A stretch of 64,000 nt of DNA. Origin: Candidatus Nitrospira nitrosa (GTDB lineage: Bacteria > Nitrospirota > Nitrospiria > Nitrospirales > Nitrospiraceae). A program made the translations under genes and the position numbers. Below the pieces are notes generated by a model. That model was given only the letters and a program-made list of their open reading frames with translations. It was not told the DNA's origin and did not search any database. The stretch covers positions 372,001-436,000 of the forward strand of contig NZ_CZQA01000009.1 of the NCBI RefSeq assembly GCF_001458735.1, read 5' to 3'. Below, piece by piece: positions 1 through 64,000 of the stretch (position 1 is its first letter; each line of letters begins with the position of its first letter).

Positions 1-1453
1 TGTGCTGGACCTGCCGCTCAAACAGCCGCAGCAGGCTCTCCAACTCCTCCACACCGGCGGAATTCATGTGAGGATTCCATTTCGTCAGCAGTTGCCGCCG
101 CTCGTCCTGCTTGAGTGGCGATAAGTCGGCGAGCCGTGCAGTCGGCCGTTCAGCCATCGCTTCGAGCAACACTTTGAGATGCCGGATCATACGTTCCGTC
201 GTGTCGGCATCGAATAGCCGTTTGTCGTAAGAGATCTTGAGTCCCAATTCTTTGCCCGGCCATCCCATGACGGTCAGTGGATAGTTCGTGTGGACTCGAT
301 ACTGTTCCTCTTCGCCCTTGAAAATGATCCGCCCCTCATAGAGCTCTCGATCCACCGGGGCGTTCTCAAACACGAACAGACTGTGGAACAATGCCTCTCC
401 GCGCGGGATCTCACTACACCGCTGCATCTGGACGAGCGGAGCATAGTCGTACTGCCGCACTCGGACGTTCTCGGCCAGCAAATCTTTGAGCCAGTCCATC
501 AGGAGACGGTCCGGTTGTATGGAAATTCGAAGCGGCAGGGTGTTGATGAATAGGCCCAGGATAGACTCGACTCCGGACAACTCGGTGGGTCGACCGGCAA
601 CCGTCACGCCGAACAGGACCTCCCGTTCACTGCTATAGTAACTGAGCAAGAGCGCCCAAGCGCCCTGAAAGAACGTATTCACCGTTAAACGATGCCGCTG
701 TGCCAGATCCGTCAACATGGCCGATGTCTCGGCGCTCAGGTATAAACAGTGATCGGCTGCGTCTTCATTCTGGTCGGCAAGGCCTTCGGGCAATCGGTCG
801 TACGGCAACGGTGTGGGCGTGGGAAATTCTTTGAGGTACCCACGCCAGAACGATTCCGCCGCCTTGATATCTTGTCTCTGCAACCAGGCGATGTAGTCGC
901 GATAGGGGCGAGGTTTCTCCCACGTAAGCTGTTCGCCGCGCACGAGCGCCCCGTAATGACCGAGGAAATCCATCAAGAGGAGGGAAATACACCACTCATC
1001 GAGCAGGATATGATGGAAACTGTGTACGAACTGGTACCGGTCTTGCGCCAACCGGATCAGCCACAACCGCATGAGGGGTGCCTTGGCAAAATCAAATCCC
1101 TCGCGGAGTTCGGTGTCCAGTTCGGCGTCCAGCCGCATGATCTGTTCTCCACGTGTCTGCCCTCTCCAATCCAGCGACACGAGCGGAACGTCCACCTGCT
1201 TGTGCACCGCCTGTAAGGGACGTTTCTGACTTTTCCAGACGAAAGAGGTTCGCAGCACCGGATGCCGGTCGAATACCAGATCCCACGCGCGTACGAATGC
1301 CTCATAGTTCAAGTCACCCTCCAGCAAGTACCGGTTCTGCATCAGATAAATCCCAGTGCCGGGATTCATCAGTGTATGGAACAGCATTCCCTCCTGCATC
1401 GGCGAGAGCGGATAAATGGATTCGATATGATCAGGAATCTCGGGCTTTGCCAC
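1..1453 (-). CDS. Non-ribosomal peptide synthetase, C domain plus start of A domain (partial, runs off left edge)
   Basis: The reading frame is open from a GTG start at 1453 to the window edge, about 484 codons. Residues 1 to about 440 form a condensation domain that opens with the typical YPLSPMQEGMLFH motif. It is followed by an LLTKWN stretch and LFERQVQ, which mark the entry into an adenylation domain. The C-domain catalytic motif reads HHILLDEW, so the usual HHxxxDG has Glu in place of Gly while both His and the Asp are kept. The start lies 8 bp after the stop of the preceding synthetase gene, with an AGGAGACGGA ribosome site overlapping that stop, so the two are translationally linked. 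It should add the residue after the serine module; its substrate cannot be read because the A domain lies outside the window. No epimerase or thioesterase is visible in this part. Confidence 0.9.
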   Translation of the reverse strand, partial: MAKPEIPDHIESIYPLSPMQEGMLFHTLMNPGTGIYLMQNRYLLEGDLNYEAFVRAWDLVFDRHPVLRTSFVWKSQKRPLQAVHKQVDVPLVSLDWRGQTRGEQIMRLDAELDTELREGFDFAKAPLMRLWLIRLAQDRYQFVHSFHHILLDEWCISLLLMDFLGHYGALVRGEQLTWEKPRPYRDYIAWLQRQDIKAAESFWRGYLKEFPTPTPLPYDRLPEGLADQNEDAADHCLYLSAETSAMLTDLAQRHRLTVNTFFQGAWALLLSYYSSEREVLFGVTVAGRPTELSGVESILGLFINTLPLRISIQPDRLLMDWLKDLLAENVRVRQYDYAPLVQMQRCSEIPRGEALFHSLFVFENAPVDRELYEGRIIFKGEEEQYRVHTNYPLTVMGWPGKELGLKISYDKRLFDADTTERMIRHLKVLLEAMAERPTARLADLSPLKQDERRQLLTKWNPHMNSAGVEELESLLRLFERQVQH

Positions 1454-1461
1454 TCCGTCTC

Positions 1462-4400
1462 CTATTTCAATTCTTCCAGCAAATTGCTCATGTCCTCGTC
1501 GGACAACTCGATGTCCACGCGCGTTCCTACTTCCGTTTCCTCCGTTTGCGATGTTTCTTCGGCGACCACCTCGATCGGTACCGCAACCGCAGCAGCGGCC
1601 GCGACCGTGGGATGCTCGAATAATTGTTTTGGCGTCAATTTCACGCCCCGCTGATGGGCACGGGCCAATACTTGAAGGGTATTAATGGAATCACCGCCGA
1701 GTTCGAAGAAATTGTCGAGTCGACCCACTCGGGGCTGGCCGAGCACCTCGGCCCAGATGGCAGCCAGGATGTGCTCCGACTCCGTCACCGGCTCTTCATA
1801 GGACTGCGTCCGACTAGTCTCCGTATCCGGCAACGGCAGCGCCTTGCGATCGACTTTGCCGTGGGGCGTCAGCGGCAGAGCTTCCAGCGTTACCACAAGG
1901 TCGGGGACGAAGGCTTCCGGCAGCCGTACCGCCACCCATTGCCGGATCATCTCACCTGTAACGTCATGACCCATTCGGGGAACCACGTAGCCGACCAAAC
2001 GTTTGCTCCCGGCTGCCGTGTCCTGATCCACCACAACTGCCTCGTGCACCGTTGGATGCTGAAGCAAGCAGCTTTCGATCTCGCCCAGTTCGATGCGTAC
2101 TCCTCTGATCTTCACCTGATGATCCAATCGACCCAGATATTCGATGGCGCCGTCCGCCCGATATCTTGCGAGATCGCCCGTCCTGTACAAGCGTCGACCC
2201 GGCTCTGCGCTGAATGGATCCGGGACAAATTTCTCTGCCGTCAGCGCCGGTCGCTTATGATAGCCCCGCGCCACATTCACGCCGCCGATGTACAGCTCAC
2301 CCGGGACACCGATCGGGACCGGCTCGTCTCGATGATCCACAAGATAGATCTGCGTATTAGCGATCGGCCGCCCGATCGGGACAGGATCGGCCGGAGCTTT
2401 CTGATCGCACGACCACACCGTGACGTCGATCGCGGCTTCCGTCGGCCCATAGAGATTGTGGAGCTCGACTCCCGGTAGCTTCGTCCAACACTGCTGCTGC
2501 ACCGTCGCCGTCAGCGCTTCACCGCTGCAGATCACTCGCCGCAACGACCCGGCGCAGGCTTGCACACCCGGTGTTTCCAGAAATGCCTGCAACATCGGCG
2601 GCACGAAGTGCAGCGTCGTGATCTTCTGCTTGACGATCCGCTCTTTGAGCCGCAACCCGTCTTTGTGTTCATCCGGTTGGGCCAACACCAATTCCGCTCC
2701 CGTCATCAGGGGCCAGAACAACTCCCACACCGAAACGTCAAAACCAAACGGCGTTTTCTGCAACACACGGTCTGCCGGCGTCAGGCTGAAATATTCCTGC
2801 ATCCATTGCAGCCGGTTGAGCAGTCCGCCGTGCGTGTTCCCCGCGCCTTTCGGCCGCCCCGTTGAGCCGGACGTATAGATCGTGTACGCCAGATGTTGGA
2901 GCCGTACCGGCGTTGGCGGGAGTACCGGTGTTTCAGCTACCGAAGCTGCGGCGTATAGTTCCAGATACAGGCCGGCGAACGGCGGAAGCTGTTCCCGCAG
3001 CGCCGGTTGCATCAGTAAGATCGGCGGAGCCGCATCGGCCAACATGTAGCCGATTCGATCGGCCGGATACCTGGGGTCGATCGGCACATAGGCGCCCCCT
3101 GCCTGCCAAATACCCAATAGACCGACGATTAATTCCAGAGACCGTTCGGTGCAGATCCCGACCAGTACATCGGGTCCCACCCCATGCCGGCGCAGTTCCG
3201 ACGCCAATGCTTGGCTTCTGGTCCATAGTTCTCGATAACTCAGTGCCTGCTCGTCGAACCGCACTGCCGTCGCTTCCGGCGTGCGCATGACATTCTCGTA
3301 GATCAGTTCCGGCACCGTTGCGTCCATCGAATATTTCTGCCGAGTGGCGTTCCACCCCTCCAAAACCAGCCGTCGTTCATCCGCCCTCAGCACCCCAATC
3401 GTTGAGAGACGTGTCTCAGATGGCTCGACCAACTGACTCAACACCATGTCCAGATGTTCGGCTATACGCCCCACTTGCTCTGGAGAGAACTGTTTCTGTT
3501 GATAGGAGAGGAGAAAACAGAGCGAATCACCCGGTACGACGTTGACGGTCAACGGATAATTGGTTTGCCCCTGCAAAGAGACATCGTGAGCGGTCAAGCC
3601 GGCGCCCCCATCATCCAGCGTTTGGTCGGTGGGATGATTATCGAAGACCAGCAGGCTGTTGAAGAGCCGGCCGCCACGCGGCATCTGACTCCAGCTCTGG
3701 ATCTGAGCCAGGGAGGTGTGTTCGTATTGGCGTAACTCAGCATTCTGCTGCAGCAATCCTCGTAACCAGGTCTGCAAAATGGCATCTCGCGGCACGGCAA
3801 CCCGAAGCGGCAGCGTGTTGATAAAGAGTCCGAGCATCGTCTCGATGCCGGGGACATCAGCCGATCTTCCTGATACCGTCGTGCCGAACAACACATCGTC
3901 TTCACCACTGTAACGGCTCAGCAACAATGCCCAAGCTCCCTGTACCAAGGTATTGACCGTGATGCGTTCCTTGGAAGCATAAGCCTGAAGAGCAGAGGTC
4001 CTGGCGGCGGAGATCGCCAGTCGATGTATGCCGTACCCGGTTGCCGGCTGTACATCATTCTGAGCAAGGTCCGTCGGAAGCGGTGTGGGAGCAGTCATGC
4101 CCGCGAGAGTCTTGCGCCAGTACTGTTCCGCCGCCGTCTGATCTTGAGAGAGTATCCATTCGACATAATCCCGATAGGGCTGCGACTGCGGCTTGCGCGG
4201 ATCCGGGCCGCCTGTGGAGCAGGCGTAGCATGCGAACAGATCACTCAGAATAATGGGTAGGCACCAGCCGTCGAGTACGATGTGATGATGCGTCCAAATT
4301 AAGTAGCGTGCGTCATCCGCAATGCGGATCAATGCAAGGCGCATGAGCGGTGGGCGCGTGAGATCAAAGTCAGTCAGTCGATCTTCTTGGAGAAATTCCT

Positions 4401-7400
4401 GGAGTCGTTGGCGCTGCTCGGATTCGGGCAGGTCACGCCAATCCAGCTCGATAATGGGGGGTGCCTCGCCCGGCAACACAACCTGCATGGGGCTGTTGAG
4501 TTTCTGCCACATGAAGGCGGTACGAAGCGGCGTCGAACGGCCGATCACCATCCGCCAAGCATCGATAAACGCGGCATGGTCCAAATAGCCGCGAAGCAGG
4601 CAGCTCAGCTGTTCGATATAGATGCCGGACTGCGGTTCGTACAGGCTGTGAAACAAGAGTCCCTGCTGCAAGGGTGTGAGCGGATAGACGTCTTCAGCTT
4701 CGGCATACAATCGGCGCGCCGTTTCGAGCCGGACCGAATCAGTCGGTCTCTGCGCTCGTATGCCGGGCTTCGACTGAGAATCGCCCGTTTCAATTCTGTT
4801 GCCTGTCGCTTCTGCTAATTCGGCGACCGTCTGATGTTGGAACAGATCCCTCGGCGTCAGCGGCAGACCCTGCGCCTTCGCGCGGGAAATCACCTGCAAG
4901 CTGAGGATCGAATCTCCACCCAGCTCGAAGAAATTGTCATGGACACCCACGCGTTCCAGACCCAGCACCTCGGCCCAAACCGCCGCCAATTGCGATTCGG
5001 TCGGCGTGCGAGGTGCTGTCCATTCTCTGGCGGCTACCCGATCCGGTTGGGGCAAAGCCTCCCGATCGATCTTGCCGTTGACGCTACGAGGGAGCATCTC
5101 AAGTCTGACGATCGCAGAAGGGACCATCGGCTCAGGCAATTGCTCCCGCAGCGATCGGATGAGGATGTCCGAATCATACGAGGCCCCGTCGCGCGGCACC
5201 ACATAGGCAACCAACCGTTTCTGCCCCGGATGGTCCTGGCGTACCACGGCGGCCGCTTCGCGGACATCTGGAAAAGCCTGTAGGCGCAGTTCAATTTCAC
5301 CCAACTCAATGCGTACGCCACGGATTTTGACTTGATGGTCGCGACGTCCGATAAATTCCACCGTGCCGTCCGAACGATGACGAACCCGGTCGCCGGTTCG
5401 ATATAGACGAGAGCCCAATTCACCTGAAAATGGATCCGGCACAAACGCCTCGGCGGTTTTGGCCGGATCATACAGATAGCCGCGGCCCACGCCCGCTCCC
5501 GCCACGCATAGTTCGCCCACGGCTCCGATCGGCACCGGTTCCAACCAGTCGTCCACCACATACAGACGGAGATTGACGATGGGTTTGCCGATCGGAGAAT
5601 GGGCATAGGTGTCATCCGGGGGTACCGTAATCGTCGCCATTGCCACATCGTCTGCGCATTCAGCCGGCCCATAGGCGTTGATCAACGGCACATGCCGGTA
5701 TCGCTCAAACCATCGGCGAACGAGGGCAGGCGGCAGCGTTTCGCCGGTGGGCAATACCCACCGCAACCGAGCCAACCTGGGCGCCTCGTTTCCGGTCGCG
5801 GCCGCGCTGTCGAGCATGCCTCGCAGCAACGCCGGCACTGTTTCGAGGACGGTCACTTCTTGTGTGTCGGCATAGCGGAGCAATTGCTCCGGATCGCGAG
5901 CCGTTTCGTCGGGCACGATGAGCGTGCGGGCCCCGCAGAGCAGCGCCGCCGTGAGCTGCCAGACTGAAATATCGAATCCCTGGGAGGCGGTCTGCGCGAC
6001 GACATCGCTCGGACCCAACCGGAGCATGGAAACCTTGCTCCGAAGATGATTGATCAGACCGCCCTCCGTCACCATTGCTCCCTTCGGAATACCGGTCGAT
6101 CCGCTCGTATAGATGACATAAGCCAGTTTCGAGGACGGCCAAGCCGTTCCATCACCAGAAGGAGCCGGATTTTCGGAGAGACAGGCTTCGACTGTGAGTA
6201 TTCCCGGTCGACCAGCTTCAGGCAGTCTGGCGATCGCGTCATTTGTCCTGGAGGCCCAGGCTTCCGTCGTCAAGACCATCGAAGCCTGGCTCGTTTCGAG
6301 GATGGACGTCCACCGTGACGGCGGATGTCCGGGGTCGAGCGGCAAGTAGACTCCGCCGCGTTTCCATAGAGCGATCATGAGGGCCACATAGTTGATGCTC
6401 CGCTCGCCGAGTACCGCAACGATGGACTCACAACCGACCCCGGCGATCGAAAGCGCGCGAGCGATCCGATCAGCGCGATCGTTCAAGTCACGATAACTGA
6501 GAGCTTCCTCGCCACAGGAGACCGCCACCGCTTGTGGAGACCTCGCCACCTGCTCTTCGAAGAGGCGAGCTACCTGACCCTCCGTGGTTCCGGCGGCGGT
6601 GTCGTTCCATTCGGTCAGAATCTTCCGTCGCTCCTTCTCCGTCAGCATCGGGAGTTCATGAAGACGATCCTGTGGGTTGTCGACAATACCTTCCAAGAGT
6701 CGCTTCAGTTGGCTTGCCATCCTGGCTACGGTCACCTGATCAAAAAGATCCTGGTTGTACTCGAACGCGCAATCCAATCCGGTCTCGTCTTCCGTCATGT
6801 CGAGGGACAGATCGAACTTGGCGCCACCTGCATCCAACTCCATCGCTCTCACTTCCAACGATGTGATTGTCAGGCTTCTAGCCAGCGAGGTCTGCAGCGC
6901 AAACATCACCTGGAACAGCGGTGTATGACTGAGCGTGCGGACCGGCTGCAGCGCGTCCACCAGTTGCTCGAACGGCAAATCTTGGTGAGCCTGCGCGCCC
7001 AGGACCGTTTCCTGCACCCGCGCCAGCAGATCGGTGAACGTCGGATTGCCCGAAAGATTCGCCCGCAGCACGAGCGTATTGGCGAAGAAGCCGATCAACG
7101 TCTCCGTTTCCCGCTTCGGCCGGTTTGCGACCGGAGTGCCGAGACAAAAATCGTCGAGTCCGCTGTACCGCATCAGCAACACTTGAAAGGCGGCCAGGAG
7201 CGTCATGAACAGTGTCGCTCCCTGAGTGCGGCTCAACGTCTGCAGCCGGTCAACCAAGTCGCGTGACACTGAAAATGGAAAACGCGCGCCCCGGTCGCTC
7301 TGGATGACCTGGCGCGGGCGGTCCGACGGCAGGTCGAGCACCGGTAATTTCCCTTTCAATTTCTCTTTCCAATAGGCCAGCCGTTCCTCGATCACCGATC

Positions 7401-8022
7401 CCTGCAACCACCCGCCCTGCCAGACCGCGTAATCCGCGTATTGAATCGGTAACGGAGGCAGCGGTGACGGCAATCCTGCATCGAACGCCTCGTAAAGCGC
7501 TCCGAATTCCTGCGCGAGAATCTGCGACGACCACCCGTCGCAGACGATATGGTGCAACGTGAGAACCAATATGTGCTCTTGCGGTCTCAGTTTGAGCAGA
7601 CGCACCCGCATCACGGGCCCGCTGCGAAGGTCGAACGGCCGCCGTGCCTCAGCCTGCGCCGCAGCGGCTGCCGAAGCCTCGCGCTGGGACGGCGACTTGA
7701 GACTAAAATCCACCACCGGTACATCGATCGGGCGATCCTCGGCGATGACTTGAACCAACTCTCCTTCTACTTCATCGAAAGTGGTTCGGAGGACTTCGTG
7801 CCTCCGAACGATTTCGTTGAGGCTCAATACCGTCGCTTCCCGGTTGAGAGCACCCCGTAGTCGTACCGCCAGCGCCGTGTTATACGAAGCGCTGTCCGGC
7901 TCCAGCTGGGAGAGAAACCATAATCGCTTCTGCGCGAAGCTCGCGGGGAAGACATCCACGTTCGTCGGACTCGCGGCCGGCGCAGTAGGACCGGTGAATG
8001 TGCCGGGATGTGTCGGCTTCAC
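1462..8022 (-). CDS. Two-module non-ribosomal peptide synthetase C-A-PCP-C-A-PCP (predicted Dab, Ser)
   Basis: This is a 2186-residue cytoplasmic synthetase. Domain order, roughly: C1 20-460 (HHIVCDGWS), A1 480-990 (YTSGSTGIPKG), PCP1 1000-1070 (FELGGDS), C2 1110-1530 (HHIVLDGWC), A2 1560-2050 (YTSGSTGRPKG), PCP2 2080-2150 (FELGGDS). Aligned by eye to GrsA, the A1 pocket reads D-I-W-E-L-T-A-D-D-K, which I recall from the 2,4-diaminobutyrate modules of pyoverdine synthetases. The A2 pocket reads D-V-W-H-I-S-L-I-D-K, the serine code with one conservative change. A diaminobutyrate aminotransferase in the same operon supports the first call. The start is a GTG at 8022 that overlaps the TGA of the hydroxylase gene (GTGA), preceded by AAGGGG; the frame is open further upstream but that part overlaps the hydroxylase. 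No epimerisation domain is present. Confidence 0.93.
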   Translation of the reverse strand: MKPTHPGTFTGPTAPAASPTNVDVFPASFAQKRLWFLSQLEPDSASYNTALAVRLRGALNREATVLSLNEIVRRHEVLRTTFDEVEGELVQVIAEDRPIDVPVVDFSLKSPSQREASAAAAAQAEARRPFDLRSGPVMRVRLLKLRPQEHILVLTLHHIVCDGWSSQILAQEFGALYEAFDAGLPSPLPPLPIQYADYAVWQGGWLQGSVIEERLAYWKEKLKGKLPVLDLPSDRPRQVIQSDRGARFPFSVSRDLVDRLQTLSRTQGATLFMTLLAAFQVLLMRYSGLDDFCLGTPVANRPKRETETLIGFFANTLVLRANLSGNPTFTDLLARVQETVLGAQAHQDLPFEQLVDALQPVRTLSHTPLFQVMFALQTSLARSLTITSLEVRAMELDAGGAKFDLSLDMTEDETGLDCAFEYNQDLFDQVTVARMASQLKRLLEGIVDNPQDRLHELPMLTEKERRKILTEWNDTAAGTTEGQVARLFEEQVARSPQAVAVSCGEEALSYRDLNDRADRIARALSIAGVGCESIVAVLGERSINYVALMIALWKRGGVYLPLDPGHPPSRWTSILETSQASMVLTTEAWASRTNDAIARLPEAGRPGILTVEACLSENPAPSGDGTAWPSSKLAYVIYTSGSTGIPKGAMVTEGGLINHLRSKVSMLRLGPSDVVAQTASQGFDISVWQLTAALLCGARTLIVPDETARDPEQLLRYADTQEVTVLETVPALLRGMLDSAAATGNEAPRLARLRWVLPTGETLPPALVRRWFERYRHVPLINAYGPAECADDVAMATITVPPDDTYAHSPIGKPIVNLRLYVVDDWLEPVPIGAVGELCVAGAGVGRGYLYDPAKTAEAFVPDPFSGELGSRLYRTGDRVRHRSDGTVEFIGRRDHQVKIRGVRIELGEIELRLQAFPDVREAAAVVRQDHPGQKRLVAYVVPRDGASYDSDILIRSLREQLPEPMVPSAIVRLEMLPRSVNGKIDREALPQPDRVAAREWTAPRTPTESQLAAVWAEVLGLERVGVHDNFFELGGDSILSLQVISRAKAQGLPLTPRDLFQHQTVAELAEATGNRIETGDSQSKPGIRAQRPTDSVRLETARRLYAEAEDVYPLTPLQQGLLFHSLYEPQSGIYIEQLSCLLRGYLDHAAFIDAWRMVIGRSTPLRTAFMWQKLNSPMQVVLPGEAPPIIELDWRDLPESEQRQRLQEFLQEDRLTDFDLTRPPLMRLALIRIADDARYLIWTHHHIVLDGWCLPIILSDLFACYACSTGGPDPRKPQSQPYRDYVEWILSQDQTAAEQYWRKTLAGMTAPTPLPTDLAQNDVQPATGYGIHRLAISAARTSALQAYASKERITVNTLVQGAWALLLSRYSGEDDVLFGTTVSGRSADVPGIETMLGLFINTLPLRVAVPRDAILQTWLRGLLQQNAELRQYEHTSLAQIQSWSQMPRGGRLFNSLLVFDNHPTDQTLDDGGAGLTAHDVSLQGQTNYPLTVNVVPGDSLCFLLSYQQKQFSPEQVGRIAEHLDMVLSQLVEPSETRLSTIGVLRADERRLVLEGWNATRQKYSMDATVPELIYENVMRTPEATAVRFDEQALSYRELWTRSQALASELRRHGVGPDVLVGICTERSLELIVGLLGIWQAGGAYVPIDPRYPADRIGYMLADAAPPILLMQPALREQLPPFAGLYLELYAAASVAETPVLPPTPVRLQHLAYTIYTSGSTGRPKGAGNTHGGLLNRLQWMQEYFSLTPADRVLQKTPFGFDVSVWELFWPLMTGAELVLAQPDEHKDGLRLKERIVKQKITTLHFVPPMLQAFLETPGVQACAGSLRRVICSGEALTATVQQQCWTKLPGVELHNLYGPTEAAIDVTVWSCDQKAPADPVPIGRPIANTQIYLVDHRDEPVPIGVPGELYIGGVNVARGYHKRPALTAEKFVPDPFSAEPGRRLYRTGDLARYRADGAIEYLGRLDHQVKIRGVRIELGEIESCLLQHPTVHEAVVVDQDTAAGSKRLVGYVVPRMGHDVTGEMIRQWVAVRLPEAFVPDLVVTLEALPLTPHGKVDRKALPLPDTETSRTQSYEEPVTESEHILAAIWAEVLGQPRVGRLDNFFELGGDSINTLQVLARAHQRGVKLTPKQLFEHPTVAAAAAVAVPIEVVAEETSQTEETEVGTRVDIELSDEDMSNLLEELK

Positions 8023-9050
8023 TGTCGCCCCTTGCTTGATTCGGCCATCGCCACCAAAATTTTTCTCGGTCCCTTGAACGGCGTGCGCCCATGCGCCGCC
8101 AGCATATTGTCCAGCATCAATACATCTCCTTCGTGCCACGGAAACTGGACCGCAAGACAGCGGTAGACATCACGGATTTCGTCCAACACCGTCGTTTCGA
8201 TCGGCGTTCCGTCTCCGTAGAAAGCTTGCCGAGGGAGATCCTCTTCGTTGACAAAGGACAGCAGTGCATCTCTCACCGCCGGTTCTAGATTCGACACATG
8301 GAACAAATGCGCCTGATTGAACCAGACCATTTGCAGAGTCAGCGGATGAACGGCAACGGCTTGGCAAACCTGGCGTGTGCGTAACTCTCCATCGGCCTTC
8401 CATTCATACCCGATGCCGGCTGACCGGCAATATTGTTCAACGGCCCTGCGATCCATCGTGTTGAACACCTTGTTCCACGGTACGTCCAGTCCGTTCCCGT
8501 AGTTGCGCACGTACATCACACCCTTCTCGATGAACCGTTCCCTGATGCGAGCCGGAATGTGTTGCAACACCTCACGGCTGTCCGCGATCGGAGTGTAACC
8601 CCCTTCCGAGGACGACTGGGAGCAATAGAACCAGATTTTCATCGGCCATTCGGTGGTATAGGCTTGTTCATTGTGCAACGGAATGTGCTGATGCGGCGGG
8701 TATTCCGTCGACGTATACACCTGGTTATGCACCTGGGAGCGAGGCGTCGATCCGAACTCATAGGACGCCAAGTCCGGCGAGATCATCCGGACAAACGTGT
8801 CGAAGTCGGCCACTGATTCGATCGGAAACCCCCTGAACAACACACCACCGACGGTGGAAAGATAGCTACTAATCATCCGGCCGACGACGTCCCGGTATTC
8901 AACCAACGATCGCATGTCTACAGGACTGATCACGACAGGAAGCAGCGTGTCCTGCGACAAGTAGTTCACACGACAAGACACCTGACTGTTTGTCCCTCCG
9001 CAGGTTTCTTCTATGGAAATGGGTGCAGCATGGTTATGATTGGCGTGCAT
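8019..9050 (-). CDS. SyrP-like Fe(II)/2-oxoglutarate-dependent hydroxylase (TauD/TfdA fold)
   Basis: The product has 343 residues. The iron-binding facial triad is visible as HNE in HNEQAYTTEWP and a distal His in AAHGRTPF, with the Arg after it likely to bind 2-oxoglutarate. The family (SyrP and relatives) hydroxylates the beta carbon of amino acids, usually Asp, while they are tethered to a PCP; in siderophores this makes an alpha-hydroxycarboxylate iron ligand. The substrate here is inferred only from the family; the modules that can be read call for Dab and Ser, so the target may lie in the synthetase that leaves the window. The start at 9050 has a strong GGGGAGG site; it overlaps the PPTase stop by 17 bp, and the stop overlaps the NRPS GTG, so the gene sits tightly inside the operon. 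Confidence 0.85.
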   Translation of the reverse strand: MHANHNHAAPISIEETCGGTNSQVSCRVNYLSQDTLLPVVISPVDMRSLVEYRDVVGRMISSYLSTVGGVLFRGFPIESVADFDTFVRMISPDLASYEFGSTPRSQVHNQVYTSTEYPPHQHIPLHNEQAYTTEWPMKIWFYCSQSSSEGGYTPIADSREVLQHIPARIRERFIEKGVMYVRNYGNGLDVPWNKVFNTMDRRAVEQYCRSAGIGYEWKADGELRTRQVCQAVAVHPLTLQMVWFNQAHLFHVSNLEPAVRDALLSFVNEEDLPRQAFYGDGTPIETTVLDEIRDVYRCLAVQFPWHEGDVLMLDNMLAAHGRTPFKGPRKILVAMAESSKGRQ

Positions 9051-9852
9051 GATAGACCTCCCCTTCTCCGCAGCTCGTGTCTGACCCCGCCGCCAAGACC
9101 TCTGCTGAATCCCACCCCCATTGGAAACAACGGATCCTTGCAGCATGACCTTCTGTCACCAGTGCTCCCGCATACTCGGACCACAAGGGAAGGGTCAGCA
9201 TGGCCCAGCGAGGATCTCTGATATCACCGTCTGCCGGAGTCGGAACCTGCGCCCCACACCGACCGGCCACCTCGATTTGATTCAACGGCAGGGTCAGACC
9301 GACTCCGACAGCCTTGATGTAGGCTTCCTTGAGCGTCCACCAGGAATAAAACGTATCGACCTGCGCCGGCCCGACCAAAGAAGACAATATTGCCTGCTCC
9401 CGTTTCGAGCAGGTGTACTCGGCCACGTCGTGCCACGACAATTCACGGTCGCGCCATTCAACATCGATACCGACCTCTCGATCGCGAGCGAAAGCACAGA
9501 GCACAAGAGCCCGCGCATGTGAAAGGTTGAAATGCATCGTTTCATTCTCCGACCGCAAACACGGCTTGCCGTGGCACCCGATCATGAATTGGATTGACGC
9601 CGGCGAACGGCCGAGATACCGCCCAAGCAAAATCCTCAGCAGGCCGTGCGCGTGCACGTACCGTCGACGATCTTCCTCAAACGCAAAGCGCGATGCGCGA
9701 GTCCGCTCTTCTTCGCTGAGCAACTCGTACAGAACGGATTCCGGCCATCGTTCCCGCAAGTCGGCGCACCAGACATGTACGTCTCCGTCCATGAGAGACG
9801 CCGGCGTCGGCCTCGTCGAATTATCGGGCCGTTCTGCAGTTATGGCGTTCAT
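9034..9852 (-). CDS. 4'-phosphopantetheinyl transferase, Sfp/Gsp type
   Basis: The 272-residue product transfers phosphopantetheine from CoA onto the serine of carrier domains, which activates every ACP and PCP of this pathway. Family motifs visible are GIDVEWRD (Mg-binding Asp and Glu) in the middle and WWTLKEAYIKA further on, with a conserved NLSHA segment before them. The length fits the Sfp family (about 220-270). The start codon overlaps the stop of the thioesterase gene as ATGA. Having a dedicated PPTase inside the biosynthetic operon suggests the cluster can work without a broad-range PPTase elsewhere on the chromosome. Confidence 0.93.
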   Translation of the reverse strand: MNAITAERPDNSTRPTPASLMDGDVHVWCADLRERWPESVLYELLSEEERTRASRFAFEEDRRRYVHAHGLLRILLGRYLGRSPASIQFMIGCHGKPCLRSENETMHFNLSHARALVLCAFARDREVGIDVEWRDRELSWHDVAEYTCSKREQAILSSLVGPAQVDTFYSWWTLKEAYIKAVGVGLTLPLNQIEVAGRCGAQVPTPADGDIRDPRWAMLTLPLWSEYAGALVTEGHAARIRCFQWGWDSAEVLAAGSDTSCGEGEVYHARQS

Positions 9853-10613
9853 CGTACACTCCCGTGGACCGCCAACTCAGAGAACAACGTTTGGAGCATG
9901 GTCTCTTGTGCACTCCTCAGGAAAAAGTGGTCTCCTTGAAACAGCCACAACTGAAATCGCTGGTCGGTATACTGCCGCCAAGCCCGCAACATCAGACTAT
10001 CCACAAGTTGATCGCTCATTCCTCCAAAAGCCGTGATGGGACAGGTCAGCGGAGGCTCCTCTTTGTAGAGGTATCGATCACGAAGCGAGAAGTCCGCACG
10101 AAGCGCGGGAAGCATCAATTGCATCAGTTCCGGATGGTTGAGAACTTCAGGCGGGGTGCCGTTGAACCCATACAATCGTTCAAGGAATTCGTCGTCGGGC
10201 AGGTCACAGATCCGTTCTGAACCAGGAAGATGAGGAGCCGGACAACCGGACACGAAAAGATGACGTGGCTGGACTCCCACACTCCGGCGCAACTCGCGCG
10301 CCAGTTCGAAACTCACCAACGCCCCGATGCTATGACCCATAAAAGCGAAGGGCCGCTCCAGGTAGGGCTCCAATTCCTCGCGCAACGTCTTTACCAGCTG
10401 TCTGATATCACCGACAGGCGACTCGGTGATTCTGGCCTCTCGTCCCGGAAGTTGAACGGCACAGACTTCAATATCCGGTAAGGATTCACTGCCGGCCCAG
10501 CTTCGGAACATAGAAGCTCCTGCTCCTGCATATGGGAAGCAGATCAATCGCAACCCGGATTCGACCGACCGATGAGTCACGATCCATCGAGACGAACGTG
10601 AGACCGTCAGCAT
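9849..10613 (-). CDS. Type II thioesterase (GrsT/PvdG-like)
   Basis: This is a 254-residue alpha/beta hydrolase of the external editing thioesterase family. The nucleophile elbow is GHSIGA and the catalytic His lies in GDHFFL near the C terminus; the N-terminal [11 protein letters not shown] motif is typical of the family. It removes wrong or stalled acyl groups from carrier domains and is not the chain-releasing enzyme. The frame is open for another 45 codons upstream, but these lie inside the mbtH gene. The ATG at 10613 overlaps the mbtH stop by 7 bp and gives the usual family length, so I chose it. Confidence 0.9.
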
Positions 10614-10849
10614 GAGGGCGTCGCCTTCTCTGCCTTGGCTTGTTCCTCCATCCATTTCCTCAAACTCAACGGACGCATGTCGGTCCATACTTTCGCGATA
10701 TGGGCCAGACATTCGGCCTTGAGTCCAGTTTTCCCCTCGTCTCTCCATCCAAGCGGATTCTCACGATATGATGGCCAGATCGAGTATTGCTCCTCATGAT
10801 TCACGACGACCTTATACACGGTTGTGTCTTCACGCTCTTCGCTGTTCAT
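10607..10849 (-). CDS. MbtH-like protein
   Basis: The 80-residue product binds adenylation domains and helps their folding and activity. The family signature is complete: [12 protein letters not shown], then GW, then the cysteine in ECL, then [13 protein letters not shown] near the end, including the conserved tryptophans. Two adjacent ATGs (10852 and 10849) follow AGGAGG; the second has the better spacing, so it is preferred. The 5' end overlaps the 3' end of the acylase gene by 20 bp, indicating coupled translation. Its presence suggests that at least one A domain of the cluster depends on an MbtH partner. Confidence 0.95.
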
Positions 10850-13280
10850 CATTCCTCCTCTTGTTTGTAGCGTTCGCCCAGTATTGGTTGTGCTCACGCG
10901 CCCTCTGTGCCGTTCGTGCAGGACGAACCAGCGTCAAAGTATGGACCGGCGTTCCGGCCAAGAATGGGAGCGCTATCCCATGACTCCAGTACGGATGCTG
11001 ATCACGATAGTGCGGTGAAAATGGATGCCCGGACTGTCCACCCGGCATATGCTGAATGCCTTCGTCCTGATGGCCTGGAGACACCACGAGCCTTTGGCTC
11101 GCTCCGAGACCATCTTCCATCACCCGAACACATTGTCCGCATCCGGATGCAGGTTCATTCGGCATATTGAGGAGATAACCCAGTCCCGGAAGTACTCCGC
11201 TCAAGGGATGCTCTATCCGCACACGATTCAAATGCCCCCACATCATCTCGGTCAGGGAGACGGCGCCATACTCCGCTTCCACTTCCCGAACCGTCTGCTC
11301 TACCGCGTTCAAGAGAAACACCGACCATGTGGAATAGTGTTCAGGATCGGGGTTGAGCTCAGGGATCTGCGTCGTGAGAAGCTGGCGTAATGGAGTATCG
11401 AGATCACCGTCATAGCTGAACCGTGCGTCTCGCTCCTGACATGAGGACAAGAAAGGAACAAACACGGAGCGCGAGAGCATCTGGCGAAAACGGATCACCA
11501 GTGCAAAACCCCGGCTCTCGGCGTCGGCTTTCCCATTCCATCCCCGGAGCGCTTGTCGCGCGTTGACGAGCGACGTCTTGCCTTGAACGACTGCCTCCGT
11601 TAACGCCTCCAATGCCAGCCGCCGATAAAACTCGTAGAGCTGGGTCGTCGAATCTAATTGCAATTCAAACAGGTCGTTCTCGTGAATATTCTCCATCGCT
11701 CCGAGGCGCTGCGAGATTCTGAATGCGCGATATCCGTTGGCAAACGAATGTCCGACGACATACGGGGAGGTGGGAGCCAACATGCGATGGTTGGCACTGA
11801 CGAGGAACCCCGACGGGGGATCGATAATTCTCGGTATCGCGCCCGGAGACACATACCCTGACCAACCCATACGGCCGTCCGCCCAGGACACACTGACCGA
11901 ACCGTCAAACCCACGGCGCAGAGGAATCTTGCCGGTATACGTCCAGGCGATATGGCCGGCACGGTCGGTGAGAATGACGTTGTTTGCCGGCCCGCCGGCA
12001 CGAGTCATGACTGTGATGGCCTCGTCCACCGACCGGACTCGATCCATCGCGAGTTGACCGAGATCAACCGCGTCGGGATCGAGGGCGGTCCAGCGAATAG
12101 CCACCGGCCCACTCAAGAGATCATCCTGTGAGACTGGTCCCCAAATCGTCTCTCGAACCTCTGCCACGAAATCCTGGACATCCTTTACCTTGATGACTTC
12201 CCGTCTCGTCGTGAACCGAGTCCAACCTTTCGGGGTCCTGTATTCATTGGTATTGGCGGGATTGATCTCCAGCCGTACGAGGTCTAGAAAATCTCCTTCG
12301 ACATTCGTCACACCCCACGCGACAAGACCGTTCGTACCGGCGACAACAATCGGAATGCCTGGCACCGCAACGCCGGTCAGATCGACCTCTTCGTATCGGA
12401 GCTGGGTACGGTACCAGATGTTGGGAACGGTCAGATCCAGATGCATATCATTCGCGAGAATGGATCGGCCGTCGGCCGTTTTAACGCCCCGTACCGCCCA
12501 TGCATTTGAGCCCAATCCGCTTTTGCCGAATCGAACCAGGCTCATCTTGCGCGCCTCCATCTGAGCCAAAGACTTCCGCAGGGGAGCCAAGCCTTGGACT
12601 GGAATCGCCGAGGAAGAGCGAGCAGGCCTACCCAACAAGGCATCCGTATAGGGATCCGTCTCCGGAACGAGAAACGCAACGACCTCGGAAGGCAATGTCT
12701 CCGTCATCACGGTCTTCATGCGCTCCTCTTCGTCGGTTCCGCTCAGCACATGAAACATTTCCAGGAGGACGAGCAGACTGTCTTCGGCCTTCCAGGGATC
12801 GGGCTCATACCCAAGCAGCAGAAATTCGAATGGAAGTGTGCTCTTGTGAAGGAGATAGTCGTTCACACCTTCGGCATAGGCATCGAGCACCTCTCGCTGA
12901 TCGACGGGCAACCGTGCGGCAATGGCCCTCGCTGTGCTGTTGAGTCCGAACGTCCGCCGCCTGAGATCGTTGTCGCGCGCAGCCTCCCCGAAAATCTCGG
13001 CGAGCCGGCCGGCCGCGCTTCGCCGCAGACAATCCATTTGAAACAGCCGATCTTGCGCGGTGATATAGCCCAAGGCACGGATCGCGTCCGTTCGTGATCC
13101 GGCCGCAATGGTCGGAATACCATAGACATCCCGGGTGACAACGACCGGCTCTTGCAGGGAACTCACTTCCGACCTCCCGTCCAAGATCGGCAGCGAGGCG
13201 CGAAGGTTCATCACCGCATAGCCCATGCCGCATACCAAGACGAGTACAGCAACAATCACGACACGAACGATCCTGTTCAT
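10830..13280 (-). CDS. Penicillin acylase / PvdQ-like N-terminal nucleophile amidohydrolase
   Basis: This is an 816-residue periplasmic Ntn hydrolase precursor. A hydrophobic segment at residues 4-24 serves as signal or anchor. An alpha-chain region follows, then the self-cleavage site [10 protein letters not shown] with the new N-terminal nucleophile at about Ser258, and the beta chain with ANDMHL and [12 protein letters not shown]. In pyoverdine, PvdQ removes the fatty acid from the exported precursor; the same job is likely here because the operon starts with a FAAL and also encodes a PvdE-like exporter. The start codon shares one base with the stop of the aminotransferase gene (TGATG). 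A quorum-quenching acyl-homoserine lactone activity, also known for PvdQ relatives, is possible but has no support from the context. Confidence 0.88.
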
Positions 13281-14683
13281 CAGTGGGCACCTTGCTCCGC
13301 TGTTCGAGCCGCCTCATAGAAAATGGAGGCGATCGTGTCGATCTCTTGCTCCGTCACAATCAGCGGCGACAAGAACCGCACCACGCATCCATTGCGTCCT
13401 CCCAGTTCGAGGATCAAACCACGACTGAGCGCCTGCGCCTGGATCTTCCGCGCAAGCTCAGGAGCCGCGGGATAAACGCCTCTGGCATCCGGACGCCCGT
13501 TGGTATCGACGATCTCAACCCCGAGCATCAATCCACGGCCACGTACGTCGCCGAAACTGTGCAAAGACGCCTGAGCCTGACGCAGATGTGACAGGAGGCG
13601 CTCTCCCATGATCTGCGCGTGCTGATCGAGTCGATGGGTCCTGACGAACTCTATCGTCGCGGCTCCTGCCGCCATGGCCATCTGATTGCCGCGAAAGGTG
13701 CCGGCATGCGCTCCCGGTTGCCATTGATCCAGCTCAGCTCGGTACACGACCACACTCAACGGCAATCCACCACCGATCGCCTTCGACAAGACCACCGCAT
13801 CGGGAATGATCCCGGCCCGTTCGAACGCAAATAGTGACCCGGTTCGTCCCAATCCGGTCTGAATCTCATCTATGATCAACGGGATGTTGCGATCTTTGGT
13901 GATACGACGAATGTCCCGGAGCCAGGCATCCGGTGAAGGAATCACCCCCCCCTCTCCCTGAACGACTTCCAGAATGACAGCCGCCGGTGAGACGACTCCG
14001 CTGTTAGGATCGTCGAGCAACCGCTCGATATAGGTACTGGAGAGACGATGGCCCTCCTCGCCGCCCACACCGAACGGGCAACGATATTCGTACGGGTATG
14101 GAAGGAACTGGACATCCGGCATCAGACCGCTGACGGCGGCTTTCGGTGCGAGATGACCGGTAAGCGCCATCCCTCCGTGCGTCATCCCGTGGTATGCGCC
14201 GTGAAACGAGAGAATCGTTCGACGCCCAGTCGCCGTCTTCACCAGCTTGACGGCAGCCTCCACTGCGTCGGCTCCGGAGGGACCGCAGAACTGGATCCGC
14301 GCCTCTTCCGCGAACGCTTTCGGCAATGCACCGAACAGCGCATCGACAAAGCGATCCTTCACCGGCGTGGTCAGATCGAGCGTCTGAAAGGGAACGCCTT
14401 CCTCCAACAGCTGTTGGATGGCCTCCAGGACGACCGGATGATTGTGTCCCAACGTCAACGCGCCGGCACCGGCGAGACAATCGATGTAGGTTCGCCCTTC
14501 GGTATCCTGCACATAGATGCCTTTGGCTTTGCTGAGCGCCAAGGGTAACCGTCTCGGATAACTACGGGCATTCGACTCACGCTCTGCCTGTCGATTCAAA
14601 TATGGATTGTGGTCTCTGTCCCCCACGACCGAATGCGGCTTCGTCGAGAACATCTTCCTCATCTCATCCACATGGACAGCCAT
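13280..14683 (-). CDS. pvdH: L-2,4-diaminobutyrate:2-oxoglutarate aminotransferase (PvdH-like)
   Basis: This 467-residue class III PLP aminotransferase makes L-2,4-diaminobutyrate from aspartate semialdehyde and glutamate. It shows the RESNARSYPR opening characteristic of PvdH, the GPSGADAVEAA cofactor-phosphate segment, IIDEIQTGLGRTG, and the Schiff-base lysine in LSKAIGGG. The resemblance to PvdH is closer than to the ectoine enzyme EctB in the N-terminal part, as far as I can judge from memory. The first adenylation domain of the downstream NRPS has a Dab-like pocket, so enzyme and substrate call agree. The start at 14683 has a GGAAGGAG site at good spacing. The gene follows the exporter with a gap of 72 bp. 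Confidence 0.92.
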   Translation of the reverse strand: MAVHVDEMRKMFSTKPHSVVGDRDHNPYLNRQAERESNARSYPRRLPLALSKAKGIYVQDTEGRTYIDCLAGAGALTLGHNHPVVLEAIQQLLEEGVPFQTLDLTTPVKDRFVDALFGALPKAFAEEARIQFCGPSGADAVEAAVKLVKTATGRRTILSFHGAYHGMTHGGMALTGHLAPKAAVSGLMPDVQFLPYPYEYRCPFGVGGEEGHRLSSTYIERLLDDPNSGVVSPAAVILEVVQGEGGVIPSPDAWLRDIRRITKDRNIPLIIDEIQTGLGRTGSLFAFERAGIIPDAVVLSKAIGGGLPLSVVVYRAELDQWQPGAHAGTFRGNQMAMAAGAATIEFVRTHRLDQHAQIMGERLLSHLRQAQASLHSFGDVRGRGLMLGVEIVDTNGRPDARGVYPAAPELARKIQAQALSRGLILELGGRNGCVVRFLSPLIVTEQEIDTIASIFYEAARTAEQGAH

Positions 14684-14755
14684 CTTGCGCTCCTTCCTTC
14701 ACAAAGACGGCAAGACGACTGCTGCGTGCCTGCCGCGTGTTATCCGTCATGCTGC

Positions 14756-16423
14756 TTACTGCAATGCGCCCACCGCTTCTGTCACAGAGGTGATCTTCCC
14801 AAGATCCATCCGGAGACATCGATCCGCGACCGCGAAGTATTGATCATCGTGGGTAATGACGAGCGCTGTTTTTCCGCGGGCCTTCAATTCCGGCAATAAT
14901 TCCATGTAGAAGACTCTACGAAATACCGGATCTTGATCCGCTGCCCACTCGTCGAACACATAGAACGGACGGTCTTCGAGATAGGCGGTCAACAATGCGA
15001 GGCGCTTGCGTTGTCCTTGTGACAGGGATTGAGTAGAGAACTCTCCGCCTCTGATCTGCACTTTCTCTCGAAGCTGAAGACGATCCACATATTCGCGTGC
15101 GTGGCGATCTAGGCCGATCTGATTCAAGCCGAACAACGTGTCGAATAAGTGGTAGTCCGAAAACACGGCGGAGAAGAGCTGGCGATAGTTCTCACGGTTG
15201 ACTTCGTCGATCGGAACACCGTCGAGACGAATCGCCCCAGATTCCGGGGCGTAGAGACCAAGCAGGAGCAAAGCCAGCGTCGTTTTCCCACTGCCGTTGC
15301 CGCCGACAAGGAATACCAGTTCACCCGGAGTGAAGCTGAGGTCGATCGGGCCAAGATGAAAACTGCCTTCTTCATCTTCCCTGTAGTAGCGATGCGTCAC
15401 GCCTGCCAGCTCGATCCGATTCCATCCGGTGTTGAGGACCGGTCCACCGGCGGCATTTGCCACGATCCTTTCTCGTTTCTCGATCTGGTCCTGCGTGGAA
15501 GCCGTGGCCAGCGACAGTCCCAATGCCTCGACTTTTTCCAGCGCGACATCGGCACGGCCGACGTTCGGCAGGGTTTCAACGATCTGAGCGAAGGGCCCCA
15601 TCATGTACAGGAGCACAAGCGTCGATCCGGCGATCGCCTGAGGAGTCAGCGCCAGCCATTCAGGAAAGACGAATAACACAAGCCCGATGACCGCATAGAA
15701 CAGAAACATGCCCCAGTTGGTCGCGATGGCATACACCGTCATGCCTTCGACAAAGTCGCGCTTATAGGCGGTCACGGTCGGTCTAAGGGCCGTGGCGAGA
15801 AAGGCCTGCCGCCGTTCACGGTGAAGCTTGAGCTCTTTAATGCCCTCGAGGATCGATTGAAAATGACGAAAAAGAGTGTCGCTTGTTTCTCGAGCCTGCT
15901 TGAACGAGTGCAGAGCCCGTTTTTCCTGCGCGTGAAACGAGAGGGCGCCGAAAACCATGAAGCCGAGCACGACGGCCAGCATGGGCCATGAAAGCCAGCC
16001 GAGGTAGGCCAGGCACCCGACCACCGTCGCACCGTTGACGCAAATTAGCGGAATCTGCACATAGGCCTGTGCAATGACATCGGTGTCTTCGTTGAGTGCG
16101 GCCAGTAATCGATGTCGCCCGAGTTCCTGGACGTGCCGGAGAGGAGCACGAAGAATCTGTTCACTGAGATGCAGCCGCAATTGCGCGATGATGTCCTGGC
16201 CCAGTCGCGTCAGGACAACTTCCGAAAAGGCCTTCGTCACGACCGCGAGGACGACACCCGCGAGAAAACCTCCTCCGAGAGCTACCGTGCGCTCACTCTC
16301 CTCCAGAGCCGAGTTAATCAAGGCGATGATTCCCGCGCTTGCCAGCCCGCTGATCAGTCCGGCGACCATGGAGAGCATGACCAGTCGCCAGGAGTTACGG
16401 TATAAGAAGCGGATCAAACTCAT
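14756..16423 (-). CDS. pvdE: PvdE/SyrD-like cyclic peptide ABC exporter (fused membrane and ATPase domains)
   Basis: The product has 555 residues: about six membrane helices in the first 300, then an ATPase domain. Walker A is LVGGNGSGKTT, the signature is LSQGQRKRLAL, and the Walker B region reads FDEWAADQDP, which is characteristic of the cyclic peptide transporter family rather than of ordinary ABC exporters. PvdE, of similar length (about 550), carries the acylated pyoverdine precursor from cytoplasm to periplasm, where the acylase acts. I chose the ATG at 16423, which has AGGG 11 bases upstream and lies 13 bp after the PKS stop; the longer frame would overlap the PKS gene. Confidence 0.92.
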   Translation of the reverse strand: MSLIRFLYRNSWRLVMLSMVAGLISGLASAGIIALINSALEESERTVALGGGFLAGVVLAVVTKAFSEVVLTRLGQDIIAQLRLHLSEQILRAPLRHVQELGRHRLLAALNEDTDVIAQAYVQIPLICVNGATVVGCLAYLGWLSWPMLAVVLGFMVFGALSFHAQEKRALHSFKQARETSDTLFRHFQSILEGIKELKLHRERRQAFLATALRPTVTAYKRDFVEGMTVYAIATNWGMFLFYAVIGLVLFVFPEWLALTPQAIAGSTLVLLYMMGPFAQIVETLPNVGRADVALEKVEALGLSLATASTQDQIEKRERIVANAAGGPVLNTGWNRIELAGVTHRYYREDEEGSFHLGPIDLSFTPGELVFLVGGNGSGKTTLALLLLGLYAPESGAIRLDGVPIDEVNRENYRQLFSAVFSDYHLFDTLFGLNQIGLDRHAREYVDRLQLREKVQIRGGEFSTQSLSQGQRKRLALLTAYLEDRPFYVFDEWAADQDPVFRRVFYMELLPELKARGKTALVITHDDQYFAVADRCLRMDLGKITSVTEAVGALQ

Positions 16424-16436
16424 TGTCGTGCATCCC

Positions 16437-19400
16437 TCATGGTTGCGATCTACCCAAGTCATCCGAGCGTAAGGAACTCATCTGAGAGCGAGTTTTTCGA
16501 GGAAGCGGAACAATGTCCGGTACCGTCGTAATGCCGCCCTCTTTTTGACGCTGAATCTGTTCGGAAAGTCCCGCAACCGTGGGACCTTCAAAAAACTTTT
16601 TAAGAGAGACCTCCATGCCGACAACTTCCTGTACGCGGTTCAAGATCTGTAGAGCTGCCAGTGACTCACCGCCCAACCTGAAAAAGTCGTCATGCAAACC
16701 GACGTGATCAACGCCGAGGATTTGCTTCCACACCAACGTTACCTTTTCCTCAATCGTCGCATCTCCCATCAGCTCGGCTTTGCCTCGGATCGACTCGTTG
16801 TCCGCATCTTGTCCATTGGTCAGACCAACGACCTGCGGCAATCCGGTTTTGGCGCTCTGCTCCACTATCGAGATGCAGTCACGAACGGACACGATGACCT
16901 GTGGAGACGTCCATCCATGCAATATCCGGCCGAATGCATCCTGCGCTTGCGACGCCGACATGCCGTCGAATGCCGAATCTTCGATCTGCAGGGCTTTCAG
17001 CCTGGCTTCGGCTTGTACCGCCATTCCCACTTGATTCCACCGATCGAAATTGATGGAGATGACATGCGATCCGCGCTTCGAGAACGCATGAGCCAGCGCG
17101 TCCAATGTGGCGTTGGCGGCACAATAGCCGCTTTGCCCTACTCCGCCGTTCAGCGCGTTCAAGGAGGAACAAAAACAAATAAAATCCAGGGAGACGTTCC
17201 GTAATACCTGGTCGAGGACGAAAGCTCCGACTACCTTGGGAGCGAACTCTGTCTCCACAGCCTCCATGGTTTTGAGGTCGATCAACCCCCCTCCGGCTAT
17301 ACCGGCTGCATGGATCACTCCGTGCAAGGCGTGGTAGCGTTCCAGAGTCTGCGCGAGCGCGAAACGCATGTGCCGCTCATCGGCCACATCCGCTTGGACG
17401 GTGAGAATTTCTCCGCCCAGCTCTTCGAGTGTCTTCAACCGCAGTGTTTGTTCTTCAGTCGGCTTGGACCGACCGATCAGGACGAGGCGTGCCTTGACGG
17501 TTCGGACGAGATACTCGGCGAGTTGAAGACCGACTCCTCCAAGCCCTCCGGTAATGAGATAGACACCATGAGTTCGAAGCAAAGCCGCCTGCCCCTTCGG
17601 ATGTTCCAGCTTCACCGGCTGGAATGTTTGAACCCACCGATGCATTCCCCGATACGCAATGACAGGTTCATCCTTTCGAACGGTGTTTTCAGCCAAGAGT
17701 CTGTCGATCACGCTCGGCGACAACAGATTCTGTTCGTTCTTCGGTGCTTCGAGATCGACTACACGACAGGTGAGGTTGGTGTATTCCTGTGGAATGACCC
17801 GACAGACTCCGACGACCGGTGCCGGTTCCGGACGCAACGTTTCTTCACCGGTCACATCATGGAGTCCTGATGTCAGAATACAGATGTCTGTCGGGTCCAT
17901 TGAAATTCTGCTTCCCAAAGCCTGCGAGAGGAACAGAAGACTGTGAAAGCCTCGGTCTTGCGCGTGACGAAACGTTTCGAGTGACAACGAACCGTGAATG
18001 GATTGCAGGTTCCAGCAATGCATCACTCGATTCGGCCGGAGGTCCTGCTCCCGCAAATCCTGAATCAGTTTGTGATAATCTTCACGAACCGCCGGTCGGA
18101 TCGAATACGTTGACTTTGTCAGCCGTTCGTATCGCTCACCGGCCGACACCGTCACGACCGGCCTTCCTTCAGATTCCAATTTCCGGACAATTCCGGCCCC
18201 CTCATCTCGTTCACCGACAAAGACCAGCCACGTACCCTCCTGCGCAGCCTCGGCCTGTGAAACCGTCGTCGATCGTCTCCACGATGGTTCATAGAACCAA
18301 TCGCTGATATTGGGTTTCTTGGTCAGCCCTGTGATCTGGTCCGGCTCGCCTGCCTGTTTGATGGGTCCTACCCAGAACCGTCTGCGTTCAAACGGATAGG
18401 TTGGGAGGGGAAGTCGCCGTGGACGTTCGCCTCGATACAATGCCGCCCAGTCGATTGCCGTGCCGGTTGCCCACAGATACCCGACTGCTTCGAGAAAGTT
18501 TGAGTGTTCGGATGTAGCCGATAATCCATTTGCCGGTTTGCTCAAAGAAGCCAGCGCCATCACCGGTCGTCGATCGATTTGTCGCTGAGCCAGCGTACGC
18601 AAGGTCTGTCCCGGACCTGTTTCGAGCAGAATCCGCTCGGGGTTCCTGCAGAGCGTCTCAATACCGTCGGCGAAGCGGACGGTCCGCCGCAAGTGATTGG
18701 TCCAGTAGGACGGATCCATGGCCTGAGCGGGGACAATCCAATCGCCGGTCAGGTTGGAAATCCAGGGAATGGTCGGCGTGTGGCGCGCGACGCCGGCAAC
18801 CTGTGCGCTGAAGGATTCCAGGATGGGGTCCATCACGCGTGAATGGAACGCATGGGAAACTTGGAGTCGTACACTCTCTATGCCTTTTTTCGCCAATGTT
18901 TCTTGCAGATTCGTGATCGTGGGCTGAGCTCCCGACAGCACACACTGATTGGGCGCGTTGACTGCCGCCAGATCCACACCGGCGTCAAGGAGGGCTGTTG
19001 CATCAGCTTCCGATATCGACACCGCCAGCATCGAACCGGACGCCGTACTTTGCATGAGTCGACCACGAACCGCGACGAGTCGCAACGCATCCTCAAGCGA
19101 GAAGACCCCGGACAGACAAGCAGCAACGTATTCACCGACGCTATGTCCGATCATGCCGGAGGGATGCACATTGAGACTCATCCAGAGCTTGGCAAGGGCA
19201 TACTCCATTACAAACAAGGCCGGTTGCGTGAAGGCGGTACGGTTGAGTCTGTCAGGATCCGCCGGGGACTCATCAAAGAGAATGGGCTTGATATCCAGCC
19301 CCATGTGGGGAGCGAGAGCGTCTGCGCATCGGTCCACCTGTTCACGAAAAACCGGTTCTTGCGCGTAGAGGTCGCGGCCCATCGTTCGATACTGGGCACC

Positions 19401-21032
19401 CTGCCCGGGGAACAGAAATATCACCGGCCTCGGTTCGCCGGCACGACTACTCGCTTTCACGAAATCCTGCCGACTCAACGCTCGGGCCGCAGCTTCGACA
19501 GTGTCGGCCACGACCCATCGCCGATGGAGAAATGCCTTTCGGCCGGTCTGCAAGGTATAGGCGACGTCTGCCAGCTCAGTCGCGGTGCATTGCTGAAGAT
19601 GTGCCGCCAGTCTAACCGACATCTCATTCAACGCCGCTTCGGATTTAGCGGATAGCACGATCAGTCGCCGACGGTGATCGAACCGGTGATTGTCGTGCTC
19701 GGAGACAGGCGCTTCTTCCATGACCACATGGGCATTGGTGCCGCCGAGGCCGAACGAGCTGACACCGGCCCGACGAGGAGAGTCGTGCGAACTCCAGTCG
19801 GTCAGTTTCGTATTGACGTAAAACGGCGTCTCGGCAAAATCGATTTCCGGGTTCGGGGATGAGAAGTGCAGGCTGGGAGGAATTTGCTTGTGTGTGAGCG
19901 CGAGAGTCGTCTTGATCAGCCCTGCGATCCCTGCCGCCGCATCGAGGTGGCCGATGTTGGTCTTCACTGATCCGATGGCACAAAACCCTTTTTTGTCGGT
20001 CCCGTTACGAAATGCGTGTGTAAGAGCCGCCACTTCTATCGGATCACCCATGGGCGTCCCTGTTCCGTGAGCCTCGACGTAACATATCGACTCTGGCTCG
20101 ATCCTGGACGCCACATGTGCCGCCCTGATCACCTTGGACTGTCCTTCAACGCGCGGCGCCGTGTACCCGACCTTTTGCGCACCGTCGTTATTGATCGCGG
20201 TGCCCTTAATGAGCGCTAAAATATGGTCGCCGTCGGCCTCCGCATCCTCGAATCGTTTCAACAACACGATACCAATACCGCTTCCGCCGACTGTTCCTCT
20301 CGCGTCCGCATCAAAGGCCCGGCAGTGACCGTCCGGGGAGGCAATGCCGCTCTTCTGATAGAGATAGCCGACTTTTTGTGGCACGTTGATGGACACTCCT
20401 CCGGCTAATGCCATGTCGCATTCGCCTGCGAGCAGGCCCTGACAAGCCAAGTGAACGGCGACCAGGGATGTGGAACAGGCGGTTTGCACCGCGATGCTCG
20501 GCCCTTCGAGGTTCAACTTGTAAGACACGCGAGTGGGGAGCGAATCTTTCTCCACGCCGAGAATACCCGCCATATCGGAAGCCGACTGCAACAGCACGCC
20601 CTGAGGGAAAAGATTGAACAGATAGCCGCTCGTGCTTGATCCCGCATAGACGCCGATCGATCCGCCAAACCGTTCCGGATCGTATCCCGCATGTTCGAAT
20701 GTCTCCCATGCACATTCGAGAAACAGCCGATGTTGCGGATCCATGAGCTCGGCTTCCTTGGGTGTGACGCCGAAGAAATCGGCATCGAACAGATCAATCC
20801 CGTCGATGATGCCTCGCATGCGGACATAGTTGGAATCATGGCGCAGTCGTTCATGGACCCCAGCTGATTGCAGATCTTCCTCGCCGAGTCTCGTAATGGA
20901 TTCCACTCCATCACGTAGGTTCCTCCAGAACGTCGCGCTGTCATGGGCTCCTGGAAAACGGCATGCCAATCCGATGACCGCCAGGTCCAATCCATCGTGA
21001 TCGCTGATCTGATGTCCGCCGCTCCGATTCAT
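16437..21032 (-). CDS. Type I polyketide synthase module KS-AT-KR-ACP
   Basis: The 1531-residue protein has KS at about 15-440 (active site TACSTS, then EAHGTGTPMGD and TNIGHLDAA), AT at about 555-850 (FPGQGAQ, GHSVGEY, and HAFH, which points to malonyl-CoA), KR at about 1130-1310 (GGLGGVG cofactor loop, catalytic Ser in CSS and Tyr in YCAANA) and a C-terminal ACP (LGGESLAAL). The KR has no LDD motif, so it is probably not a B-type. No dehydratase or enoylreductase is seen, so one malonate-derived unit with a beta-hydroxyl is expected. The start at 21032 is 1 bp after the stop of the FAAL gene, with AGGA upstream. From gene order it should extend the first aminoacyl unit before the Dab module. 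Confidence 0.93.
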   Translation of the reverse strand: MNRSGGHQISDHDGLDLAVIGLACRFPGAHDSATFWRNLRDGVESITRLGEEDLQSAGVHERLRHDSNYVRMRGIIDGIDLFDADFFGVTPKEAELMDPQHRLFLECAWETFEHAGYDPERFGGSIGVYAGSSTSGYLFNLFPQGVLLQSASDMAGILGVEKDSLPTRVSYKLNLEGPSIAVQTACSTSLVAVHLACQGLLAGECDMALAGGVSINVPQKVGYLYQKSGIASPDGHCRAFDADARGTVGGSGIGIVLLKRFEDAEADGDHILALIKGTAINNDGAQKVGYTAPRVEGQSKVIRAAHVASRIEPESICYVEAHGTGTPMGDPIEVAALTHAFRNGTDKKGFCAIGSVKTNIGHLDAAAGIAGLIKTTLALTHKQIPPSLHFSSPNPEIDFAETPFYVNTKLTDWSSHDSPRRAGVSSFGLGGTNAHVVMEEAPVSEHDNHRFDHRRRLIVLSAKSEAALNEMSVRLAAHLQQCTATELADVAYTLQTGRKAFLHRRWVVADTVEAAARALSRQDFVKASSRAGEPRPVIFLFPGQGAQYRTMGRDLYAQEPVFREQVDRCADALAPHMGLDIKPILFDESPADPDRLNRTAFTQPALFVMEYALAKLWMSLNVHPSGMIGHSVGEYVAACLSGVFSLEDALRLVAVRGRLMQSTASGSMLAVSISEADATALLDAGVDLAAVNAPNQCVLSGAQPTITNLQETLAKKGIESVRLQVSHAFHSRVMDPILESFSAQVAGVARHTPTIPWISNLTGDWIVPAQAMDPSYWTNHLRRTVRFADGIETLCRNPERILLETGPGQTLRTLAQRQIDRRPVMALASLSKPANGLSATSEHSNFLEAVGYLWATGTAIDWAALYRGERPRRLPLPTYPFERRRFWVGPIKQAGEPDQITGLTKKPNISDWFYEPSWRRSTTVSQAEAAQEGTWLVFVGERDEGAGIVRKLESEGRPVVTVSAGERYERLTKSTYSIRPAVREDYHKLIQDLREQDLRPNRVMHCWNLQSIHGSLSLETFRHAQDRGFHSLLFLSQALGSRISMDPTDICILTSGLHDVTGEETLRPEPAPVVGVCRVIPQEYTNLTCRVVDLEAPKNEQNLLSPSVIDRLLAENTVRKDEPVIAYRGMHRWVQTFQPVKLEHPKGQAALLRTHGVYLITGGLGGVGLQLAEYLVRTVKARLVLIGRSKPTEEQTLRLKTLEELGGEILTVQADVADERHMRFALAQTLERYHALHGVIHAAGIAGGGLIDLKTMEAVETEFAPKVVGAFVLDQVLRNVSLDFICFCSSLNALNGGVGQSGYCAANATLDALAHAFSKRGSHVISINFDRWNQVGMAVQAEARLKALQIEDSAFDGMSASQAQDAFGRILHGWTSPQVIVSVRDCISIVEQSAKTGLPQVVGLTNGQDADNESIRGKAELMGDATIEEKVTLVWKQILGVDHVGLHDDFFRLGGESLAALQILNRVQEVVGMEVSLKKFFEGPTVAGLSEQIQRQKEGGITTVPDIVPLPRKTRSQMSSLRSDDLGRSQP

Positions 21033-21033
21033 C

Positions 21034-24000
21034 TTAGGTCCTATCCGTCGTCGTCTGACGTTGCTCTCGCTGCCGCTGCAGGCGTCGTAGGCCTGCCAGG
21101 CGCCGAGCCTTGGTCTGTTGCATCCCTTCAGCTTGAGCACACTCCCCATCCGCTTCCTTCGACGTTCGGTCATCGTTGAGATACGCGGCAAGATCCTGTA
21201 CCGTCGGATATTGGAACAGATCCACCATGGTCAATGGTCGTGTGCCGATGGCACGCACTTGCGCCAGCACTTTGGTGAGAAGAAGGGAATGCCCTCCCAG
21301 ATCGAAGAAATTGTCCTGTCGGCCCACTGACTCCACTCCAAGGACCGCCTTCCAAATCTCCGCGATGGTCCGCTCAATATCGGTCTGCAGGAGTGCCGAC
21401 GGTGGCTCCGCTTTCTGAATCCGTCCCGCATGGGCTCTGAGGGCTTGGCGATCCACCTTCCCGCGCGGCGTCAGCGGCACGGCATCGAGAAAGATCCATT
21501 CGGCTGGAATCATGTATCCGGGAAGCCGTTCGGCGAGAAACGCTCGCAGATCTTGCCCCGTCGTGACGGTTTCACCTCGAGGCACGACATACCCGACCAA
21601 TCTCGGCTCTTTCGCCCGGACACCCGCAGCCGAGCCCGAAACCTCCTGTAGGACGAGCGCATCTTTGACATCGGGATGTTGCTTGACCGAACACTCAATG
21701 TCGGCTGGTTCGACACGAAAACCCCGCACTTTGATCTGAGCATCGTATCGACCGAGAAATTCCACATTGCCATCAGCGCGCCGCCTAGCTCTATCACCCG
21801 TTCGATACAATCGTCGGCCAGGTTCACGGCTGAAGCAGTGCGGAACAAACTTCTCAGCCGTCCGATCCGTCTGGCGAGAGTATCCTCTCGCCAGACCGAC
21901 TCCGCCGATGTACAGTTCGCCCGCCACGCCGATGGGCACCGGCCGGCACGCCGAGTCGAGAACATACAATTCGACATTGGCGATAGGCCGTCCGATCGGC
22001 ACCGTGGATGCGGAGGTCCAATCCTCCGGCCGCTCAGGCATGAAAAAGCTCGCCGTGATGGTCGCTTCGGTCGGGCCATACGAATTGCACCAGGCGATGC
22101 GCTCACCGGCAAGTCGTTGCCACCGGGTCAAACTCTCCGGTAACGCCTTCTCACTTCCTACGATCACCAAACGGAGCGACTTCGGGAGAACCGTTCCGTC
22201 CTGTTCACAGGCTTCAATCCATTCAGCCCAGTAAGGAGTCGGTAAATTCAGCACCGAGAGACCGTGGTCATCGATAAACCGCCGCAAATCGGAAAACTCC
22301 GGCACCGGCTCGTTCGGACGCAACACCACCGATGCACCCGCCGACCACGTGGGAAAGTACTCCTCGGCCGCGACATCGAAACTGATCGATGCAAATTGCA
22401 GCACACGGTCGGTGGGCTGAAGCCCATAGTGCTTCGCCATAGCCGTGCTGTGATTGACGAGCGCGCGATGCGAAATCTCTATTCCCTTCGGTTGGCCGGT
22501 CGTCCCGGAGGTATACAACACGTACGCCACATTCTGAGGTGCCGTAGCCGGAGGCAAATCGTAATCGCGCAAGGACGCCAGCACCGGCCCTATCTCATCC
22601 AGCGAGATGACCGGAATCGCCACGTCGTGAAAGTGCGCGGCAAACCGCTTTTGGGTGAGCAGCAATCGCGCCCCGCTGTCCTCGATCATCACGCGTGATC
22701 GCTCATAAGGAACAGAAGGGTCCATCGGTACATAGGATGCCCCTGCTTTCAGCACGCCGAGCAGGGCCGTCCCCATCTCCAAGGAACGCTCCAGACACAG
22801 TGCGACGCGGCTTTCCGTCTCAACGCCCTGCCGCTTGAGATACCGGGCTAACTGGTTGGCTTGTGCATTGAGTGACCGATAGTTATACGACACACCGTTC
22901 CACACCATCGCGACGGCATCCGGTGTGAGCGTTGTCTGTTGTTCGAACAGCTGATGGAGACACAGTTCCTGCGGATAGTCCGCCGCTGTCGCATTGCAGC
23001 TCTGAAGCAGATACCTTCGTTCATCTTCGCCGAGCATGCCGAGTTCGCTCACACGGTCGTCAGGACTCAGCACGATCTGTCTGAGCAATGCCTGAAAATG
23101 TCCGGCCATGCGTGCGATGGTTTCACCGCTGAACAGATCCGTGCTGTACTCAAACACCGCTTCTAACCGGCCGTCTTTCATCGCCGTCAGTTCAAGCGTG
23201 AGATCGAACAGGGAGGTTCGGGTGCTCGTCTTCATCCGGCACACATCCAGACCATCCAGCCGGCAGAGCTCGGGTTGCTCTTCTTCCAAGGTCATCATCA
23301 CCTGATACAGCGGCGTATGGCTGAGACTGCGCGGGACATGAAGTGCATCCACCAATCGTTCAAACGGAAGGTCTTGGTTGGCCTGCGCCTCAAGCACGGT
23401 CTTGCGCACCTGTGTCAGCAACTCGAGAAAAGAGGGATCACCCGTCAGATCCACGCGCAATGCGACCGTGTTGACGAAACAACCAATGAGGGAATCGCAT
23501 TCCGGCTGAGAGCGGTTGGCCACCGGCGTACCGACGCAGAACTCCGACTGTCCGCTGTAGCGGGCCAACAATACGTCGAATGAAGCCAGCATCGTCATGA
23601 ATAATGACGCCTGGTGCCTGCACCCAATCTCGTGAAGCCGTCTCCCGATGTCTTCAGGGATAGACCAGCCATACCGATCTCCCTTCTGCCCCTGTACCGC
23701 GGGCCGGGGACGATCGCTCGGTAATTCAAGCACGTTTGGGACGGTCCCCAGCTGGCGTCGCCAGTATGTTTCTTGACGCTTCCATACTTCACTGTCCACA
23801 CATTGCCGCTGATACCGGATTAGGTCCCGGTACTGCCTTGGCAGTGGCGGGAGAAGAGCGTCCATCCCCTTCGTGAAGGCCTCATACAACCGCGTCAATT
23901 CGTGGCCGACAATTCTCATGGACCAGCCGTCAGCCACGATGTGATGGATCGTGAGCAGCAGAATCTGGTCCGTCTGAGTCAGACGAAGCAGTCGCACGCG

Positions 24001-26424
24001 AATCAACGGACCTGTCGTCAGATCAAACGCTTGGTGAGCTTCGTTCGACATCCACAGCGAGACGTGCTCCTCCTGAACTGCCCCGCACAAATTAGTCAGA
24101 TCTTCGACCGGGAGTGGAAGTTCATACTGTGGATCGATCACCTGAGCCGGATGATCGTGATCGACGACGAAACGCGCGCGAAGAATCTCATGGCGTCGCA
24201 CGATTTCCTTCAGAGCACGATGAAGCGCCGCCAAGTCGAGCACTCCTCTGATTCGCAAGGCAACCGGAATATTGTTGAATGAGCTGTCCGCAGACAGTTG
24301 ATCGAGAAACCAGAACCGCTGTTGAGAGAAGGACAGGGGCGTGATATCTCCGGGAGTAGTCGGGTCTAAAAGGTGACGCGTCGGCGTCGATTGAGATGTT
24401 GATCGGACTTGCGCTGCCAGACCCACGGGCGTAGGAGCGTCGAACAGCAATTCAAGAGGAAGATCGACGCCATACACGTCGTGCAGTTTGGCCAGCACCT
24501 GTGTCCCACGCAACGAATCTCCGCCAAGCTCAAAAAAATTGTCCTGAGGCCCCACGTGAGGACGGCCAAGCACCTGAGTCCAGATTTCAGCCACTCGTGC
24601 AACCGTCTCATCATCGACATCAGCAGCAGCAACATCGGCCTCTCTTTCCACTTGCCCATCATGCAACGTGGTGTGAACGGCCTCCAGTTCATGGGCTAAA
24701 AACTTCGCGCGGCAGAGGTGCCGCTGAACTTTCCCGCTTGAGGTCTTAGGTAGCGTGCCGGGCTTGATCAGGACGACGGCATACACCTGAACTTCATGAT
24801 GTTCCGTGACCGCTCGGCTGACTCCCGCGGCGACAGAGTCGAGAGCGACCGACGAATGACCGGCCACTTCCTGTACCACCACCAATCGTTCCTCATCATC
24901 GACCGGGATGGAGAACACCGCGCCGCAACCTGACCTGAGTGAAGAATGACTGTCCTGTACCGTCGCCTCGATATCGTGCGGATAATGGTTCCGGCCACGA
25001 ATGATGACCAGATCCTTCAATCGGCCGACAATGAACAGTTCGTCATCGTGAATCACTCCGAGGTCGCCGGTTCGGAGAAATGGACCTTCTCCGGTATCCC
25101 CGAGCGTGGCGGCGAATGTCTGTGCCGTGGGTTCCTCGCGATTCCAGTATCCCTGCGCCACACTGGCGCCCTTGACCCAAATCTCTCCGACTTGACCCTG
25201 GAGACAGCGCAAGCAGGTATCCGGATTGACGATGATCATTTGCTGATCAACGGCGGTGCGCCCACACCCGACCAGTCGAGTCGCGGAGCTGTCGACCCGG
25301 GAGGCCGCGATCACTTCGCCCTTCTCCAGCGCAGCCTTTTCAGCAAGCTTGAGAATGGGCGCCGCCCGATGCTCACCACCTGACACAAACAATGTTGCCT
25401 CAGCCAATCCGTAACAAGGATAAAAGGCTTCACGCCTGAACCCGCAGGAACCGAACATGTCCGCGAAGCGATCCAACGTTCCCGCGTGAATGGGTTCAGC
25501 TCCGTTGAACGCTACCGACCAGGAGCTGAGATCCAATTGTTCTCGTTCCTCCACGGAAATCTGACGGACACAGAGGTCATAGGCGAAATTCGGTGCCCCG
25601 CTGGTGGTTGCGCGATACCGTGAGATCGCAGACAGCCATCGAAACGGCTTCTGCATGAAATGCACGGGCGACATCAACACGCAGGGCCGACCGAGATAGA
25701 GCGGCTGCAGGACGTTCCCGATCAGTCCCATATCGTGATAGAGGGGCAGCCACCCGAGGACGGTCGTGTGCTCGCCGTGACCGAACGCCTCTTGAATCAT
25801 CCGCTGGTTATGCAACAGATTCTCATGACTCACCATGACGCCCTTCGGGGTACCGGTCGACCCCGATGTGTATTGAAGAAACGCGAGCGTCTCCCCGGCC
25901 ACGGACGGCGTCCGCCAGATAGTTTCGATCCCTTCAGCCGGAACGTCGGTTTCAAGCCACTGCACGTCCCCGAACTCTGCCATTCCGGAATCCTGCCGAC
26001 TCAGCCGCTCAACGCCGGCATGAACCTTCGCCGTTGCCAGCGCTAAGCTCGCTCCTGAGTCGGTGAGTACCGCCCGCAATCGTCCCAGCATTCGTTTTCG
26101 TTGCGGTGGATAGGCTGGTACGGCGACGACGCCCGCATAGAGGCAGCCGAAGAATGCGGCAATGTAGTCAAGCCCTGGTGGATAGAGAAGAATGGCCCGC
26201 TCACCTTGTGCGCACAATGATTGAAGCCGAGCCGCAATGGCCCGCGCGCGATGATCCAATTCACCGTACGTCAGCTCGCCGGCCTCCGTCTCACCGTCAG
26301 TTAAAAAGATGAACGCGGGTTGCTCCGCGAGATCGTCGGCTCTCCTACGAAGAAGCTCGACGAGTGTCGTGACGCCTGTACGCTCTTCGGATACCAATGC
26401 AATCCCCCTCTGCGCTTCAGACAC
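21034..26424 (-). CDS. Starter synthetase: fatty acyl-AMP ligase - ACP - C - A - PCP
   Basis: The product has 1796 residues. Roughly: FAAL 15-590 (YTSGSTGTPKGVMVSHENL and GWLPLYHDMGLIG, both typical of FAALs rather than CoA ligases), ACP 615-690 (FELGGDSLRGTQ), C 705-1140 (HHIVADGWS), A 1165-1670 (YTSGTTGQPKG), PCP 1700-1770 (FDLGGHSLLL). The FAAL loads a fatty acid directly on the ACP and the C domain condenses it with the first amino acid, so the product starts as a lipopeptide. The A pocket reads by eye D-V-E-N-V-V-S-I-T-K, which I cannot assign. The start is a GTG with no clear ribosome site; no better internal start lies nearby. It is the first gene of the biosynthetic operon. Confidence 0.92.
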   Translation of the reverse strand: MSEAQRGIALVSEERTGVTTLVELLRRRADDLAEQPAFIFLTDGETEAGELTYGELDHRARAIAARLQSLCAQGERAILLYPPGLDYIAAFFGCLYAGVVAVPAYPPQRKRMLGRLRAVLTDSGASLALATAKVHAGVERLSRQDSGMAEFGDVQWLETDVPAEGIETIWRTPSVAGETLAFLQYTSGSTGTPKGVMVSHENLLHNQRMIQEAFGHGEHTTVLGWLPLYHDMGLIGNVLQPLYLGRPCVLMSPVHFMQKPFRWLSAISRYRATTSGAPNFAYDLCVRQISVEEREQLDLSSWSVAFNGAEPIHAGTLDRFADMFGSCGFRREAFYPCYGLAEATLFVSGGEHRAAPILKLAEKAALEKGEVIAASRVDSSATRLVGCGRTAVDQQMIIVNPDTCLRCLQGQVGEIWVKGASVAQGYWNREEPTAQTFAATLGDTGEGPFLRTGDLGVIHDDELFIVGRLKDLVIIRGRNHYPHDIEATVQDSHSSLRSGCGAVFSIPVDDEERLVVVQEVAGHSSVALDSVAAGVSRAVTEHHEVQVYAVVLIKPGTLPKTSSGKVQRHLCRAKFLAHELEAVHTTLHDGQVEREADVAAADVDDETVARVAEIWTQVLGRPHVGPQDNFFELGGDSLRGTQVLAKLHDVYGVDLPLELLFDAPTPVGLAAQVRSTSQSTPTRHLLDPTTPGDITPLSFSQQRFWFLDQLSADSSFNNIPVALRIRGVLDLAALHRALKEIVRRHEILRARFVVDHDHPAQVIDPQYELPLPVEDLTNLCGAVQEEHVSLWMSNEAHQAFDLTTGPLIRVRLLRLTQTDQILLLTIHHIVADGWSMRIVGHELTRLYEAFTKGMDALLPPLPRQYRDLIRYQRQCVDSEVWKRQETYWRRQLGTVPNVLELPSDRPRPAVQGQKGDRYGWSIPEDIGRRLHEIGCRHQASLFMTMLASFDVLLARYSGQSEFCVGTPVANRSQPECDSLIGCFVNTVALRVDLTGDPSFLELLTQVRKTVLEAQANQDLPFERLVDALHVPRSLSHTPLYQVMMTLEEEQPELCRLDGLDVCRMKTSTRTSLFDLTLELTAMKDGRLEAVFEYSTDLFSGETIARMAGHFQALLRQIVLSPDDRVSELGMLGEDERRYLLQSCNATAADYPQELCLHQLFEQQTTLTPDAVAMVWNGVSYNYRSLNAQANQLARYLKRQGVETESRVALCLERSLEMGTALLGVLKAGASYVPMDPSVPYERSRVMIEDSGARLLLTQKRFAAHFHDVAIPVISLDEIGPVLASLRDYDLPPATAPQNVAYVLYTSGTTGQPKGIEISHRALVNHSTAMAKHYGLQPTDRVLQFASISFDVAAEEYFPTWSAGASVVLRPNEPVPEFSDLRRFIDDHGLSVLNLPTPYWAEWIEACEQDGTVLPKSLRLVIVGSEKALPESLTRWQRLAGERIAWCNSYGPTEATITASFFMPERPEDWTSASTVPIGRPIANVELYVLDSACRPVPIGVAGELYIGGVGLARGYSRQTDRTAEKFVPHCFSREPGRRLYRTGDRARRRADGNVEFLGRYDAQIKVRGFRVEPADIECSVKQHPDVKDALVLQEVSGSAAGVRAKEPRLVGYVVPRGETVTTGQDLRAFLAERLPGYMIPAEWIFLDAVPLTPRGKVDRQALRAHAGRIQKAEPPSALLQTDIERTIAEIWKAVLGVESVGRQDNFFDLGGHSLLLTKVLAQVRAIGTRPLTMVDLFQYPTVQDLAAYLNDDRTSKEADGECAQAEGMQQTKARRLAGLRRLQRQREQRQTTTDRT

Positions 26425-26598
26425 ACCAAGAGCGCGGGATGTCGGTTATGCTTTCATCCCGAACCACAGTGAACCTCTGTAGGGTTTCGCTCGTGTTCTC
26501 AGTCGGTGAGCTCGATGGCCATCTGCATTGAAGGGAACAGCTAGCGCGGTTTGGCAACCGCGCCCCTTCTCTGATGACTGAGTCGTTGTGTACTACTT

Positions 26599-26626
26599 AG
26601 ACGGAATGCGAAATTATTTCCTCACC
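26599..26626 (-). promoter_or_regulatory. Putative FecI-type ECF promoter of the biosynthetic operon
   Basis: On the minus strand this reads GGTGAGG, 16 bases, CGTCT. The same arrangement lies upstream of the receptor, exbB and RND-pump genes in this window. The predicted start of transcription is near 26590, leaving a leader of about 165 bases before the FAAL gene. A perfect inverted repeat GAAAT-t-ATTTC (26610-26620) lies within the spacer and could be an operator. I see no gene in the rest of the 26425-26771 gap. Confidence 0.6.
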
Positions 26627-26771
26627 CCAGCTCCAAGATAGTCCTGGGCTGACAATTCCCAAGATTTCTACGAACAGATTGAGTCCCGCAATCCGAGAGA
26701 CGCGCATGTCCTCGATTCTCACTAGAGAGGAGGCCTGCTGGAGAAACGCTGCTGCGCCCACACAACTTGGG

Positions 26772-27617
26772 TTAGTTCTGGTCGGACAACACCAAGCACT
26801 TTGTTTCTTTAACCAGATCGGCGAGTGCGCTGGCCTGCGCGGCCAGTTCGTCTCGTCCCATTTCCATTCCTGGGTTGAGTATGTAGCGTATCCTCTCGGA
26901 TAGCCCTTGCGGTCTTAAGGAAAGCTTGTCCATCGCCAAGGCGAGCTGCTTCTCACCGGGAAAGTATTCTCGATTCAGAGCGAACAGCACTTGGATGAGT
27001 GCCTGTAGTGTATGCTGGACAATGGCAGAAGTGTAGATCAGATCCGCCCGTTCGATTGCACTCTGGCAATGGGGATTGCCCATCCAGAACTCAGCCCAGC
27101 GCATGAACCGATCCAGCAATGATCGACGCAAGGCTTCGGGATAGGAACTCACCTGTTTCTTCCACTGGGCTAGAATTCCTTGGGGGTCGACCACAATCTG
27201 CATCGAGCGAATATCCGCCAGCACCGCATGGTCGAAAAATCCCATGACCGCCCAGGGTGAATACTGTCGCGTGATCTCTCCCTTGAATGAGGCCTGCAGC
27301 TTCTCTTCCACGGAGGCTTCCTTGCGATGCCAGCATTCCACGCGAACGCCTTCAAGCTCAAAATCTGTTCCTCCCTCAAGAAACGGGTCATCACAACCCC
27401 ATGAGGTCACGTTGCAGACATTCGGCAGCATGGTTGAGACCACAGTTTCTCGGTCTGCGCGTGGGATGACGGTCATCGAAAAGAGATAGACATCGAGATC
27501 AGACCACTGATCCGCTGATCCCTTGGTTCGCGATCCTCCGATGGCGATACTGACTTGCCCGTCGCACAACTTGTGCAACATGGGGAGCATCGCTGTCACG
27601 AGCAGGTCCGTGGTCAT
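26772..27617 (-). CDS. Nucleotidyltransferase-fold protein (DUF4037-like)
   Basis: The 281-residue protein carries the nucleotidyltransferase signature near the N terminus, GGSRTKGSADQWSDLDVYLF, with the metal-binding Asp pair in DLD. The rest is helical and resembles proteins annotated as DUF4037 or kanamycin nucleotidyltransferase-like. The substrate is unknown. The start at 27617 overlaps the stop of the acetyltransferase gene as ATGA, with GAGGAAG upstream; the frame is open 22 codons further but those lie inside that gene. The two enzymes therefore form a pair. Drug modification is possible but the sequence does not show it. Confidence 0.75.
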   Translation of the reverse strand: MTTDLLVTAMLPMLHKLCDGQVSIAIGGSRTKGSADQWSDLDVYLFSMTVIPRADRETVVSTMLPNVCNVTSWGCDDPFLEGGTDFELEGVRVECWHRKEASVEEKLQASFKGEITRQYSPWAVMGFFDHAVLADIRSMQIVVDPQGILAQWKKQVSSYPEALRRSLLDRFMRWAEFWMGNPHCQSAIERADLIYTSAIVQHTLQALIQVLFALNREYFPGEKQLALAMDKLSLRPQGLSERIRYILNPGMEMGRDELAAQASALADLVKETKCLVLSDQN

Positions 27618-28075
27618 ACGACAGACTTCCTCATAATCACGACTGCTCGGTTGCGATAGAGACACGACTCTACTGTTTGCCAACCATGCTTGGCATAGAG
27701 GGCTTGGCTGCTGTCGGTAAAGAGGAAGAGCGAATCAATGCCCACACGCTTGGCCTCTCTTACGGCAGCTTCTATCAATGCCGATCCGATACCACATCGC
27801 CGGTGGTCCGGTGCCACGTAGAGGCTTGCCAGCGAGGGCGACAAGTCAGGCCTCGTCTCCATGTCGCAAGGAATCAGGCTGACGGTGCCAATAGCGGCCC
27901 CAGCCTCCATCGCCACCAACGTCAGCGGCAGTTGATCACAATGGAGCCGTTCATGTAATCGGGCAACACCACCCTCGAAGGACGAACCGGGAAGAAATCG
28001 CCCCCATTCGTCGAATAACCAACGGGCAATGAGGGAAATCGCGTCCTTACAATCGACCAAATATCGGATGTCCAT
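27614..28075 (-). CDS. GNAT-family N-acetyltransferase
   Basis: The 153-residue product shows the acetyl-CoA binding motif LYVAPDHRRCGIGSALIEAA in the middle and YAKHGWQTVE near the end, both typical of GNAT enzymes. The acceptor substrate cannot be told. The gene overlaps the nucleotidyltransferase gene downstream by 4 bp and follows an unrecognised gene by 73 bp. No ribosome site of strength is seen at the start. A role in modifying the peptide product is conceivable but unsupported. Confidence 0.85.
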   Translation of the reverse strand: MDIRYLVDCKDAISLIARWLFDEWGRFLPGSSFEGGVARLHERLHCDQLPLTLVAMEAGAAIGTVSLIPCDMETRPDLSPSLASLYVAPDHRRCGIGSALIEAAVREAKRVGIDSLFLFTDSSQALYAKHGWQTVESCLYRNRAVVIMRKSVV

Positions 28076-28148
28076 AATCGGGCCGGGATCGCATAACGCT
28101 TTGACGGACCATTTTGCATCAATGTCGAGGAGCGCAGTGGCACTTCAT

Positions 28149-28790
28149 TTAGCAGGAGGATTTCTTGCGCATGATTGACACCACAACGTGCGGCGATACT
28201 TCACGAAAAACCGTCTGGGATAAGACTTGATACGCCCAGGTATAGTCAGGCAGCCTGAAACCGGGCTCAGCAAGAGATACCCCGATGCAACCATGCCGTG
28301 GCCCAAGAATTCCTGATGCAACCTCCACGATACCGGTGAATGCCGTTGGATTAAAGATGGCTCCAGTTTCCTTTGGTGTAAATCCATTCATAATGGGGAA
28401 TGCCGTGGACTTATGATCTGATAGAAACTTTTGCCTTACAATTCTGTGATGAAGGGTGCCGTCACTATGAGAGCTGCCATGCAGGTTCACCGGCCTGTCC
28501 CTCATCGGCTTCAGAATACAATACTCTCCTTGTTGATTGCGCCGTACCCATAACACAAGGAACAGGTCTGTTCCCTCACGAACCCCGACCGCGAATTTAC
28601 TCTCCCCTGGAACTGCTTTGAGATTCATCAGCCCAGCATCCGAACTCGCAGCACGCTGCTTTTGCGTCTCCTCGAAACAGCACTGCCAGGTCGCTAACTC
28701 CTCCGTGGTCATCATGGAAGTGTCAAGAGCCTGGTACCTTAACCATTCTTCAAACGTTTGCAGATCATCGTCACTGATAAACTCCTTCAT
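28149..28790 (-). CDS. Unrecognised 213-residue protein
   Basis: I do not recognise this protein. The N-terminal 60 residues are acidic and probably helical (EEWLRYQALDTS, TTEELATWQCCFEE); the rest looks like a mixed fold with hydrophobic strands (FAVGVREGTDLFLVLWVRR) and no membrane segment or signal peptide. It ends in a basic, cysteine-containing tail. GGAATTGG precedes the start. The gene has the same orientation as its neighbours, but a gap of about 200 bp upstream (28791-28990) holds no gene and may contain its promoter. Its codon use does not look out of place. Confidence 0.6.
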   Translation of the reverse strand: MKEFISDDDLQTFEEWLRYQALDTSMMTTEELATWQCCFEETQKQRAASSDAGLMNLKAVPGESKFAVGVREGTDLFLVLWVRRNQQGEYCILKPMRDRPVNLHGSSHSDGTLHHRIVRQKFLSDHKSTAFPIMNGFTPKETGAIFNPTAFTGIVEVASGILGPRHGCIGVSLAEPGFRLPDYTWAYQVLSQTVFREVSPHVVVSIMRKKSSC

Positions 28791-28990
28791 TTTACCAATT
28801 CCCTCAAAGTCACCATCCGCACGCTCTCAAGCCTTGCTAAAGCGCTAAGTGCCAAACTCTGTTCGGGCTATATTATCTGAGGAAGGCTACTGTCACAGGA
28901 ACAGCTCGGCTTGGCACCCACGGTTCCGTATCACATTCACGCTCGCTAGCCAAGGCGATACGTAGAGCCTGGTCTCCATCTCGCAATAGA

Positions 28991-29740
28991 TTAAACAAAC
29001 CCGACCTCCGCCACGACCATTCCTACCTCTTGAAGCGGGACCTGAGCGATGATGGCCCCCGTCGGATCAATCACGGCCGTTGGGCCATAAGATATACACT
29101 GGCCTCGTTCGCCGGTTACGTCGGATGAGAGGATCCACACGCCATGGGCTTTGGCATGGCGCGCTCTGATCTCGTTATGCCGACACTTCCATTCCTCCGC
29201 TGTCACACGCGGCAGCATGTTGTTGCATGGACATACAAGCACGGAGACACCAGAAGCCGCTGCAGACTCGATCGACTTGGAGACATTTAGGTCGTGACAG
29301 ATGTTGATGCCCACCTTTTTCTCGCAGACATCGAATACCGGGAAACCATTTCCGCGCCCAAACACCTTTGCCTCTCCGTCAAGGAGATGCCTCTTTCTGT
29401 AATGAGCAATTACTTTGCCACCTTGTATGGCTAATGCCGAGTTATAAGCAAAGCCGTCTGCCTTTTCGATCATACCGAAAACCATGACAGGCAGAATCGA
29501 GACGAACGATCTAAGCACATCGTTAAACATTGGCGAGCTGAGCTCTACGGCGACACTGGCGATGTATTCCGGACGAATGTCGTATCCCTGAAGAAAGCAC
29601 TCGGGGAAGCAAACCAGATCCGCACCTTGACGTTCAGCCTGGAATGCGTAGTCGCGCATCAGAGACGTGGCGCGCTCTATGTCGCCAAGAACTTCGGGCA
29701 GCTGGCACCTAGCGATTCTCATGGTTGCGTCAATCATCAT
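28991..29740 (-). CDS. Carbon-nitrogen hydrolase (nitrilase superfamily)
   Basis: The roughly 249-residue protein has the three catalytic residues of the nitrilase superfamily: Glu in CFPECFLQGY, Lys in YRKRHLLDG and Cys in INICHDLN. Such enzymes hydrolyse nitriles, amides or N-carbamoyl compounds; the exact substrate cannot be told. The start is uncertain: an upstream GTG at 29755 lies inside a strong inverted repeat, the ATGs at 29740 and 29737 follow the repeat directly, and an ATG at 29722 gives the typical family opening MRIARCQ. None has a good ribosome site. It is separated from the receptor gene by a gap with a gene remnant. Confidence 0.82.
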   Translation of the reverse strand: MMIDATMRIARCQLPEVLGDIERATSLMRDYAFQAERQGADLVCFPECFLQGYDIRPEYIASVAVELSSPMFNDVLRSFVSILPVMVFGMIEKADGFAYNSALAIQGGKVIAHYRKRHLLDGEAKVFGRGNGFPVFDVCEKKVGINICHDLNVSKSIESAAASGVSVLVCPCNNMLPRVTAEEWKCRHNEIRARHAKAHGVWILSSDVTGERGQCISYGPTAVIDPTGAIIAQVPLQEVGMVVAEVGFV

Positions 29741-29741
29741 C

Positions 29742-29776
29742 TCGAACGGGCGCACCTACGACAGGCGCCCGTTCGA
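29742..29776. repeat. Perfect 12-bp inverted repeat at the 5' end of the nitrilase gene
   Basis: The arms TCGAACGGGCGC (29742-29753) and GCGCCCGTTCGA (29765-29776) are perfect reverse complements around an 11-base loop. The hairpin lies immediately upstream of the ATG at 29740, without a U-tract on the minus strand. It could control translation of the nitrilase gene, bind a regulator, or be left by a rearrangement. Confidence 0.8.
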
Positions 29777-29875
29777 ACTATTTTGAGCTTGGGCAAGGTC
29801 AGAGGGGAACGTCGCAACAACGCCGAGCGTTCTCATTATTTATAGTCGCCTGTTGGGCCTTAAATTGAATTTGAG

Positions 29876-30013
29876 TCAGCAACCCCATGCGTCCGTAAAG
29901 GCGCGGACAAAGTTAGCACCAAGCACTTTCTCTGCAATACGGATCGGATACCCTCTCCTCAACAGTGCATCGGCTATTACCTCGCACTGAATTTGCCATT
30001 TAGGTGGTAGTTC
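29876..30013 (-). pseudogene. 3' remnant of a membrane dipeptidase-like gene
   Basis: A minus-strand stretch of 45 codons ending in TGA at 29876-29878 reads ADALLRRGYPIRI followed by AEKVLGANFVRAF. This matches the usual C-terminal pattern of M19 (renal-type) dipeptidases, LLxRGYxxxxIxKILGxNFLRV. The frame is closed by a TGA directly upstream and I find no further dipeptidase sequence in 30014-30156. PvdM of the pyoverdine pathway belongs to this family, so the loss is notable, but the link is only inference. The rest of the 29777-30156 gap shows no gene. Confidence 0.5.
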
Positions 30014-30156
30014 TCAATATTGGAGCCTCCCATTTTCGAAGCTTACCAGAGACAGCGGCACCCCCGACCCCTCGCAAGTAGAACCCTGAACGCAACGGGT
30101 CGGGACCCTACATGTGCTCACACGATCTCTATGATGTCAAAATACACGCCTCTCGA

Positions 30157-32772
30157 TTACATAAACTCGAACTTCAGGGATCCGATCACCGTAAATGGTG
30201 CCCCGGTATAAACAATCTCCCTGAAATTCTGTGTACCGCTAAAGTAGCGCTGGTCTAACAGATTGGTAAAATTAATGGAGGCGAGAAGATTCGTGCGCGT
30301 GAAAAACTCCGGCTTTCTATAGTACACAGCGGCATCCATACGTGCGTATCCAGGGAGCTCAAACGAAGCCTGGCAATTGGCGGGATCCGTACATTGGAAC
30401 ACGCCGTTTCGCTTGCCCTGTGCAAACATCCCGAGACCTACACCAAGCCCTTTCAATGGGCCATCCTGCACGAAATAGGTACTCCAGACTCTCCCTTGGT
30501 GGAGCGCTGAGTTGGGAACCCGGCTTCCAACAAGGAATACGTTGTCCTCGGTGACTCGCGCGTCGGTATAGGCATAGTTCGCGATGATGTCCCAGCCGGG
30601 CAGAATTCTTCCCGCCACGTCGAACTCGATTCCCTGGCTGCGTTGCTCACCGGTCGGGACAGAGAACACGAATCCGCTGAGTGGATCGCCGGTTAAGACA
30701 TTTCGCTTCTTGATATGGAAGGCTGCAAGGGTCGCCCGCAACCGATTGTCCGGGCTCTGAAACTTCACACCTCCCTCAACGGCCTTTCCGCGCTCCGGCG
30801 CGAATGTCCCTCCAGTGGCGCTTCTGAGCCCTGGCTCTTGAGGGGCAAACGACTCTGTATAGTTGGCAAAGAGCGCGATCGGCTTCCATGGTTGATAGGT
30901 CAACCCAATCGACGGACTAAAGGCCAGTTCAGTTTGACTTGTATGGGTCGTATCCGGCGTGTCATCGGTCGGGCGATTCGTGAGATCCTGTTTGAAGTAA
31001 TCGAACCGACCGCCTCCGTGCAAGTGGAGATTGTCCAGGAGGCTCACGTGATCCCCAAAGTAGAATCCCAAGATGTTATTGACCGTCTTGCTATTGCTGA
31101 ATTTCGAGAGAGGCGTATCGAGGAAAAACCGGTTCCTAGTGTTGAAGATATTGATGAAACTAAAGGCTCCTGGCGTTGTCGTGTCACCGCCGAAATCACT
31201 GAACGCCGACTCGGATGCGACTTCTCGCCCCACTTCGACCCCGACAATCGTCTTATGTGCCAGTGGGCCGGTCGCGAATTTCCCGTGCAATTCATTTTGC
31301 AAGTAGTGGCTTTGGGTCACTGTGGGAATTACGAAGCGCGCCAGGTTCAGATTACCTTCGTTTTCGTCTCCGATCAGAAACCAGGATTCCATACTATTGT
31401 ATCGGCTACGAGCCACGGCCGCTCTAAACGCCGTGCGCCATCTGAACATATCATTGAAGTCGTGCAGGAATGTCAGCGTGGCCTTTCCATGATTCGTCTC
31501 GAGTTTCCGGCTAGGATCGCCCAGGAAATTATTAATGGGAATCGATGCCACGCCGCCGCCGATTGCCACCAGCCCACGATCGATCGGTCTATTGTCATAG
31601 AGATACTCGGCCTCAAAGCGAAATGTCGTCCGCGGTCCTAGTTCCCAACCAAAAGTCGGCGCGAGAAAGATCCGTTCCGAGCGTACACCTTCTCGATAAC
31701 TGCCGGCGTTTTCGTACATGCCATTGAATCGATACGTTAAAGTCTTGCTCTCATTCAGCGGCCCGCCGATGTCTATTTGTGGACGGTAGAGATCGTAATT
31801 GCCGAGGATCATTTCGGCTGCATAGTAGGGATCCTTTAACGGCGCCTTGGTGATTTGATGAATCATGCCGCCCGGATCCGATCGGCCATACAAATACGAC
31901 GGCGGGCTCTTCACCACTTCTATCGATTCGATGTTGATGATGTCCCGCTGTGAGCGCGAGCTGAAGAAACTGTCGTCGCGAAATCCATTCTTAAAGACAT
32001 TGAATTGCGATGCAAATCCACGAATCATGAAGTTACCACCCTGACCACCCTGACTACTGAATTGCGACACACCGCTCACGTTGAGCAACGCCTCATCAAG
32101 GCGAATGATTCGTTGATCTTCGATCACTTGCCTCGTGACGGTCTGGATGGATCGAGGAGTGTCGTGAAGTGGAACGGGGATTCTCAGTGCAGTGGAAGTG
32201 TCTTGAGCAGTATACGCAGAGTCCTTTCGCTCTCGTGTCTCTTTCACCATGACTTCAGGGAGCTTGATTGGTTTTTGTGAAACCGTCCCAATCGGCTCCC
32301 CTGGGGACTCTGGAAATACCTTCTTCTCTTCCGCCAATATCGGTGGTGCGACAGCCGGCGCAACAGCGCCCGGCACGAGCGTGACCGCTCTGGTCCCCGT
32401 CACACGGTAGGTCAGCCCTGTGCCGGCTAACAACGTCTGTAGAGCCTCTTCCGGCGTATGTGACCCGCTGATACCGGAGACACTCATGCCGGAGACAAGC
32501 TCCGACGGCACACTAACCTGCCAGCCCGTCACCTCCGCAAAGGAGTTTAACGCTGCCCCAAGTGGCTGGGCTGCGATGTTAAAGGTAGCCGTGGCACGCG
32601 GTGGCTCTAAGGTCACGCTGTCCTGGGCAAGGACCGTACTGGCTGCCATCGTGATGCAGGTAAAAATGAAGAGGGTCAAGCTCACAGGCTGCGCGCATGA
32701 GTAAGCCCACCGTGCTCTGCGGGCCTTGTCCGGTGCTACATATTTGTTTGTGTGCAGATCTCGTTGTTCCAT
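30157..32772 (-). CDS. TonB-dependent siderophore receptor with N-terminal signalling (STN) domain
   Basis: The 871-residue outer membrane receptor has, in order: a signal peptide ending near ASTVLAQ (about residue 50); an STN domain at about 60-135 (FNIAAQPLGAALNSFAEVTG, SGSHTPEEALQTLL); a possible TonB box LPEVMV near 175; a plug domain (RSIQTVT, MIRGF, YGRSDPGGMIHQI); and a 22-strand barrel ending in KFEFM. The STN domain is the type that contacts a FecR-like regulator, and fecR-fecI lie directly upstream. It is the likely receptor for the ferric form of the clustered product, although an exogenous siderophore cannot be excluded. A FecI-type promoter lies about 40 bases ahead of the start. 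Confidence 0.95.
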   Translation of the reverse strand: MEQRDLHTNKYVAPDKARRARWAYSCAQPVSLTLFIFTCITMAASTVLAQDSVTLEPPRATATFNIAAQPLGAALNSFAEVTGWQVSVPSELVSGMSVSGISGSHTPEEALQTLLAGTGLTYRVTGTRAVTLVPGAVAPAVAPPILAEEKKVFPESPGEPIGTVSQKPIKLPEVMVKETRERKDSAYTAQDTSTALRIPVPLHDTPRSIQTVTRQVIEDQRIIRLDEALLNVSGVSQFSSQGGQGGNFMIRGFASQFNVFKNGFRDDSFFSSRSQRDIINIESIEVVKSPPSYLYGRSDPGGMIHQITKAPLKDPYYAAEMILGNYDLYRPQIDIGGPLNESKTLTYRFNGMYENAGSYREGVRSERIFLAPTFGWELGPRTTFRFEAEYLYDNRPIDRGLVAIGGGVASIPINNFLGDPSRKLETNHGKATLTFLHDFNDMFRWRTAFRAAVARSRYNSMESWFLIGDENEGNLNLARFVIPTVTQSHYLQNELHGKFATGPLAHKTIVGVEVGREVASESAFSDFGGDTTTPGAFSFINIFNTRNRFFLDTPLSKFSNSKTVNNILGFYFGDHVSLLDNLHLHGGGRFDYFKQDLTNRPTDDTPDTTHTSQTELAFSPSIGLTYQPWKPIALFANYTESFAPQEPGLRSATGGTFAPERGKAVEGGVKFQSPDNRLRATLAAFHIKKRNVLTGDPLSGFVFSVPTGEQRSQGIEFDVAGRILPGWDIIANYAYTDARVTEDNVFLVGSRVPNSALHQGRVWSTYFVQDGPLKGLGVGLGMFAQGKRNGVFQCTDPANCQASFELPGYARMDAAVYYRKPEFFTRTNLLASINFTNLLDQRYFSGTQNFREIVYTGAPFTVIGSLKFEFM

Positions 32773-32820
32773 TGTTCTCTTTCCCGTAGGGCCTCCTGTT
32801 TTTCACTTCACGTTCTCTGT

Positions 32821-32849
32821 AGACGGGAAAGAACACACTCTTCCTCACC
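32821..32849 (-). promoter_or_regulatory. Putative FecI-type ECF promoter of the TonB-dependent receptor gene
   Basis: On the minus strand it reads GGTGAGG, 17 bases, CGTCT. It lies between fecR and the receptor gene, about 40 bases from the receptor start, where FecI-type sigma factors usually act. Three further copies of the motif occur upstream of the biosynthetic, exbB and RND-pump operons. Confidence 0.7.
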
Positions 32850-32879
32850 TGTTCCTAGGCCAATCGACGATTTCGAGGG

Positions 32880-33863
32880 TCAAAACACAATGACGAGACG
32901 ATCAGCCAGGCTGATCGTTGAGAGAGGAACTGTCTGGAGGAGCAACGCAAGCGCACCAACGGGATCATCGACATTATAGGTGCCGGTCACCTTGATATCA
33001 CCGACCTGTCGATTCAGAAGTAGGATTCTGCCGCCATGATACCGCTGCAGTTCCTCGAGCACCTGGAGAAATGGAACGTTCTGAACCACCAGCCGACCCC
33101 GCAACCATGAGGAAGCAGTCGTGACATCGATGGCCTGCGGTCGGCCGAGATGATGTGGCTCCACCTGAATCTGCGATCCGGCAGTCACAGCTACTGGAGA
33201 GCCTGTCTTCGCTTTGGATTCAACTTCGACAGTACCTTCGAGGACTATAATGCGATCCCCACCTGGGTCGGTTCGTACGACAAATGCTGTTCCGACTGCT
33301 CGAACCGTGGTGCCCGCGCTCTCGACGAGAAACGGACGCTGCGCATCGTGCTGGACATTGAGAAACACTTCGCCCTTGAGCAAACGGATTCGGCGAACCG
33401 TTGCATCATACGAGAACGCGATGGCTGTCTGGGCATTCAGTGTGGCAATCGACCGATCGGGCAACTCAACGGTGCGCCGCTCTCCGGGCCCCGTGTGATA
33501 GTCGGCCTGCCAGCGGATGGAAATATCAAAATGTTCCGCGAGGAGCACCACGAAGACAAGGCACGCAGCTGTCAGGACGGGCCATCGCAGAGAAAACGCC
33601 GGCTTGGATGCAAGCCTGGACGGACTTGCCCCCGCCATGACAGCGGCAGCGGCAGTCAGCTCCGGACTGTCCCATACTCTAGAAACCGTGCGATAGATGA
33701 GGGCATGCTTAGGACTCTGCGCCTGCCAGGTCTCAAAGGCTTGACGGTCCTCTTGTGAGAGGCCACTGTTCCGCAAACGAATCACCCAGGCTACAGCCTC
33801 TTTCCTGAGCCGGGCTTCCTCTTCAGAGAGCACCATGTCGTCTGAATCATCCGTACGCTGCAT
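32880..33863 (-). CDS. fecR: FecR-type anti-sigma / transmembrane sensor
   Basis: The 327-residue product has a cytoplasmic N-terminal DUF4880-like helix region (AVAWVIRLRNSGLSQEDRQAFETW), one membrane segment near 95-112 (WPVLTAACLVFVVLLAEHF) and the periplasmic FecR domain (GERRTVELPDRSIATLNAQT, GEVFLNVQHDAQRPFLVES). The C-terminal STN-like segment (GTYNVDDPVGALALLLQTV) is usual. It binds the sigma factor and relays the signal from the receptor STN domain. The gene lies 75 bp after fecI. No good ribosome site is visible at 33863; a later ATG at residue 10 is possible. Confidence 0.93.
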   Translation of the reverse strand: MQRTDDSDDMVLSEEEARLRKEAVAWVIRLRNSGLSQEDRQAFETWQAQSPKHALIYRTVSRVWDSPELTAAAAVMAGASPSRLASKPAFSLRWPVLTAACLVFVVLLAEHFDISIRWQADYHTGPGERRTVELPDRSIATLNAQTAIAFSYDATVRRIRLLKGEVFLNVQHDAQRPFLVESAGTTVRAVGTAFVVRTDPGGDRIIVLEGTVEVESKAKTGSPVAVTAGSQIQVEPHHLGRPQAIDVTTASSWLRGRLVVQNVPFLQVLEELQRYHGGRILLLNRQVGDIKVTGTYNVDDPVGALALLLQTVPLSTISLADRLVIVF

Positions 33864-33938
33864 AATCCGGTCGTGTCGGCAGGTGCTCGACAGAACCGGG
33901 GCCAGTATACAGTGTGACGATTTAACAGACCAAGATCC

Positions 33939-34532
33939 TCACTGATGGCGGTCGATAGCCTCCAGGGCCTCACAAGTTTGATCCAGCGCTCGCATCAGTA
34001 ACTTCTCCACCCCGCTCTCCGAAATACCCATCCGTACGGCAATTTCCTGATAGGAGTACCCACACACGCGGCACAGCACGAAGGCTTCACGGCTTCGGGG
34101 AGGAAGCTGTTCGATCGCCTGGAGGCACAAACGAAGCCGCTGCTTAGCGAGCAACTCCCGTTCCGGCGACGGCGCCTGACTGGGGACCGCCGTTGCGGCA
34201 TCCATGTCATCAAAGGCTTGGACGCTATTTTTTTCTCTCCGCAGATGGTCAATCGCCAAATTCGCGGCAATCCGATGGAGCAACGCACGCGGCTGCTCAA
34301 CCACCTGCGCGTCGCCGAGACGAAGCAACCGCACATAGGTATCCTGTACAAGGTCGGCAGCCGTTTCGTGCGACTTCACCATCCCGACAAGCCGACGCGT
34401 CAGTTCCTCACGATACTGTTGAAACAGCGAAGCGATCTGCCCATACGTGAGACGCAGTGCAGACCCAACATTGGAAATGTCTCGGGAAGCCATGAGTTGT
34501 GCTTCAGCGAGATGTGTGCTGTGCGTTGTCAT
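33939..34532 (-). CDS. fecI: FecI-type ECF RNA polymerase sigma factor
   Basis: The 197-residue product has sigma region 2 (ADLVQDTYVRLLRL, RALLHRIAANLAIDHLRR) and region 4 (LPPRSREAFVLCRVCGYSYQEIAVRMGISESGVEKLLMRA), as in iron-starvation sigma factors. It should direct RNA polymerase to the receptor promoter after release by FecR. The start at 34532 has GGGAG at fair spacing. Upstream lies a Fur-box promoter and a conserved hairpin element, so expression is probably repressed by iron. Four copies of a shared ECF-like motif in this window are candidate target promoters. Confidence 0.95.
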   Translation of the reverse strand: MTTHSTHLAEAQLMASRDISNVGSALRLTYGQIASLFQQYREELTRRLVGMVKSHETAADLVQDTYVRLLRLGDAQVVEQPRALLHRIAANLAIDHLRREKNSVQAFDDMDAATAVPSQAPSPERELLAKQRLRLCLQAIEQLPPRSREAFVLCRVCGYSYQEIAVRMGISESGVEKLLMRALDQTCEALEAIDRHQ

Positions 34533-34560
34533 TGCCTATCTCCCTTTGCTCCAGCGTGCT

Positions 34561-34759
34561 CAATAAAAAAGCCCAGAGTGTCCTTCGACACCCTGGGCTC
34601 CGGTCTTCACTGACCTCTGGCCTCGTTTAATGGTGACTGTTATTTAAATGAGCTTTGCACCTAAGCCCGAAACTTCTTGATTAAACCGTCTCACCTAGAA
34701 GCATTGCGGCATATGGATCTATGATTTCAGATTCATCAGCACCTATTGCTAGTTGATAT
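34561..34759 (-). ncRNA. Candidate iron-responsive small RNA or leader attenuator, copy 1 (upstream of fecI)
   Basis: A transcript from the Fur-controlled promoter at 34766-34795 would run about 195 bases and end in a 12-bp hairpin with a U-tract, 29 bases before fecI. The last 64 bases (34561-34624) are repeated with 56 of 64 identities at 35921-35984, upstream of bfd. Pairs in the stem change in a compensatory way between copies (G-C to A-U, U-A to U-G), which supports selection on RNA structure. A second small hairpin GGUC-N6-GACC precedes it. It may be a free small RNA like PrrF or RyhB, or a leader that allows partial read-through into fecI. Confidence 0.55.
34571..34598 (-). terminator. 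Intrinsic terminator-like hairpin upstream of fecI
   Basis: In minus-strand RNA the stem GCCCAGGGUGUC pairs along all 12 positions with GACACUCUGGGC (one G-U pair) around a GAAG loop, followed by UUUUUUAUUG. Position and U-tract fit a Rho-independent terminator or attenuator. Confidence 0.8.
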
Positions 34760-34795
34760 AGGTTCTCAATATCATTGCCATGGCTCTGCTGTCAA
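34755..34795 (-). promoter_or_regulatory. Sigma70-like promoter overlapped by a Fur box, upstream of fecI
   Basis: On the minus strand TTGACA (34790-34795) is followed after 18 bases by TATTGA. The sequence GATATTGAGAACCTATATC (34755-34773) matches the 19-bp Fur consensus at 14 positions by hand count and covers the -10 region, so iron-loaded Fur would block transcription. The same layout occurs ahead of bfd. Confidence 0.6.
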
Positions 34796-34952
34796 CATCT
34801 ATTTTTAACTACCGCTGCATGAACACGAATAGGAGACTACTGCTGAGGATATTGATTATTCAGATAGCGCTGATACGACGAACTAAAGCACAAACAAGTC
34901 CTCGCGGCCCGAGCACAATAAGCCCATTCTGTACGCGTGTTTACATCCACAG

Positions 34953-35096
34953 TTACGAAATAGGCAGTCCCGCTTTTCCATTGACACTTGTCCATATCCA
35001 CATGACGACAATCGTCGACAAGAGAATACCGAGCGCCGTCGCCAAACTAATGAATATGGCCACATCATCTCTCGATTGAAGATAACGTTTGCTCAT
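34953..35096 (-). CDS. Small single-span membrane protein, 47 residues
   Basis: This short gene starts with ATG at 35096, preceded by GGGAGCG, and encodes MSKRYLQSRDDVAIFISL and onward through one hydrophobic helix (about residues 12-38, LATALGILLSTIVVMWIW) to a short polar end. I do not recognise a family. It lies among tiny iron-related genes in the same orientation, so it may be part of the uptake island. The function is unknown; overlapping frames in this segment look like shadows. Confidence 0.5.
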   Translation of the reverse strand: MSKRYLQSRDDVAIFISLATALGILLSTIVVMWIWTSVNGKAGLPIS

Positions 35097-35166
35097 CTTC
35101 GCTCCCTCATCAAACGTTCAGTCCCAGTTATACCGGCATGGTTGACCCCGGACCGCAACTGTTCGC

Positions 35167-35385
35167 TTAGTGACACACCATACTTGGATTCTGTTCTGCG
35201 ATCCCCAACGACTGCTCCGTAGATGGGCGCGCGACGATCACTGCCAAACGCTGTACGGACTCGGCAAACACAAGAAATTCGTCACGTGTGAGGTGGAGCG
35301 TGACTGCACCGCACGTCAGATGCAGTTTCCCACATCCACATAATACCAGCTTCATTGGACCATCCTTACCAAATGCCTTCTTCAT
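35167..35385 (-). CDS. Small cysteine- and histidine-containing protein, 72 residues
   Basis: The start at 35385 follows AGGAAG at good spacing; an ATG 6 codons upstream is less well placed. The sequence reads MKLVLCGCGKLHLTCGAVTL after about ten residues, then LTRDEFLVFAESVQRLAVIV. The CGCGKLHLTCG stretch, with three Cys and one His, could bind a metal. I believe similar small proteins occur next to iron-regulated genes in other bacteria, but I cannot name a characterised one. It sits between the membrane microprotein and the zinc-ribbon gene in the same orientation. Confidence 0.6.
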   Translation of the reverse strand: MKKAFGKDGPMKLVLCGCGKLHLTCGAVTLHLTRDEFLVFAESVQRLAVIVARPSTEQSLGIAEQNPSMVCH

Positions 35386-35433
35386 GCGAGTCTTCCTTTC
35401 CATAGAATGAGAGCGGAGTGATCCTCGGATCTG

Positions 35434-35595
35434 TTAGCAGCTCGATGTGGACAGGCGCACGACCAGACTTCGGAGTACGACACTCTCCTCGCAATACCAA
35501 CCGCAGTTGATACACCTCCACCGTTTTTCACGATAATAATCAGAAGCTCCTTCACCAATGATGTACCCGCCACATCGTCGACAGCTAATCTTCAT
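35434..35595 (-). CDS. Small zinc-ribbon-like protein, 53 residues
   Basis: ATG at 35595 follows a strong GGAGG site with 4-base spacing. The product starts MKISCRRCGGYIIGEGASDY and has CRRCGG followed about 20 residues later by CINCGWYCEE, two CxxC-type knuckles as in zinc ribbons or rubredoxin-like folds. The 3' half is less conserved-looking and ends in SSC. Its partner is unknown; a metal or RNA-binding role is only inference. A longer frame over the same DNA lacks these features and I regard it as a shadow. Confidence 0.6.
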   Translation of the reverse strand: MKISCRRCGGYIIGEGASDYYREKRWRCINCGWYCEESVVLRSLVVRLSTSSC

Positions 35596-35661
35596 AGTTC
35601 CTCCATAGTGGTTGTTGCGCTGACTAGCTTTCTCTCACCCCCTAAGCGACCGGGCTTCCCA

Positions 35662-35865
35662 TTATCGAACCAGGACTTCGACCGAAGACCTGATGCCGCC
35701 CTCATGAATACGTTGAACCATGGTTTCTAAATCGGACTCGCAACGCCCACAACAGGAGTCATCCAACCCCATCGCCTGTTTCATCGCCTCCGGGCAAGCT
35801 CCGAGTCGTGATGCCAGGCTGGAAAATTCAGACTCCTTAATTCCTCTACACAAACAGATGAACAT
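35662..35865 (-). CDS. bfd: Bacterioferritin-associated ferredoxin-like [2Fe-2S] protein
   Basis: The 67-residue product begins MFICLCRGI and has the four cluster cysteines in the Bfd pattern: CLC near the start and CCGRC later (GLDDSCCGRCESDLE). Bfd reduces iron in bacterioferritin and releases it into the cytosol under starvation; related BFD domains also act in reductases. I chose the ATG at 35865 because AAGGAG is spaced properly for it and overlaps the earlier ATG at 35871. A Fur-box promoter and a conserved hairpin lie upstream, fitting expression in low iron. No bacterioferritin gene is visible nearby. Confidence 0.88.
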   Translation of the reverse strand: MFICLCRGIKESEFSSLASRLGACPEAMKQAMGLDDSCCGRCESDLETMVQRIHEGGIRSSVEVLVR

Positions 35866-35920
35866 GCCCATCTCCTTGGCAAGTCAGTGACACCAGGCGC
35901 ATGGCCTCACAACCATGTCG

Positions 35921-36041
35921 CAATAAAAAAGCCCAAGGCATCCTTCGATACCCTGGGCTCCGGTCTGCAACGACCTCTGGCCTCATTCCTGCTCGTACAT
36001 GACAGGAGTGTTGCTTCCAATCACAACTATTTACTTGATAC
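35921..36041 (-). ncRNA. Candidate iron-responsive small RNA or leader attenuator, copy 2 (upstream of bfd)
   Basis: A transcript from the promoter at 36048-36076 would be about 120 bases and end in a hairpin with a U-tract, 55 bases before bfd. The terminal 64 bases (35921-35984) are the second copy of the element at 34561-34624. The upstream parts of the two transcripts are unlike each other, so the conserved unit is promoter plus 3' structure. Two Fur-regulated, terminator-ended copies in close order recall the PrrF1/PrrF2 pair of Pseudomonas; no sequence kinship is claimed. Confidence 0.55.
35931..35958 (-). terminator. Intrinsic terminator-like hairpin upstream of bfd
   Basis: In minus-strand RNA GCCCAGGGUAUC pairs with GAUGCCUUGGGC over 12 positions, two of them G-U, around a GAAG loop, followed by UUUUUUAUUG. 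It may also terminate transcription from the PepSY gene that ends at 36144. Confidence 0.8.
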
Positions 36042-36076
36042 GCTTTCTCAATATCATCCAGAGAAACGGCTGTCAA
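36037..36076 (-). promoter_or_regulatory. Sigma70-like promoter overlapped by a Fur box, upstream of bfd
   Basis: TTGACA (36071-36076) and TATTGA (36048-36053) are spaced by 17 bases on the minus strand. GATATTGAGAAAGCGTATC (36037-36055) matches the 19-bp Fur consensus at 13 positions by hand count and covers the -10 element. Confidence 0.6.
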
Positions 36077-36143
36077 CTTCTTTTTCTGCATTGTGGCTCA
36101 CTGGTTTCAAGTGTATCTTCCGAGAGAGCCCGAGGAGTGAAGG

Positions 36144-37418
36144 TCAACGAATCAACAGAGTGTGTCGATTCACAGGCTTGGAGCAAGGATGTGCCTCTGC
36201 GCTTGGCCTACGGTTCTGCCGTCGATGCGCCTGCCGCTTGAGCCACCACACGCGCAACGCGGTGACGTACAGCACGAGGGGGATCAATCCAGCGAAGAAC
36301 ACAATCCAGCGGCCGATCATTCCGAACGCCTCGCCGTTATGCAGGGGAAAGAGCCAGGCCACAAAGGTGTGTCCCGCTGTGGACGTCCGCCAATCGCGCA
36401 CTTTGAGCACGGCCCCGCTGTATTGATCCAGCCAGACCATGCTGTTTCCCGCTGACTCGCGTACATCTCCGGGCCGATACATCATCATCTCGTACGCATC
36501 TACTGCCTCATGAGGAATGCCGATGTACGTGATCCGGCCATCCGGAAACAGGTGCTGGGCCAGTTTGACCGCTTGCTCGGCGGAAAGAGGAGGGGTCCCC
36601 GAGGCCGGATGGGACTGCACGGCCCCGTCCTCGTCTGATTCGTCGACCGGGGAAAACGCGGACACCAGCGGGATCACATAGCTCGGGAACGCCAAATACA
36701 CACCCGTGAACGCGAGCACGGTCAGTACGATCGCGCTGTATGCCCCAGTGACTTTGTGCCACTGATATTGTCGACGGATCCGGCTGCCGCCCGTGACGGG
36801 GAGAAACGCCTGCCGGACCTTCCCCGAACGAGGCCACCAAAGAAACAGGCCCGTGCCGATCGAGATTAAGAGCAAGATGGCGACACAACCCACAAGAGTC
36901 CGACCGAGTTCGTCGATCAATAAGGATTCATGCAACTCATAGATGAACGAGACAAGGTACGTGCCCCATTCGCGATCCCGACCTAAGACGGACCCGGCGT
37001 AGGGATCGATCGTGACCAGATACCACCGAAAATGGTCGAGCTTATCGGTCGGTACTTTGTGCCAAGCTCTCACCACCTCACGCTCATGAGCTGGCAACTC
37101 AAGGCTGTCCAACCAACCACCGGCAGGAACCGTGGCCTGCGCCGTCGCAACTACTTCGTTCAGGGGCTTGTGAGGGCCGGAGCCGCTCGTTGTGAGCTGG
37201 GCTGGATTTAGCCATTCGTCGATGGCTTTGTAGAACACCAGGAAACTGCCCGTGAGACTCATCAGGACGAACAGCGCCCCCCCGAACAGTCCAAGGTACA
37301 GATGTGTGCGTAACCAAACCCCTCTGAGAGAGCACCGAAGTATGGTTTGAACTGGAAGCGACACTTTACCCTCGCCCAGTGGAACTATTACCGTTGGAGT
37401 GCTCGATGCAGATGGCAT
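36144..37418 (-). CDS. PepSY-associated transmembrane protein (siderophore/iron reductase-type)
   Basis: The roughly 424-residue inner membrane protein has four membrane segments in the PepSY_TM arrangement: THLYLGLFGGALFVLMSLTGSFLVFY, then VGCVAILLLISIGTGLFLWWP, then AIVLTVLAFTGVYLAFP, then MIGRWIVFFAGLIPLVLYVTAL. Periplasmic loops lie between, and conserved histidines (THLYLG, ELHESLL, QWHKVTG, PLHNGEAFG) are likely haem or metal ligands. Relatives such as FpvG take part in reducing ferric siderophore in the periplasm, which fits this island. I preferred the ATG at 37418, which has AGGAAG upstream; a start at 37454 is possible. The gap 37419-37547 shows nothing else. Confidence 0.88.
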   Translation of the reverse strand: MPSASSTPTVIVPLGEGKVSLPVQTILRCSLRGVWLRTHLYLGLFGGALFVLMSLTGSFLVFYKAIDEWLNPAQLTTSGSGPHKPLNEVVATAQATVPAGGWLDSLELPAHEREVVRAWHKVPTDKLDHFRWYLVTIDPYAGSVLGRDREWGTYLVSFIYELHESLLIDELGRTLVGCVAILLLISIGTGLFLWWPRSGKVRQAFLPVTGGSRIRRQYQWHKVTGAYSAIVLTVLAFTGVYLAFPSYVIPLVSAFSPVDESDEDGAVQSHPASGTPPLSAEQAVKLAQHLFPDGRITYIGIPHEAVDAYEMMMYRPGDVRESAGNSMVWLDQYSGAVLKVRDWRTSTAGHTFVAWLFPLHNGEAFGMIGRWIVFFAGLIPLVLYVTALRVWWLKRQAHRRQNRRPSAEAHPCSKPVNRHTLLIR

Positions 37419-37547
37419 GGCGTTATCGCGCTTCCTCATGAACATAAGTCGCATCGCGATGGCAGAACGACAACGCCCACGAATCCAGCAATCACGCAGT
37501 CGGCTGTAGGCTAAGTTGGGAGATTGAACAATGCGTAGCTGAACAAC

Positions 37548-37733
37548 TTACTGACGGTCACCAGGATCCAGGCCAGCAGGCGGTATCCCTTGGATGGCTG
37601 AGTGATGAATGGCGACGAAGCGTCCGCATCGGGTGCACTTGATAACGAGGTCGTCCCCCTGCCAGCGCGCCACAAGCTTGCCGCACCGACATCGGACATC
37701 GACACTGGTCCTTACTGAGGCTCTCCCCCGCAT
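37548..37733 (-). CDS. Com-like zinc-ribbon protein, 61 residues
   Basis: ATG at 37733 follows GAGGAAGG at good spacing. The product contains CRCGKLVARWQGDDLVIKCT followed by RCGRFVAI, which is the CxC/CxxC zinc-ribbon pattern of the Mu-like translational regulator Com. Such short genes also occur outside phages. No other phage gene is near, so an adopted or remnant gene is possible. Its relation to iron uptake is unknown. Alternative frames over the same segment show no family features. Confidence 0.6.
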   Translation of the reverse strand: MRGRASVRTSVDVRCRCGKLVARWQGDDLVIKCTRCGRFVAIHHSAIQGIPPAGLDPGDRQ

Positions 37734-37825
37734 GGCACCTTCCTCGTTCTGACTGCCCTGCCCAGGACTCAACGTCTGATGATAGGTACAAACCCATCGA
37801 CTGCCCGCCCGGATGAACGCCGCGT

Positions 37826-38299
37826 CTACTTGAACGTGAGCTTCTTCAGCTCTGATGCTGCGAGTTCCACTTCTCCGAAATCAGATTGCCCCTTAAAGCT
37901 GCCTGCAATCGCCAAGACAAAGTCCCCGGTTTTTCCGTCCGCCAGCGTGATAGAGACATTGGGAAGCGAGCCGTTCCCTGATGGCTTGAGATCGATAAGC
38001 TTGATACTGTCGAATTTAATTTTAACCGTGGCGGTTCCCCGTTTAACGGGCACTTCTTTGAGTTCATGGGGAACGAATGCCGTCTCACTGATTTTCTCTT
38101 CCCAGTAGAAGATGACGTTTTTCAGATCCGTCTCAATACCCTTTGCATCTGTCGCAGAGGCATGAAAGACCTTGTCCGCTCTTCCGTCCGTTTTGTTCTG
38201 TGCCCAAGCCGAGCTACTCGGCATCCAGAGTGCTCCGATGACGAGCACGGCTTGAGCCGTATACGTTATTGTTCGTGTGATCGTCCTGCGATTCATCAT
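37826..38299 (-). CDS. Unrecognised periplasmic protein in the tonB operon
   Basis: The 157-residue product has a clear signal peptide (TYTAQAVLVIGALWMPSSSA, cleavage after AWA). The mature part looks beta-rich (VFHASATDAKGIETDLKNVI, TATVKIKFDSIKLIDLKPSG), lacks cysteines and has no family I can name. AAGGAG lies well placed before the paired ATGs. The gene starts 26 bp after tonB ends, so it is very likely co-transcribed with exbB-exbD-tonB. A periplasmic helper for the TonB system or for substrate handling is a reasonable guess only. Confidence 0.75.
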   Translation of the reverse strand: MMNRRTITRTITYTAQAVLVIGALWMPSSSAWAQNKTDGRADKVFHASATDAKGIETDLKNVIFYWEEKISETAFVPHELKEVPVKRGTATVKIKFDSIKLIDLKPSGNGSLPNVSITLADGKTGDFVLAIAGSFKGQSDFGEVELAASELKKLTFK

Positions 38300-38325
38300 C
38301 GTTCTCCTTAATTCAATCTCCCAGG

Positions 38326-39174
38326 CTATCCATCCAGTCGATAGCTGATGGGAATGAGGATTGTGATCTGTCGTTGACCGAGGGGGTGTTTAAGCCTCAG
38401 AGGTGAGGCCTTTTTCATCACTGCCATAGCCTCCTCATCCAAAACCGCCCGACCAGACGTTTCAGCAATCTGCACCCCCATCACCTCACCATCATCGCGA
38501 ATGACCGCCGACACCACGACCCTGCCTTCCCAATGATTCACTTTGGCAAGCGTCGGATATCGTTTCAGCTCTTCGATCTTGTTCCACAGCGTTTCTGTGA
38601 GCCAGCCGAAATCGGCCCGCGTTTCCCGATGTACCACCTGCCGATGCTCTACCTGCCGATACTCGGTCCGTGAGGCGACTGATTCAATGGGCGTGGGCGC
38701 TTCGGTCACGAGTTGCTCTAACGAATCGACCGGTGTCTCTACTACAGATGACGAGGTTACCGGTTCACTCACTGTTGATGCCACGGTGGCATACTCCATG
38801 ACCGGCTCGGCATTCGTCACCACATCCTTCACCACCTGGGTCGTTTCCAGAGAAGCCGGTATGTCCTGATGCGTCTGCGATATCGGCTGTTCTGTTGCGA
38901 CTTGCTTGATCTGCCGAAGGGGCGGATTCGGTCTGACAGTGGGGGGAGTTGGTTGCATAATCGGCTCAGCCGGCTGAGCTTCCGTCTGTGCCGGCGATTC
39001 CACCATGGCAATGTCCCATTGGAACAATGAGGGGGGAGGCGGTTGCTCGATCGCCCCCATCACAAACAATGACCCCGCGATTCCTAAGCCATGCACAAGC
39101 GTAGACACCACCCATCCGCGTGCTCGATCGAATACCGAACCTGTGTTCCTAAGATCGACGGTCGGGGTCGTCAT
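38326..39174 (-). CDS. tonB: TonB energy-transducing protein
   Basis: The 282-residue product has an N-terminal membrane anchor (VVSTLVHGLGIAGSLFVMGA), a proline-rich spacer (QPPPPSLFQWD to NPPLRQI) that continues as an acidic, Val/Thr/Glu-rich stretch, and a C-terminal TonB domain (YPTLAKVNHWEGRVVVSAVI, SGRAVLDEEAMAVMKKASP). It couples the proton motive force through ExbB/ExbD to the outer-membrane receptor. The start overlaps the exbD stop as ATGA. It is linked to the receptor both by position and by the shared promoter motif. Confidence 0.95.
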   Translation of the reverse strand: MTTPTVDLRNTGSVFDRARGWVVSTLVHGLGIAGSLFVMGAIEQPPPPSLFQWDIAMVESPAQTEAQPAEPIMQPTPPTVRPNPPLRQIKQVATEQPISQTHQDIPASLETTQVVKDVVTNAEPVMEYATVASTVSEPVTSSSVVETPVDSLEQLVTEAPTPIESVASRTEYRQVEHRQVVHRETRADFGWLTETLWNKIEELKRYPTLAKVNHWEGRVVVSAVIRDDGEVMGVQIAETSGRAVLDEEAMAVMKKASPLRLKHPLGQRQITILIPISYRLDG

Positions 39175-39545
39175 GAGCGGAGCACCTCTAAACTCACCTG
39201 GCGAAATCCCAGCCCCCTTACTTCATCGACCACCGCCACAAACCGTTCCAAGACAGTCACACGATCGGCCCGAAGCACCACGGCAGACTCGCGCGGATGC
39301 CCATTCAAAGCCGTCGAGAGGCCGTCCTCCCGAATGGCTTGATCATTCACAAACAGTTTCCCATCGGCAGTCAGAGTTATCATCAGTGGAACATCCTTAT
39401 GATCGGTCACCTCTTTTGCCTTCGCCAATTCAACCGGCACCTGCCCAGTTGAAATGAAGGTCGCCGTGGTTAGAACAATAACTAGGAGGACCAGCATCAC
39501 ATCCACGAGAGGGATGACATTGATCTGGTTCAGCTCACGTTCCAT
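39171..39545 (-). CDS. exbD: ExbD biopolymer transport protein
   Basis: The 124-residue product has the typical ExbD opening with one membrane helix, INVIPLVDVMLVLLVIVLTT, including the conserved proton-path Asp in PLVDVML, then a periplasmic domain with PLMITLTADGKLFVNDQ and VVLRADRVTVLERFV. The ATG at 39545 lies within the last codons of exbB (11-bp overlap), with AAGGTG upstream; a longer frame has no good start. ExbB, ExbD and TonB genes overlap in a row, a compact operon. Confidence 0.95.
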   Translation of the reverse strand: MERELNQINVIPLVDVMLVLLVIVLTTATFISTGQVPVELAKAKEVTDHKDVPLMITLTADGKLFVNDQAIREDGLSTALNGHPRESAVVLRADRVTVLERFVAVVDEVRGLGFRQVSLEVLRS

Positions 39546-39960
39546 GCTGCACCTTGTACAGGATAAGCAGTTCTGAGACACGGCGTCTGAGGATGTTGTT
39601 CAGTACGACACACGGAATCGCCACCAGCAGCCCGATGGCTGTCGCCTTGAGCGCCAGGCTCAACCCGACCATAATCGCACCGACCGCCATCGTTCCCGAT
39701 GTCCCCATCGTATGAAACGTCAACATGATGCCCAACACGGTGCCAAGTAGCCCAATGTACGGGGCATTGGCAGCAACCGTTCCTATGACGACCAGTCGTT
39801 TCGTCAATGCCATTTCCAATAGCTGAATGTTGTCGAACTCATTCGGCGTCACCCGCCGATAGTAGAGCCACCGCTCTACTGCAACGGCGAGCGCCCACAG
39901 GCTCAACACCGCTAACAGCCCGATAATCCCGTAGTCCACCAGGTTCTTGAGTGCATCCAT
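39535..39960 (-). CDS. exbB: ExbB/TolQ-family proton channel protein
   Basis: The 141-residue product has three membrane helices: GIIGLLAVLSLWALAVAVER at the N terminus, a second at about 66-85 (NAPYIGLLGTVLGIMLTFHT) and a third (LALKATAIGLLVAIPCVVLN). The conserved TVLGI and ATAIGLLVAIP motifs are those of the MotA/TolQ/ExbB family. It is shorter than E. coli ExbB (about 244) but such short forms are common. AGGGAATG precedes the ATG. It leads the exbB-exbD-tonB operon, with a FecI-type promoter about 150 bases upstream. Confidence 0.93.
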   Translation of the reverse strand: MDALKNLVDYGIIGLLAVLSLWALAVAVERWLYYRRVTPNEFDNIQLLEMALTKRLVVIGTVAANAPYIGLLGTVLGIMLTFHTMGTSGTMAVGAIMVGLSLALKATAIGLLVAIPCVVLNNILRRRVSELLILYKVQHGT

Positions 39961-40111
39961 CTTGTCATTCCCTATTTATGGATCAGCGAATAATCAGCCG
40001 GTCCCCCCCTTTTCAAGGCACATATCGGGAGTCATCAGCACGGTATACATGGGCGCTCTAGCAGACGCCTCCATGCGAGACCGATTGGAGACCAACAGAT
40101 ATGGTTATGTG

Positions 40112-40129
40112 TGAGACGAATTCGTCTCA
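40112..40129. repeat. Perfect 18-bp palindrome overlapping the exbB promoter
   Basis: TGAGACGAATTCGTCTCA is identical to its reverse complement. It covers the CGTCT element of the ECF-like promoter, so it could be an operator. It has no U-tract, which argues against a terminator for the TolC gene upstream. Confidence 0.8.
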
Positions 40130-40142
40130 TTCATCCCTCACC
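40114..40142 (-). promoter_or_regulatory. Putative FecI-type ECF promoter of exbB-exbD-tonB
   Basis: On the minus strand it reads GGTGAGG, 17 bases, CGTCT, as at three other sites in the window. The predicted transcript start is near 40105, about 145 bases ahead of exbB. The gap 39961-40213 holds no gene. Confidence 0.6.
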
Positions 40143-40213
40143 CTTCATCTGGAATCTTTTTACTCTCCCTGAAGGGTCGATTCCGCTAATCCCTGGTAGG
40201 CATGCTGAGTGGT

Positions 40214-41776
40214 TTACGACAATTCGAGATGATAACGGTCCAAGGTCGTAGCTTTCTGCCGCTCTAGGTTGGAGATCGATTTATTGTAATCCACAACGGC
40301 CCGTAGCTCGTTCCCCTGCGCCGTCGCGAGATCCCGTTGAAAATCGAGCACAAACCTGGTGGTGCTCAACCCTACGCGTAGCCGTTCCTGCTCGGTTTGC
40401 AGTTGTTTCTCAGCCAAAATCCGCGCTGAGCGAGTCGTTTCGATGCGCTTGAAGTCGGTTTGCACCCGCCGCACCGCCTCACGCACCACTAAAATGATTT
40501 GATGGCGGACACGTTCCAGGGAGGCTTCGGCATTCTTGGCCTCCAATTGGCGCTTATTGTACGTACTGATGGCGGAGCGGTTGCCGAGCGGATAGCTGAA
40601 CACCAGCCCTGCCCCGTAGTTATAGAAATCGCCGCTGAAGTTTCTGGCGAACGAATTGCCGAAGTCACTCCCTAATCCGGAAAGTCCAACAGTTCCCTGA
40701 ACAGAAAGTGTGGGCAGCAATTGGTTGCGGGCGAATTTCCTATTCAACTCGCTGGACTCAATATTTTTTTTAGCCTGTGCAATTTCTGGCCGCTGTTCGA
40801 TTGCGGTCTCGATGGCTTCTTCGAGACTGAGCGTCTCCATAAAGGTGATAGGCGCGTCCAGTGGCATGAGGCGGACTGTTTGCCGCAGCTCAGCTTCACC
40901 GGGATTGAGTAGTGTCCGCAACTGGTCTTCCTCATCCCGGATAGCTTTTTCAGCTACCAATACCTGCTCCACTCGTGATGCAACAGCTGCCTCGGCTTGG
41001 AGCACATCAACGACCGACATCACTCCGGCTTTGGCCTTGATGCGGTTTGTGGCCAATAGCTCCTCAGCGGCCTTCAACGCAGCTTGGGCGACTTTCACAT
41101 TTTCTCTCGCATACACCAGCTCCCAATAGTTCTGCTCGACCGAGGCGATCACGGTCAGGACTTGATCTCGGAAAACGTGCTGCTCGACGACCGCGTTGTT
41201 TTGGGCGACCTTGATAAAGGTCTGATTGATCCCGATCCCGGCATTCTTCAGTAACGGCTGAGTGAGACTAAACGAGAGGCCACCGGTCCAGGCGGGATTA
41301 AATAGAAAGCCCTCAGCGAGATCTTGGTTCACGCTGTTGCGAGCGGGATTATAGTTCACACCAACATTGCCGCCTGTCACGAGGTTTGTCGAAGCATCCA
41401 CGATCACAGCATGATTGCGCTGGTCAAACCTCGTGATCTGGTTCAGGAGATTTCCGGTCGCTCCGAAGACAGGTCGCTCAAGAGGATCGACCGTCCGGAG
41501 ATACCGGCCATTCACGCTCATCGTGGGATCAAACCTCGCTTGTTCGATCACAATGTCGGCCAACCGGCTTTCTTTCGTGTGACGGCTGATACTGATATCA
41601 AGATTGTGCTGCAAAGCGCGAACGGCTGCTTCTGCTAGAGAGATCTGTTCATGACGTTCCGAAAGCGTCGGTTTGGTAATATCTAGACTCCAACTCGAGG
41701 TTGGAACCAGCAGGACCCACAGACTGGCGATGATGATCGCCCCATACGGACGATGAACGGTCCATTCACGCCCCAT
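40214..41776 (-). CDS. TolC-family outer membrane efflux protein
   Basis: The 520-residue product has a signal peptide ending near SSWSLD and two outer membrane efflux (OEP) repeats with long helices (SLAEAAVRALQHNLDISISR, RENVKVAQAALKAAEELLAT, SLEEAIETAIEQRPEIAQAK). It should form the outer-membrane exit duct for the adjacent RND pump. The ATG at 41776 follows GAGGGGAATG; a GTG directly before it is less likely. The RND gene ends 241 bp upstream, and that gap (41777-42017) shows no gene or clear promoter, so the three pump genes may share one transcript. Confidence 0.9.
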   Translation of the reverse strand: MGREWTVHRPYGAIIIASLWVLLVPTSSWSLDITKPTLSERHEQISLAEAAVRALQHNLDISISRHTKESRLADIVIEQARFDPTMSVNGRYLRTVDPLERPVFGATGNLLNQITRFDQRNHAVIVDASTNLVTGGNVGVNYNPARNSVNQDLAEGFLFNPAWTGGLSFSLTQPLLKNAGIGINQTFIKVAQNNAVVEQHVFRDQVLTVIASVEQNYWELVYARENVKVAQAALKAAEELLATNRIKAKAGVMSVVDVLQAEAAVASRVEQVLVAEKAIRDEEDQLRTLLNPGEAELRQTVRLMPLDAPITFMETLSLEEAIETAIEQRPEIAQAKKNIESSELNRKFARNQLLPTLSVQGTVGLSGLGSDFGNSFARNFSGDFYNYGAGLVFSYPLGNRSAISTYNKRQLEAKNAEASLERVRHQIILVVREAVRRVQTDFKRIETTRSARILAEKQLQTEQERLRVGLSTTRFVLDFQRDLATAQGNELRAVVDYNKSISNLERQKATTLDRYHLELS

Positions 41777-42017
41777 CACATTCCCCTCATAGACGAGTGT
41801 GAATCACCAGCAAATCAACTTGCCAAACAAGACGACAGAAATGCTTGCTGCCGCGTACTCATCATTCAGCCTTACCCAATTAAGACGGAATAGCCTGGCT
41901 TTGTCCCCACACCAGCGAGGAGTGCTATGTCTGTTGAGCATCGCAAATCGAGGGAATGATGGGAGGGACCTCGCAACCACAGGTAAACATGTACTATACG
42001 TGCCCATGCCGAAAAGC

Positions 42018-45000
42018 CTAGGCTCCTGCTCGGGAGACATCAGAATTCTTGCCTCGGCCCGTTAGGATCGCATAGCCTGCCGGCACCAGGAAGAGCGTCA
42101 CGAGAGTGGATACTACTAACCCGCCGATAATCACGACCCCGATCTGACGACGACCCACTGCTCCCGCGCCAGTAGCCATGGCTAACGGCAAGGCTCCGAG
42201 GATCGTTGCACAAGTCGTCATCAGGATCGGGCGAAGGCGTACCACAGCGGCTTCAGTGACCGCCTGACACACGTCGGCTCCCCGTTCACGAAGCTGATTG
42301 GCGAATTCCACGATAAGAATCGCGTTCTTTGTGACCAGCCCGATCAGAATCACCAGTCCGATTTGACTATAAATGGTGAGGGTCCCGTCGATCGCGACCA
42401 AGGAGAGCACCGCCCCCGATACAGCCGGTGGTACGGCCAACAGAATGATCCATGGATGCCGAAAGCTTTCAAACTGCGCTGCGAGCACCAGGAAGATGAC
42501 CGCCAACGCCAATGCGAAAGTCAGAGACAAGTTTCGATTGCTTTCCGTGAAAGTCTTGGATTCTCCGGCATAGGCGGTCCGCATCCCGGGCTTGATGATC
42601 GCCTTCGATGTTTCATCCAGATAGTTCAAGGCCTGTCCAAGCGTGAACCCATCGGCCAATCCCGCACTAATCGTGACGGCGCGCATGCGATCGACATGGT
42701 TCAACGCTTCCGGGGCCGGTATTTCCTTGATCGTCACAATATTGTTGAGCTGGACCAATGCCCCGTCATTCCCCCGCACATAGAGCTGAGCAATGTCCGA
42801 CGGTTTCTCGCGATGTCGATCGTCGACTTTCACGATCACCTTGTATTGCCGACCATTCTGCAAGAACGTATTCACCGGTCTTCCGCTGAGCAAGGTCTCC
42901 AATGTCCGACCGATGGAGGCAACGGACACGCCAAGATCAGCGCTCTTGTCGCGATGCGTTTCCACGGTCAGATGCGGCGTACTTAACGCCACATCCATTC
43001 CAGGTGCCACGAACCCTGGGTGTTTCGCCAATCGTGCCACAAGTTCGTCGGCAACCTGCTGCAGTTCTCGATAGTCCAATCCCCCCAGGACGAACTGCAC
43101 CGGGGACTTCTCCACCCAATCTCCTATGGAGGAAGGATTGAGGAGGTAGGCTCTGACCCCGGTCAGCGTACCGAGTTTGTGGTTCAGATCTGCGACGATC
43201 TCCTGCTGACTTTTCGTACGGTCCTTCCAATCATTCAACGTCACCCAACTCTCGGCACGGTTGACCCTTGTCGGACGATCGCCGAGAGCCACCATCGTAT
43301 ACGTGTGGGCAATCTCCGGAACAGCCTGAAGCAGCGTTTCTAACTCTTTCGCGTAGGTGTCGGTATAACGAAGCGTGGCACCCTGCGGCGCGGTGAGAAA
43401 GCTAGAAAACCATCCCACGTCTTCCAGCGGCGCCAGTTCGGACTGAAGTCGGGTGAAGAGGACGAGACTCGCCATACTGGCTGTGACAGCTACGATCACG
43501 ACTACCGTTTTCGCATTGATGGCCCATTCAATCCCCCGCCGGTAGTGTTGGGTCACCGCATCCGCAAGCCCTGCAGCGAATTGGTGGTGAGTGGACCGTC
43601 CACTGTCTTGGCAAAGGAGGCGCCCACACATCATCGGCGTGAGGGTCAGGGCCACGAAACCAGACAAGAGCACCGCAGAGGCGATCGCGATGGCCAATTC
43701 TGCAAAGAGCTTCCCGATGAGGTCGCTCAGAAAGGCGATGGGGATGAAGACGGTCACCAGTGAAATTGTCGTTGCGATGACGGCGAAGGCGATTTCGTTG
43801 GTTCCCTCGACGGCGGCTCGTAAGGGTGGCATGCCGGCGACGATCCGTCGATGAATATTTTCAAGGACAATGACGGCATCATCCACCACCAGACCGACGG
43901 CAAGCACAAGTCCCAACAGGGTCAACACGTTCAGCGAACACCTGCTCACCGCCATGATCGTACACGTCCCGATAATTGAGGTTGGGATTGCGACCACCGG
44001 TATGCACGTCGCCCGAAAGCTTCCCAGAAAACAAAAGATCACCAATACGACAAGGAACAGCGACAGACCCAGCGCCTCGTACACTTCCTTTAACGACCGT
44101 TCGATCGGTGTCGAACTGTCCCACGCCAGCGTCAGATCCATCCCCTTCGGTAACCCTGCCGCAATGGACGGAAGATGCTCTCTGACCGCACGCACGACGG
44201 CCAACGTGTCCGCCTTAGACTGACGAGACACGGAAATCCCCAGCGATGACTTGCCGTTGAATCGCACCAACTTGCGAGTATCCTCCGCACCCAGTTCCAC
44301 ATGCGCGATATCTTCCAGGCGAACAGGGTATCCGTCACGGTAGGCCACGATCAGCGATTCGAATTGCTTGGGAGTCTGTAAGGTCCCGTTGAGAGAGACG
44401 CTGAACTCCATCTGGTGGCTTTCTATCCTGCCAGCTGGGAGCGATACATTCTGATTGCGGATCGCATCTTCCACATTTTCAACGGTCAGGCGGCGAGCCG
44501 CCAGACGATCGGGATCCAGCCAAATCCTCATGGCATAGCGCCGCTCCCCGTCGAGATAGGTCGATGACACGCCAGGAATCATGGCCAACTGCGTTTTGAT
44601 GAATCGATCGGCGATATCAGAGAGCTCTAGTTCCGAATGGTGGCTGCTGGACACTGCGAGCCATAAGACTTCGGTATTCTCCGCGGCCGCCTTTTCAACA
44701 TGAGGCTCAAGAATTCCCAACGGCAATACCGGACGAACTTGCGAAACTCGATCACGGACATCGTTGGTTGCACCGTCCAGATCTCTCCCTAGCTCAAATT
44801 CCATCGTGATCGAGGAGACTTCTGCCCGGCTGGCAGAGCTGATCGTCCGAAGCCCTTGAATCCCGCTGAGTGCATCCTCAAGCGGTGTGGTCACGTCTGC
44901 TTCCAGCACGGAGACACTGGCCCCCGGATAGACGGTTCGGACTGAGACGATCGGCGGCTTGATGTCGGGATACTCACGAACGGGTAATCGTAGGAAATTC

Positions 45001-45080
45001 AAGATCCCGAACAACACCAGGAGCAGCGTCATCACAATCGCGAATACCGGTCGCTGAATACAGGTCTCGGACAGACGCAT
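42018..45080 (-). CDS. RND-family efflux transporter, inner membrane component
   Basis: The roughly 1020-residue protein has the AcrB-like layout: N-terminal helix (PVFAIVMTLLLVLFGILNFL), large periplasmic domain (YPDIKPPIVSVRTVYPGAS), helices 2-6 including the proton-relay region GLVLAVGLVVDDAVIVLENI, a second periplasmic domain, and the C-terminal helix bundle (GLVILIGLVTKNAILIVEFA). The paired Asp in VVDDAVIV is present. The ATG at 45080 gives the standard start MRLSETCIQRPVFA; a TTG 15 codons upstream is an alternative. The pump could export the siderophore or recycle it from the periplasm, inferred from the promoter it shares with the biosynthetic genes. Confidence 0.95.
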   Translation of the reverse strand: MRLSETCIQRPVFAIVMTLLLVLFGILNFLRLPVREYPDIKPPIVSVRTVYPGASVSVLEADVTTPLEDALSGIQGLRTISSASRAEVSSITMEFELGRDLDGATNDVRDRVSQVRPVLPLGILEPHVEKAAAENTEVLWLAVSSSHHSELELSDIADRFIKTQLAMIPGVSSTYLDGERRYAMRIWLDPDRLAARRLTVENVEDAIRNQNVSLPAGRIESHQMEFSVSLNGTLQTPKQFESLIVAYRDGYPVRLEDIAHVELGAEDTRKLVRFNGKSSLGISVSRQSKADTLAVVRAVREHLPSIAAGLPKGMDLTLAWDSSTPIERSLKEVYEALGLSLFLVVLVIFCFLGSFRATCIPVVAIPTSIIGTCTIMAVSRCSLNVLTLLGLVLAVGLVVDDAVIVLENIHRRIVAGMPPLRAAVEGTNEIAFAVIATTISLVTVFIPIAFLSDLIGKLFAELAIAIASAVLLSGFVALTLTPMMCGRLLCQDSGRSTHHQFAAGLADAVTQHYRRGIEWAINAKTVVVIVAVTASMASLVLFTRLQSELAPLEDVGWFSSFLTAPQGATLRYTDTYAKELETLLQAVPEIAHTYTMVALGDRPTRVNRAESWVTLNDWKDRTKSQQEIVADLNHKLGTLTGVRAYLLNPSSIGDWVEKSPVQFVLGGLDYRELQQVADELVARLAKHPGFVAPGMDVALSTPHLTVETHRDKSADLGVSVASIGRTLETLLSGRPVNTFLQNGRQYKVIVKVDDRHREKPSDIAQLYVRGNDGALVQLNNIVTIKEIPAPEALNHVDRMRAVTISAGLADGFTLGQALNYLDETSKAIIKPGMRTAYAGESKTFTESNRNLSLTFALALAVIFLVLAAQFESFRHPWIILLAVPPAVSGAVLSLVAIDGTLTIYSQIGLVILIGLVTKNAILIVEFANQLRERGADVCQAVTEAAVVRLRPILMTTCATILGALPLAMATGAGAVGRRQIGVVIIGGLVVSTLVTLFLVPAGYAILTGRGKNSDVSRAGA

Positions 45081-45136
45081 GTTTACTCGTGACGAAACAA
45101 GGACGGCACACTCACGCCGGAGCAATCGCCCGGCTG

Positions 45137-46198
45137 TTACTCCGGTGACTTAATTGAGACGAGATCCCCATCATGAAGCTTGTGCGGGCCAGTTCGAACC
45201 ACGACATCTCCATCATTTAACCCAGCACGCACGTGGACCATCCCACGTTCACGCGCACCCAGTGTCACTTCTTTCAGTCTGACTAGTTGCCCCTCGACCT
45301 GAAACACCATGGTCTTCTCCTGCCGGACAAATCCCGCCTCTTCCGGGATCAGCAGCACACGGATATCTTCGCCGAGGCTCAAACGAACCGTGACGAAGAG
45401 GCCAGGTCGGAGAGTGCCCTCTGGATTAGGTATCACTGCGCGCACTGCCACGGTTCGATTGACGGCATCGACCCTCGGATCGATTGCCGTCACCCGTCCC
45501 TCAAACGTCCTATCTGAGAAAGCGTCGGTCGTCACGATCAATGTCTGATCGACATGCAGCCGGCTCAACCAGACTTCCGCCACCTTGAAATCCACATGTA
45601 GGGTGCGCAAGTCTTCCAAATTGACGATGTCCTGCCCCGGCTGGAGGTAATCACCGACCGAGACCCGCCGGAGCCCCAGCGTTCCGCTGAACGGGGCACG
45701 GATCATAGTCTTCTTCAGACGAGCCGCGTAGAGGCGACTGTTCGCTGCCGCCGCGTGCCATGCCATCCGGGCTTCATCCATCTGTTGAGCCGGCACAATG
45801 GCAGACTGTTCGTCGGTAATCCGCTTCAGCCGCTCATAGGTGACCACCGCCATCTTTTCCTCTGCCGCTGCTTGCGTGACCTGCGACTGGAGTTCTTCCT
45901 GGTCGAGTTCCACTAATGGAGCAGCCCGTTCCACTATCTGTCCGTCTTGAAAATGAATCCGTCGAATGACCCCCGCAATCTCCGGTCTCACTGTGATGGA
46001 AGCAACGGCTTCCAGCGTACCGACGGCCTGGATGGATTCTGTGATGGACCCGACTGTGACGGGAGCTACGTCGACCAAAATAGCTTTGTCGGACATAGCC
46101 GTCGATGACTCACTGGGTGATTGGCTTCCTAACCGAAACGTAATCAGAATCACCACTACACCGATCCCAATCATCACAATCACACTTTTGACATTCAT
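45137..46198 (-). CDS. RND periplasmic adaptor (membrane fusion protein)
   Basis: The 353-residue adaptor has an N-terminal membrane anchor (SVIVMIGIGVVVILITFRLG), a lipoyl half-motif (GTLEAVASITVRPEIAGVIR), a helical hairpin (QSQVTQAAAEEKMAVVTYER), the second lipoyl half (MIRAPFSGTLGLRRVSVGDY) and a beta-barrel. It connects the RND pump to the TolC-like duct. I chose the ATG at 46198; the frame is open 12 codons further to 46234 but without a better ribosome site. It is the first gene of the pump operon, with a FecI-type promoter about 65 bases upstream of the start. Confidence 0.92.
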   Translation of the reverse strand: MNVKSVIVMIGIGVVVILITFRLGSQSPSESSTAMSDKAILVDVAPVTVGSITESIQAVGTLEAVASITVRPEIAGVIRRIHFQDGQIVERAAPLVELDQEELQSQVTQAAAEEKMAVVTYERLKRITDEQSAIVPAQQMDEARMAWHAAAANSRLYAARLKKTMIRAPFSGTLGLRRVSVGDYLQPGQDIVNLEDLRTLHVDFKVAEVWLSRLHVDQTLIVTTDAFSDRTFEGRVTAIDPRVDAVNRTVAVRAVIPNPEGTLRPGLFVTVRLSLGEDIRVLLIPEEAGFVRQEKTMVFQVEGQLVRLKEVTLGARERGMVHVRAGLNDGDVVVRTGPHKLHDGDLVSIKSPE

Positions 46199-46271
46199 AC
46201 TCACGATTCGTTGTCGCCTCAGCCTTCGCCCCATCAGAGAAGAGTATGGACATTACACCCCGTCGTATAGA

Positions 46272-46299
46272 AGACGAGTAATCAAGTGGAAACCTCACC
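46272..46299 (-). promoter_or_regulatory. Putative FecI-type ECF promoter of the RND pump operon
   Basis: The minus strand reads GGTGAGG, 16 bases, CGTCT. It is the fourth copy of the motif and the rightmost point of the leftward iron island. Confidence 0.6.
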
Positions 46300-46923
46300 T
46301 ACCGCACAATGAATCATGAAGAAATCAAATGGATACCAGCAGTCCAGGTGTTTAGAGGCAAAGTTGTGCCCGTTTGAACAGCGTACCCAATCAGAAGAAG
46401 GGGTACTGGAATGCATGGCCAGCGATGGATTCTGCTGCGGACTTGACTTGTGAACCAGTTTACCTACCGTGCCAAAAACTAAGGCGGGAACTGAAGAGAA
46501 TTTATCAGGTGTGGTTTACCGAACAATATCAGTATGACGGTTATTAAAGGCTACCAGGAAACAATGTATACTTCTCAAGCAAGCCGGCCTAGCCTTCAAG
46601 CACGATGCTATGTGTGAGAGAATGGCTTTGTAACGATGGAATTGATGACTGCCACGAGCGATTTTCTGACGACCTAACACTTTCTAAATCTGTGTCACCG
46701 CATCATCCCCCCTCTCCCCCTAGAAGTGAATAAATCGACTTAAGCAATCGAGCGACAGCGCATCATGGCCTCTTCAGCATGTTGCCTAGTTTTCAGGCGT
46801 CCGCTGTGTCAGAAACAGACCTCCACCTATCGGAGGGACACGGGATCTTCCGAATGTATCAACATGCGTCATCTGCTCACAAGAATATCCGTCTGGAAGA
46901 GCAACAGGACCCTCGCTGTCGCC
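46300..46923. other. Gene-free gap between iron island and conjugative element
   Basis: I see no convincing gene, tRNA, direct repeat or terminator in these 624 bases. The left boundary of the conjugative element should lie here, or within the gene-free stretch past the RadC-like gene. An attachment site may be present but cannot be recognised without the other end. Confidence 0.4.
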
Positions 46924-47394
46924 TCATAGTGGCCAGCCCTGATCAGCAAAACTATAGACGCGATCATCACCGAGAATGAGATGGTCGAGCAGCCTGATGC
47001 CCAGCAAATCACCAGCCTCCCGCAGTCGTGTGGTGAGCGTCCGATCCTCAGGGCTCGGCGTGGGATCGCCGGAGGGGTGATTGTGCACTGCAATAATCGC
47101 ACACGCGTTGAGAAGGATGGCCGGTTTGTAGACTTCACGAGGGTGCACAAGGCTGAGGGTGAGCGTGCCGATTGAGACGATGTTCACACCGATGCTGACG
47201 TTCTTCGCATCAAGACAACAGACGAGGAACTGCTCGCGATCAAGACCATCAAAGCACGGACGGAGTGCGGCTGCCGCAGCAGCGGAATCACGAAGAGCGC
47301 CGTATGGAGCAGTATGACCGCCCTCAGAGACGAGCGTGACCCGATAGCGTGGAATGAACTGTGGAACGGTAAGTCGGACGGATTGTTTGGCCAT
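46924..47394 (-). CDS. radC: RadC/JAB-domain protein of mobile elements
   Basis: The 156-residue product carries the JAB metalloprotease-like motif HNHPSGDPTPSPED with LILGDDRVYSFAD at the end, which defines the RadC family. Its N-terminal part (AALRPCFDGLDREQFLVCCL) is the usual lead-in. These short RadC forms are frequent on plasmids and integrative elements and are thought to help the element's replication or transfer; the old DNA repair role is doubtful. The ATG at 47394 follows GGAGG; the frame is open further upstream without a better start. It points away from the transfer operon. Confidence 0.88.
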   Translation of the reverse strand: MAKQSVRLTVPQFIPRYRVTLVSEGGHTAPYGALRDSAAAAAALRPCFDGLDREQFLVCCLDAKNVSIGVNIVSIGTLTLSLVHPREVYKPAILLNACAIIAVHNHPSGDPTPSPEDRTLTTRLREAGDLLGIRLLDHLILGDDRVYSFADQGWPL

Positions 47395-47835
47395 GGTGGC
47401 ACCTCCTGCATGTTGAACGAACTGGCGCTTTCGCAGAGACCGAAGCGCCAGGGCAGGACAACGGAGGTGACAGGTCGGGGACTGCCGAAACAGCACGGGC
47501 GGATGAGCACTCAGCGGCGACCGTGACAGATCTCTGCTGGCGCGGACGCTGCGTCAGACGATCAGTGCGCGGCAGACTACTGGCCTTCCATGGCTAAACA
47601 AGTCCAATCGACCGATCGATAACACATGAACGCGCCGTACAGGATCAACTTCGTTGCGGTCTAACTACCCCACTCGATCACACTGTCTTTAGCCGTCCTC
47701 TCCAAACATACGTAGTTCCAACAGGCTTGCATCAAAAACTGAACCTCACTACATGTCACCCCCGTTTGGCGATGAGTGCGGGCAGAAGTGTCCGCAAACT
47801 TGCCACAGAGGCCACTTCACAGAAAGGAAGGGAAG
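47395..47835. other. Divergent intergenic region before the transfer operon
   Basis: These 441 bases separate the leftward RadC-like gene from the rightward T4SS operon. They should contain both promoters, but I see no clear -35/-10 pair or operator beyond short palindromes such as around CGATCGAT near 47615. No gene is supported. Confidence 0.4.
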
Positions 47836-48195
47836 ATGGAAGAGGTGATGATGGGACGGAATGTGACGAAGAAGCGTGGGTCAGGGATAGGGACCTGCAG
47901 AGGGGGCAGCCGAGGGAATGGGCGTCTGATTGCTGCCGCTTCCTGGCTACTCGGAGTGGCGGTCCTACTGGAATCGGACCCGGCCTGGGCCCAGATCACC
48001 AAGGTGAACACGGTGATGCAGAACGTGCAAACCGTCCTGACGAGTGTGGCGGTGACGCTGTTTACCGTCGCCATCATGTGGGCAGGATTCAAGATGGCCT
48101 TCAGCCATGCCCAATGGTCTGACGTGAGTAACGTCGTGATTGGCGGCATCTTGGTGGGCGGCGCCGCAGGGATCGCGGCCTGGTTGATCAACTAA
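47836..48195 (+). CDS. virB2: VirB2-type conjugal pilin
   Basis: The 119-residue protein has a long signal region (GRLIAAASWLLGVAVLLESD, cleavage after PAWA) and two hydrophobic helices (LTSVAVTLFTVAIMWAGFKM and VVIGGILVGGAAGIAAWLIN), the VirB2/TrbC pattern. It forms the conjugative pilus. ATG at 47836 follows AAGGAAGGGAAG; earlier in-frame ATG (47776) lacks this. The gene opens a tightly packed T4SS operon, with the next start 1 base after its stop. Confidence 0.88.
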   Translation: MEEVMMGRNVTKKRGSGIGTCRGGSRGNGRLIAAASWLLGVAVLLESDPAWAQITKVNTVMQNVQTVLTSVAVTLFTVAIMWAGFKMAFSHAQWSDVSNVVIGGILVGGAAGIAAWLIN

Positions 48196-48196
48196 C

Positions 48197-48538
48197 ATGG
48201 ACGGCTTCCGAGATCCCATCTTCACCGGCTGTACGAGGCCCGCGATGTTAGGCGGCGTGCCGATCATGCCGCTGATTCTGATCGGCGGTCTGACGCTGTT
48301 GGTATCAGTCTGGCTGTACTACCTCGTGAGCGGCTACGTCTCGCTGGGGATTGTCCTAATCGCGATTCCCATCCTGCTCTGGATGCGCCAGACGACGAAG
48401 ACGGACGATCAGCGCTTACGTCAAGTGATGATGCGGGCGCGGATGCGACTTCGCCACAGCCCGAGTCGCGCAACGTGGGGCGCTATTTCCTATGGCCCCC
48501 TGTGCTGGAAGACCAGACGAACACAGTGGAAAAGTTGA
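48197..48538 (+). CDS. virB3: VirB3-type T4SS protein
   Basis: The 113-residue product starts MDGFRDPIFTGCTRPAMLGG, the usual VirB3/TrbD opening, followed by two membrane helices (IMPLILIGGLTLLVSVWLYY and LVSGYVSLGIVLIAIPILLW). VirB3 works with VirB4 at the inner membrane in pilus assembly. The C-terminal 30 residues overlap the region before virB4 and look less conserved. The start lies one base after virB2. Confidence 0.88.
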   Translation: MDGFRDPIFTGCTRPAMLGGVPIMPLILIGGLTLLVSVWLYYLVSGYVSLGIVLIAIPILLWMRQTTKTDDQRLRQVMMRARMRLRHSPSRATWGAISYGPLCWKTRRTQWKS

Positions 48539-48552
48539 GCGTCAAGAGACCT

Positions 48553-51018
48553 ATGTCGATGAGAACCAGAGCCGCCCTCACGAAAGCCGCGGCCGCCCAG
48601 ATTCCTGCGAGCGACTATATCCCGCTGGGCACGGCGATCACGCCCACCGTCATCACCTTGACCGGCGGCGAGTACCTTGCCTGTTGGAAACTGGAGGGGA
48701 TTACATTCGAAACAGCGGATCGTTCAGAAGTCCTACTGCGCAAAGAAGCGCTGCACCAATTTCTCCGATCCTTGGGCGGCGGGTCCTTCGCCCTCTGGTC
48801 GCATAAGATTCGACGGGTCGTCACCGAGCGGTTGCACGGCACCTCCCCCAATCCCTTCTGCCAACACCTGAGCGACCGTTACTATCAGTCTTTCACCCAA
48901 CATCGACAAATGGCGACGGAGTTGTACCTTTCCCTGCTATACCGACCGTTTCCTTCCAAGGTGGCGAGCTTCTTCACTCGCATGGGCACGCGCACCCTGG
49001 CCCAACGACGAGAGCACGAAACCGGACAACTGACCATCCTGGACGACATGGGTAAACAGCTCGAAGCAAGTCTGAGTCGCTATGGGCCCAGTCGGTTGGG
49101 CACCTATACGAAACGAGACATCGTGTACTCCGACCAGCTGGCCTTTCTGAGCTACCTCATCAATGGCGTCTGGGAGGAAATCCCGCTGCGCCGAGCGCCG
49201 CTCGGCTCGTACCTCCCCTCTTCTCGCCTGCACTTCGGCGACCGGACGGGCATGCTGGAAATCTGGCACCCGCGCGAGAAGAAATTCGCCGGGTTCCTCG
49301 ACATGCAGGAGTATCCGCCGTTCTCCGAGCCAGGCATGAACAACGGCCTGCTCTACAGCGACGCCGAGTACATCGAGACCCAGAGCTTCTCATGCCTCAA
49401 CAAACGCGCGGCCCTCAAATCGCTCGCCACTCAGAAAGGGCACTTGATTGCGTCGGAAGACGCGGCGACGCGTGAGATCGAACAGATGGACCAGGCTGCG
49501 GACGATCTGCAGAGCGGCCTCATCGATCTGGGCCAGTACCATTACAGTCTGGCAATTTTTGGAACATCGATGGAATCGGTGAGCACCGCGCTCGCCGACG
49601 CCCGGGCCGTCTTTCAAGATGGGCCGGGGTTCAAGATGGCGCGGGTCGATGTGATCCCCGAATGTGCCTGGTTCGCACAGATCCCGGGCAACTGGAGTCT
49701 GCGTCCCCGCGAAGCCGTCATTACCAGCCGGAACTTTGTCTGCCTCAGTCCTTTTCACAACTTCGCCCGTGGCAAACGAGCCGGCAATCCCTGGGGCGAA
49801 GCCCTGGCCCTGTTCAAGACCCCAAGTGGGCAACCCTACTATTTCAATTTTCACGTCTCACCCGAGGACCGGGATTCACGCGATGAGAAGTACCCCGGCA
49901 ACACCTTTATCTGCGGCAGCACCGGCGTGGGCAAGACCGCGTTGGAACTGAGCCTGTTGGCCTTCGCCACCAAGTACCAGGGACTCCGCTGCGTGGTCTT
50001 CGATAAAGATCGTGGCGCGGAGATCGGCATCCGGGCAATGGGCGGGACCTATCAATCCCTGAAACGTGGAACGCCGACTGGCTTCAATCCCTTACAGCTC
50101 GAACCGAATCCCCAGAATTGGCAATTCTGCGAACAGCTTGTGGCCCAACTCGTGAAGCAGCCTGGTGACGAGATTCCCCTACTCTCTTCAAAGGAACAAA
50201 CGGAGATCAGCCGTGCCGTGCGGACGGTGATGAGTGAGGCGGTCTCCCCGGACCTCCGCTGCCTCTCCCTCCTCCGCCAGAACCTGCCGGCCACCGGCGA
50301 CCAGAGTGTGAGGGCACGGTTGAAGCGATGGACCCGCGGTCACGCTCTGGGTTGGGCGTTCGACAATCCACACGATACCCATGAGATCAGCGGCACACGA
50401 TTATTCGGGTACGACTATACAGACTTTCTGGACGATCCCGAGGTCCGAACCCCGATCATGGCCTATCTGCTCCATCTCACCGAACGGCTGATCACGGGCG
50501 AGCCCTTCATCTATGTCATGGAGGAATTCTGGAAGCCGCTTCAAGACCCGCTGTTCGCGGACTTCGCCTTCAACAAGCAAAAGACCATCCGCAAACAATC
50601 CGGCCTCGGCGTCTTCGTGACGCAATCGCCCTCGGATGTGCTGCGACACCCGATCGGGAAAACGATGGTGGAACAGAGTGTGACCCAGATCTTCTTGCCC
50701 AATCCGCGTGCCGATCATGACGACTATGTCCAGGGGTTCAAAGTCACGGAGGCGGAATTTCACATCATCAAGAATCTCGGCGAAGCGAGCCGCTTATTTC
50801 TCGTAAAGCAGGGTCACAGCTCGGCGATTGTGCAATTCGACCTAGGTGGCATGACAGATCTCTTGAATGTCCTCTCCGGCACGACGGACAACGTGACGTT
50901 GTTGGACCAGATCAGAGTCGAAGTGGGAGACGATCCCACAGACTGGCTGCCCCTATTCCATGAGCGCATCGCAGCGCGGAAACGTCTCCGGCACGAGAAC
51001 GGAAAAGGAGTTGTGTAG
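48553..51018 (+). CDS. virB4: VirB4-type T4SS ATPase
   Basis: The 821-residue CagE/TrbE/VirB family ATPase energises pilus assembly and transfer at the inner membrane. Walker A is GSTGVGKTALELSLLA, Walker B is EPFIYVMEEFWKPL, and the N-terminal domain includes GEYLACWKLEGITFETADRS. In-frame starts at 48475 (GTG) and 48526 (GTG) lie upstream; I preferred the ATG at 48553 because it follows the virB3 stop and gives the usual family N terminus, although its ribosome site is weak. Length is normal for the family (about 790-850). Confidence 0.93.
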   Translation: MSMRTRAALTKAAAAQIPASDYIPLGTAITPTVITLTGGEYLACWKLEGITFETADRSEVLLRKEALHQFLRSLGGGSFALWSHKIRRVVTERLHGTSPNPFCQHLSDRYYQSFTQHRQMATELYLSLLYRPFPSKVASFFTRMGTRTLAQRREHETGQLTILDDMGKQLEASLSRYGPSRLGTYTKRDIVYSDQLAFLSYLINGVWEEIPLRRAPLGSYLPSSRLHFGDRTGMLEIWHPREKKFAGFLDMQEYPPFSEPGMNNGLLYSDAEYIETQSFSCLNKRAALKSLATQKGHLIASEDAATREIEQMDQAADDLQSGLIDLGQYHYSLAIFGTSMESVSTALADARAVFQDGPGFKMARVDVIPECAWFAQIPGNWSLRPREAVITSRNFVCLSPFHNFARGKRAGNPWGEALALFKTPSGQPYYFNFHVSPEDRDSRDEKYPGNTFICGSTGVGKTALELSLLAFATKYQGLRCVVFDKDRGAEIGIRAMGGTYQSLKRGTPTGFNPLQLEPNPQNWQFCEQLVAQLVKQPGDEIPLLSSKEQTEISRAVRTVMSEAVSPDLRCLSLLRQNLPATGDQSVRARLKRWTRGHALGWAFDNPHDTHEISGTRLFGYDYTDFLDDPEVRTPIMAYLLHLTERLITGEPFIYVMEEFWKPLQDPLFADFAFNKQKTIRKQSGLGVFVTQSPSDVLRHPIGKTMVEQSVTQIFLPNPRADHDDYVQGFKVTEAEFHIIKNLGEASRLFLVKQGHSSAIVQFDLGGMTDLLNVLSGTTDNVTLLDQIRVEVGDDPTDWLPLFHERIAARKRLRHENGKGVV

Positions 51019-51027
51019 AGGTACTCC

Positions 51028-52071
51028 ATGGGCATGGCAACCTACATCGAGCAGTCGGTGAACAACGCGTTGGACCACTATGTCGTGACCAGCAGCGATG
51101 CCGTTATTTCAGTCCTCACGCCGGTCGCCGTGATGGCGGTGACGCTCTATGTGATGTGGACCGGCTTTCAAGTGATGCGCGGCGACGTGCAGGAACCGGT
51201 CACCGGGCTCGTCTGGCGCTGGTTCCGTGTGGCACTCATCACCGGACTGACGTTGAACGGGCCGCAGTATCGAAGCCTCGTGAAAGAAGGATTGGACGGG
51301 CTTCAAGAGGCCTTCGCCTCCGCCTTCGGTGGTGTCCTCTCGATGGGAGGGACCATCGACCAGATGGCCGACCCCTTCACGACGCTCATGGAAACCCTCT
51401 TCACCGAAGCGAGTTCGGGATTGGTCCCGCAATTCTCCCTCTTCATCGCTGGAGCGATCTGCGCCACGGCGTCGATCGTGATGGCCTTTGTCGCGATGGG
51501 GCTCTTTCTCGTCGCGAAAGTGAGCCTCGCCCTGCTGCTCGCAGTCGGGCCCGCTTTCATCTTCTGCGCGATGTTTCCTGTCACGCAGCGCTATGCGGAA
51601 AATTGGCTCTCCAGTTCGTTGGTCGCCGTCTTCACGAATGTCCTCATCATGGCGGTGATCACGTTTCTAGCAAGCCTGCTGCGGAATGCCTGTCTGCATG
51701 TCCTACAAGCCTATTCAACCACTTCGCTTCTGGCGGATGTCGTCGGCCTGCTGTTTCTCTCCATCACCGCCGCCTACGTCTTGCTCCATGTCGCGTCGCT
51801 GGGGGCAAGTTTGGCCGGAGGCCTCTCGTTGGGGAACCCAGGTGGCGATGCTACCAGGAGTGGAATGCTGCTTTTTGACAGCATCACATCCGGCCTGAGT
51901 CGGTTGGTCCCGTTGGCTGTGGCTTCCAGCGGCGGATCCTTGAGCGGGCCGCGAACCAGAGCGGCCCACCTGCTGAGCACGCTCTCGGCCGGGAAGCCCC
52001 AGCCAGGGAGTGACCTCTATCAACGGGCCTCAATGGAGCGGTTACGCAACAGCGTCTCACGAAAGGAGTAA
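51028..52071 (+). CDS. virB6: VirB6/TrbL-type inner membrane channel protein
   Basis: The 347-residue protein is strongly hydrophobic with at least six membrane helices, for example VISVLTPVAVMAVTLYVMWT, ASIVMAFVAMGLFLVAKVSL and LLADVVGLLFLSITAAYVLL. The conserved VirB6 segment ALLLAVGPAFIFCAMFPVTQ is present. It forms part of the inner-membrane channel of the T4SS. GAGGTACTCC precedes the ATG. The gene comes before virB5, unlike the classical Agrobacterium order. Confidence 0.88.
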   Translation: MGMATYIEQSVNNALDHYVVTSSDAVISVLTPVAVMAVTLYVMWTGFQVMRGDVQEPVTGLVWRWFRVALITGLTLNGPQYRSLVKEGLDGLQEAFASAFGGVLSMGGTIDQMADPFTTLMETLFTEASSGLVPQFSLFIAGAICATASIVMAFVAMGLFLVAKVSLALLLAVGPAFIFCAMFPVTQRYAENWLSSSLVAVFTNVLIMAVITFLASLLRNACLHVLQAYSTTSLLADVVGLLFLSITAAYVLLHVASLGASLAGGLSLGNPGGDATRSGMLLFDSITSGLSRLVPLAVASSGGSLSGPRTRAAHLLSTLSAGKPQPGSDLYQRASMERLRNSVSRKE

Positions 52072-52074
52072 GAC

Positions 52075-52800
52075 ATGTCCCGCATGAAGTGCACAGTGAT
52101 CGCGATCGGCTTGGCCCTGATGGTCGTGGTTGGTCCGGAGCCGAAATCCCAAGCCGGAGGGATTCCCGTCATCGACACGGCCAATCTGGTGCAATCCATC
52201 GTGCAGGCTCTCGCCTGGATCCAACAGTTCCAACAGATGCAGCAACAGATCCTCCAAGCCGACCAGCAAATTCACGCGATCATGGGCTCACGCAACATGG
52301 GCAGTCTCATGAACAACCTCACCTTGGCCGGTGTCGTCCCCTCCGACGTGAGCGCCGTGTACCACTCCATCCGGTCCGGTGGGGTCCAGGGGTTGACTGC
52401 AGCGGCCCAGATCATCCGCCACAACCGCATGATCTACAACTGCGAGGGCAAAACCGGCGATGCGCTGCGCATCTGTCAGAACATGCTGAACCAGACACCG
52501 CAAAGCCAGGCCTACTACGCGAACACCTATCAGATGTTGCTCGGACGGATGCAGCAGATCCGAGCCTTGACCACTCGCATTAACGACACACAGGACGAAA
52601 AAGGGATTCTGGAACTCAACGGCCGGATTGCCGCCGAGCAAGCCCAGGTGAGCAACGACACAAACCGGATCCTGACGATGAAATCGATGATCGAGGCGGA
52701 AGAAAAAGCGGCGCAACAGGAACAACAGGAACGGGTCCTCAAGATGTTGGCCCCCGGCACATCGCGAACCTTTGACCACATGACACCCTGGACGCCCTAG
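52075..52800 (+). CDS. virB5: VirB5/TrbJ-type pilus-tip protein
   Basis: The 241-residue product has a signal peptide (CTVIAIGLALMVVVGPEPKS, cleavage near QAGG) and a mostly helical mature part with glutamine-rich coiled-coil segments (WIQQFQQMQQQILQADQQIH and EAEEKAAQQEQQERVLKMLA), as in VirB5/TrbJ. Two cysteines (NCEGKTGDALRIC) may form a disulfide. It is thought to sit at the pilus tip and contact recipient cells. AAGGAG precedes the ATG; the gene follows virB6 after 3 bases. Confidence 0.85.
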   Translation: MSRMKCTVIAIGLALMVVVGPEPKSQAGGIPVIDTANLVQSIVQALAWIQQFQQMQQQILQADQQIHAIMGSRNMGSLMNNLTLAGVVPSDVSAVYHSIRSGGVQGLTAAAQIIRHNRMIYNCEGKTGDALRICQNMLNQTPQSQAYYANTYQMLLGRMQQIRALTTRINDTQDEKGILELNGRIAAEQAQVSNDTNRILTMKSMIEAEEKAAQQEQQERVLKMLAPGTSRTFDHMTPWTP

Positions 52801-52828
52801 TCCTGCTGATCAGATCGAGGACAGGAAC

Positions 52829-53596
52829 ATGGAAAAGATAACGAAAAAGCAGACGGAGCCTTCACTCGTGAGCGCGGCAGACGAACCGCAATTCTACGAT
52901 CTAGGCCGCGACTGGGATACCGACTGGCGGTTGCGATTGGAGGCGTCGGAACGAAAGGCCTGGTGGGTCGCTGGCACCGCCTGTGCCCTGGCGCTGATCT
53001 TAGGGATCGGCATCGCCTGTCTGGCTCCGTTCAAGACCACCGTGCCCTATGTCTTCGCGATCGATCGCGCCACCGGCAACGTGGAGCTGGTGAGCGCGGC
53101 GGATGATCGGACCGTGCTTGGCTATCAGGAATTGCTCGATAAACATTGGACGCAGAAATACGTGATCGCGCGGGAATCCTACTCCTACCGGCTGCTCCAA
53201 GCCGACTACGACCAGATCTTGGCCATGAGCACGGATGAGATCGGGCGCGACTACGCGAGCCTCTTTGACGGCGTGCATGCCCGCGACAAGCAGTTGGGGA
53301 CCGGCATCGAATGGCGCGTGAACGTGTTGAGTGTCACCGTCCACGGCGATGCGATCGGACCGAAGGCCACGGTGCGGTTCGAGAAGCAGGTGAAGCGGAC
53401 CGACGCGCACAGCCTTGAGCCGCCCCAGTATTTTATCGCGACGGTCTCCTACGAGTACCGCCACACGATGAAGGGGCAGGAAAAGGATCTGATCCAGAAC
53501 CCGCTGGGCTACAAAGTGACGGGCTATCGGGTGGATGCGGAAATCGGGACGATCACGCAACCGACGTCGGTCCTGTCGATGGTCGAGAAGAAATAG
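52829..53596 (+). CDS. virB8: VirB8-type T4SS protein
   Basis: The 255-residue product has a short cytoplasmic N terminus, one membrane helix (WVAGTACALALILGIGIACL) and a periplasmic domain typical of VirB8, including FKTTVPYVFAIDRATGNVEL and YEYRHTMKGQEKDLIQNPLG with the conserved NPxG turn. It is an assembly factor linking the inner-membrane platform and the core complex. An AGGACAGGAAC stretch precedes the ATG. Confidence 0.92.
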   Translation: MEKITKKQTEPSLVSAADEPQFYDLGRDWDTDWRLRLEASERKAWWVAGTACALALILGIGIACLAPFKTTVPYVFAIDRATGNVELVSAADDRTVLGYQELLDKHWTQKYVIARESYSYRLLQADYDQILAMSTDEIGRDYASLFDGVHARDKQLGTGIEWRVNVLSVTVHGDAIGPKATVRFEKQVKRTDAHSLEPPQYFIATVSYEYRHTMKGQEKDLIQNPLGYKVTGYRVDAEIGTITQPTSVLSMVEKK

Positions 53597-53605
53597 AAAG
53601 GACGC

Positions 53606-54538
53606 ATGGTCATGCACGTCATGAAGCAACACAGAGGATCAATCACGGCATGGCTCACCGTCGCCCTCCTCTGTGCAGGAGCCTCATTGCACGCGGCGGA
53701 GGTCCCGGCGCCGGGCGACGGAGACCAACGGGTCCGGTACGTGACCTATCAGAAGGACGAAGTGACCAAAGTGACGGTGCGCCGTGGTGTCGTGACTCGC
53801 ATTGTGCTGGGAGACGACGAACGCATCGTGATCGCCGGCAGCGGCTTTCTCGCGGACTGTGCAAAGCAAGAAGCGGAATGGTGCATCAGGGCCGATGTCG
53901 GCACCAATCAGGTGTGGGTGAAGCCCAAGGACCAGGCAACGCACAACAATCTGGAGATCCGCACGGACAAACGCGACTACAGCCTGGAGTTCACCGTCGT
54001 GGGAAACGATCGAGTCGGACGCAGGCAGAACACCTGGCAGGGACAACGCGGAAAGGATGAGCCGATGTATCGTGTGATCTTCCGCCATCCGTTGATCCCC
54101 CCGACTCAAGCCACCATGACGGCGATGCAAACCTCGGCCCATCGCACCAAGCACGCTCGCGACAAGGCCGACCTTCTCACCGAGCGGCTAGACTCCTTTA
54201 CGCCCGAACCGCGTAATTGGTCCTATTCGATGGAGGTGCTTCAGGGGGGAGACGATATCGCGCCTTCGCTCGTGTTCGATGACGGCCGCTTCACCTACTT
54301 TCAATTCCCTCCCAATCGCGAGATCCCCGCGATCTTCTACTTCTCGCCGTTGGGTGAAGAAACCCGCATCAATTTCAACATGGAGAAAGACCTCGCCGTC
54401 GTGCAGCGGATGGGGCGGCGGTTTGTCTTGCGCTTGGGCGAGGCCGTGGTCGGCATCTGGAATGATTCCTACGACAAGACCGGAGTGCCGACCGTCGAGG
54501 GGACGACCGTTTCGGGCATCACCAGGACGCTACGCTGA
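53606..54538 (+). CDS. virB9: VirB9/TrbG-type outer core protein
   Basis: The 310-residue periplasmic protein has a signal peptide (ITAWLTVALLCAGASLHAAE) and the VirB9 two-part layout: N-terminal VRYVTYQKDEVTKVTVRRGV with IVLGDDERI, and C-terminal VFDDGRFTYFQFPPNREIPA with GIWNDSYD. It forms the outer-membrane core with VirB7 and VirB10. AAAGGACGC precedes the first ATG. No classical VirB7 lipoprotein is seen; the OmpA-like lipoprotein downstream might serve as partner. Confidence 0.92.
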   Translation: MVMHVMKQHRGSITAWLTVALLCAGASLHAAEVPAPGDGDQRVRYVTYQKDEVTKVTVRRGVVTRIVLGDDERIVIAGSGFLADCAKQEAEWCIRADVGTNQVWVKPKDQATHNNLEIRTDKRDYSLEFTVVGNDRVGRRQNTWQGQRGKDEPMYRVIFRHPLIPPTQATMTAMQTSAHRTKHARDKADLLTERLDSFTPEPRNWSYSMEVLQGGDDIAPSLVFDDGRFTYFQFPPNREIPAIFYFSPLGEETRINFNMEKDLAVVQRMGRRFVLRLGEAVVGIWNDSYDKTGVPTVEGTTVSGITRTLR

Positions 54539-54541
54539 GAA

Positions 54542-55948
54542 ATGACAATGGAACAACCACAAGAGTCGAGCAAACAAACTGAACCGAGACCTCCCATCGT
54601 CGATGGGATTGTGTCGGTCAATCACCAGGCCAGTGGCAGGAACGAAACAGCGGCACGCGTGGCGTTTCTGGTCGTCATGGCCATCGTGCTCGTGGTGGGA
54701 CTCGTCTTCGCGGCGAACACCTATAGTGCGAAGCGAAAGGCGGAGGCCACACAGGAAGAACGGGCTGCGAAGGTAGAGAATAAACCAGCCCAGGTCGGAC
54801 TAAAGCGAGTCTTCGAGACCGATCCCCCTCCACCCCAGAACACCACCGCACTCGTGCGGTCAACCAGCCAGTCGCCTGTCGCGTCTACTGACCATGCGAT
54901 GCGATCGTCTCTCGACAGAGAAATCGACGACGGAAGCCGACCCATGGCACTGGCTCCTGACCAGACACGAGGCAACCGATCACTCGGCAGACCAACTTCC
55001 AGTCGGTTCGGTGGGGAGGTCCTTGTGACGAACTCCCCTGCTTCGGACAGTCCCCGGACGCAACAAGCGGGAACCGGACCAGACGCAGCCATCTCCTTGG
55101 TGCGCGAGCTGCTCAACAGCACCAGACAGCCGGACATGGGGTCTGGAAGCCTATTGGGCGGATCAGCTATGCCGGTCAGCACGGGAGACACAGGAAACTC
55201 AATGCCATCATCGGTTGGGTATATGGGCGGACCCAGCGGCCCTTCAATTGGCGTGACGAGCGTCGGGCTCGCGGCGCCTCCTGGTCCTGCTGCCAGCGGA
55301 GCCGGTCCCATCGGAGGGCTCCTGACGCCGTCGGACACACCCAAAGTCCAAGCCGGTCTCTTGGGTGATCGTAATCTGATCTTGCCAAAAGGCAGAACGA
55401 TCGACTGTGCCTTGACCGTGCGAGTGATCAATGAAGTGGCGGGCATGGCCACCTGCATCCTGAACAGCGATGTCTATAGTGACAACGGACGTGTTGTGTT
55501 GTTGGAACGAGGATCGGAAGCGGTCGGTGAATATGCGGCGACGATGGCGCAGGGCCAGCGCCGCCTCTTTCTCCTCTGGACCAGGGTCAAGACGCCGATG
55601 GGCGTCGTGATCAATCTGAATTCCCCGGCCGCTGATGCCCTCGGCACGTCTGGGTTGGTCGGCTACGTGGATAACCATTGGTGGGATCGGTTGGGTGCGG
55701 CCTTTCTCCTCTCCCTCGTGCAGGACGGGATCGGTCTGGCCACCGCGACACAGGCCGGTGGCGGGGGCGCACAGAGTTTGGGCATCTATCAACATTCCGC
55801 CACGACGGGGAACCGCATGGCGGAACTCATCCTTCAATCGACGATCAACATCAAACCCACGCTCTACAAGAATCAGGGCGACCGCGGGACGATCTTCGTC
55901 GCGCGGGATCTCGACTTCAGCACTGTCTATGAACTGCACCCCCACTGA
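54542..55948 (+). CDS. virB10: VirB10/TrbI-type core protein
   Basis: The 468-residue protein has a cytoplasmic N terminus, a membrane helix (RVAFLVVMAIVLVVGLVFAA), a long proline/serine/glycine-rich spacer and the C-terminal TrbI domain (GLLGDRNLILPKGRTIDCAL, RVVLLERGSEAVGEY, GTIFVARDLDFSTVY). It spans both membranes and senses energy from the ATPases to open the channel. The domain includes GLATATQAGGGGAQ, near the usual antenna region. The virB11 start overlaps its end by 20 bp. Confidence 0.93.
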   Translation: MTMEQPQESSKQTEPRPPIVDGIVSVNHQASGRNETAARVAFLVVMAIVLVVGLVFAANTYSAKRKAEATQEERAAKVENKPAQVGLKRVFETDPPPPQNTTALVRSTSQSPVASTDHAMRSSLDREIDDGSRPMALAPDQTRGNRSLGRPTSSRFGGEVLVTNSPASDSPRTQQAGTGPDAAISLVRELLNSTRQPDMGSGSLLGGSAMPVSTGDTGNSMPSSVGYMGGPSGPSIGVTSVGLAAPPGPAASGAGPIGGLLTPSDTPKVQAGLLGDRNLILPKGRTIDCALTVRVINEVAGMATCILNSDVYSDNGRVVLLERGSEAVGEYAATMAQGQRRLFLLWTRVKTPMGVVINLNSPAADALGTSGLVGYVDNHWWDRLGAAFLLSLVQDGIGLATATQAGGGGAQSLGIYQHSATTGNRMAELILQSTINIKPTLYKNQGDRGTIFVARDLDFSTVYELHPH

Positions 55949-57038
55949 CCTGCTCGCGCACGATACGATGGTGCGCGAGTTGTTACGCCCGTTACTGCAG
56001 TACCTCGCACTCCCCGGTGCAACCGAGATCGTCGTCAATCGGCCACAGGAAGTCTACATCGAGGTCGGCGCTGCCTGGCAGCAGCACCGCTCACCGGACC
56101 TGACCCTGGATCGACTCACCGCGCTCGCCACGGCCATCGCGACGGCGACCGAGCAAGAGATCGGCCCGCACCATCCGATTCTCTCCGCCATGTTGCCCGA
56201 TGGAGAACGGGTGCAAATCGTGCTGCCACCGGCAGTGGAACTGGGAACCATCTCCATCTCGATCCGACGGCCCAGCGCCTGGATCAAGACCCTTGCTGAG
56301 TATGACTCGGAAGGCGCCTTCAGCCGCTATGTCTGGGCCAAGGCGGCGACGCTGGACGATCGCACCACCGAGCTCGATTCCATCGAACGACAGCTCGTAC
56401 AGTATCTGACCGATCGTCAGTTGGGTCGGTTCATTCGAGCAGCGGTGCTGGCGAAAAAGAATATTGCCGTCGTGGGGGACACAGGCTCGGGCAAAACCAC
56501 GCTCATGAAATCGATCTGTCAGACTATCCCGGAGCAGGAACGGCTCATCACGATCGAAGATGTACGTGAGTTGTTGCTCCCCCAGCACGGTAACCGGGTA
56601 CATCTCTTGTACGCCAAGGGAGGACAGACAGCTGCTACGGTTACGCCGTCTGACTTGATTGCCTCCACGCTCCGCATGAAGCCGGACCGGGTGCTCCTCG
56701 CCGAGTTGCGCGGCGGAGAAGCCTTCGACTTTCTCAAACTCCTCACCACCGGCCACAGCGGCTCGATTACCTCTTACCACGCGGAGTCCTGTGCCCTCGC
56801 CGCCGAACGCTATGTCTTCATGTGCAAAGAGCATGAACAGGCGGCGACCTACGATGTGCCGACCTTGAAGCGCCTGGTGGCCTTGACCATCGACGTGATC
56901 CTCCATGTGGTCGCGCAGAATCAGTGCGACGAGGACGGACAGCCCATCAGAAAAGACCGCTACGTGGCAGAAGTCCATTATGACCCGATCGCGAAACTCG
57001 TGGCGCGATTCGGAGAAGCCACCCTGGTGAGAGCGTAG
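55929..57038 (+). CDS. virB11: VirB11-type T4SS ATPase
   Basis: The 369-residue hexameric traffic ATPase has Walker A VVGDTGSGKTTLMKS, an Asp box ITIEDVRELLLP, Walker B VLLAELRGGEAFDFL and a His box TGHSGSITSYHAES. It switches the T4SS between pilus building and DNA transfer. The start is uncertain: the ATG at 55929 overlaps virB10, another at 55968 comes 13 codons later; neither has a visible ribosome site, so translation is probably coupled. The longer frame upstream is virB10 in another reading. Confidence 0.92.
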   Translation: MNCTPTDLLAHDTMVRELLRPLLQYLALPGATEIVVNRPQEVYIEVGAAWQQHRSPDLTLDRLTALATAIATATEQEIGPHHPILSAMLPDGERVQIVLPPAVELGTISISIRRPSAWIKTLAEYDSEGAFSRYVWAKAATLDDRTTELDSIERQLVQYLTDRQLGRFIRAAVLAKKNIAVVGDTGSGKTTLMKSICQTIPEQERLITIEDVRELLLPQHGNRVHLLYAKGGQTAATVTPSDLIASTLRMKPDRVLLAELRGGEAFDFLKLLTTGHSGSITSYHAESCALAAERYVFMCKEHEQAATYDVPTLKRLVALTIDVILHVVAQNQCDEDGQPIRKDRYVAEVHYDPIAKLVARFGEATLVRA

Positions 57039-57046
57039 AGAAACCA

Positions 57047-59110
57047 ATGTCACGCAAGCACCTACGGATCGCAGTCGCCCTGTTGCTGTATCTCCCGCTG
57101 GGGCTCTGTGGAGCAGATGCCCTCGCCGGTGCCATCTTCACCCTCGCCAACAAACAGATGCCTGAGGACCTCTCGCTGAGCAACTGGCCCAACTCCTGGC
57201 AAGCCTATAGGGCTGATCCGGTGCAACGGAAGCGACTGCAGTTCTCCGCCACCGTCGGCGGATTCGTGGGTTTCGGTCTCCCGGCGCTCCTCCTAATGTC
57301 CGTAACCAACCAGAAGAAACCGCTCCATGGCGAGGCACGGTTTGCGTCTCAGGATGAGATTCAACAGGCCGGGCTCTATGGAGAGAAAGGCGTGATTGTT
57401 GGAAAAGTCGGACGGCAGTACTTGGTCTATGGGGGTCAGGAATTTGTGTTGCTGGCCGCGCCGACCAGATCGGGCAAGGGCGTGAGCATCGTGCTCCCAA
57501 ACCTGCTCCACTATGACGAGTCGGTGGTCGTACTGGACATCAAGATGGAGAACTTCGCCTACACCTCGAAGTTCCGACAGACGCATGGCCATCTCGTCTT
57601 CCTGTTCAATCCCTTCAGCACAGACGGCCAGACCCATCGTTGGAATCCATTGGATGCGGTCGATCGAGACCCAAATCGGCGCGTGGGCGAAATTCAAGCT
57701 ATCGGGCAGGTGCTCTATCCAACGGAACAGATCAAAGATGCGTTTTGGAACGAATCCGCCCGCAACCTCTTTCTCGGCTTGACCCTCTTTATCATGGAGA
57801 CTCCGCCCCTACCCTGCAGTCTCGGGGAAGTGCTCCGCCAGGCCTCCGGTAAGGGTCAGCCCATCAGGGACTATCTGCATGACCTCATCAGCACCAGGGC
57901 TAAGAGTGACACCCCATTGAGCGACGACTGTACGGCAGCCCTGCACCGGTTCTGCGGCACCAGCGAGAATACGATGGCAAGCATTCTCGCCACCCTGACC
58001 GCCCCACTCGCCATCTTCAGTAATCCCATCGTCGATGCGGCGACGAGTGCGACGGACTTCGACCTCAAACAGGTGCGCGCCCAGCGGATGACGATCTATG
58101 TCGGCATTCCGGCCAATCGGCTTAGCGATGCCGCGCTGCTCGTTAACCTGTTCTTCTCCCAACTGATTCATTACAACACCGTCGACTTGCCCGCGACGAA
58201 TCCCCGCTTGAAGCACCAGTGCCTCGTGATTCTGGATGAATTCCCCGCCCTTGGGCGGGTCAACATTCTGGCGAAGGCCGTCGGCTTCATGGCCGGCTAC
58301 AATCTTCGTCTGCTCCCGATCATCCAGAGCCTCTCACAGCTCGAATCGGTCTATGGTGAAAGGGACGCCCGCACCTTCGTCACGAACCATGCCTGCCAGA
58401 TCCTGTTTGCCCCTCGCGAACAACGAGACGCTCAGCACTATTCCCAGATGCTCGGCACCTATACGGCCGAGGCGATCTCGACCGGCACGAGCCGACCACT
58501 TGGCTGGAGCAACGGCAAACAGGCATCGTCGAGTTCCACTCGCTCGGAACAGGCGCGGCCTCTGTTGCTGCCACAGGAAGTGAAGGAACTGGGAGACCAA
58601 CGGGCCATCATCAATCTGATGCATACAAAGCCGATCCTCTGTGACAAGGCCCGGTTCTATGCCGATCCGATCTTCACCGATCGGTTGAAGCGCATCAGTC
58701 CGTCCCTCGCGTCGGTCGGAAAACGGATGCCGACCCAAGCTGAACTCGAAGACGCGGCGTTCGTGCGCCGAGAGTTGTCCGTGGAGATTCCCCAACTCGA
58801 CCTGGAACTCCATCGCGCCAAAGTTGAAGGACGGGTGCGTCCAGTTCAACCCGATGAGCCGATGGACCTCTCGAGACTGGCCATGGACCTCACCACCCTG
58901 CCACCGGTCCTGCGGCGCGACACACCGACGCCCGAAGAAGTGAACACTTTAGTCGATGCCTTTGTGGCTCAGCTTCAATGGACCGACAAGGTCGATGACG
59001 ACGTCTCCGGGAAGATGAGTCCTGTGAGCGAAGAAGGAGGAACACAGAGAACAGAGAGGAACGTTGATCGGTCCTTGGTGGATCGAGACAGAGAAGAGAG
59101 GGACATATGA
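57047..59110 (+). CDS. virD4: VirD4/TraG-type coupling protein
   Basis: The 687-residue coupling protein brings the relaxase-DNA complex to the channel. It has N-terminal membrane segments (IAVALLLYLPLGLCGADALA and GGFVGFGLPALLLMS), Walker A APTRSGKGVSIVLPNLL and Walker B HQCLVILDEFPALG, with FVTNHACQILFAPREQ in the usual place. The C-terminal 100 residues are polar and variable. Its presence argues for conjugation, and not only protein export, although the relaxase is not in the window. The stop overlaps the next start as ATGA. Confidence 0.94.
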   Translation: MSRKHLRIAVALLLYLPLGLCGADALAGAIFTLANKQMPEDLSLSNWPNSWQAYRADPVQRKRLQFSATVGGFVGFGLPALLLMSVTNQKKPLHGEARFASQDEIQQAGLYGEKGVIVGKVGRQYLVYGGQEFVLLAAPTRSGKGVSIVLPNLLHYDESVVVLDIKMENFAYTSKFRQTHGHLVFLFNPFSTDGQTHRWNPLDAVDRDPNRRVGEIQAIGQVLYPTEQIKDAFWNESARNLFLGLTLFIMETPPLPCSLGEVLRQASGKGQPIRDYLHDLISTRAKSDTPLSDDCTAALHRFCGTSENTMASILATLTAPLAIFSNPIVDAATSATDFDLKQVRAQRMTIYVGIPANRLSDAALLVNLFFSQLIHYNTVDLPATNPRLKHQCLVILDEFPALGRVNILAKAVGFMAGYNLRLLPIIQSLSQLESVYGERDARTFVTNHACQILFAPREQRDAQHYSQMLGTYTAEAISTGTSRPLGWSNGKQASSSSTRSEQARPLLLPQEVKELGDQRAIINLMHTKPILCDKARFYADPIFTDRLKRISPSLASVGKRMPTQAELEDAAFVRRELSVEIPQLDLELHRAKVEGRVRPVQPDEPMDLSRLAMDLTTLPPVLRRDTPTPEEVNTLVDAFVAQLQWTDKVDDDVSGKMSPVSEEGGTQRTERNVDRSLVDRDREERDI

Positions 59111-60084
59111 CGACATCTTTGAAACGACAGGCAGGACTTCAGGCGCTTGTGATCCTCATCGCCTTTGCCGCGACGCTGGCTTGTGCGCAGAAGCCAGTCG
59201 TGCCGTCCGGTGCGGCTCGCGTGCCGATCAATAGCGATGAGATGATCCAGCAGTATCGTGAACGGGTGAAGAACGACCAGCGCGAGAAGCAGGAGCGGAG
59301 TTTCCTCACCCGACAAATAGAATCGCTGACGCAACAGGTCCAGGAGATGAGTGCCACACTGACACTCATGCAACTCAACCAGCAAGAACTGGCCAAAGGT
59401 AAATCTCGGTCCGGTCCGGCTATCACGAAGGCGGCACTCACGATCAACCCTCTGTCACCAGAATCCAAAGGCCCACCAACGAACGCGAGTGTATCACATG
59501 ACGGCAATACGTCTCCGGCTGGGTCTGATCAGAGCCTATCACGAACGGAGACAATACAGAGTGAAGAGGAGCAATCGACTTCGGTGGGCCCTGCCTGCAG
59601 CATCGGACCATCAGCAGCGCCATCCCCCTCCCCACCTTCTCCAATAGAGAAAGGGCAGATCCATTCATGGAGACCAAGGGTTATCGAGTTGAGTGAACGG
59701 GAACAGGTCGAACTGCACCGGCACAGTATCATCTTCCGTGTGTCGGAACGGACAGGACGGTCTGAGTTTCGTCCCAGCAAGCCTCTGCAATCCCACCTGA
59801 AACAGATCATGAGCCGTGGTCCTTGTCTGCACGTGCGTGGGTACACGGACGGCGACAAGGATCTCTGGATCGAACGTGAGACAGCCAAGCAGCGGGCGTA
59901 CAAGACCCGCGCCTATCTCATCGCGCAGGGCTATGACCCGAGCCACATCGAAATCACCATCGTCCCTGTCGGGCAACATGTGGCCGACAATGCGACGAAG
60001 AAAGGGCGGGCGAAGAACCGACGGGTGGAGATTGAAGTGAAGGAGCAGAATCCGTCGTCCGTCTGGCCACAGTGGTACGGATAG
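59107..60084 (+). CDS. OmpA-like putative lipoprotein of the T4SS operon
   Basis: The 325-residue product has a signal sequence with a lipobox-like TLAC (Cys26), a coiled-coil stretch (FLTRQIESLTQQVQEMSATL), a low-complexity Ser/Pro region and a C-terminal OmpA/MotB peptidoglycan-binding domain (HVRGYTDGDKDLWIERETAK, KGRAKNRRVEIEV). It probably anchors the transfer machinery to the cell wall or replaces VirB7. It is translationally coupled to virD4. Similar proteins occur in Trb-like operons, but I cannot give a definite gene name. Confidence 0.82.
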   Translation: MTTSLKRQAGLQALVILIAFAATLACAQKPVVPSGAARVPINSDEMIQQYRERVKNDQREKQERSFLTRQIESLTQQVQEMSATLTLMQLNQQELAKGKSRSGPAITKAALTINPLSPESKGPPTNASVSHDGNTSPAGSDQSLSRTETIQSEEEQSTSVGPACSIGPSAAPSPSPPSPIEKGQIHSWRPRVIELSEREQVELHRHSIIFRVSERTGRSEFRPSKPLQSHLKQIMSRGPCLHVRGYTDGDKDLWIERETAKQRAYKTRAYLIAQGYDPSHIEITIVPVGQHVADNATKKGRAKNRRVEIEVKEQNPSSVWPQWYG

Positions 60085-60102
60085 CAAAGAGGAAGGGACA
60101 CC

Positions 60103-61206
60103 ATGAATGAGATAGGTTTGGACGAAGCGCGAGAGGCGAAGCAGAACGACGAGCCTAGGCCTGCGGAAGGAACTCAGGACGACAAGGCTGAACAACCACG
60201 ACTCAATCAGCGTCATGATGCCGCCGAATCGTTGCGGAAGCGGTTCATCGAAGCCGGTGAGCAATTCTATTACCGCACAGCACCCGGTGAGCCGACGAAG
60301 ATCGCGTTTACTGATCACGGGAAGCGCCTGGTCACGGAACATGACGACCCGAGCGTCATTCAGGGAATGGTCCTCCGGGCAAAGGCCAAGGGCTGGACCA
60401 TCGTGCGGGTGAACGGCACCGCTGAGTTCAAAACGGAAGCCTGGGTGCAAGCGACGATCGCCGGACTCGACGTGGAGGGCTATACCCCGCGTGGGATCGA
60501 CTTGGCGCGAGCGGAAGACCGCAGGGATCAGCGACCGGTTCATGGCAAGACGGTACAACACCCTGTCGATCGGGAAGTATCACATGATCGGGCGACGGAT
60601 GAGCATGGCAGAAAACCGGATCAGACCATGAGCTCCGGCCAACAGATCGCAGTGGCCACACTTGAAGCCATTCTGAAGGCGCGGGGGGATTCTCCCACGA
60701 TGATCGCCGCGGCGGTTGAGGAAGCAAAGGCGCGGCTGCAGGGCGAACGAGTCGTGGTGGGCACCATCGTGGACTACGGCATCGACCATTACAACCACGA
60801 TATCCAGAACACCAAGAGCTATTTCGTGAAGGTGGCGACAGACCGTGGTGAACGAGAGATCTGGGGCATCGACCTGAGCCGCGCATTTGAACAGGGGAAG
60901 GTACAGCGGGGTGATGCAGTTGCGCTGGTGCAACAGGCACAGAAGCGCGTGACGGTGACGGTTCCGCTGCGAGATGAGTCCGGCGCTTCGATCGGCACGG
61001 TATCACAACAGGCGACTCGCAACCGCTGGGAGGTGATCAAGCTAGATTCCATCGGAGTCCGTGAACAGCATCACCTGAAGGAGGCGACGCGCGCCAGCAC
61101 CCAGGAACCGGTGGTACCTCGGTTCGATCACACAGCCGTGCGAACCGATCGCACGCCGAATGTCACCAGGAGCCCGGTCTTGGAGCGGACCAGAGGTGGC
61201 CGATAA
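60103..61206 (+). CDS. LPD7-domain protein without relaxase domain
   Basis: The 367-residue protein has at about 40-130 a segment (FYYRTAPGEPTKIAFTDHGK, LRAKAKGWTIVRVNGTAEFK, GYTPRGIDL) resembling the large polyvalent protein-associated domain LPD7 found after the relaxase domain of conjugative TraI-type proteins. The C-terminal half (YFVKVATDRGEREIWGIDLS, DAVALVQQAQKRVTVTVPLR) resembles a small beta domain also found in such proteins. No relaxase histidine motif is present. It may be an accessory protein that works with a relaxase encoded elsewhere, or the detached C-terminal part of one. The segment between is charged and likely unstructured. Confidence 0.75.
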   Translation: MNEIGLDEAREAKQNDEPRPAEGTQDDKAEQPRLNQRHDAAESLRKRFIEAGEQFYYRTAPGEPTKIAFTDHGKRLVTEHDDPSVIQGMVLRAKAKGWTIVRVNGTAEFKTEAWVQATIAGLDVEGYTPRGIDLARAEDRRDQRPVHGKTVQHPVDREVSHDRATDEHGRKPDQTMSSGQQIAVATLEAILKARGDSPTMIAAAVEEAKARLQGERVVVGTIVDYGIDHYNHDIQNTKSYFVKVATDRGEREIWGIDLSRAFEQGKVQRGDAVALVQQAQKRVTVTVPLRDESGASIGTVSQQATRNRWEVIKLDSIGVREQHHLKEATRASTQEPVVPRFDHTAVRTDRTPNVTRSPVLERTRGGR

Positions 61207-61252
61207 CTCCTGTCGTCGAGAACATGTCACCGAATCGTACGGAGGTGAGCCC

Positions 61253-61531
61253 ATGAATTGGTGGAAGAGACGCAACTGGATCACGGTCCTTGTGGGAGTG
61301 AGCCTCCTCATCATGGCCCAGGATGCATCGGCACAAACGGCGTCGAAACCGTCCTTCTTGGAGGGCGACACCAGGCTGGCCTGTGAGTGTCTGCTATGCT
61401 TAGCAGCGGGCCCACAGGCACCGAAAGAATGCCAAGCCGCACTCACAAAGTACTACATGATCCAGGCAGGGAGCCCATTCAAAACCATTGTCATGCGAAG
61501 AAACTTCCTCCAGCTCTGCCCAAAACAGTAG
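61253..61531 (+). CDS. trbM: TrbM-like periplasmic protein
   Basis: The 92-residue product starts at ATG 61253 after a CGGAGGTGAG site; the frame is open upstream inside the previous gene. A signal peptide (WITVLVGVSLLIMAQDASAQ) leads into FLEGDTRLACECLLCLAAG, then PKECQAALTKYYMI and LQLCPKQ. The cysteine pattern and LEGDTRLACEALLCL-like motif are those of the TrbM family, found in the transfer regions of IncP-like elements. Its exact role is not known. Confidence 0.85.
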   Translation: MNWWKRRNWITVLVGVSLLIMAQDASAQTASKPSFLEGDTRLACECLLCLAAGPQAPKECQAALTKYYMIQAGSPFKTIVMRRNFLQLCPKQ

Positions 61532-61905
61532 TCCATTCAACAGGGACCCATAGACAGCACACCGCGCCTCTGGCCACGATGCCGCGGAGTAGCCCTGGCC
61601 ATCGCCGAGCTTCCTTCCAAGGTGCCCACTTTTGTACGCCAACAGTACTGATGCAGTAAAACCTAATTTACAATATGGCCTTATTTATTCCTCATTAGTA
61701 CTACACATACAATCTTTCCCCTCTTGCGAATAATTTCTCCTACCTCAAGGGAATAGTCTCAAAAACTGACCTTCTTCATAACAACCACGGCGCCACGCGC
61801 CTCCTGCGTCTCCTGTCTGGGTAACCACAAGGCGAAGAGGGGCGCTCGTGTGGCGCGAGGACTTACGAGTTATCCGGTATCGCAGGAAAGAAAGGACGCA
61901 CCACT
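61532..61905. other. Gene-free stretch after trbM
   Basis: The segment is more A+T-rich than its surroundings around 61650-61740. I see no gene, clear hairpin terminator or repeat. It probably contains the promoter for the following gene. Confidence 0.4.
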
Positions 61906-62538
61906 ATGCGGAAAGATCGATTAGCGACGCTCACGATGGACATTGTTGTCAACCATCCAACTAAGCGCACGGCCCTCGACGCGGCCTATAGTCGGCTCAG
62001 TCCCTGGGCACAGTCCGAGTGGGACAGCGCTAGTGATGGCGTGTCCATCACCGAACGAGCAGCGCGCCTTGATCAGTCGATCCGGGAACAGCGTCGCTGC
62101 GACGAGAGTCTGATCGAACACATCTTTGCTGCCATCAATGGACGAACGTTCGTAGTCCTAGACGCCACCTATTGCTTCATGACGCAGCGGATGCTGGATC
62201 GGAAGACCGGACGCCGCATCCCTCCTGACGCGGTGCGACGCTTTGCCTCTCAGCCCATCGCGAGTCTGCTGCTCAACGCCCGCGCGCACCAGGATCTGAA
62301 ACACCGTGGAGTTCACACGATCGGCGACCTCCTCCCCCATGCCTATGAATGGTTATCGCCGAAGCGCCTCGCACCAGGCAAACCCGTGATGAACGTCCGG
62401 CTTTCGGTCCGACGGTGTCTACGGATTCTCGGTGTCGAGATCGTCTTTCCCGAGATCAGACAGCGGACGATCTATTGCCCCTGTTGTGCCCACACCGAGA
62501 CGGACGTCATGAAGATCGTCGCCTTGGCTGGAGTATGA
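61906..62538 (+). CDS. Protein with an RNA polymerase alpha CTD-like segment
   Basis: I do not recognise the whole 210-residue protein. Residues at about 120-180 read IASLLLNARAHQDLKHRGVH, then TIGDLL, a lysine-containing linker and LSVRRCLRILGVEI. This matches the helix-hairpin pattern of the alpha C-terminal domain (LSVRSYNCLKxxxIxTIGDLL followed by GxKSLxEIxxxLxxxGL). The N-terminal 110 residues are helical and charged, and the C terminus has YCPCCAH, a possible zinc knuckle. AAAGGACG precedes the ATG. A DNA-binding regulator of the mobile element is a reasonable inference; other helix-hairpin-helix proteins are an alternative. Confidence 0.55.
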   Translation: MRKDRLATLTMDIVVNHPTKRTALDAAYSRLSPWAQSEWDSASDGVSITERAARLDQSIREQRRCDESLIEHIFAAINGRTFVVLDATYCFMTQRMLDRKTGRRIPPDAVRRFASQPIASLLLNARAHQDLKHRGVHTIGDLLPHAYEWLSPKRLAPGKPVMNVRLSVRRCLRILGVEIVFPEIRQRTIYCPCCAHTETDVMKIVALAGV

Positions 62539-62730
62539 GCGAGGGTCTGAAAGACACGCCCATGTTAATGTTTTAGGGGTTCACGGAGAGACGAGATGAG
62601 CAGGCCTGCGACCTAGTCGAGAACCGCAGTGAGGGAATGCACGCTCGAAAGATGCACGCCCGATCGCGTGTACCAGTCGAATTTGCCTGCACACCCTTCC
62701 GCTGCGTAGGCCCTAACCGCCAGGTGCCAC

Positions 62731-62980
62731 TTATGAACTGGCAGAAACTGTCCAAACAAGCTGAGCCGCCTCAGTTGTCTCTGACCGGTCACGGTGACGA
62801 GCGCCTCAAGGTCATTCAGGCCGAACGAGGTGCCCTTGCGCCATTCTCTCGCCTCATCCTGAACGGTCGAGGGAAGGTCGTGGCGAAGAACCACCCCTTC
62901 TCGCTGGTGTTCTCCCAGATCGTTGCCTTGATCTTCATACATCGAAGCTGGTTCGCTGGTTTCTTGCTGTTTGTAGCCAT
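62731..62980 (-). pseudogene. Frameshifted small mobile-element protein
   Basis: An ATG at 62980 with a strong AAGGAGG site opens MATNSKKPANQLRCMKIKAT, then IWENTSEKGWFFATTFPRPF. The expected continuation, DEAREWRKGTSFGLNDLEAL, is found in the next frame from about 62857; restoring one G in AGGATGAG would join them. After VTVT the likely end (TTEAAQLVWTVSASS, stop at 62731) is in a third frame, so a second shift is probable. The pieces together resemble small proteins common on plasmids, with an ATIW-NxSEKG-FGLNDL pattern and unknown function. A sequencing error would produce the same picture. Confidence 0.55.
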
Positions 62981-63473
62981 CTCGTTACCTCCTTGGCTTG
63001 AAATGAAGTTGGCTCTCGCACAGGCAGAGGAGAGCCAAGGGACGTTTCGGGGAAGAAACACGAGACAGAGGCCGTGGCCGGCGTCCCGGAGAGGACCAAG
63101 CAGCGGGAGTGACAGTCTTACTGGCGCGATCGATGCACCTCGCAGATGATAGCCGGTCGGCCTAAGTCGGATGAGACCAGAACCATGCGAACACAGTTTG
63201 ATGCCGGAAAGGTACAGATCGCACCAAAAGCCTCCCGGTACATTTTCACCTTCCCGCAGCAGCAGCCAACCTTACAGCACTTTCTTCATGATTGAAGAGT
63301 TCCCGCCTTGTTCAGCGCCGATGCCAAAGGGAAGCTCAGATCCAGCTGTTGACTCCAAATTCAGGGTCGGCAAATTTTCAAAAACCTCATCACATGGCCA
63401 TTAGACAATCGCAATATATTGATATTATTATAAGGTAGAATTATTGTGACTTAACTAATTGCGTTCAGTGCTA
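62981..63473. other. Gene-free stretch before the toxin-antitoxin pair
   Basis: No gene is supported here; the short open frames have no ribosome sites or family features. The last 80 bases become markedly A+T-rich towards the higBA promoter. Confidence 0.4.
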
Positions 63474-63504
63474 TATTGACAAAGTCAATAAGACGTTATA
63501 TATT
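63474..63504 (+). promoter_or_regulatory. higBA promoter with overlapping palindromic operator
   Basis: TTGACA (63476-63481), 17 bases, TATATT (63499-63504) form a near-consensus sigma70 promoter. The inverted repeat TATTGAC-aaa-GTCAATA (63474-63490) covers the -35 element, as expected for autoregulation by the HigA antitoxin or the complex. Confidence 0.75.
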
Positions 63505-63525
63505 GTCACGTGACCTAGGGACGAC

Positions 63526-63825
63526 ATGAAAATCCAGTTTCAGGATACCCGGCTAGCCTTGATCCGGACAGACCGGGCTTTCGTGACCAAACTTCCGTTC
63601 GCCGTTATCAAGTCATGTCGCGACAAACTTGTAGTTCTGGAAGCCGCACCCGATGAACGAACGCTGAGAAACTGGAGAAGTTTGCGATATGAAAAGCTTA
63701 AAGGCGATAGACAGGGCCAGCGGTCAATCCGAATCAATGACCAGTATAGGATGATTTTCACGCTCGACGAATCTCAAGTGCCGCCTATTCTGAATATTTT
63801 GGAAGTGTGTGACTATCATGACTAA
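63526..63825 (+). CDS. higB: HigB-type toxin (RelE/ParE superfamily)
   Basis: The 99-residue protein has the HigB pattern LRYEKLKGDRQGQRSIRIND with QYRMIF, and ends VCDYHD. HigB toxins cut mRNA on the ribosome. AGGGACG precedes the ATG. The order toxin first, antitoxin second, is that of higBA systems and not of relBE. The A+T-rich promoter region and position near the end of the transfer genes suggest it serves to stabilise the mobile element. Confidence 0.9.
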   Translation: MKIQFQDTRLALIRTDRAFVTKLPFAVIKSCRDKLVVLEAAPDERTLRNWRSLRYEKLKGDRQGQRSIRINDQYRMIFTLDESQVPPILNILEVCDYHD

Positions 63826-63841
63826 GACGGAGGGAAATCAG

Positions 63842-64000
63842 ATGATCGACAATATTACTGATGTACCGCCGCCTGGTTACTTCATCCGGGAGGAGTTACT
63901 AGCACGCGACTGGAGCCAGCGTGACCTCGCCTATGTTCTTGGGGTGCCTGAGCAGGCAGTCAATTTGATCATTTCCGGGAAGCGTGGCATTACCGCCGAC
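63842..64000 (+). CDS. higA: HigA-type antitoxin (partial, runs off right edge)
   Basis: The first 53 residues are visible: an N-terminal PPPGYFIREELLARDWSQRD leading into a Cro/C1-type helix-turn-helix (LAYVLGVPEQAVNLIISGKR), typical of HigA. It neutralises HigB and represses the pair. I chose the ATG at 63842, which follows GGAGGG with 7-base spacing; an earlier ATG at 63818 overlaps the higB stop by 8 bp and is possible. The 3' part is outside the window. Confidence 0.88.
   Translation, partial: MIDNITDVPPPGYFIREELLARDWSQRDLAYVLGVPEQAVNLIISGKRGITAD

Follow-up and report, generated by a model that had tools for sequence, protein, structure and literature searches.

In the window (the whole stretch of 64,000 nt of Candidatus Nitrospira nitrosa DNA that was analysed), two similar repeats of 64 bp lie on the minus strand at 34561-34624 and 35921-35984, each before a gene of an iron cluster. 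This raises the question whether they are genes for small RNAs or switches in the leaders of the genes that follow. A preliminary description of the locus considered both, with PrrF-like twin small RNAs as first choice and attenuators as the alternative. Its account of the repeats themselves was confirmed: they share 56 of 64 bases, each has a U6 tract after a 12-bp stem with a GAAG loop, and the stem differences between the copies preserve pairing, in line with the proposed selection at the RNA level. A search of the own genome matched copy 1 to copy 2 with an E-value of 1.1e-16, and the folding energies of the 66-nt RNAs of copies 1 and 2 are 5.18 and 5.15 standard deviations below those of shuffled sequences. 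The 58-nt core is separated from the gene start by 34 nt in copy 1 (fecI-like gene) and by 61 nt in copy 2 (bfd-like gene). The features of the locus, all on the minus strand, are as follows.

34567..34624, minus strand: element copy 1, 58-nt core, before the fecI-like ECF sigma gene (R1 80.4 bits, R2 74.4 bits)
34571..34598, minus strand: terminator hairpin of copy 1, 12-bp stem, GAAG loop, U6 tract at 34565-34570 (from the sequence; 66-nt element -32.9 kcal/mol, z -5.18)
35927..35984, minus strand: element copy 2, 58-nt core, before the bfd-like gene (R1 80.3 bits, R2 74.9 bits)
35931..35958, minus strand: terminator hairpin of copy 2, 12-bp stem, GAAG loop, U6 tract at 35925-35930 (from the sequence; 66-nt element -32.1 kcal/mol, z -5.15)
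35956..35984, minus strand: GGCC box, small hairpin GGUC/GACC and CCRGAGCCC box of copy 2 (predicted; minimum-energy fold of the truncated RNA, z -1.81)
34754..34774, minus strand: Fur-like box TGATATTGAGAACCTATATCA covering the -10 of promoter 1, with TTGACA at 34790-34795 and TATTGA at 34766-34771 (sequence and box statistics)
36036..36056, minus strand: Fur-like box TGATATTGAGAAAGCGTATCA covering the -10 of promoter 2, with TTGACA at 36071-36076 and TATTGA at 36048-36053 (sequence and box statistics)
33939..34532, minus strand: fecI-like ECF sigma factor behind copy 1 (Pfam Sigma70_r4_2 1.5e-19, Sigma70_r2 2.7e-11)
35662..35865, minus strand: bfd-like small protein behind copy 2 (ORF; CxC..CCGRC pattern by inspection)
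32880..33863, minus strand: FecR-type regulator, context (Pfam FecR 2.6e-22)
30157..32772, minus strand: TonB-dependent receptor, context (Pfam TonB_dep_Rec_b-barrel 8.5e-56)
36144..37454, minus strand: PepSY-TM protein between the com-like gene and copy 2, context (Pfam PepSY_TM 4.3e-64)
37548..37733, minus strand: Com-like zinc-ribbon gene, candidate RNA-binding partner, 1.6 kb upstream of copy 2, start codon assigned by eye (profile matches: Pfam Zn_ribbon_Com 6.6e-4, PHROG 6417 4.2e-5)

A Pfam search with the bfd-like window protein gave zero matches, and Fer2_BFD was matched by two of the 84 proteins encoded downstream of element copies.

The promoters had also been described correctly. 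Promoter 1 (copy 1) reads TTGACA-N18-TATTGA with the -35 at 34795, promoter 2 (copy 2) reads TTGACA-N17-TATTGA with the -35 at 36076, and both overlap a Fur-like box of the form TGATATTGAGAA-N4-TATCA. Transcripts running from promoter to repeat end are predicted to be ~199 nt (copy 1) and ~121 nt (copy 2) long. One Fur gene was found in the own genome, and from the boxes we infer that Fur may control the two window promoters. Of the family, 110 members have 200 nt or more of sequence upstream. A Fur-like box occurs within 250 nt upstream in 34 of these, both window copies among them (shuffles expect 0.2), and downstream of the element in none; the remaining 76 copies have no Fur-like box.

A structured RNA family before genes

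The two repeats are members of a structured RNA family outside Rfam 15. Its members consist of a GGCCA box, a hairpin of 3-4 bp, a CC-R-GAGCCCA box and an intrinsic terminator, of which the stem and U-tract are conserved across the family while the loop varies in length and sequence. The covariance-model search of related genomes that the preliminary description had recommended detected the element in 68 of 79 Nitrospira genomes and in 178 of 235 genomes of the order. In an alignment of 73 distinct copies fitted to an earlier model, double-sided changes were present at 12 of 17 pairs and 0 of 500 shuffles scored as high; in an unfitted alignment of 32 copies they were present at 7 of 17 pairs, and again none of 500 shuffles reached the pair measures. 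The statement that no described family has this sequence agrees with the absence of Rfam 15 matches at gathering score in the window, and six phage, Clostridia and Chloroflexota loci likewise gave none. NsiR1 was the best sub-threshold Rfam match near copy 2 (21 bits vs 39), and such sub-threshold matches were judged to be chance. Searches of the open-access literature listed no paper that seemed to describe the element or chromosomal Com-like regulation.

Copies are few per genome (in the own genome five matches with R1, and four with R2 at E<=1e-4), directed at gene starts and linked to one gene family, and a REP-like or mobile repeat was rejected on these grounds. The preliminary description had named a scattered REP-like repeat without Fur boxes as the outcome that would speak against it; many copies indeed have no Fur box, but the low number per genome and the link to one gene family do not fit such a repeat.

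The position of the copies was analysed with a strict rule, i.e. an ATG with a Shine-Dalgarno-like site within 100 nt that opens at least 60 codons. Such a start follows 55 of the 99 copies that have 800 nt available on each side. On the opposite side of these 99 copies it was found for 5, and among 990 random positions for 80. A looser count, an ORF start within 100 nt, was positive for 78 of 110 copies, but this rule is also satisfied at 434 of 990 random positions and, for 25 of 99 copies, on the opposite side, so the strict rule was relied on. At least nine kinds of genes lie downstream, among them those for ECF sigma factors, Bfd, ExbB, TonB receptors, HD-GYP proteins and di-haem peroxidases, and the distance from element to start codon is often 15-70 nt, which argues for a cis-acting attenuator. 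Several copies sit within operons, and the intrinsic terminator is placed between a promoter or an upstream gene and the controlled gene, as in an attenuator. A free-standing small RNA gene was rejected by position, with the window copies 34 and 61 nt before genes and the family-wide count given above. Of the two original readings, the attenuator is therefore retained, whereas PrrF-like twin small RNAs no longer come first, given the 76 copies without Fur-like box and the strict gene starts. In Nitrospira and related bacteria, members of the family have the appearance of a switch that turns the iron and redox genes behind them on or off.

A predicted alternative fold and a Com-like neighbour

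Folding predicts an alternative structure that excludes the terminator. In this structure the first box pairs with the 5' arm of the terminator, so that the two folds would be mutually exclusive; in copy 2, GGC (35980-35982) is predicted to pair with GCC (35956-35958). The resulting helix P1 has 3 bp, and two truncated RNAs score modestly (z -1.81 and -1.53). The predicted probability of P1 exceeds 0.5 in 50 of 59 truncated leaders, the other nine not favouring P1, and that of the terminator stem exceeds 0.9 in all 59 full leaders. The GGC/GCC pairing is kept in 105 of 111 distinct copies, with GGC itself outside the terminator; one copy carries the compensatory change GAC/GUC and five are mismatched, two of which belong to a sister family. 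When masking of the Shine-Dalgarno site was considered as a route to control of translation, the site was predicted to be mostly unpaired in 27 of 61 cases. On paper, GGCC may also pair with the 3' arm of the terminator (GGCU).

Com of phage Mu is known as a phage protein controlling mom. The Com-like family of the window gene comprises zinc ribbons of ~60 amino acids related to it, and a comparison of the family profile with phage Com reached an hhalign probability of 97.5 (E 5.2e-12, 32 columns). The window protein matches PHROG 6417, a translational regulator (4.2e-5), as do 48 of 49 relatives; PHROG 13819 is matched by 43 of the 49. Its score with Pfam Zn_ribbon_Com is 19.5 bits, below the curated cut-off of 22.9, and it is therefore named Com-like; a Pfam E-value of 0.05 is reached by 25 of the 49 relatives.

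Com-like genes and the element occur together. Within 10 kb of a listed element lie 93 of 106 Com-like genes, all 93 on the same strand, while the other 13 are more than 10 kb away or on element-free contigs, and the element often follows com directly. In profile searches of 49 element windows the Com-like family was the commonest (36), followed by TonB receptors (26) and TonB (25); when ORFs were clustered by plain BLAST, TonB receptors and TonB (24 windows each) came out ahead of the Com-like ORFs (21). A Com-like gene is carried by 192 of the 235 genomes of the order, and in raw counts, which like all others given here take no account of phylogeny, 167 genomes have both, 11 the element only, 25 Com only and 32 neither. 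Outside the order, Com was present in five of seven element-bearing genomes; the element-positive G235 and G386 showed no Com at 1e-6. In G429, Com has no element within ~9 kb. The co-location may partly be due to shared iron operons and common descent. By this genomic association the Com-like protein is a candidate RNA-binding regulator of read-through, and its frequent presence nearby suggests an undescribed protein-controlled switch. Com sub-type and the identity of R (G or A) in the CCRGAG box showed no more than a trend.

According to PMC6483171, Com of phage Mu binds RNA and is a translational activator acting on mom; the GA of CC(N)2-3GAG is crucial, and two motif copies stand on either side of a stem of 3-4 nt. 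The same source gives hairpin loops as preferred in SELEX and also mentions an earlier contrary result. The element shares with this system a small zinc-ribbon RNA-binding protein (by profile match), an RNA target that precedes the controlled gene, paired CC..GAG motifs flanking a short stem, and an RNA stem that needs opening. It differs in that this stem is an intrinsic terminator, that the protein has CxC in its first zinc knuckle where Com has CxxC, and that the setting is chromosomal, with several targets per genome among iron and redox genes rather than mom. The match to the Mu motif is partial: the spacer in CC-R-GAG is 1 nt compared to 2-3, and the motif of the element lies in a predicted internal loop, not in a hairpin loop as preferred by Mu Com (PMC6483171).

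Candidate mechanism and alternatives

We consider it probable that the element is a cis-acting transcription attenuator whose terminator is relieved by the Com-like protein. Binding of the protein to the element, and relief rather than strengthening of termination, are both put forward from sequence comparison. By default, the nascent RNA would fold the intrinsic terminator before the gene and transcription would end. Before synthesis of the 3' arm, the small hairpin could be enclosed by pairing between GGC of the GGCC box and GCC of the CC-R-GAGCCC box, which would expose the facing strands CARM and RGA and consume the lower 5' arm of the terminator. The Com-like protein, whose gene usually lies in this region on the same strand, would bind this form and block the terminator, and read-through would then reach fecI, bfd, exbB, HD-GYP and other genes. 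For the window copies, the Fur-type promoter would add a response to iron: transcription would begin when iron is low, and the Com-like protein, a product of the same iron cluster, would allow it to pass the terminator. Should the pairing hold, Com-like proteins would be regulators encoded in the chromosome, in some genomes with several targets; the order concerned includes nitrite-oxidising and comammox bacteria. It would also propose a function for unannotated zinc-ribbon genes, perhaps including Cys_rich_KTR genes, and add a new RNA family.

In RAT / BglG-LicT antitermination, a leader RNA fold stabilised by a protein overlaps and excludes a terminator. The predicted fold of the element would act in the same way, whereas protein and RNA are unrelated and the candidate partner here is a zinc ribbon. 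With the ANTAR / EutV dual hairpin, compared by RNA features alone, the element has in common a leader-RNA regulon and a small hairpin before or overlapping the terminator (PMC3369931, PMC8934654); it differs in the varying length and sequence of its terminator loops.

The same partner could also act with opposite sign or at another level, stabilising termination in a negative feedback or controlling translation as Mu Com does on mom. Mu Com works at translation in the account of PMC6483171, and the frequent position of the element directly after com fits feedback; in L251 and L252, furthermore, the box pair occurs a second time, joined to a hairpin that ends 3 nt before the Shine-Dalgarno site and has no U-tract. 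The modelled copies, however, bear a terminator before sigma factors, receptors and others, which goes beyond the needs of com feedback alone, and we regard this variant as rather unlikely. PrrF and RyhB are Fur-regulated small RNAs, and the window copies resemble them in their Fur-like promoters and strong terminators. Twin Fur-controlled RNAs of ~121 and ~199 nt that end at the U-tracts and base-pair in trans are nevertheless very improbable, as most relatives have no Fur-like box, many copies are directed at genes that follow closely, and the GGCC box has a conserved pairing partner within the element; a terminated leader could additionally act in trans. About as improbable, and if anything slightly more so, is a riboswitch that senses a ligand and uses the terminator as its expression platform, the Com-like gene being only an operon neighbour. 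Such a reading would suit the unpaired, conserved boxes that stand ahead of a terminator in the leaders of iron and redox genes, but the candidate aptamer has ~28 nt with a variable loop, the downstream gene set is mixed, and the commonest neighbour by profiles is the Com-like gene, RNA-binding by homology.

Similar elements in Chloroflexota and Clostridia phages

Beyond the attenuator reading for Nitrospirales, it may be speculated that a zinc-ribbon RNA-binding protein and a portable terminator element, GGCC-hairpin-CCRGAGCCC, form an old cross-phylum pair, with Com-like proteins in Nitrospirota and Chloroflexota and Cys_rich_KTR proteins in Clostridia phages. In Nitrospirales the pair would have expanded into a Fur-layered antitermination regulon of iron and redox genes; in phages it would lie between the zinc-ribbon gene and packaging genes. 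We hold this wider picture to be possible, with the balance slightly against it. Cys_rich_KTR (Pfam PF14205) and the Com-like proteins show weak profile similarity (probability 59.6). The exact DNA pattern also matches unrelated tandem repeats in L099 and L114.

A DNA-only search revealed three Chloroflexota loci (L082, L135 and L140) in which a com-like gene ends 5 nt before the element. In Clostridia phages, 39 of 47 pattern matches have an RNA of similar architecture that lies across or behind the 3' end of a Cys_rich_KTR zinc-ribbon gene; of the eight phage or Clostridia matches without a zinc-ribbon ORF, three have at most 209 nt of upstream sequence and five have none. Conserved boxes in the phage set do not count as evidence, as these are what a pattern scan selects for; what counts there is the terminator, the stems that covary and the gene next to the element. 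Since the phage element also codes for protein in its 5' part, selection on the protein may account for the conservation of that part. The double-changed pairs of the phage hairpin were reached by 41 of 500 shuffles, and those of the phage terminator by 3 of 500.

Structure and spread of the RNA family

The covariance-model search of related genomes proposed in the preliminary description was carried out with two successive models and detected the element in 68 of the 79 genomes of the genus, with covarying pairs. Model R1 was built from 32 copies; its 17 pairs are intact in 98.3% of alignment cells, no shuffle out of 500 reached any of the five pair measures and the slid controls were all lower. 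The 68 genomes matched by R1 at E ≤ 0.01 include diverged copies without Fur boxes. Model R2 comprises 75 copies (73 distinct), and in this alignment, made to R1, double-sided changes occur at 12 of the 17 pairs. It matches 68 of the 79 genomes at E ≤ 1e-4, 178 of the 235 genomes of the order Nitrospirales at E ≤ 0.001 (25 of 37 genera), and 124 of 395 genomes sampled from the phylum (E ≤ 1e-4), seven of them from outside the order. Rfam 15 gave no match at gathering score within the window. We regard the structured RNA family as firm, close to certain. Three copies (L016:5399-5456, L018:531-589 and L018:5771-5828) have broken boxes, with no Fur-like box found upstream, and are probably decayed.

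Across the 75 copies, the GGCCA and R-GAGCCC columns (R being G or A) are almost invariant, and covariation is found in the hairpin between the boxes and in the upper terminator stem. We folded 61 of 110 leaders, namely those with a gene start 14-70 nt downstream; GAGCCC was present in 59. The terminator stem is predicted to form in all 59 full leaders, and when the transcript is truncated directly behind GAGCCC, the boxes pair through GGC/GCC around the small hairpin with a probability above 0.5 in 50 of 59. In these predictions the two folds are mutually exclusive. GGC/GCC is retained in 105 of 111 distinct copies, one carries a compensatory GAC/GUC and five a mismatch.

Leader position and the iron cluster

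Using a strict gene-start rule (an ATG no more than 100 nt away, with a Shine-Dalgarno-like site and 60 or more codons), a start was found downstream of 55 of 99 copies, compared to 5 of 99 copies when the other side was examined and 80 of 990 random positions. A mechanical search of a single strand, which assigned a downstream ORF in 110 contexts, placed its start within 70 nt in 67 and within 100 nt in 78, by a loose rule that 434 of 990 random positions also pass. The leader position of the element is held to be firm, with high confidence. Pfam was run on 84 of the 110 downstream ORFs and returned HD_5 (20), Sigma70_r2 (11), TonB Plug (8), ExbB (6), AraC-type HTH_18 (4), CCP_MauG (4), DUF5122 (3), Fer2_BFD (2) and multicopper oxidase (1), besides other families. 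In five of the matches listed, the element is followed at 29-92 nt by the com-like gene itself. The genome that contains the window has a second com-like gene (G000:C1:54808-61424, L141), behind which lie two elements separated by about 3.1 kb. One precedes an HD-domain gene, and the other follows a gene that weakly matches di-haem peroxidase; pairs of matches with comparable spacing are also seen in relatives.

According to ORFs and Pfam, the window carries an iron cluster on the minus strand. Along that strand, ORFs that we read as exbB- and exbD-like are followed by a TonB-type protein, a small ORF, the com-like zinc ribbon and a PepSY-TM protein, then by promoter 2, element 2, a bfd-like gene and small cysteine-rich ORFs, and then by promoter 1, element 1, an ECF sigma factor, FecR and a TonB receptor.

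Selected features of the iron cluster (window positions)
34567-34624, minus strand: element copy 1
35167-35403, minus strand: small conserved 78-aa protein (LCGCGKLHLTCGAVTLHLTRDEF)
35434-35595, minus strand: 53-aa zinc-ribbon ORF (CRRCGG..WRCINCGW)
35927-35984, minus strand: element copy 2
37548-37733, minus strand: com-like ORF; Pfam Zn_ribbon_Com E 6.6e-4, below cut-off

As the preliminary description had stated, 56 of 64 bases are identical between the two 64-bp copies, and both promoters read TTGACA-N17/18-TATTGA, each overlapped by a Fur-like box. A search of the genome turned up one gene for Fur, and this regulator probably controls the window copies. Across the family, a Fur-like box lies upstream of 34 of 110 copies (0.2 expected); Fur is therefore one input rather than a defining feature of the element. 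By box type, 26 of 39 copies with R = G have such a box, compared to 8 of the other 71. Relatives of the 53-aa ORF (L014, L017, L030) are located directly behind an element within iron clusters. The 78-aa protein, with relatives in L012, L073 and L222, occurs behind several elements and has no Pfam hit.

A Com-like protein as candidate partner

In the genus, 106 com-like hits were compared with 150 listed element matches (at least 150 exist). Among the matches listed, an element lies within 5 kb of 90 and within 10 kb of 93 of the 106 hits, on the same strand in all 93. Conversely, a com-like hit is found within 10 kb of 127 of the 150 elements and farther away for 4, and 19 are on contigs without one; for the 32 genomes with one listed element, the numbers are 27 within 10 kb, one elsewhere and four without. 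As choosing a partner by eye was to be avoided, the complete set of ORFs from 49 windows centred on elements, with several windows sharing a genome, was clustered, the clusters being named from our reading of the sequences. Profile clusters of com-like ORFs reached 36 of 49 windows, followed by TonB receptors (26) and TonB (25), with the others of the 30 largest at 20 or fewer. Plain BLAST clustering split the com-like ORFs into two groups, present in 21 and 14 windows, and thereby ranked them behind TonB receptors and TonB, each with 24. In a sister family, R2 found the element in 20 of 20 fetched regions, and 14 contained a com-like gene, always on the element's strand. Across the order, 167 of 235 genomes have both, 11 only the element, 25 only Com and 32 neither (Fisher 4e-15, phylogeny uncorrected). 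Outside it, Com occurs in 5 of 7 element-positive genomes, compared to 16 Com-positive among about 252 (one-sided Fisher 1e-5, phylogeny uncorrected). The Com-like protein is thus probably the partner of the element, a reading well supported by genomic association.

The window ORF matches PHROG 6417, 'translational regulator' (4.2e-5). Among 49 relatives, 48 match PHROG 6417, 43 PHROG 13819 (gpCom) and 25 Pfam Com at E ≤ 0.05. Profile comparison with phage Com, represented by five proteins including a 30-residue fragment, gave a probability of 97.5 (E 5.2e-12, 32 columns). Solved structures yielded no confident match (best E 0.06).

A possible switch and its wider occurrence

In published work on Mu Com (PMC6483171), its RNA target is CC(N)2-3GAG with a crucial GA, in vitro selection yielded two motif copies flanking a 3-4 nt stem, and Com presumably acts by melting a stem that inhibits mom mRNA. 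In the element, CC-A-R-M and CC-R-GAG strands are opposed across a 3-4 bp stem, the second box lying within the terminator arm. The spacer differs from that of the published motif. Based on this arrangement and the Mu Com motif, we propose Com-like antitermination: the protein would hold the GGC/GCC form and thereby relieve termination. That the sign of control is antitermination is a reasoned guess, which we moderately favour. Two loci (L251, ~9645-9698; L252, ~8807-8860; minus strand) have a second, terminator-less box pair with a hairpin GAGCCC..GGGGCTC ending 3 nt before the next gene's Shine-Dalgarno sequence; this arrangement may represent a form of the switch that acts on translation.

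In two genomes from another family of the class (G355, G413), about 9 nt separate the end of the com-like gene from the element that follows; by our ORF reading, the G355 stretch would also encode a porin, an FTR1-like permease and a Fur-like protein. G429 yielded no element in the vicinity of Com. A DNA-only scan of an 84,980-species collection gave 63 stretches, of which 30 belong to records of Nitrospira or Nitrospirae. The other 33 include the Chloroflexota loci L082, L135 and L140, where the stop codon of a com-like gene (E ~1e-14) lies 5 nt before an element on the same strand.

A viral-contig scan gave 28 stretches. These stretches and 17 of the 33 genome loci not from Nitrospira or Nitrospirae records supply 47 pattern matches, 39 of which have a same-strand zinc-ribbon ORF that either overlaps the element or lies just ahead of it; four tested were Cys_rich_KTR (E 3e-8 to 8e-12), whose profile matches the Com-like one weakly (probability 59.6). 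Double-changed pairs in this phage set number two in the hairpin, a value reached by 41 of 500 shuffles, and four in the terminator, reached by 3 of 500. In Clostridia phages (L254-L281, L080, L086, L095 and similar), an RNA of comparable architecture overlaps the Cys_rich_KTR gene at its 3' end, and the ORFs downstream resemble HNH endonucleases or small terminase subunits in our reading.
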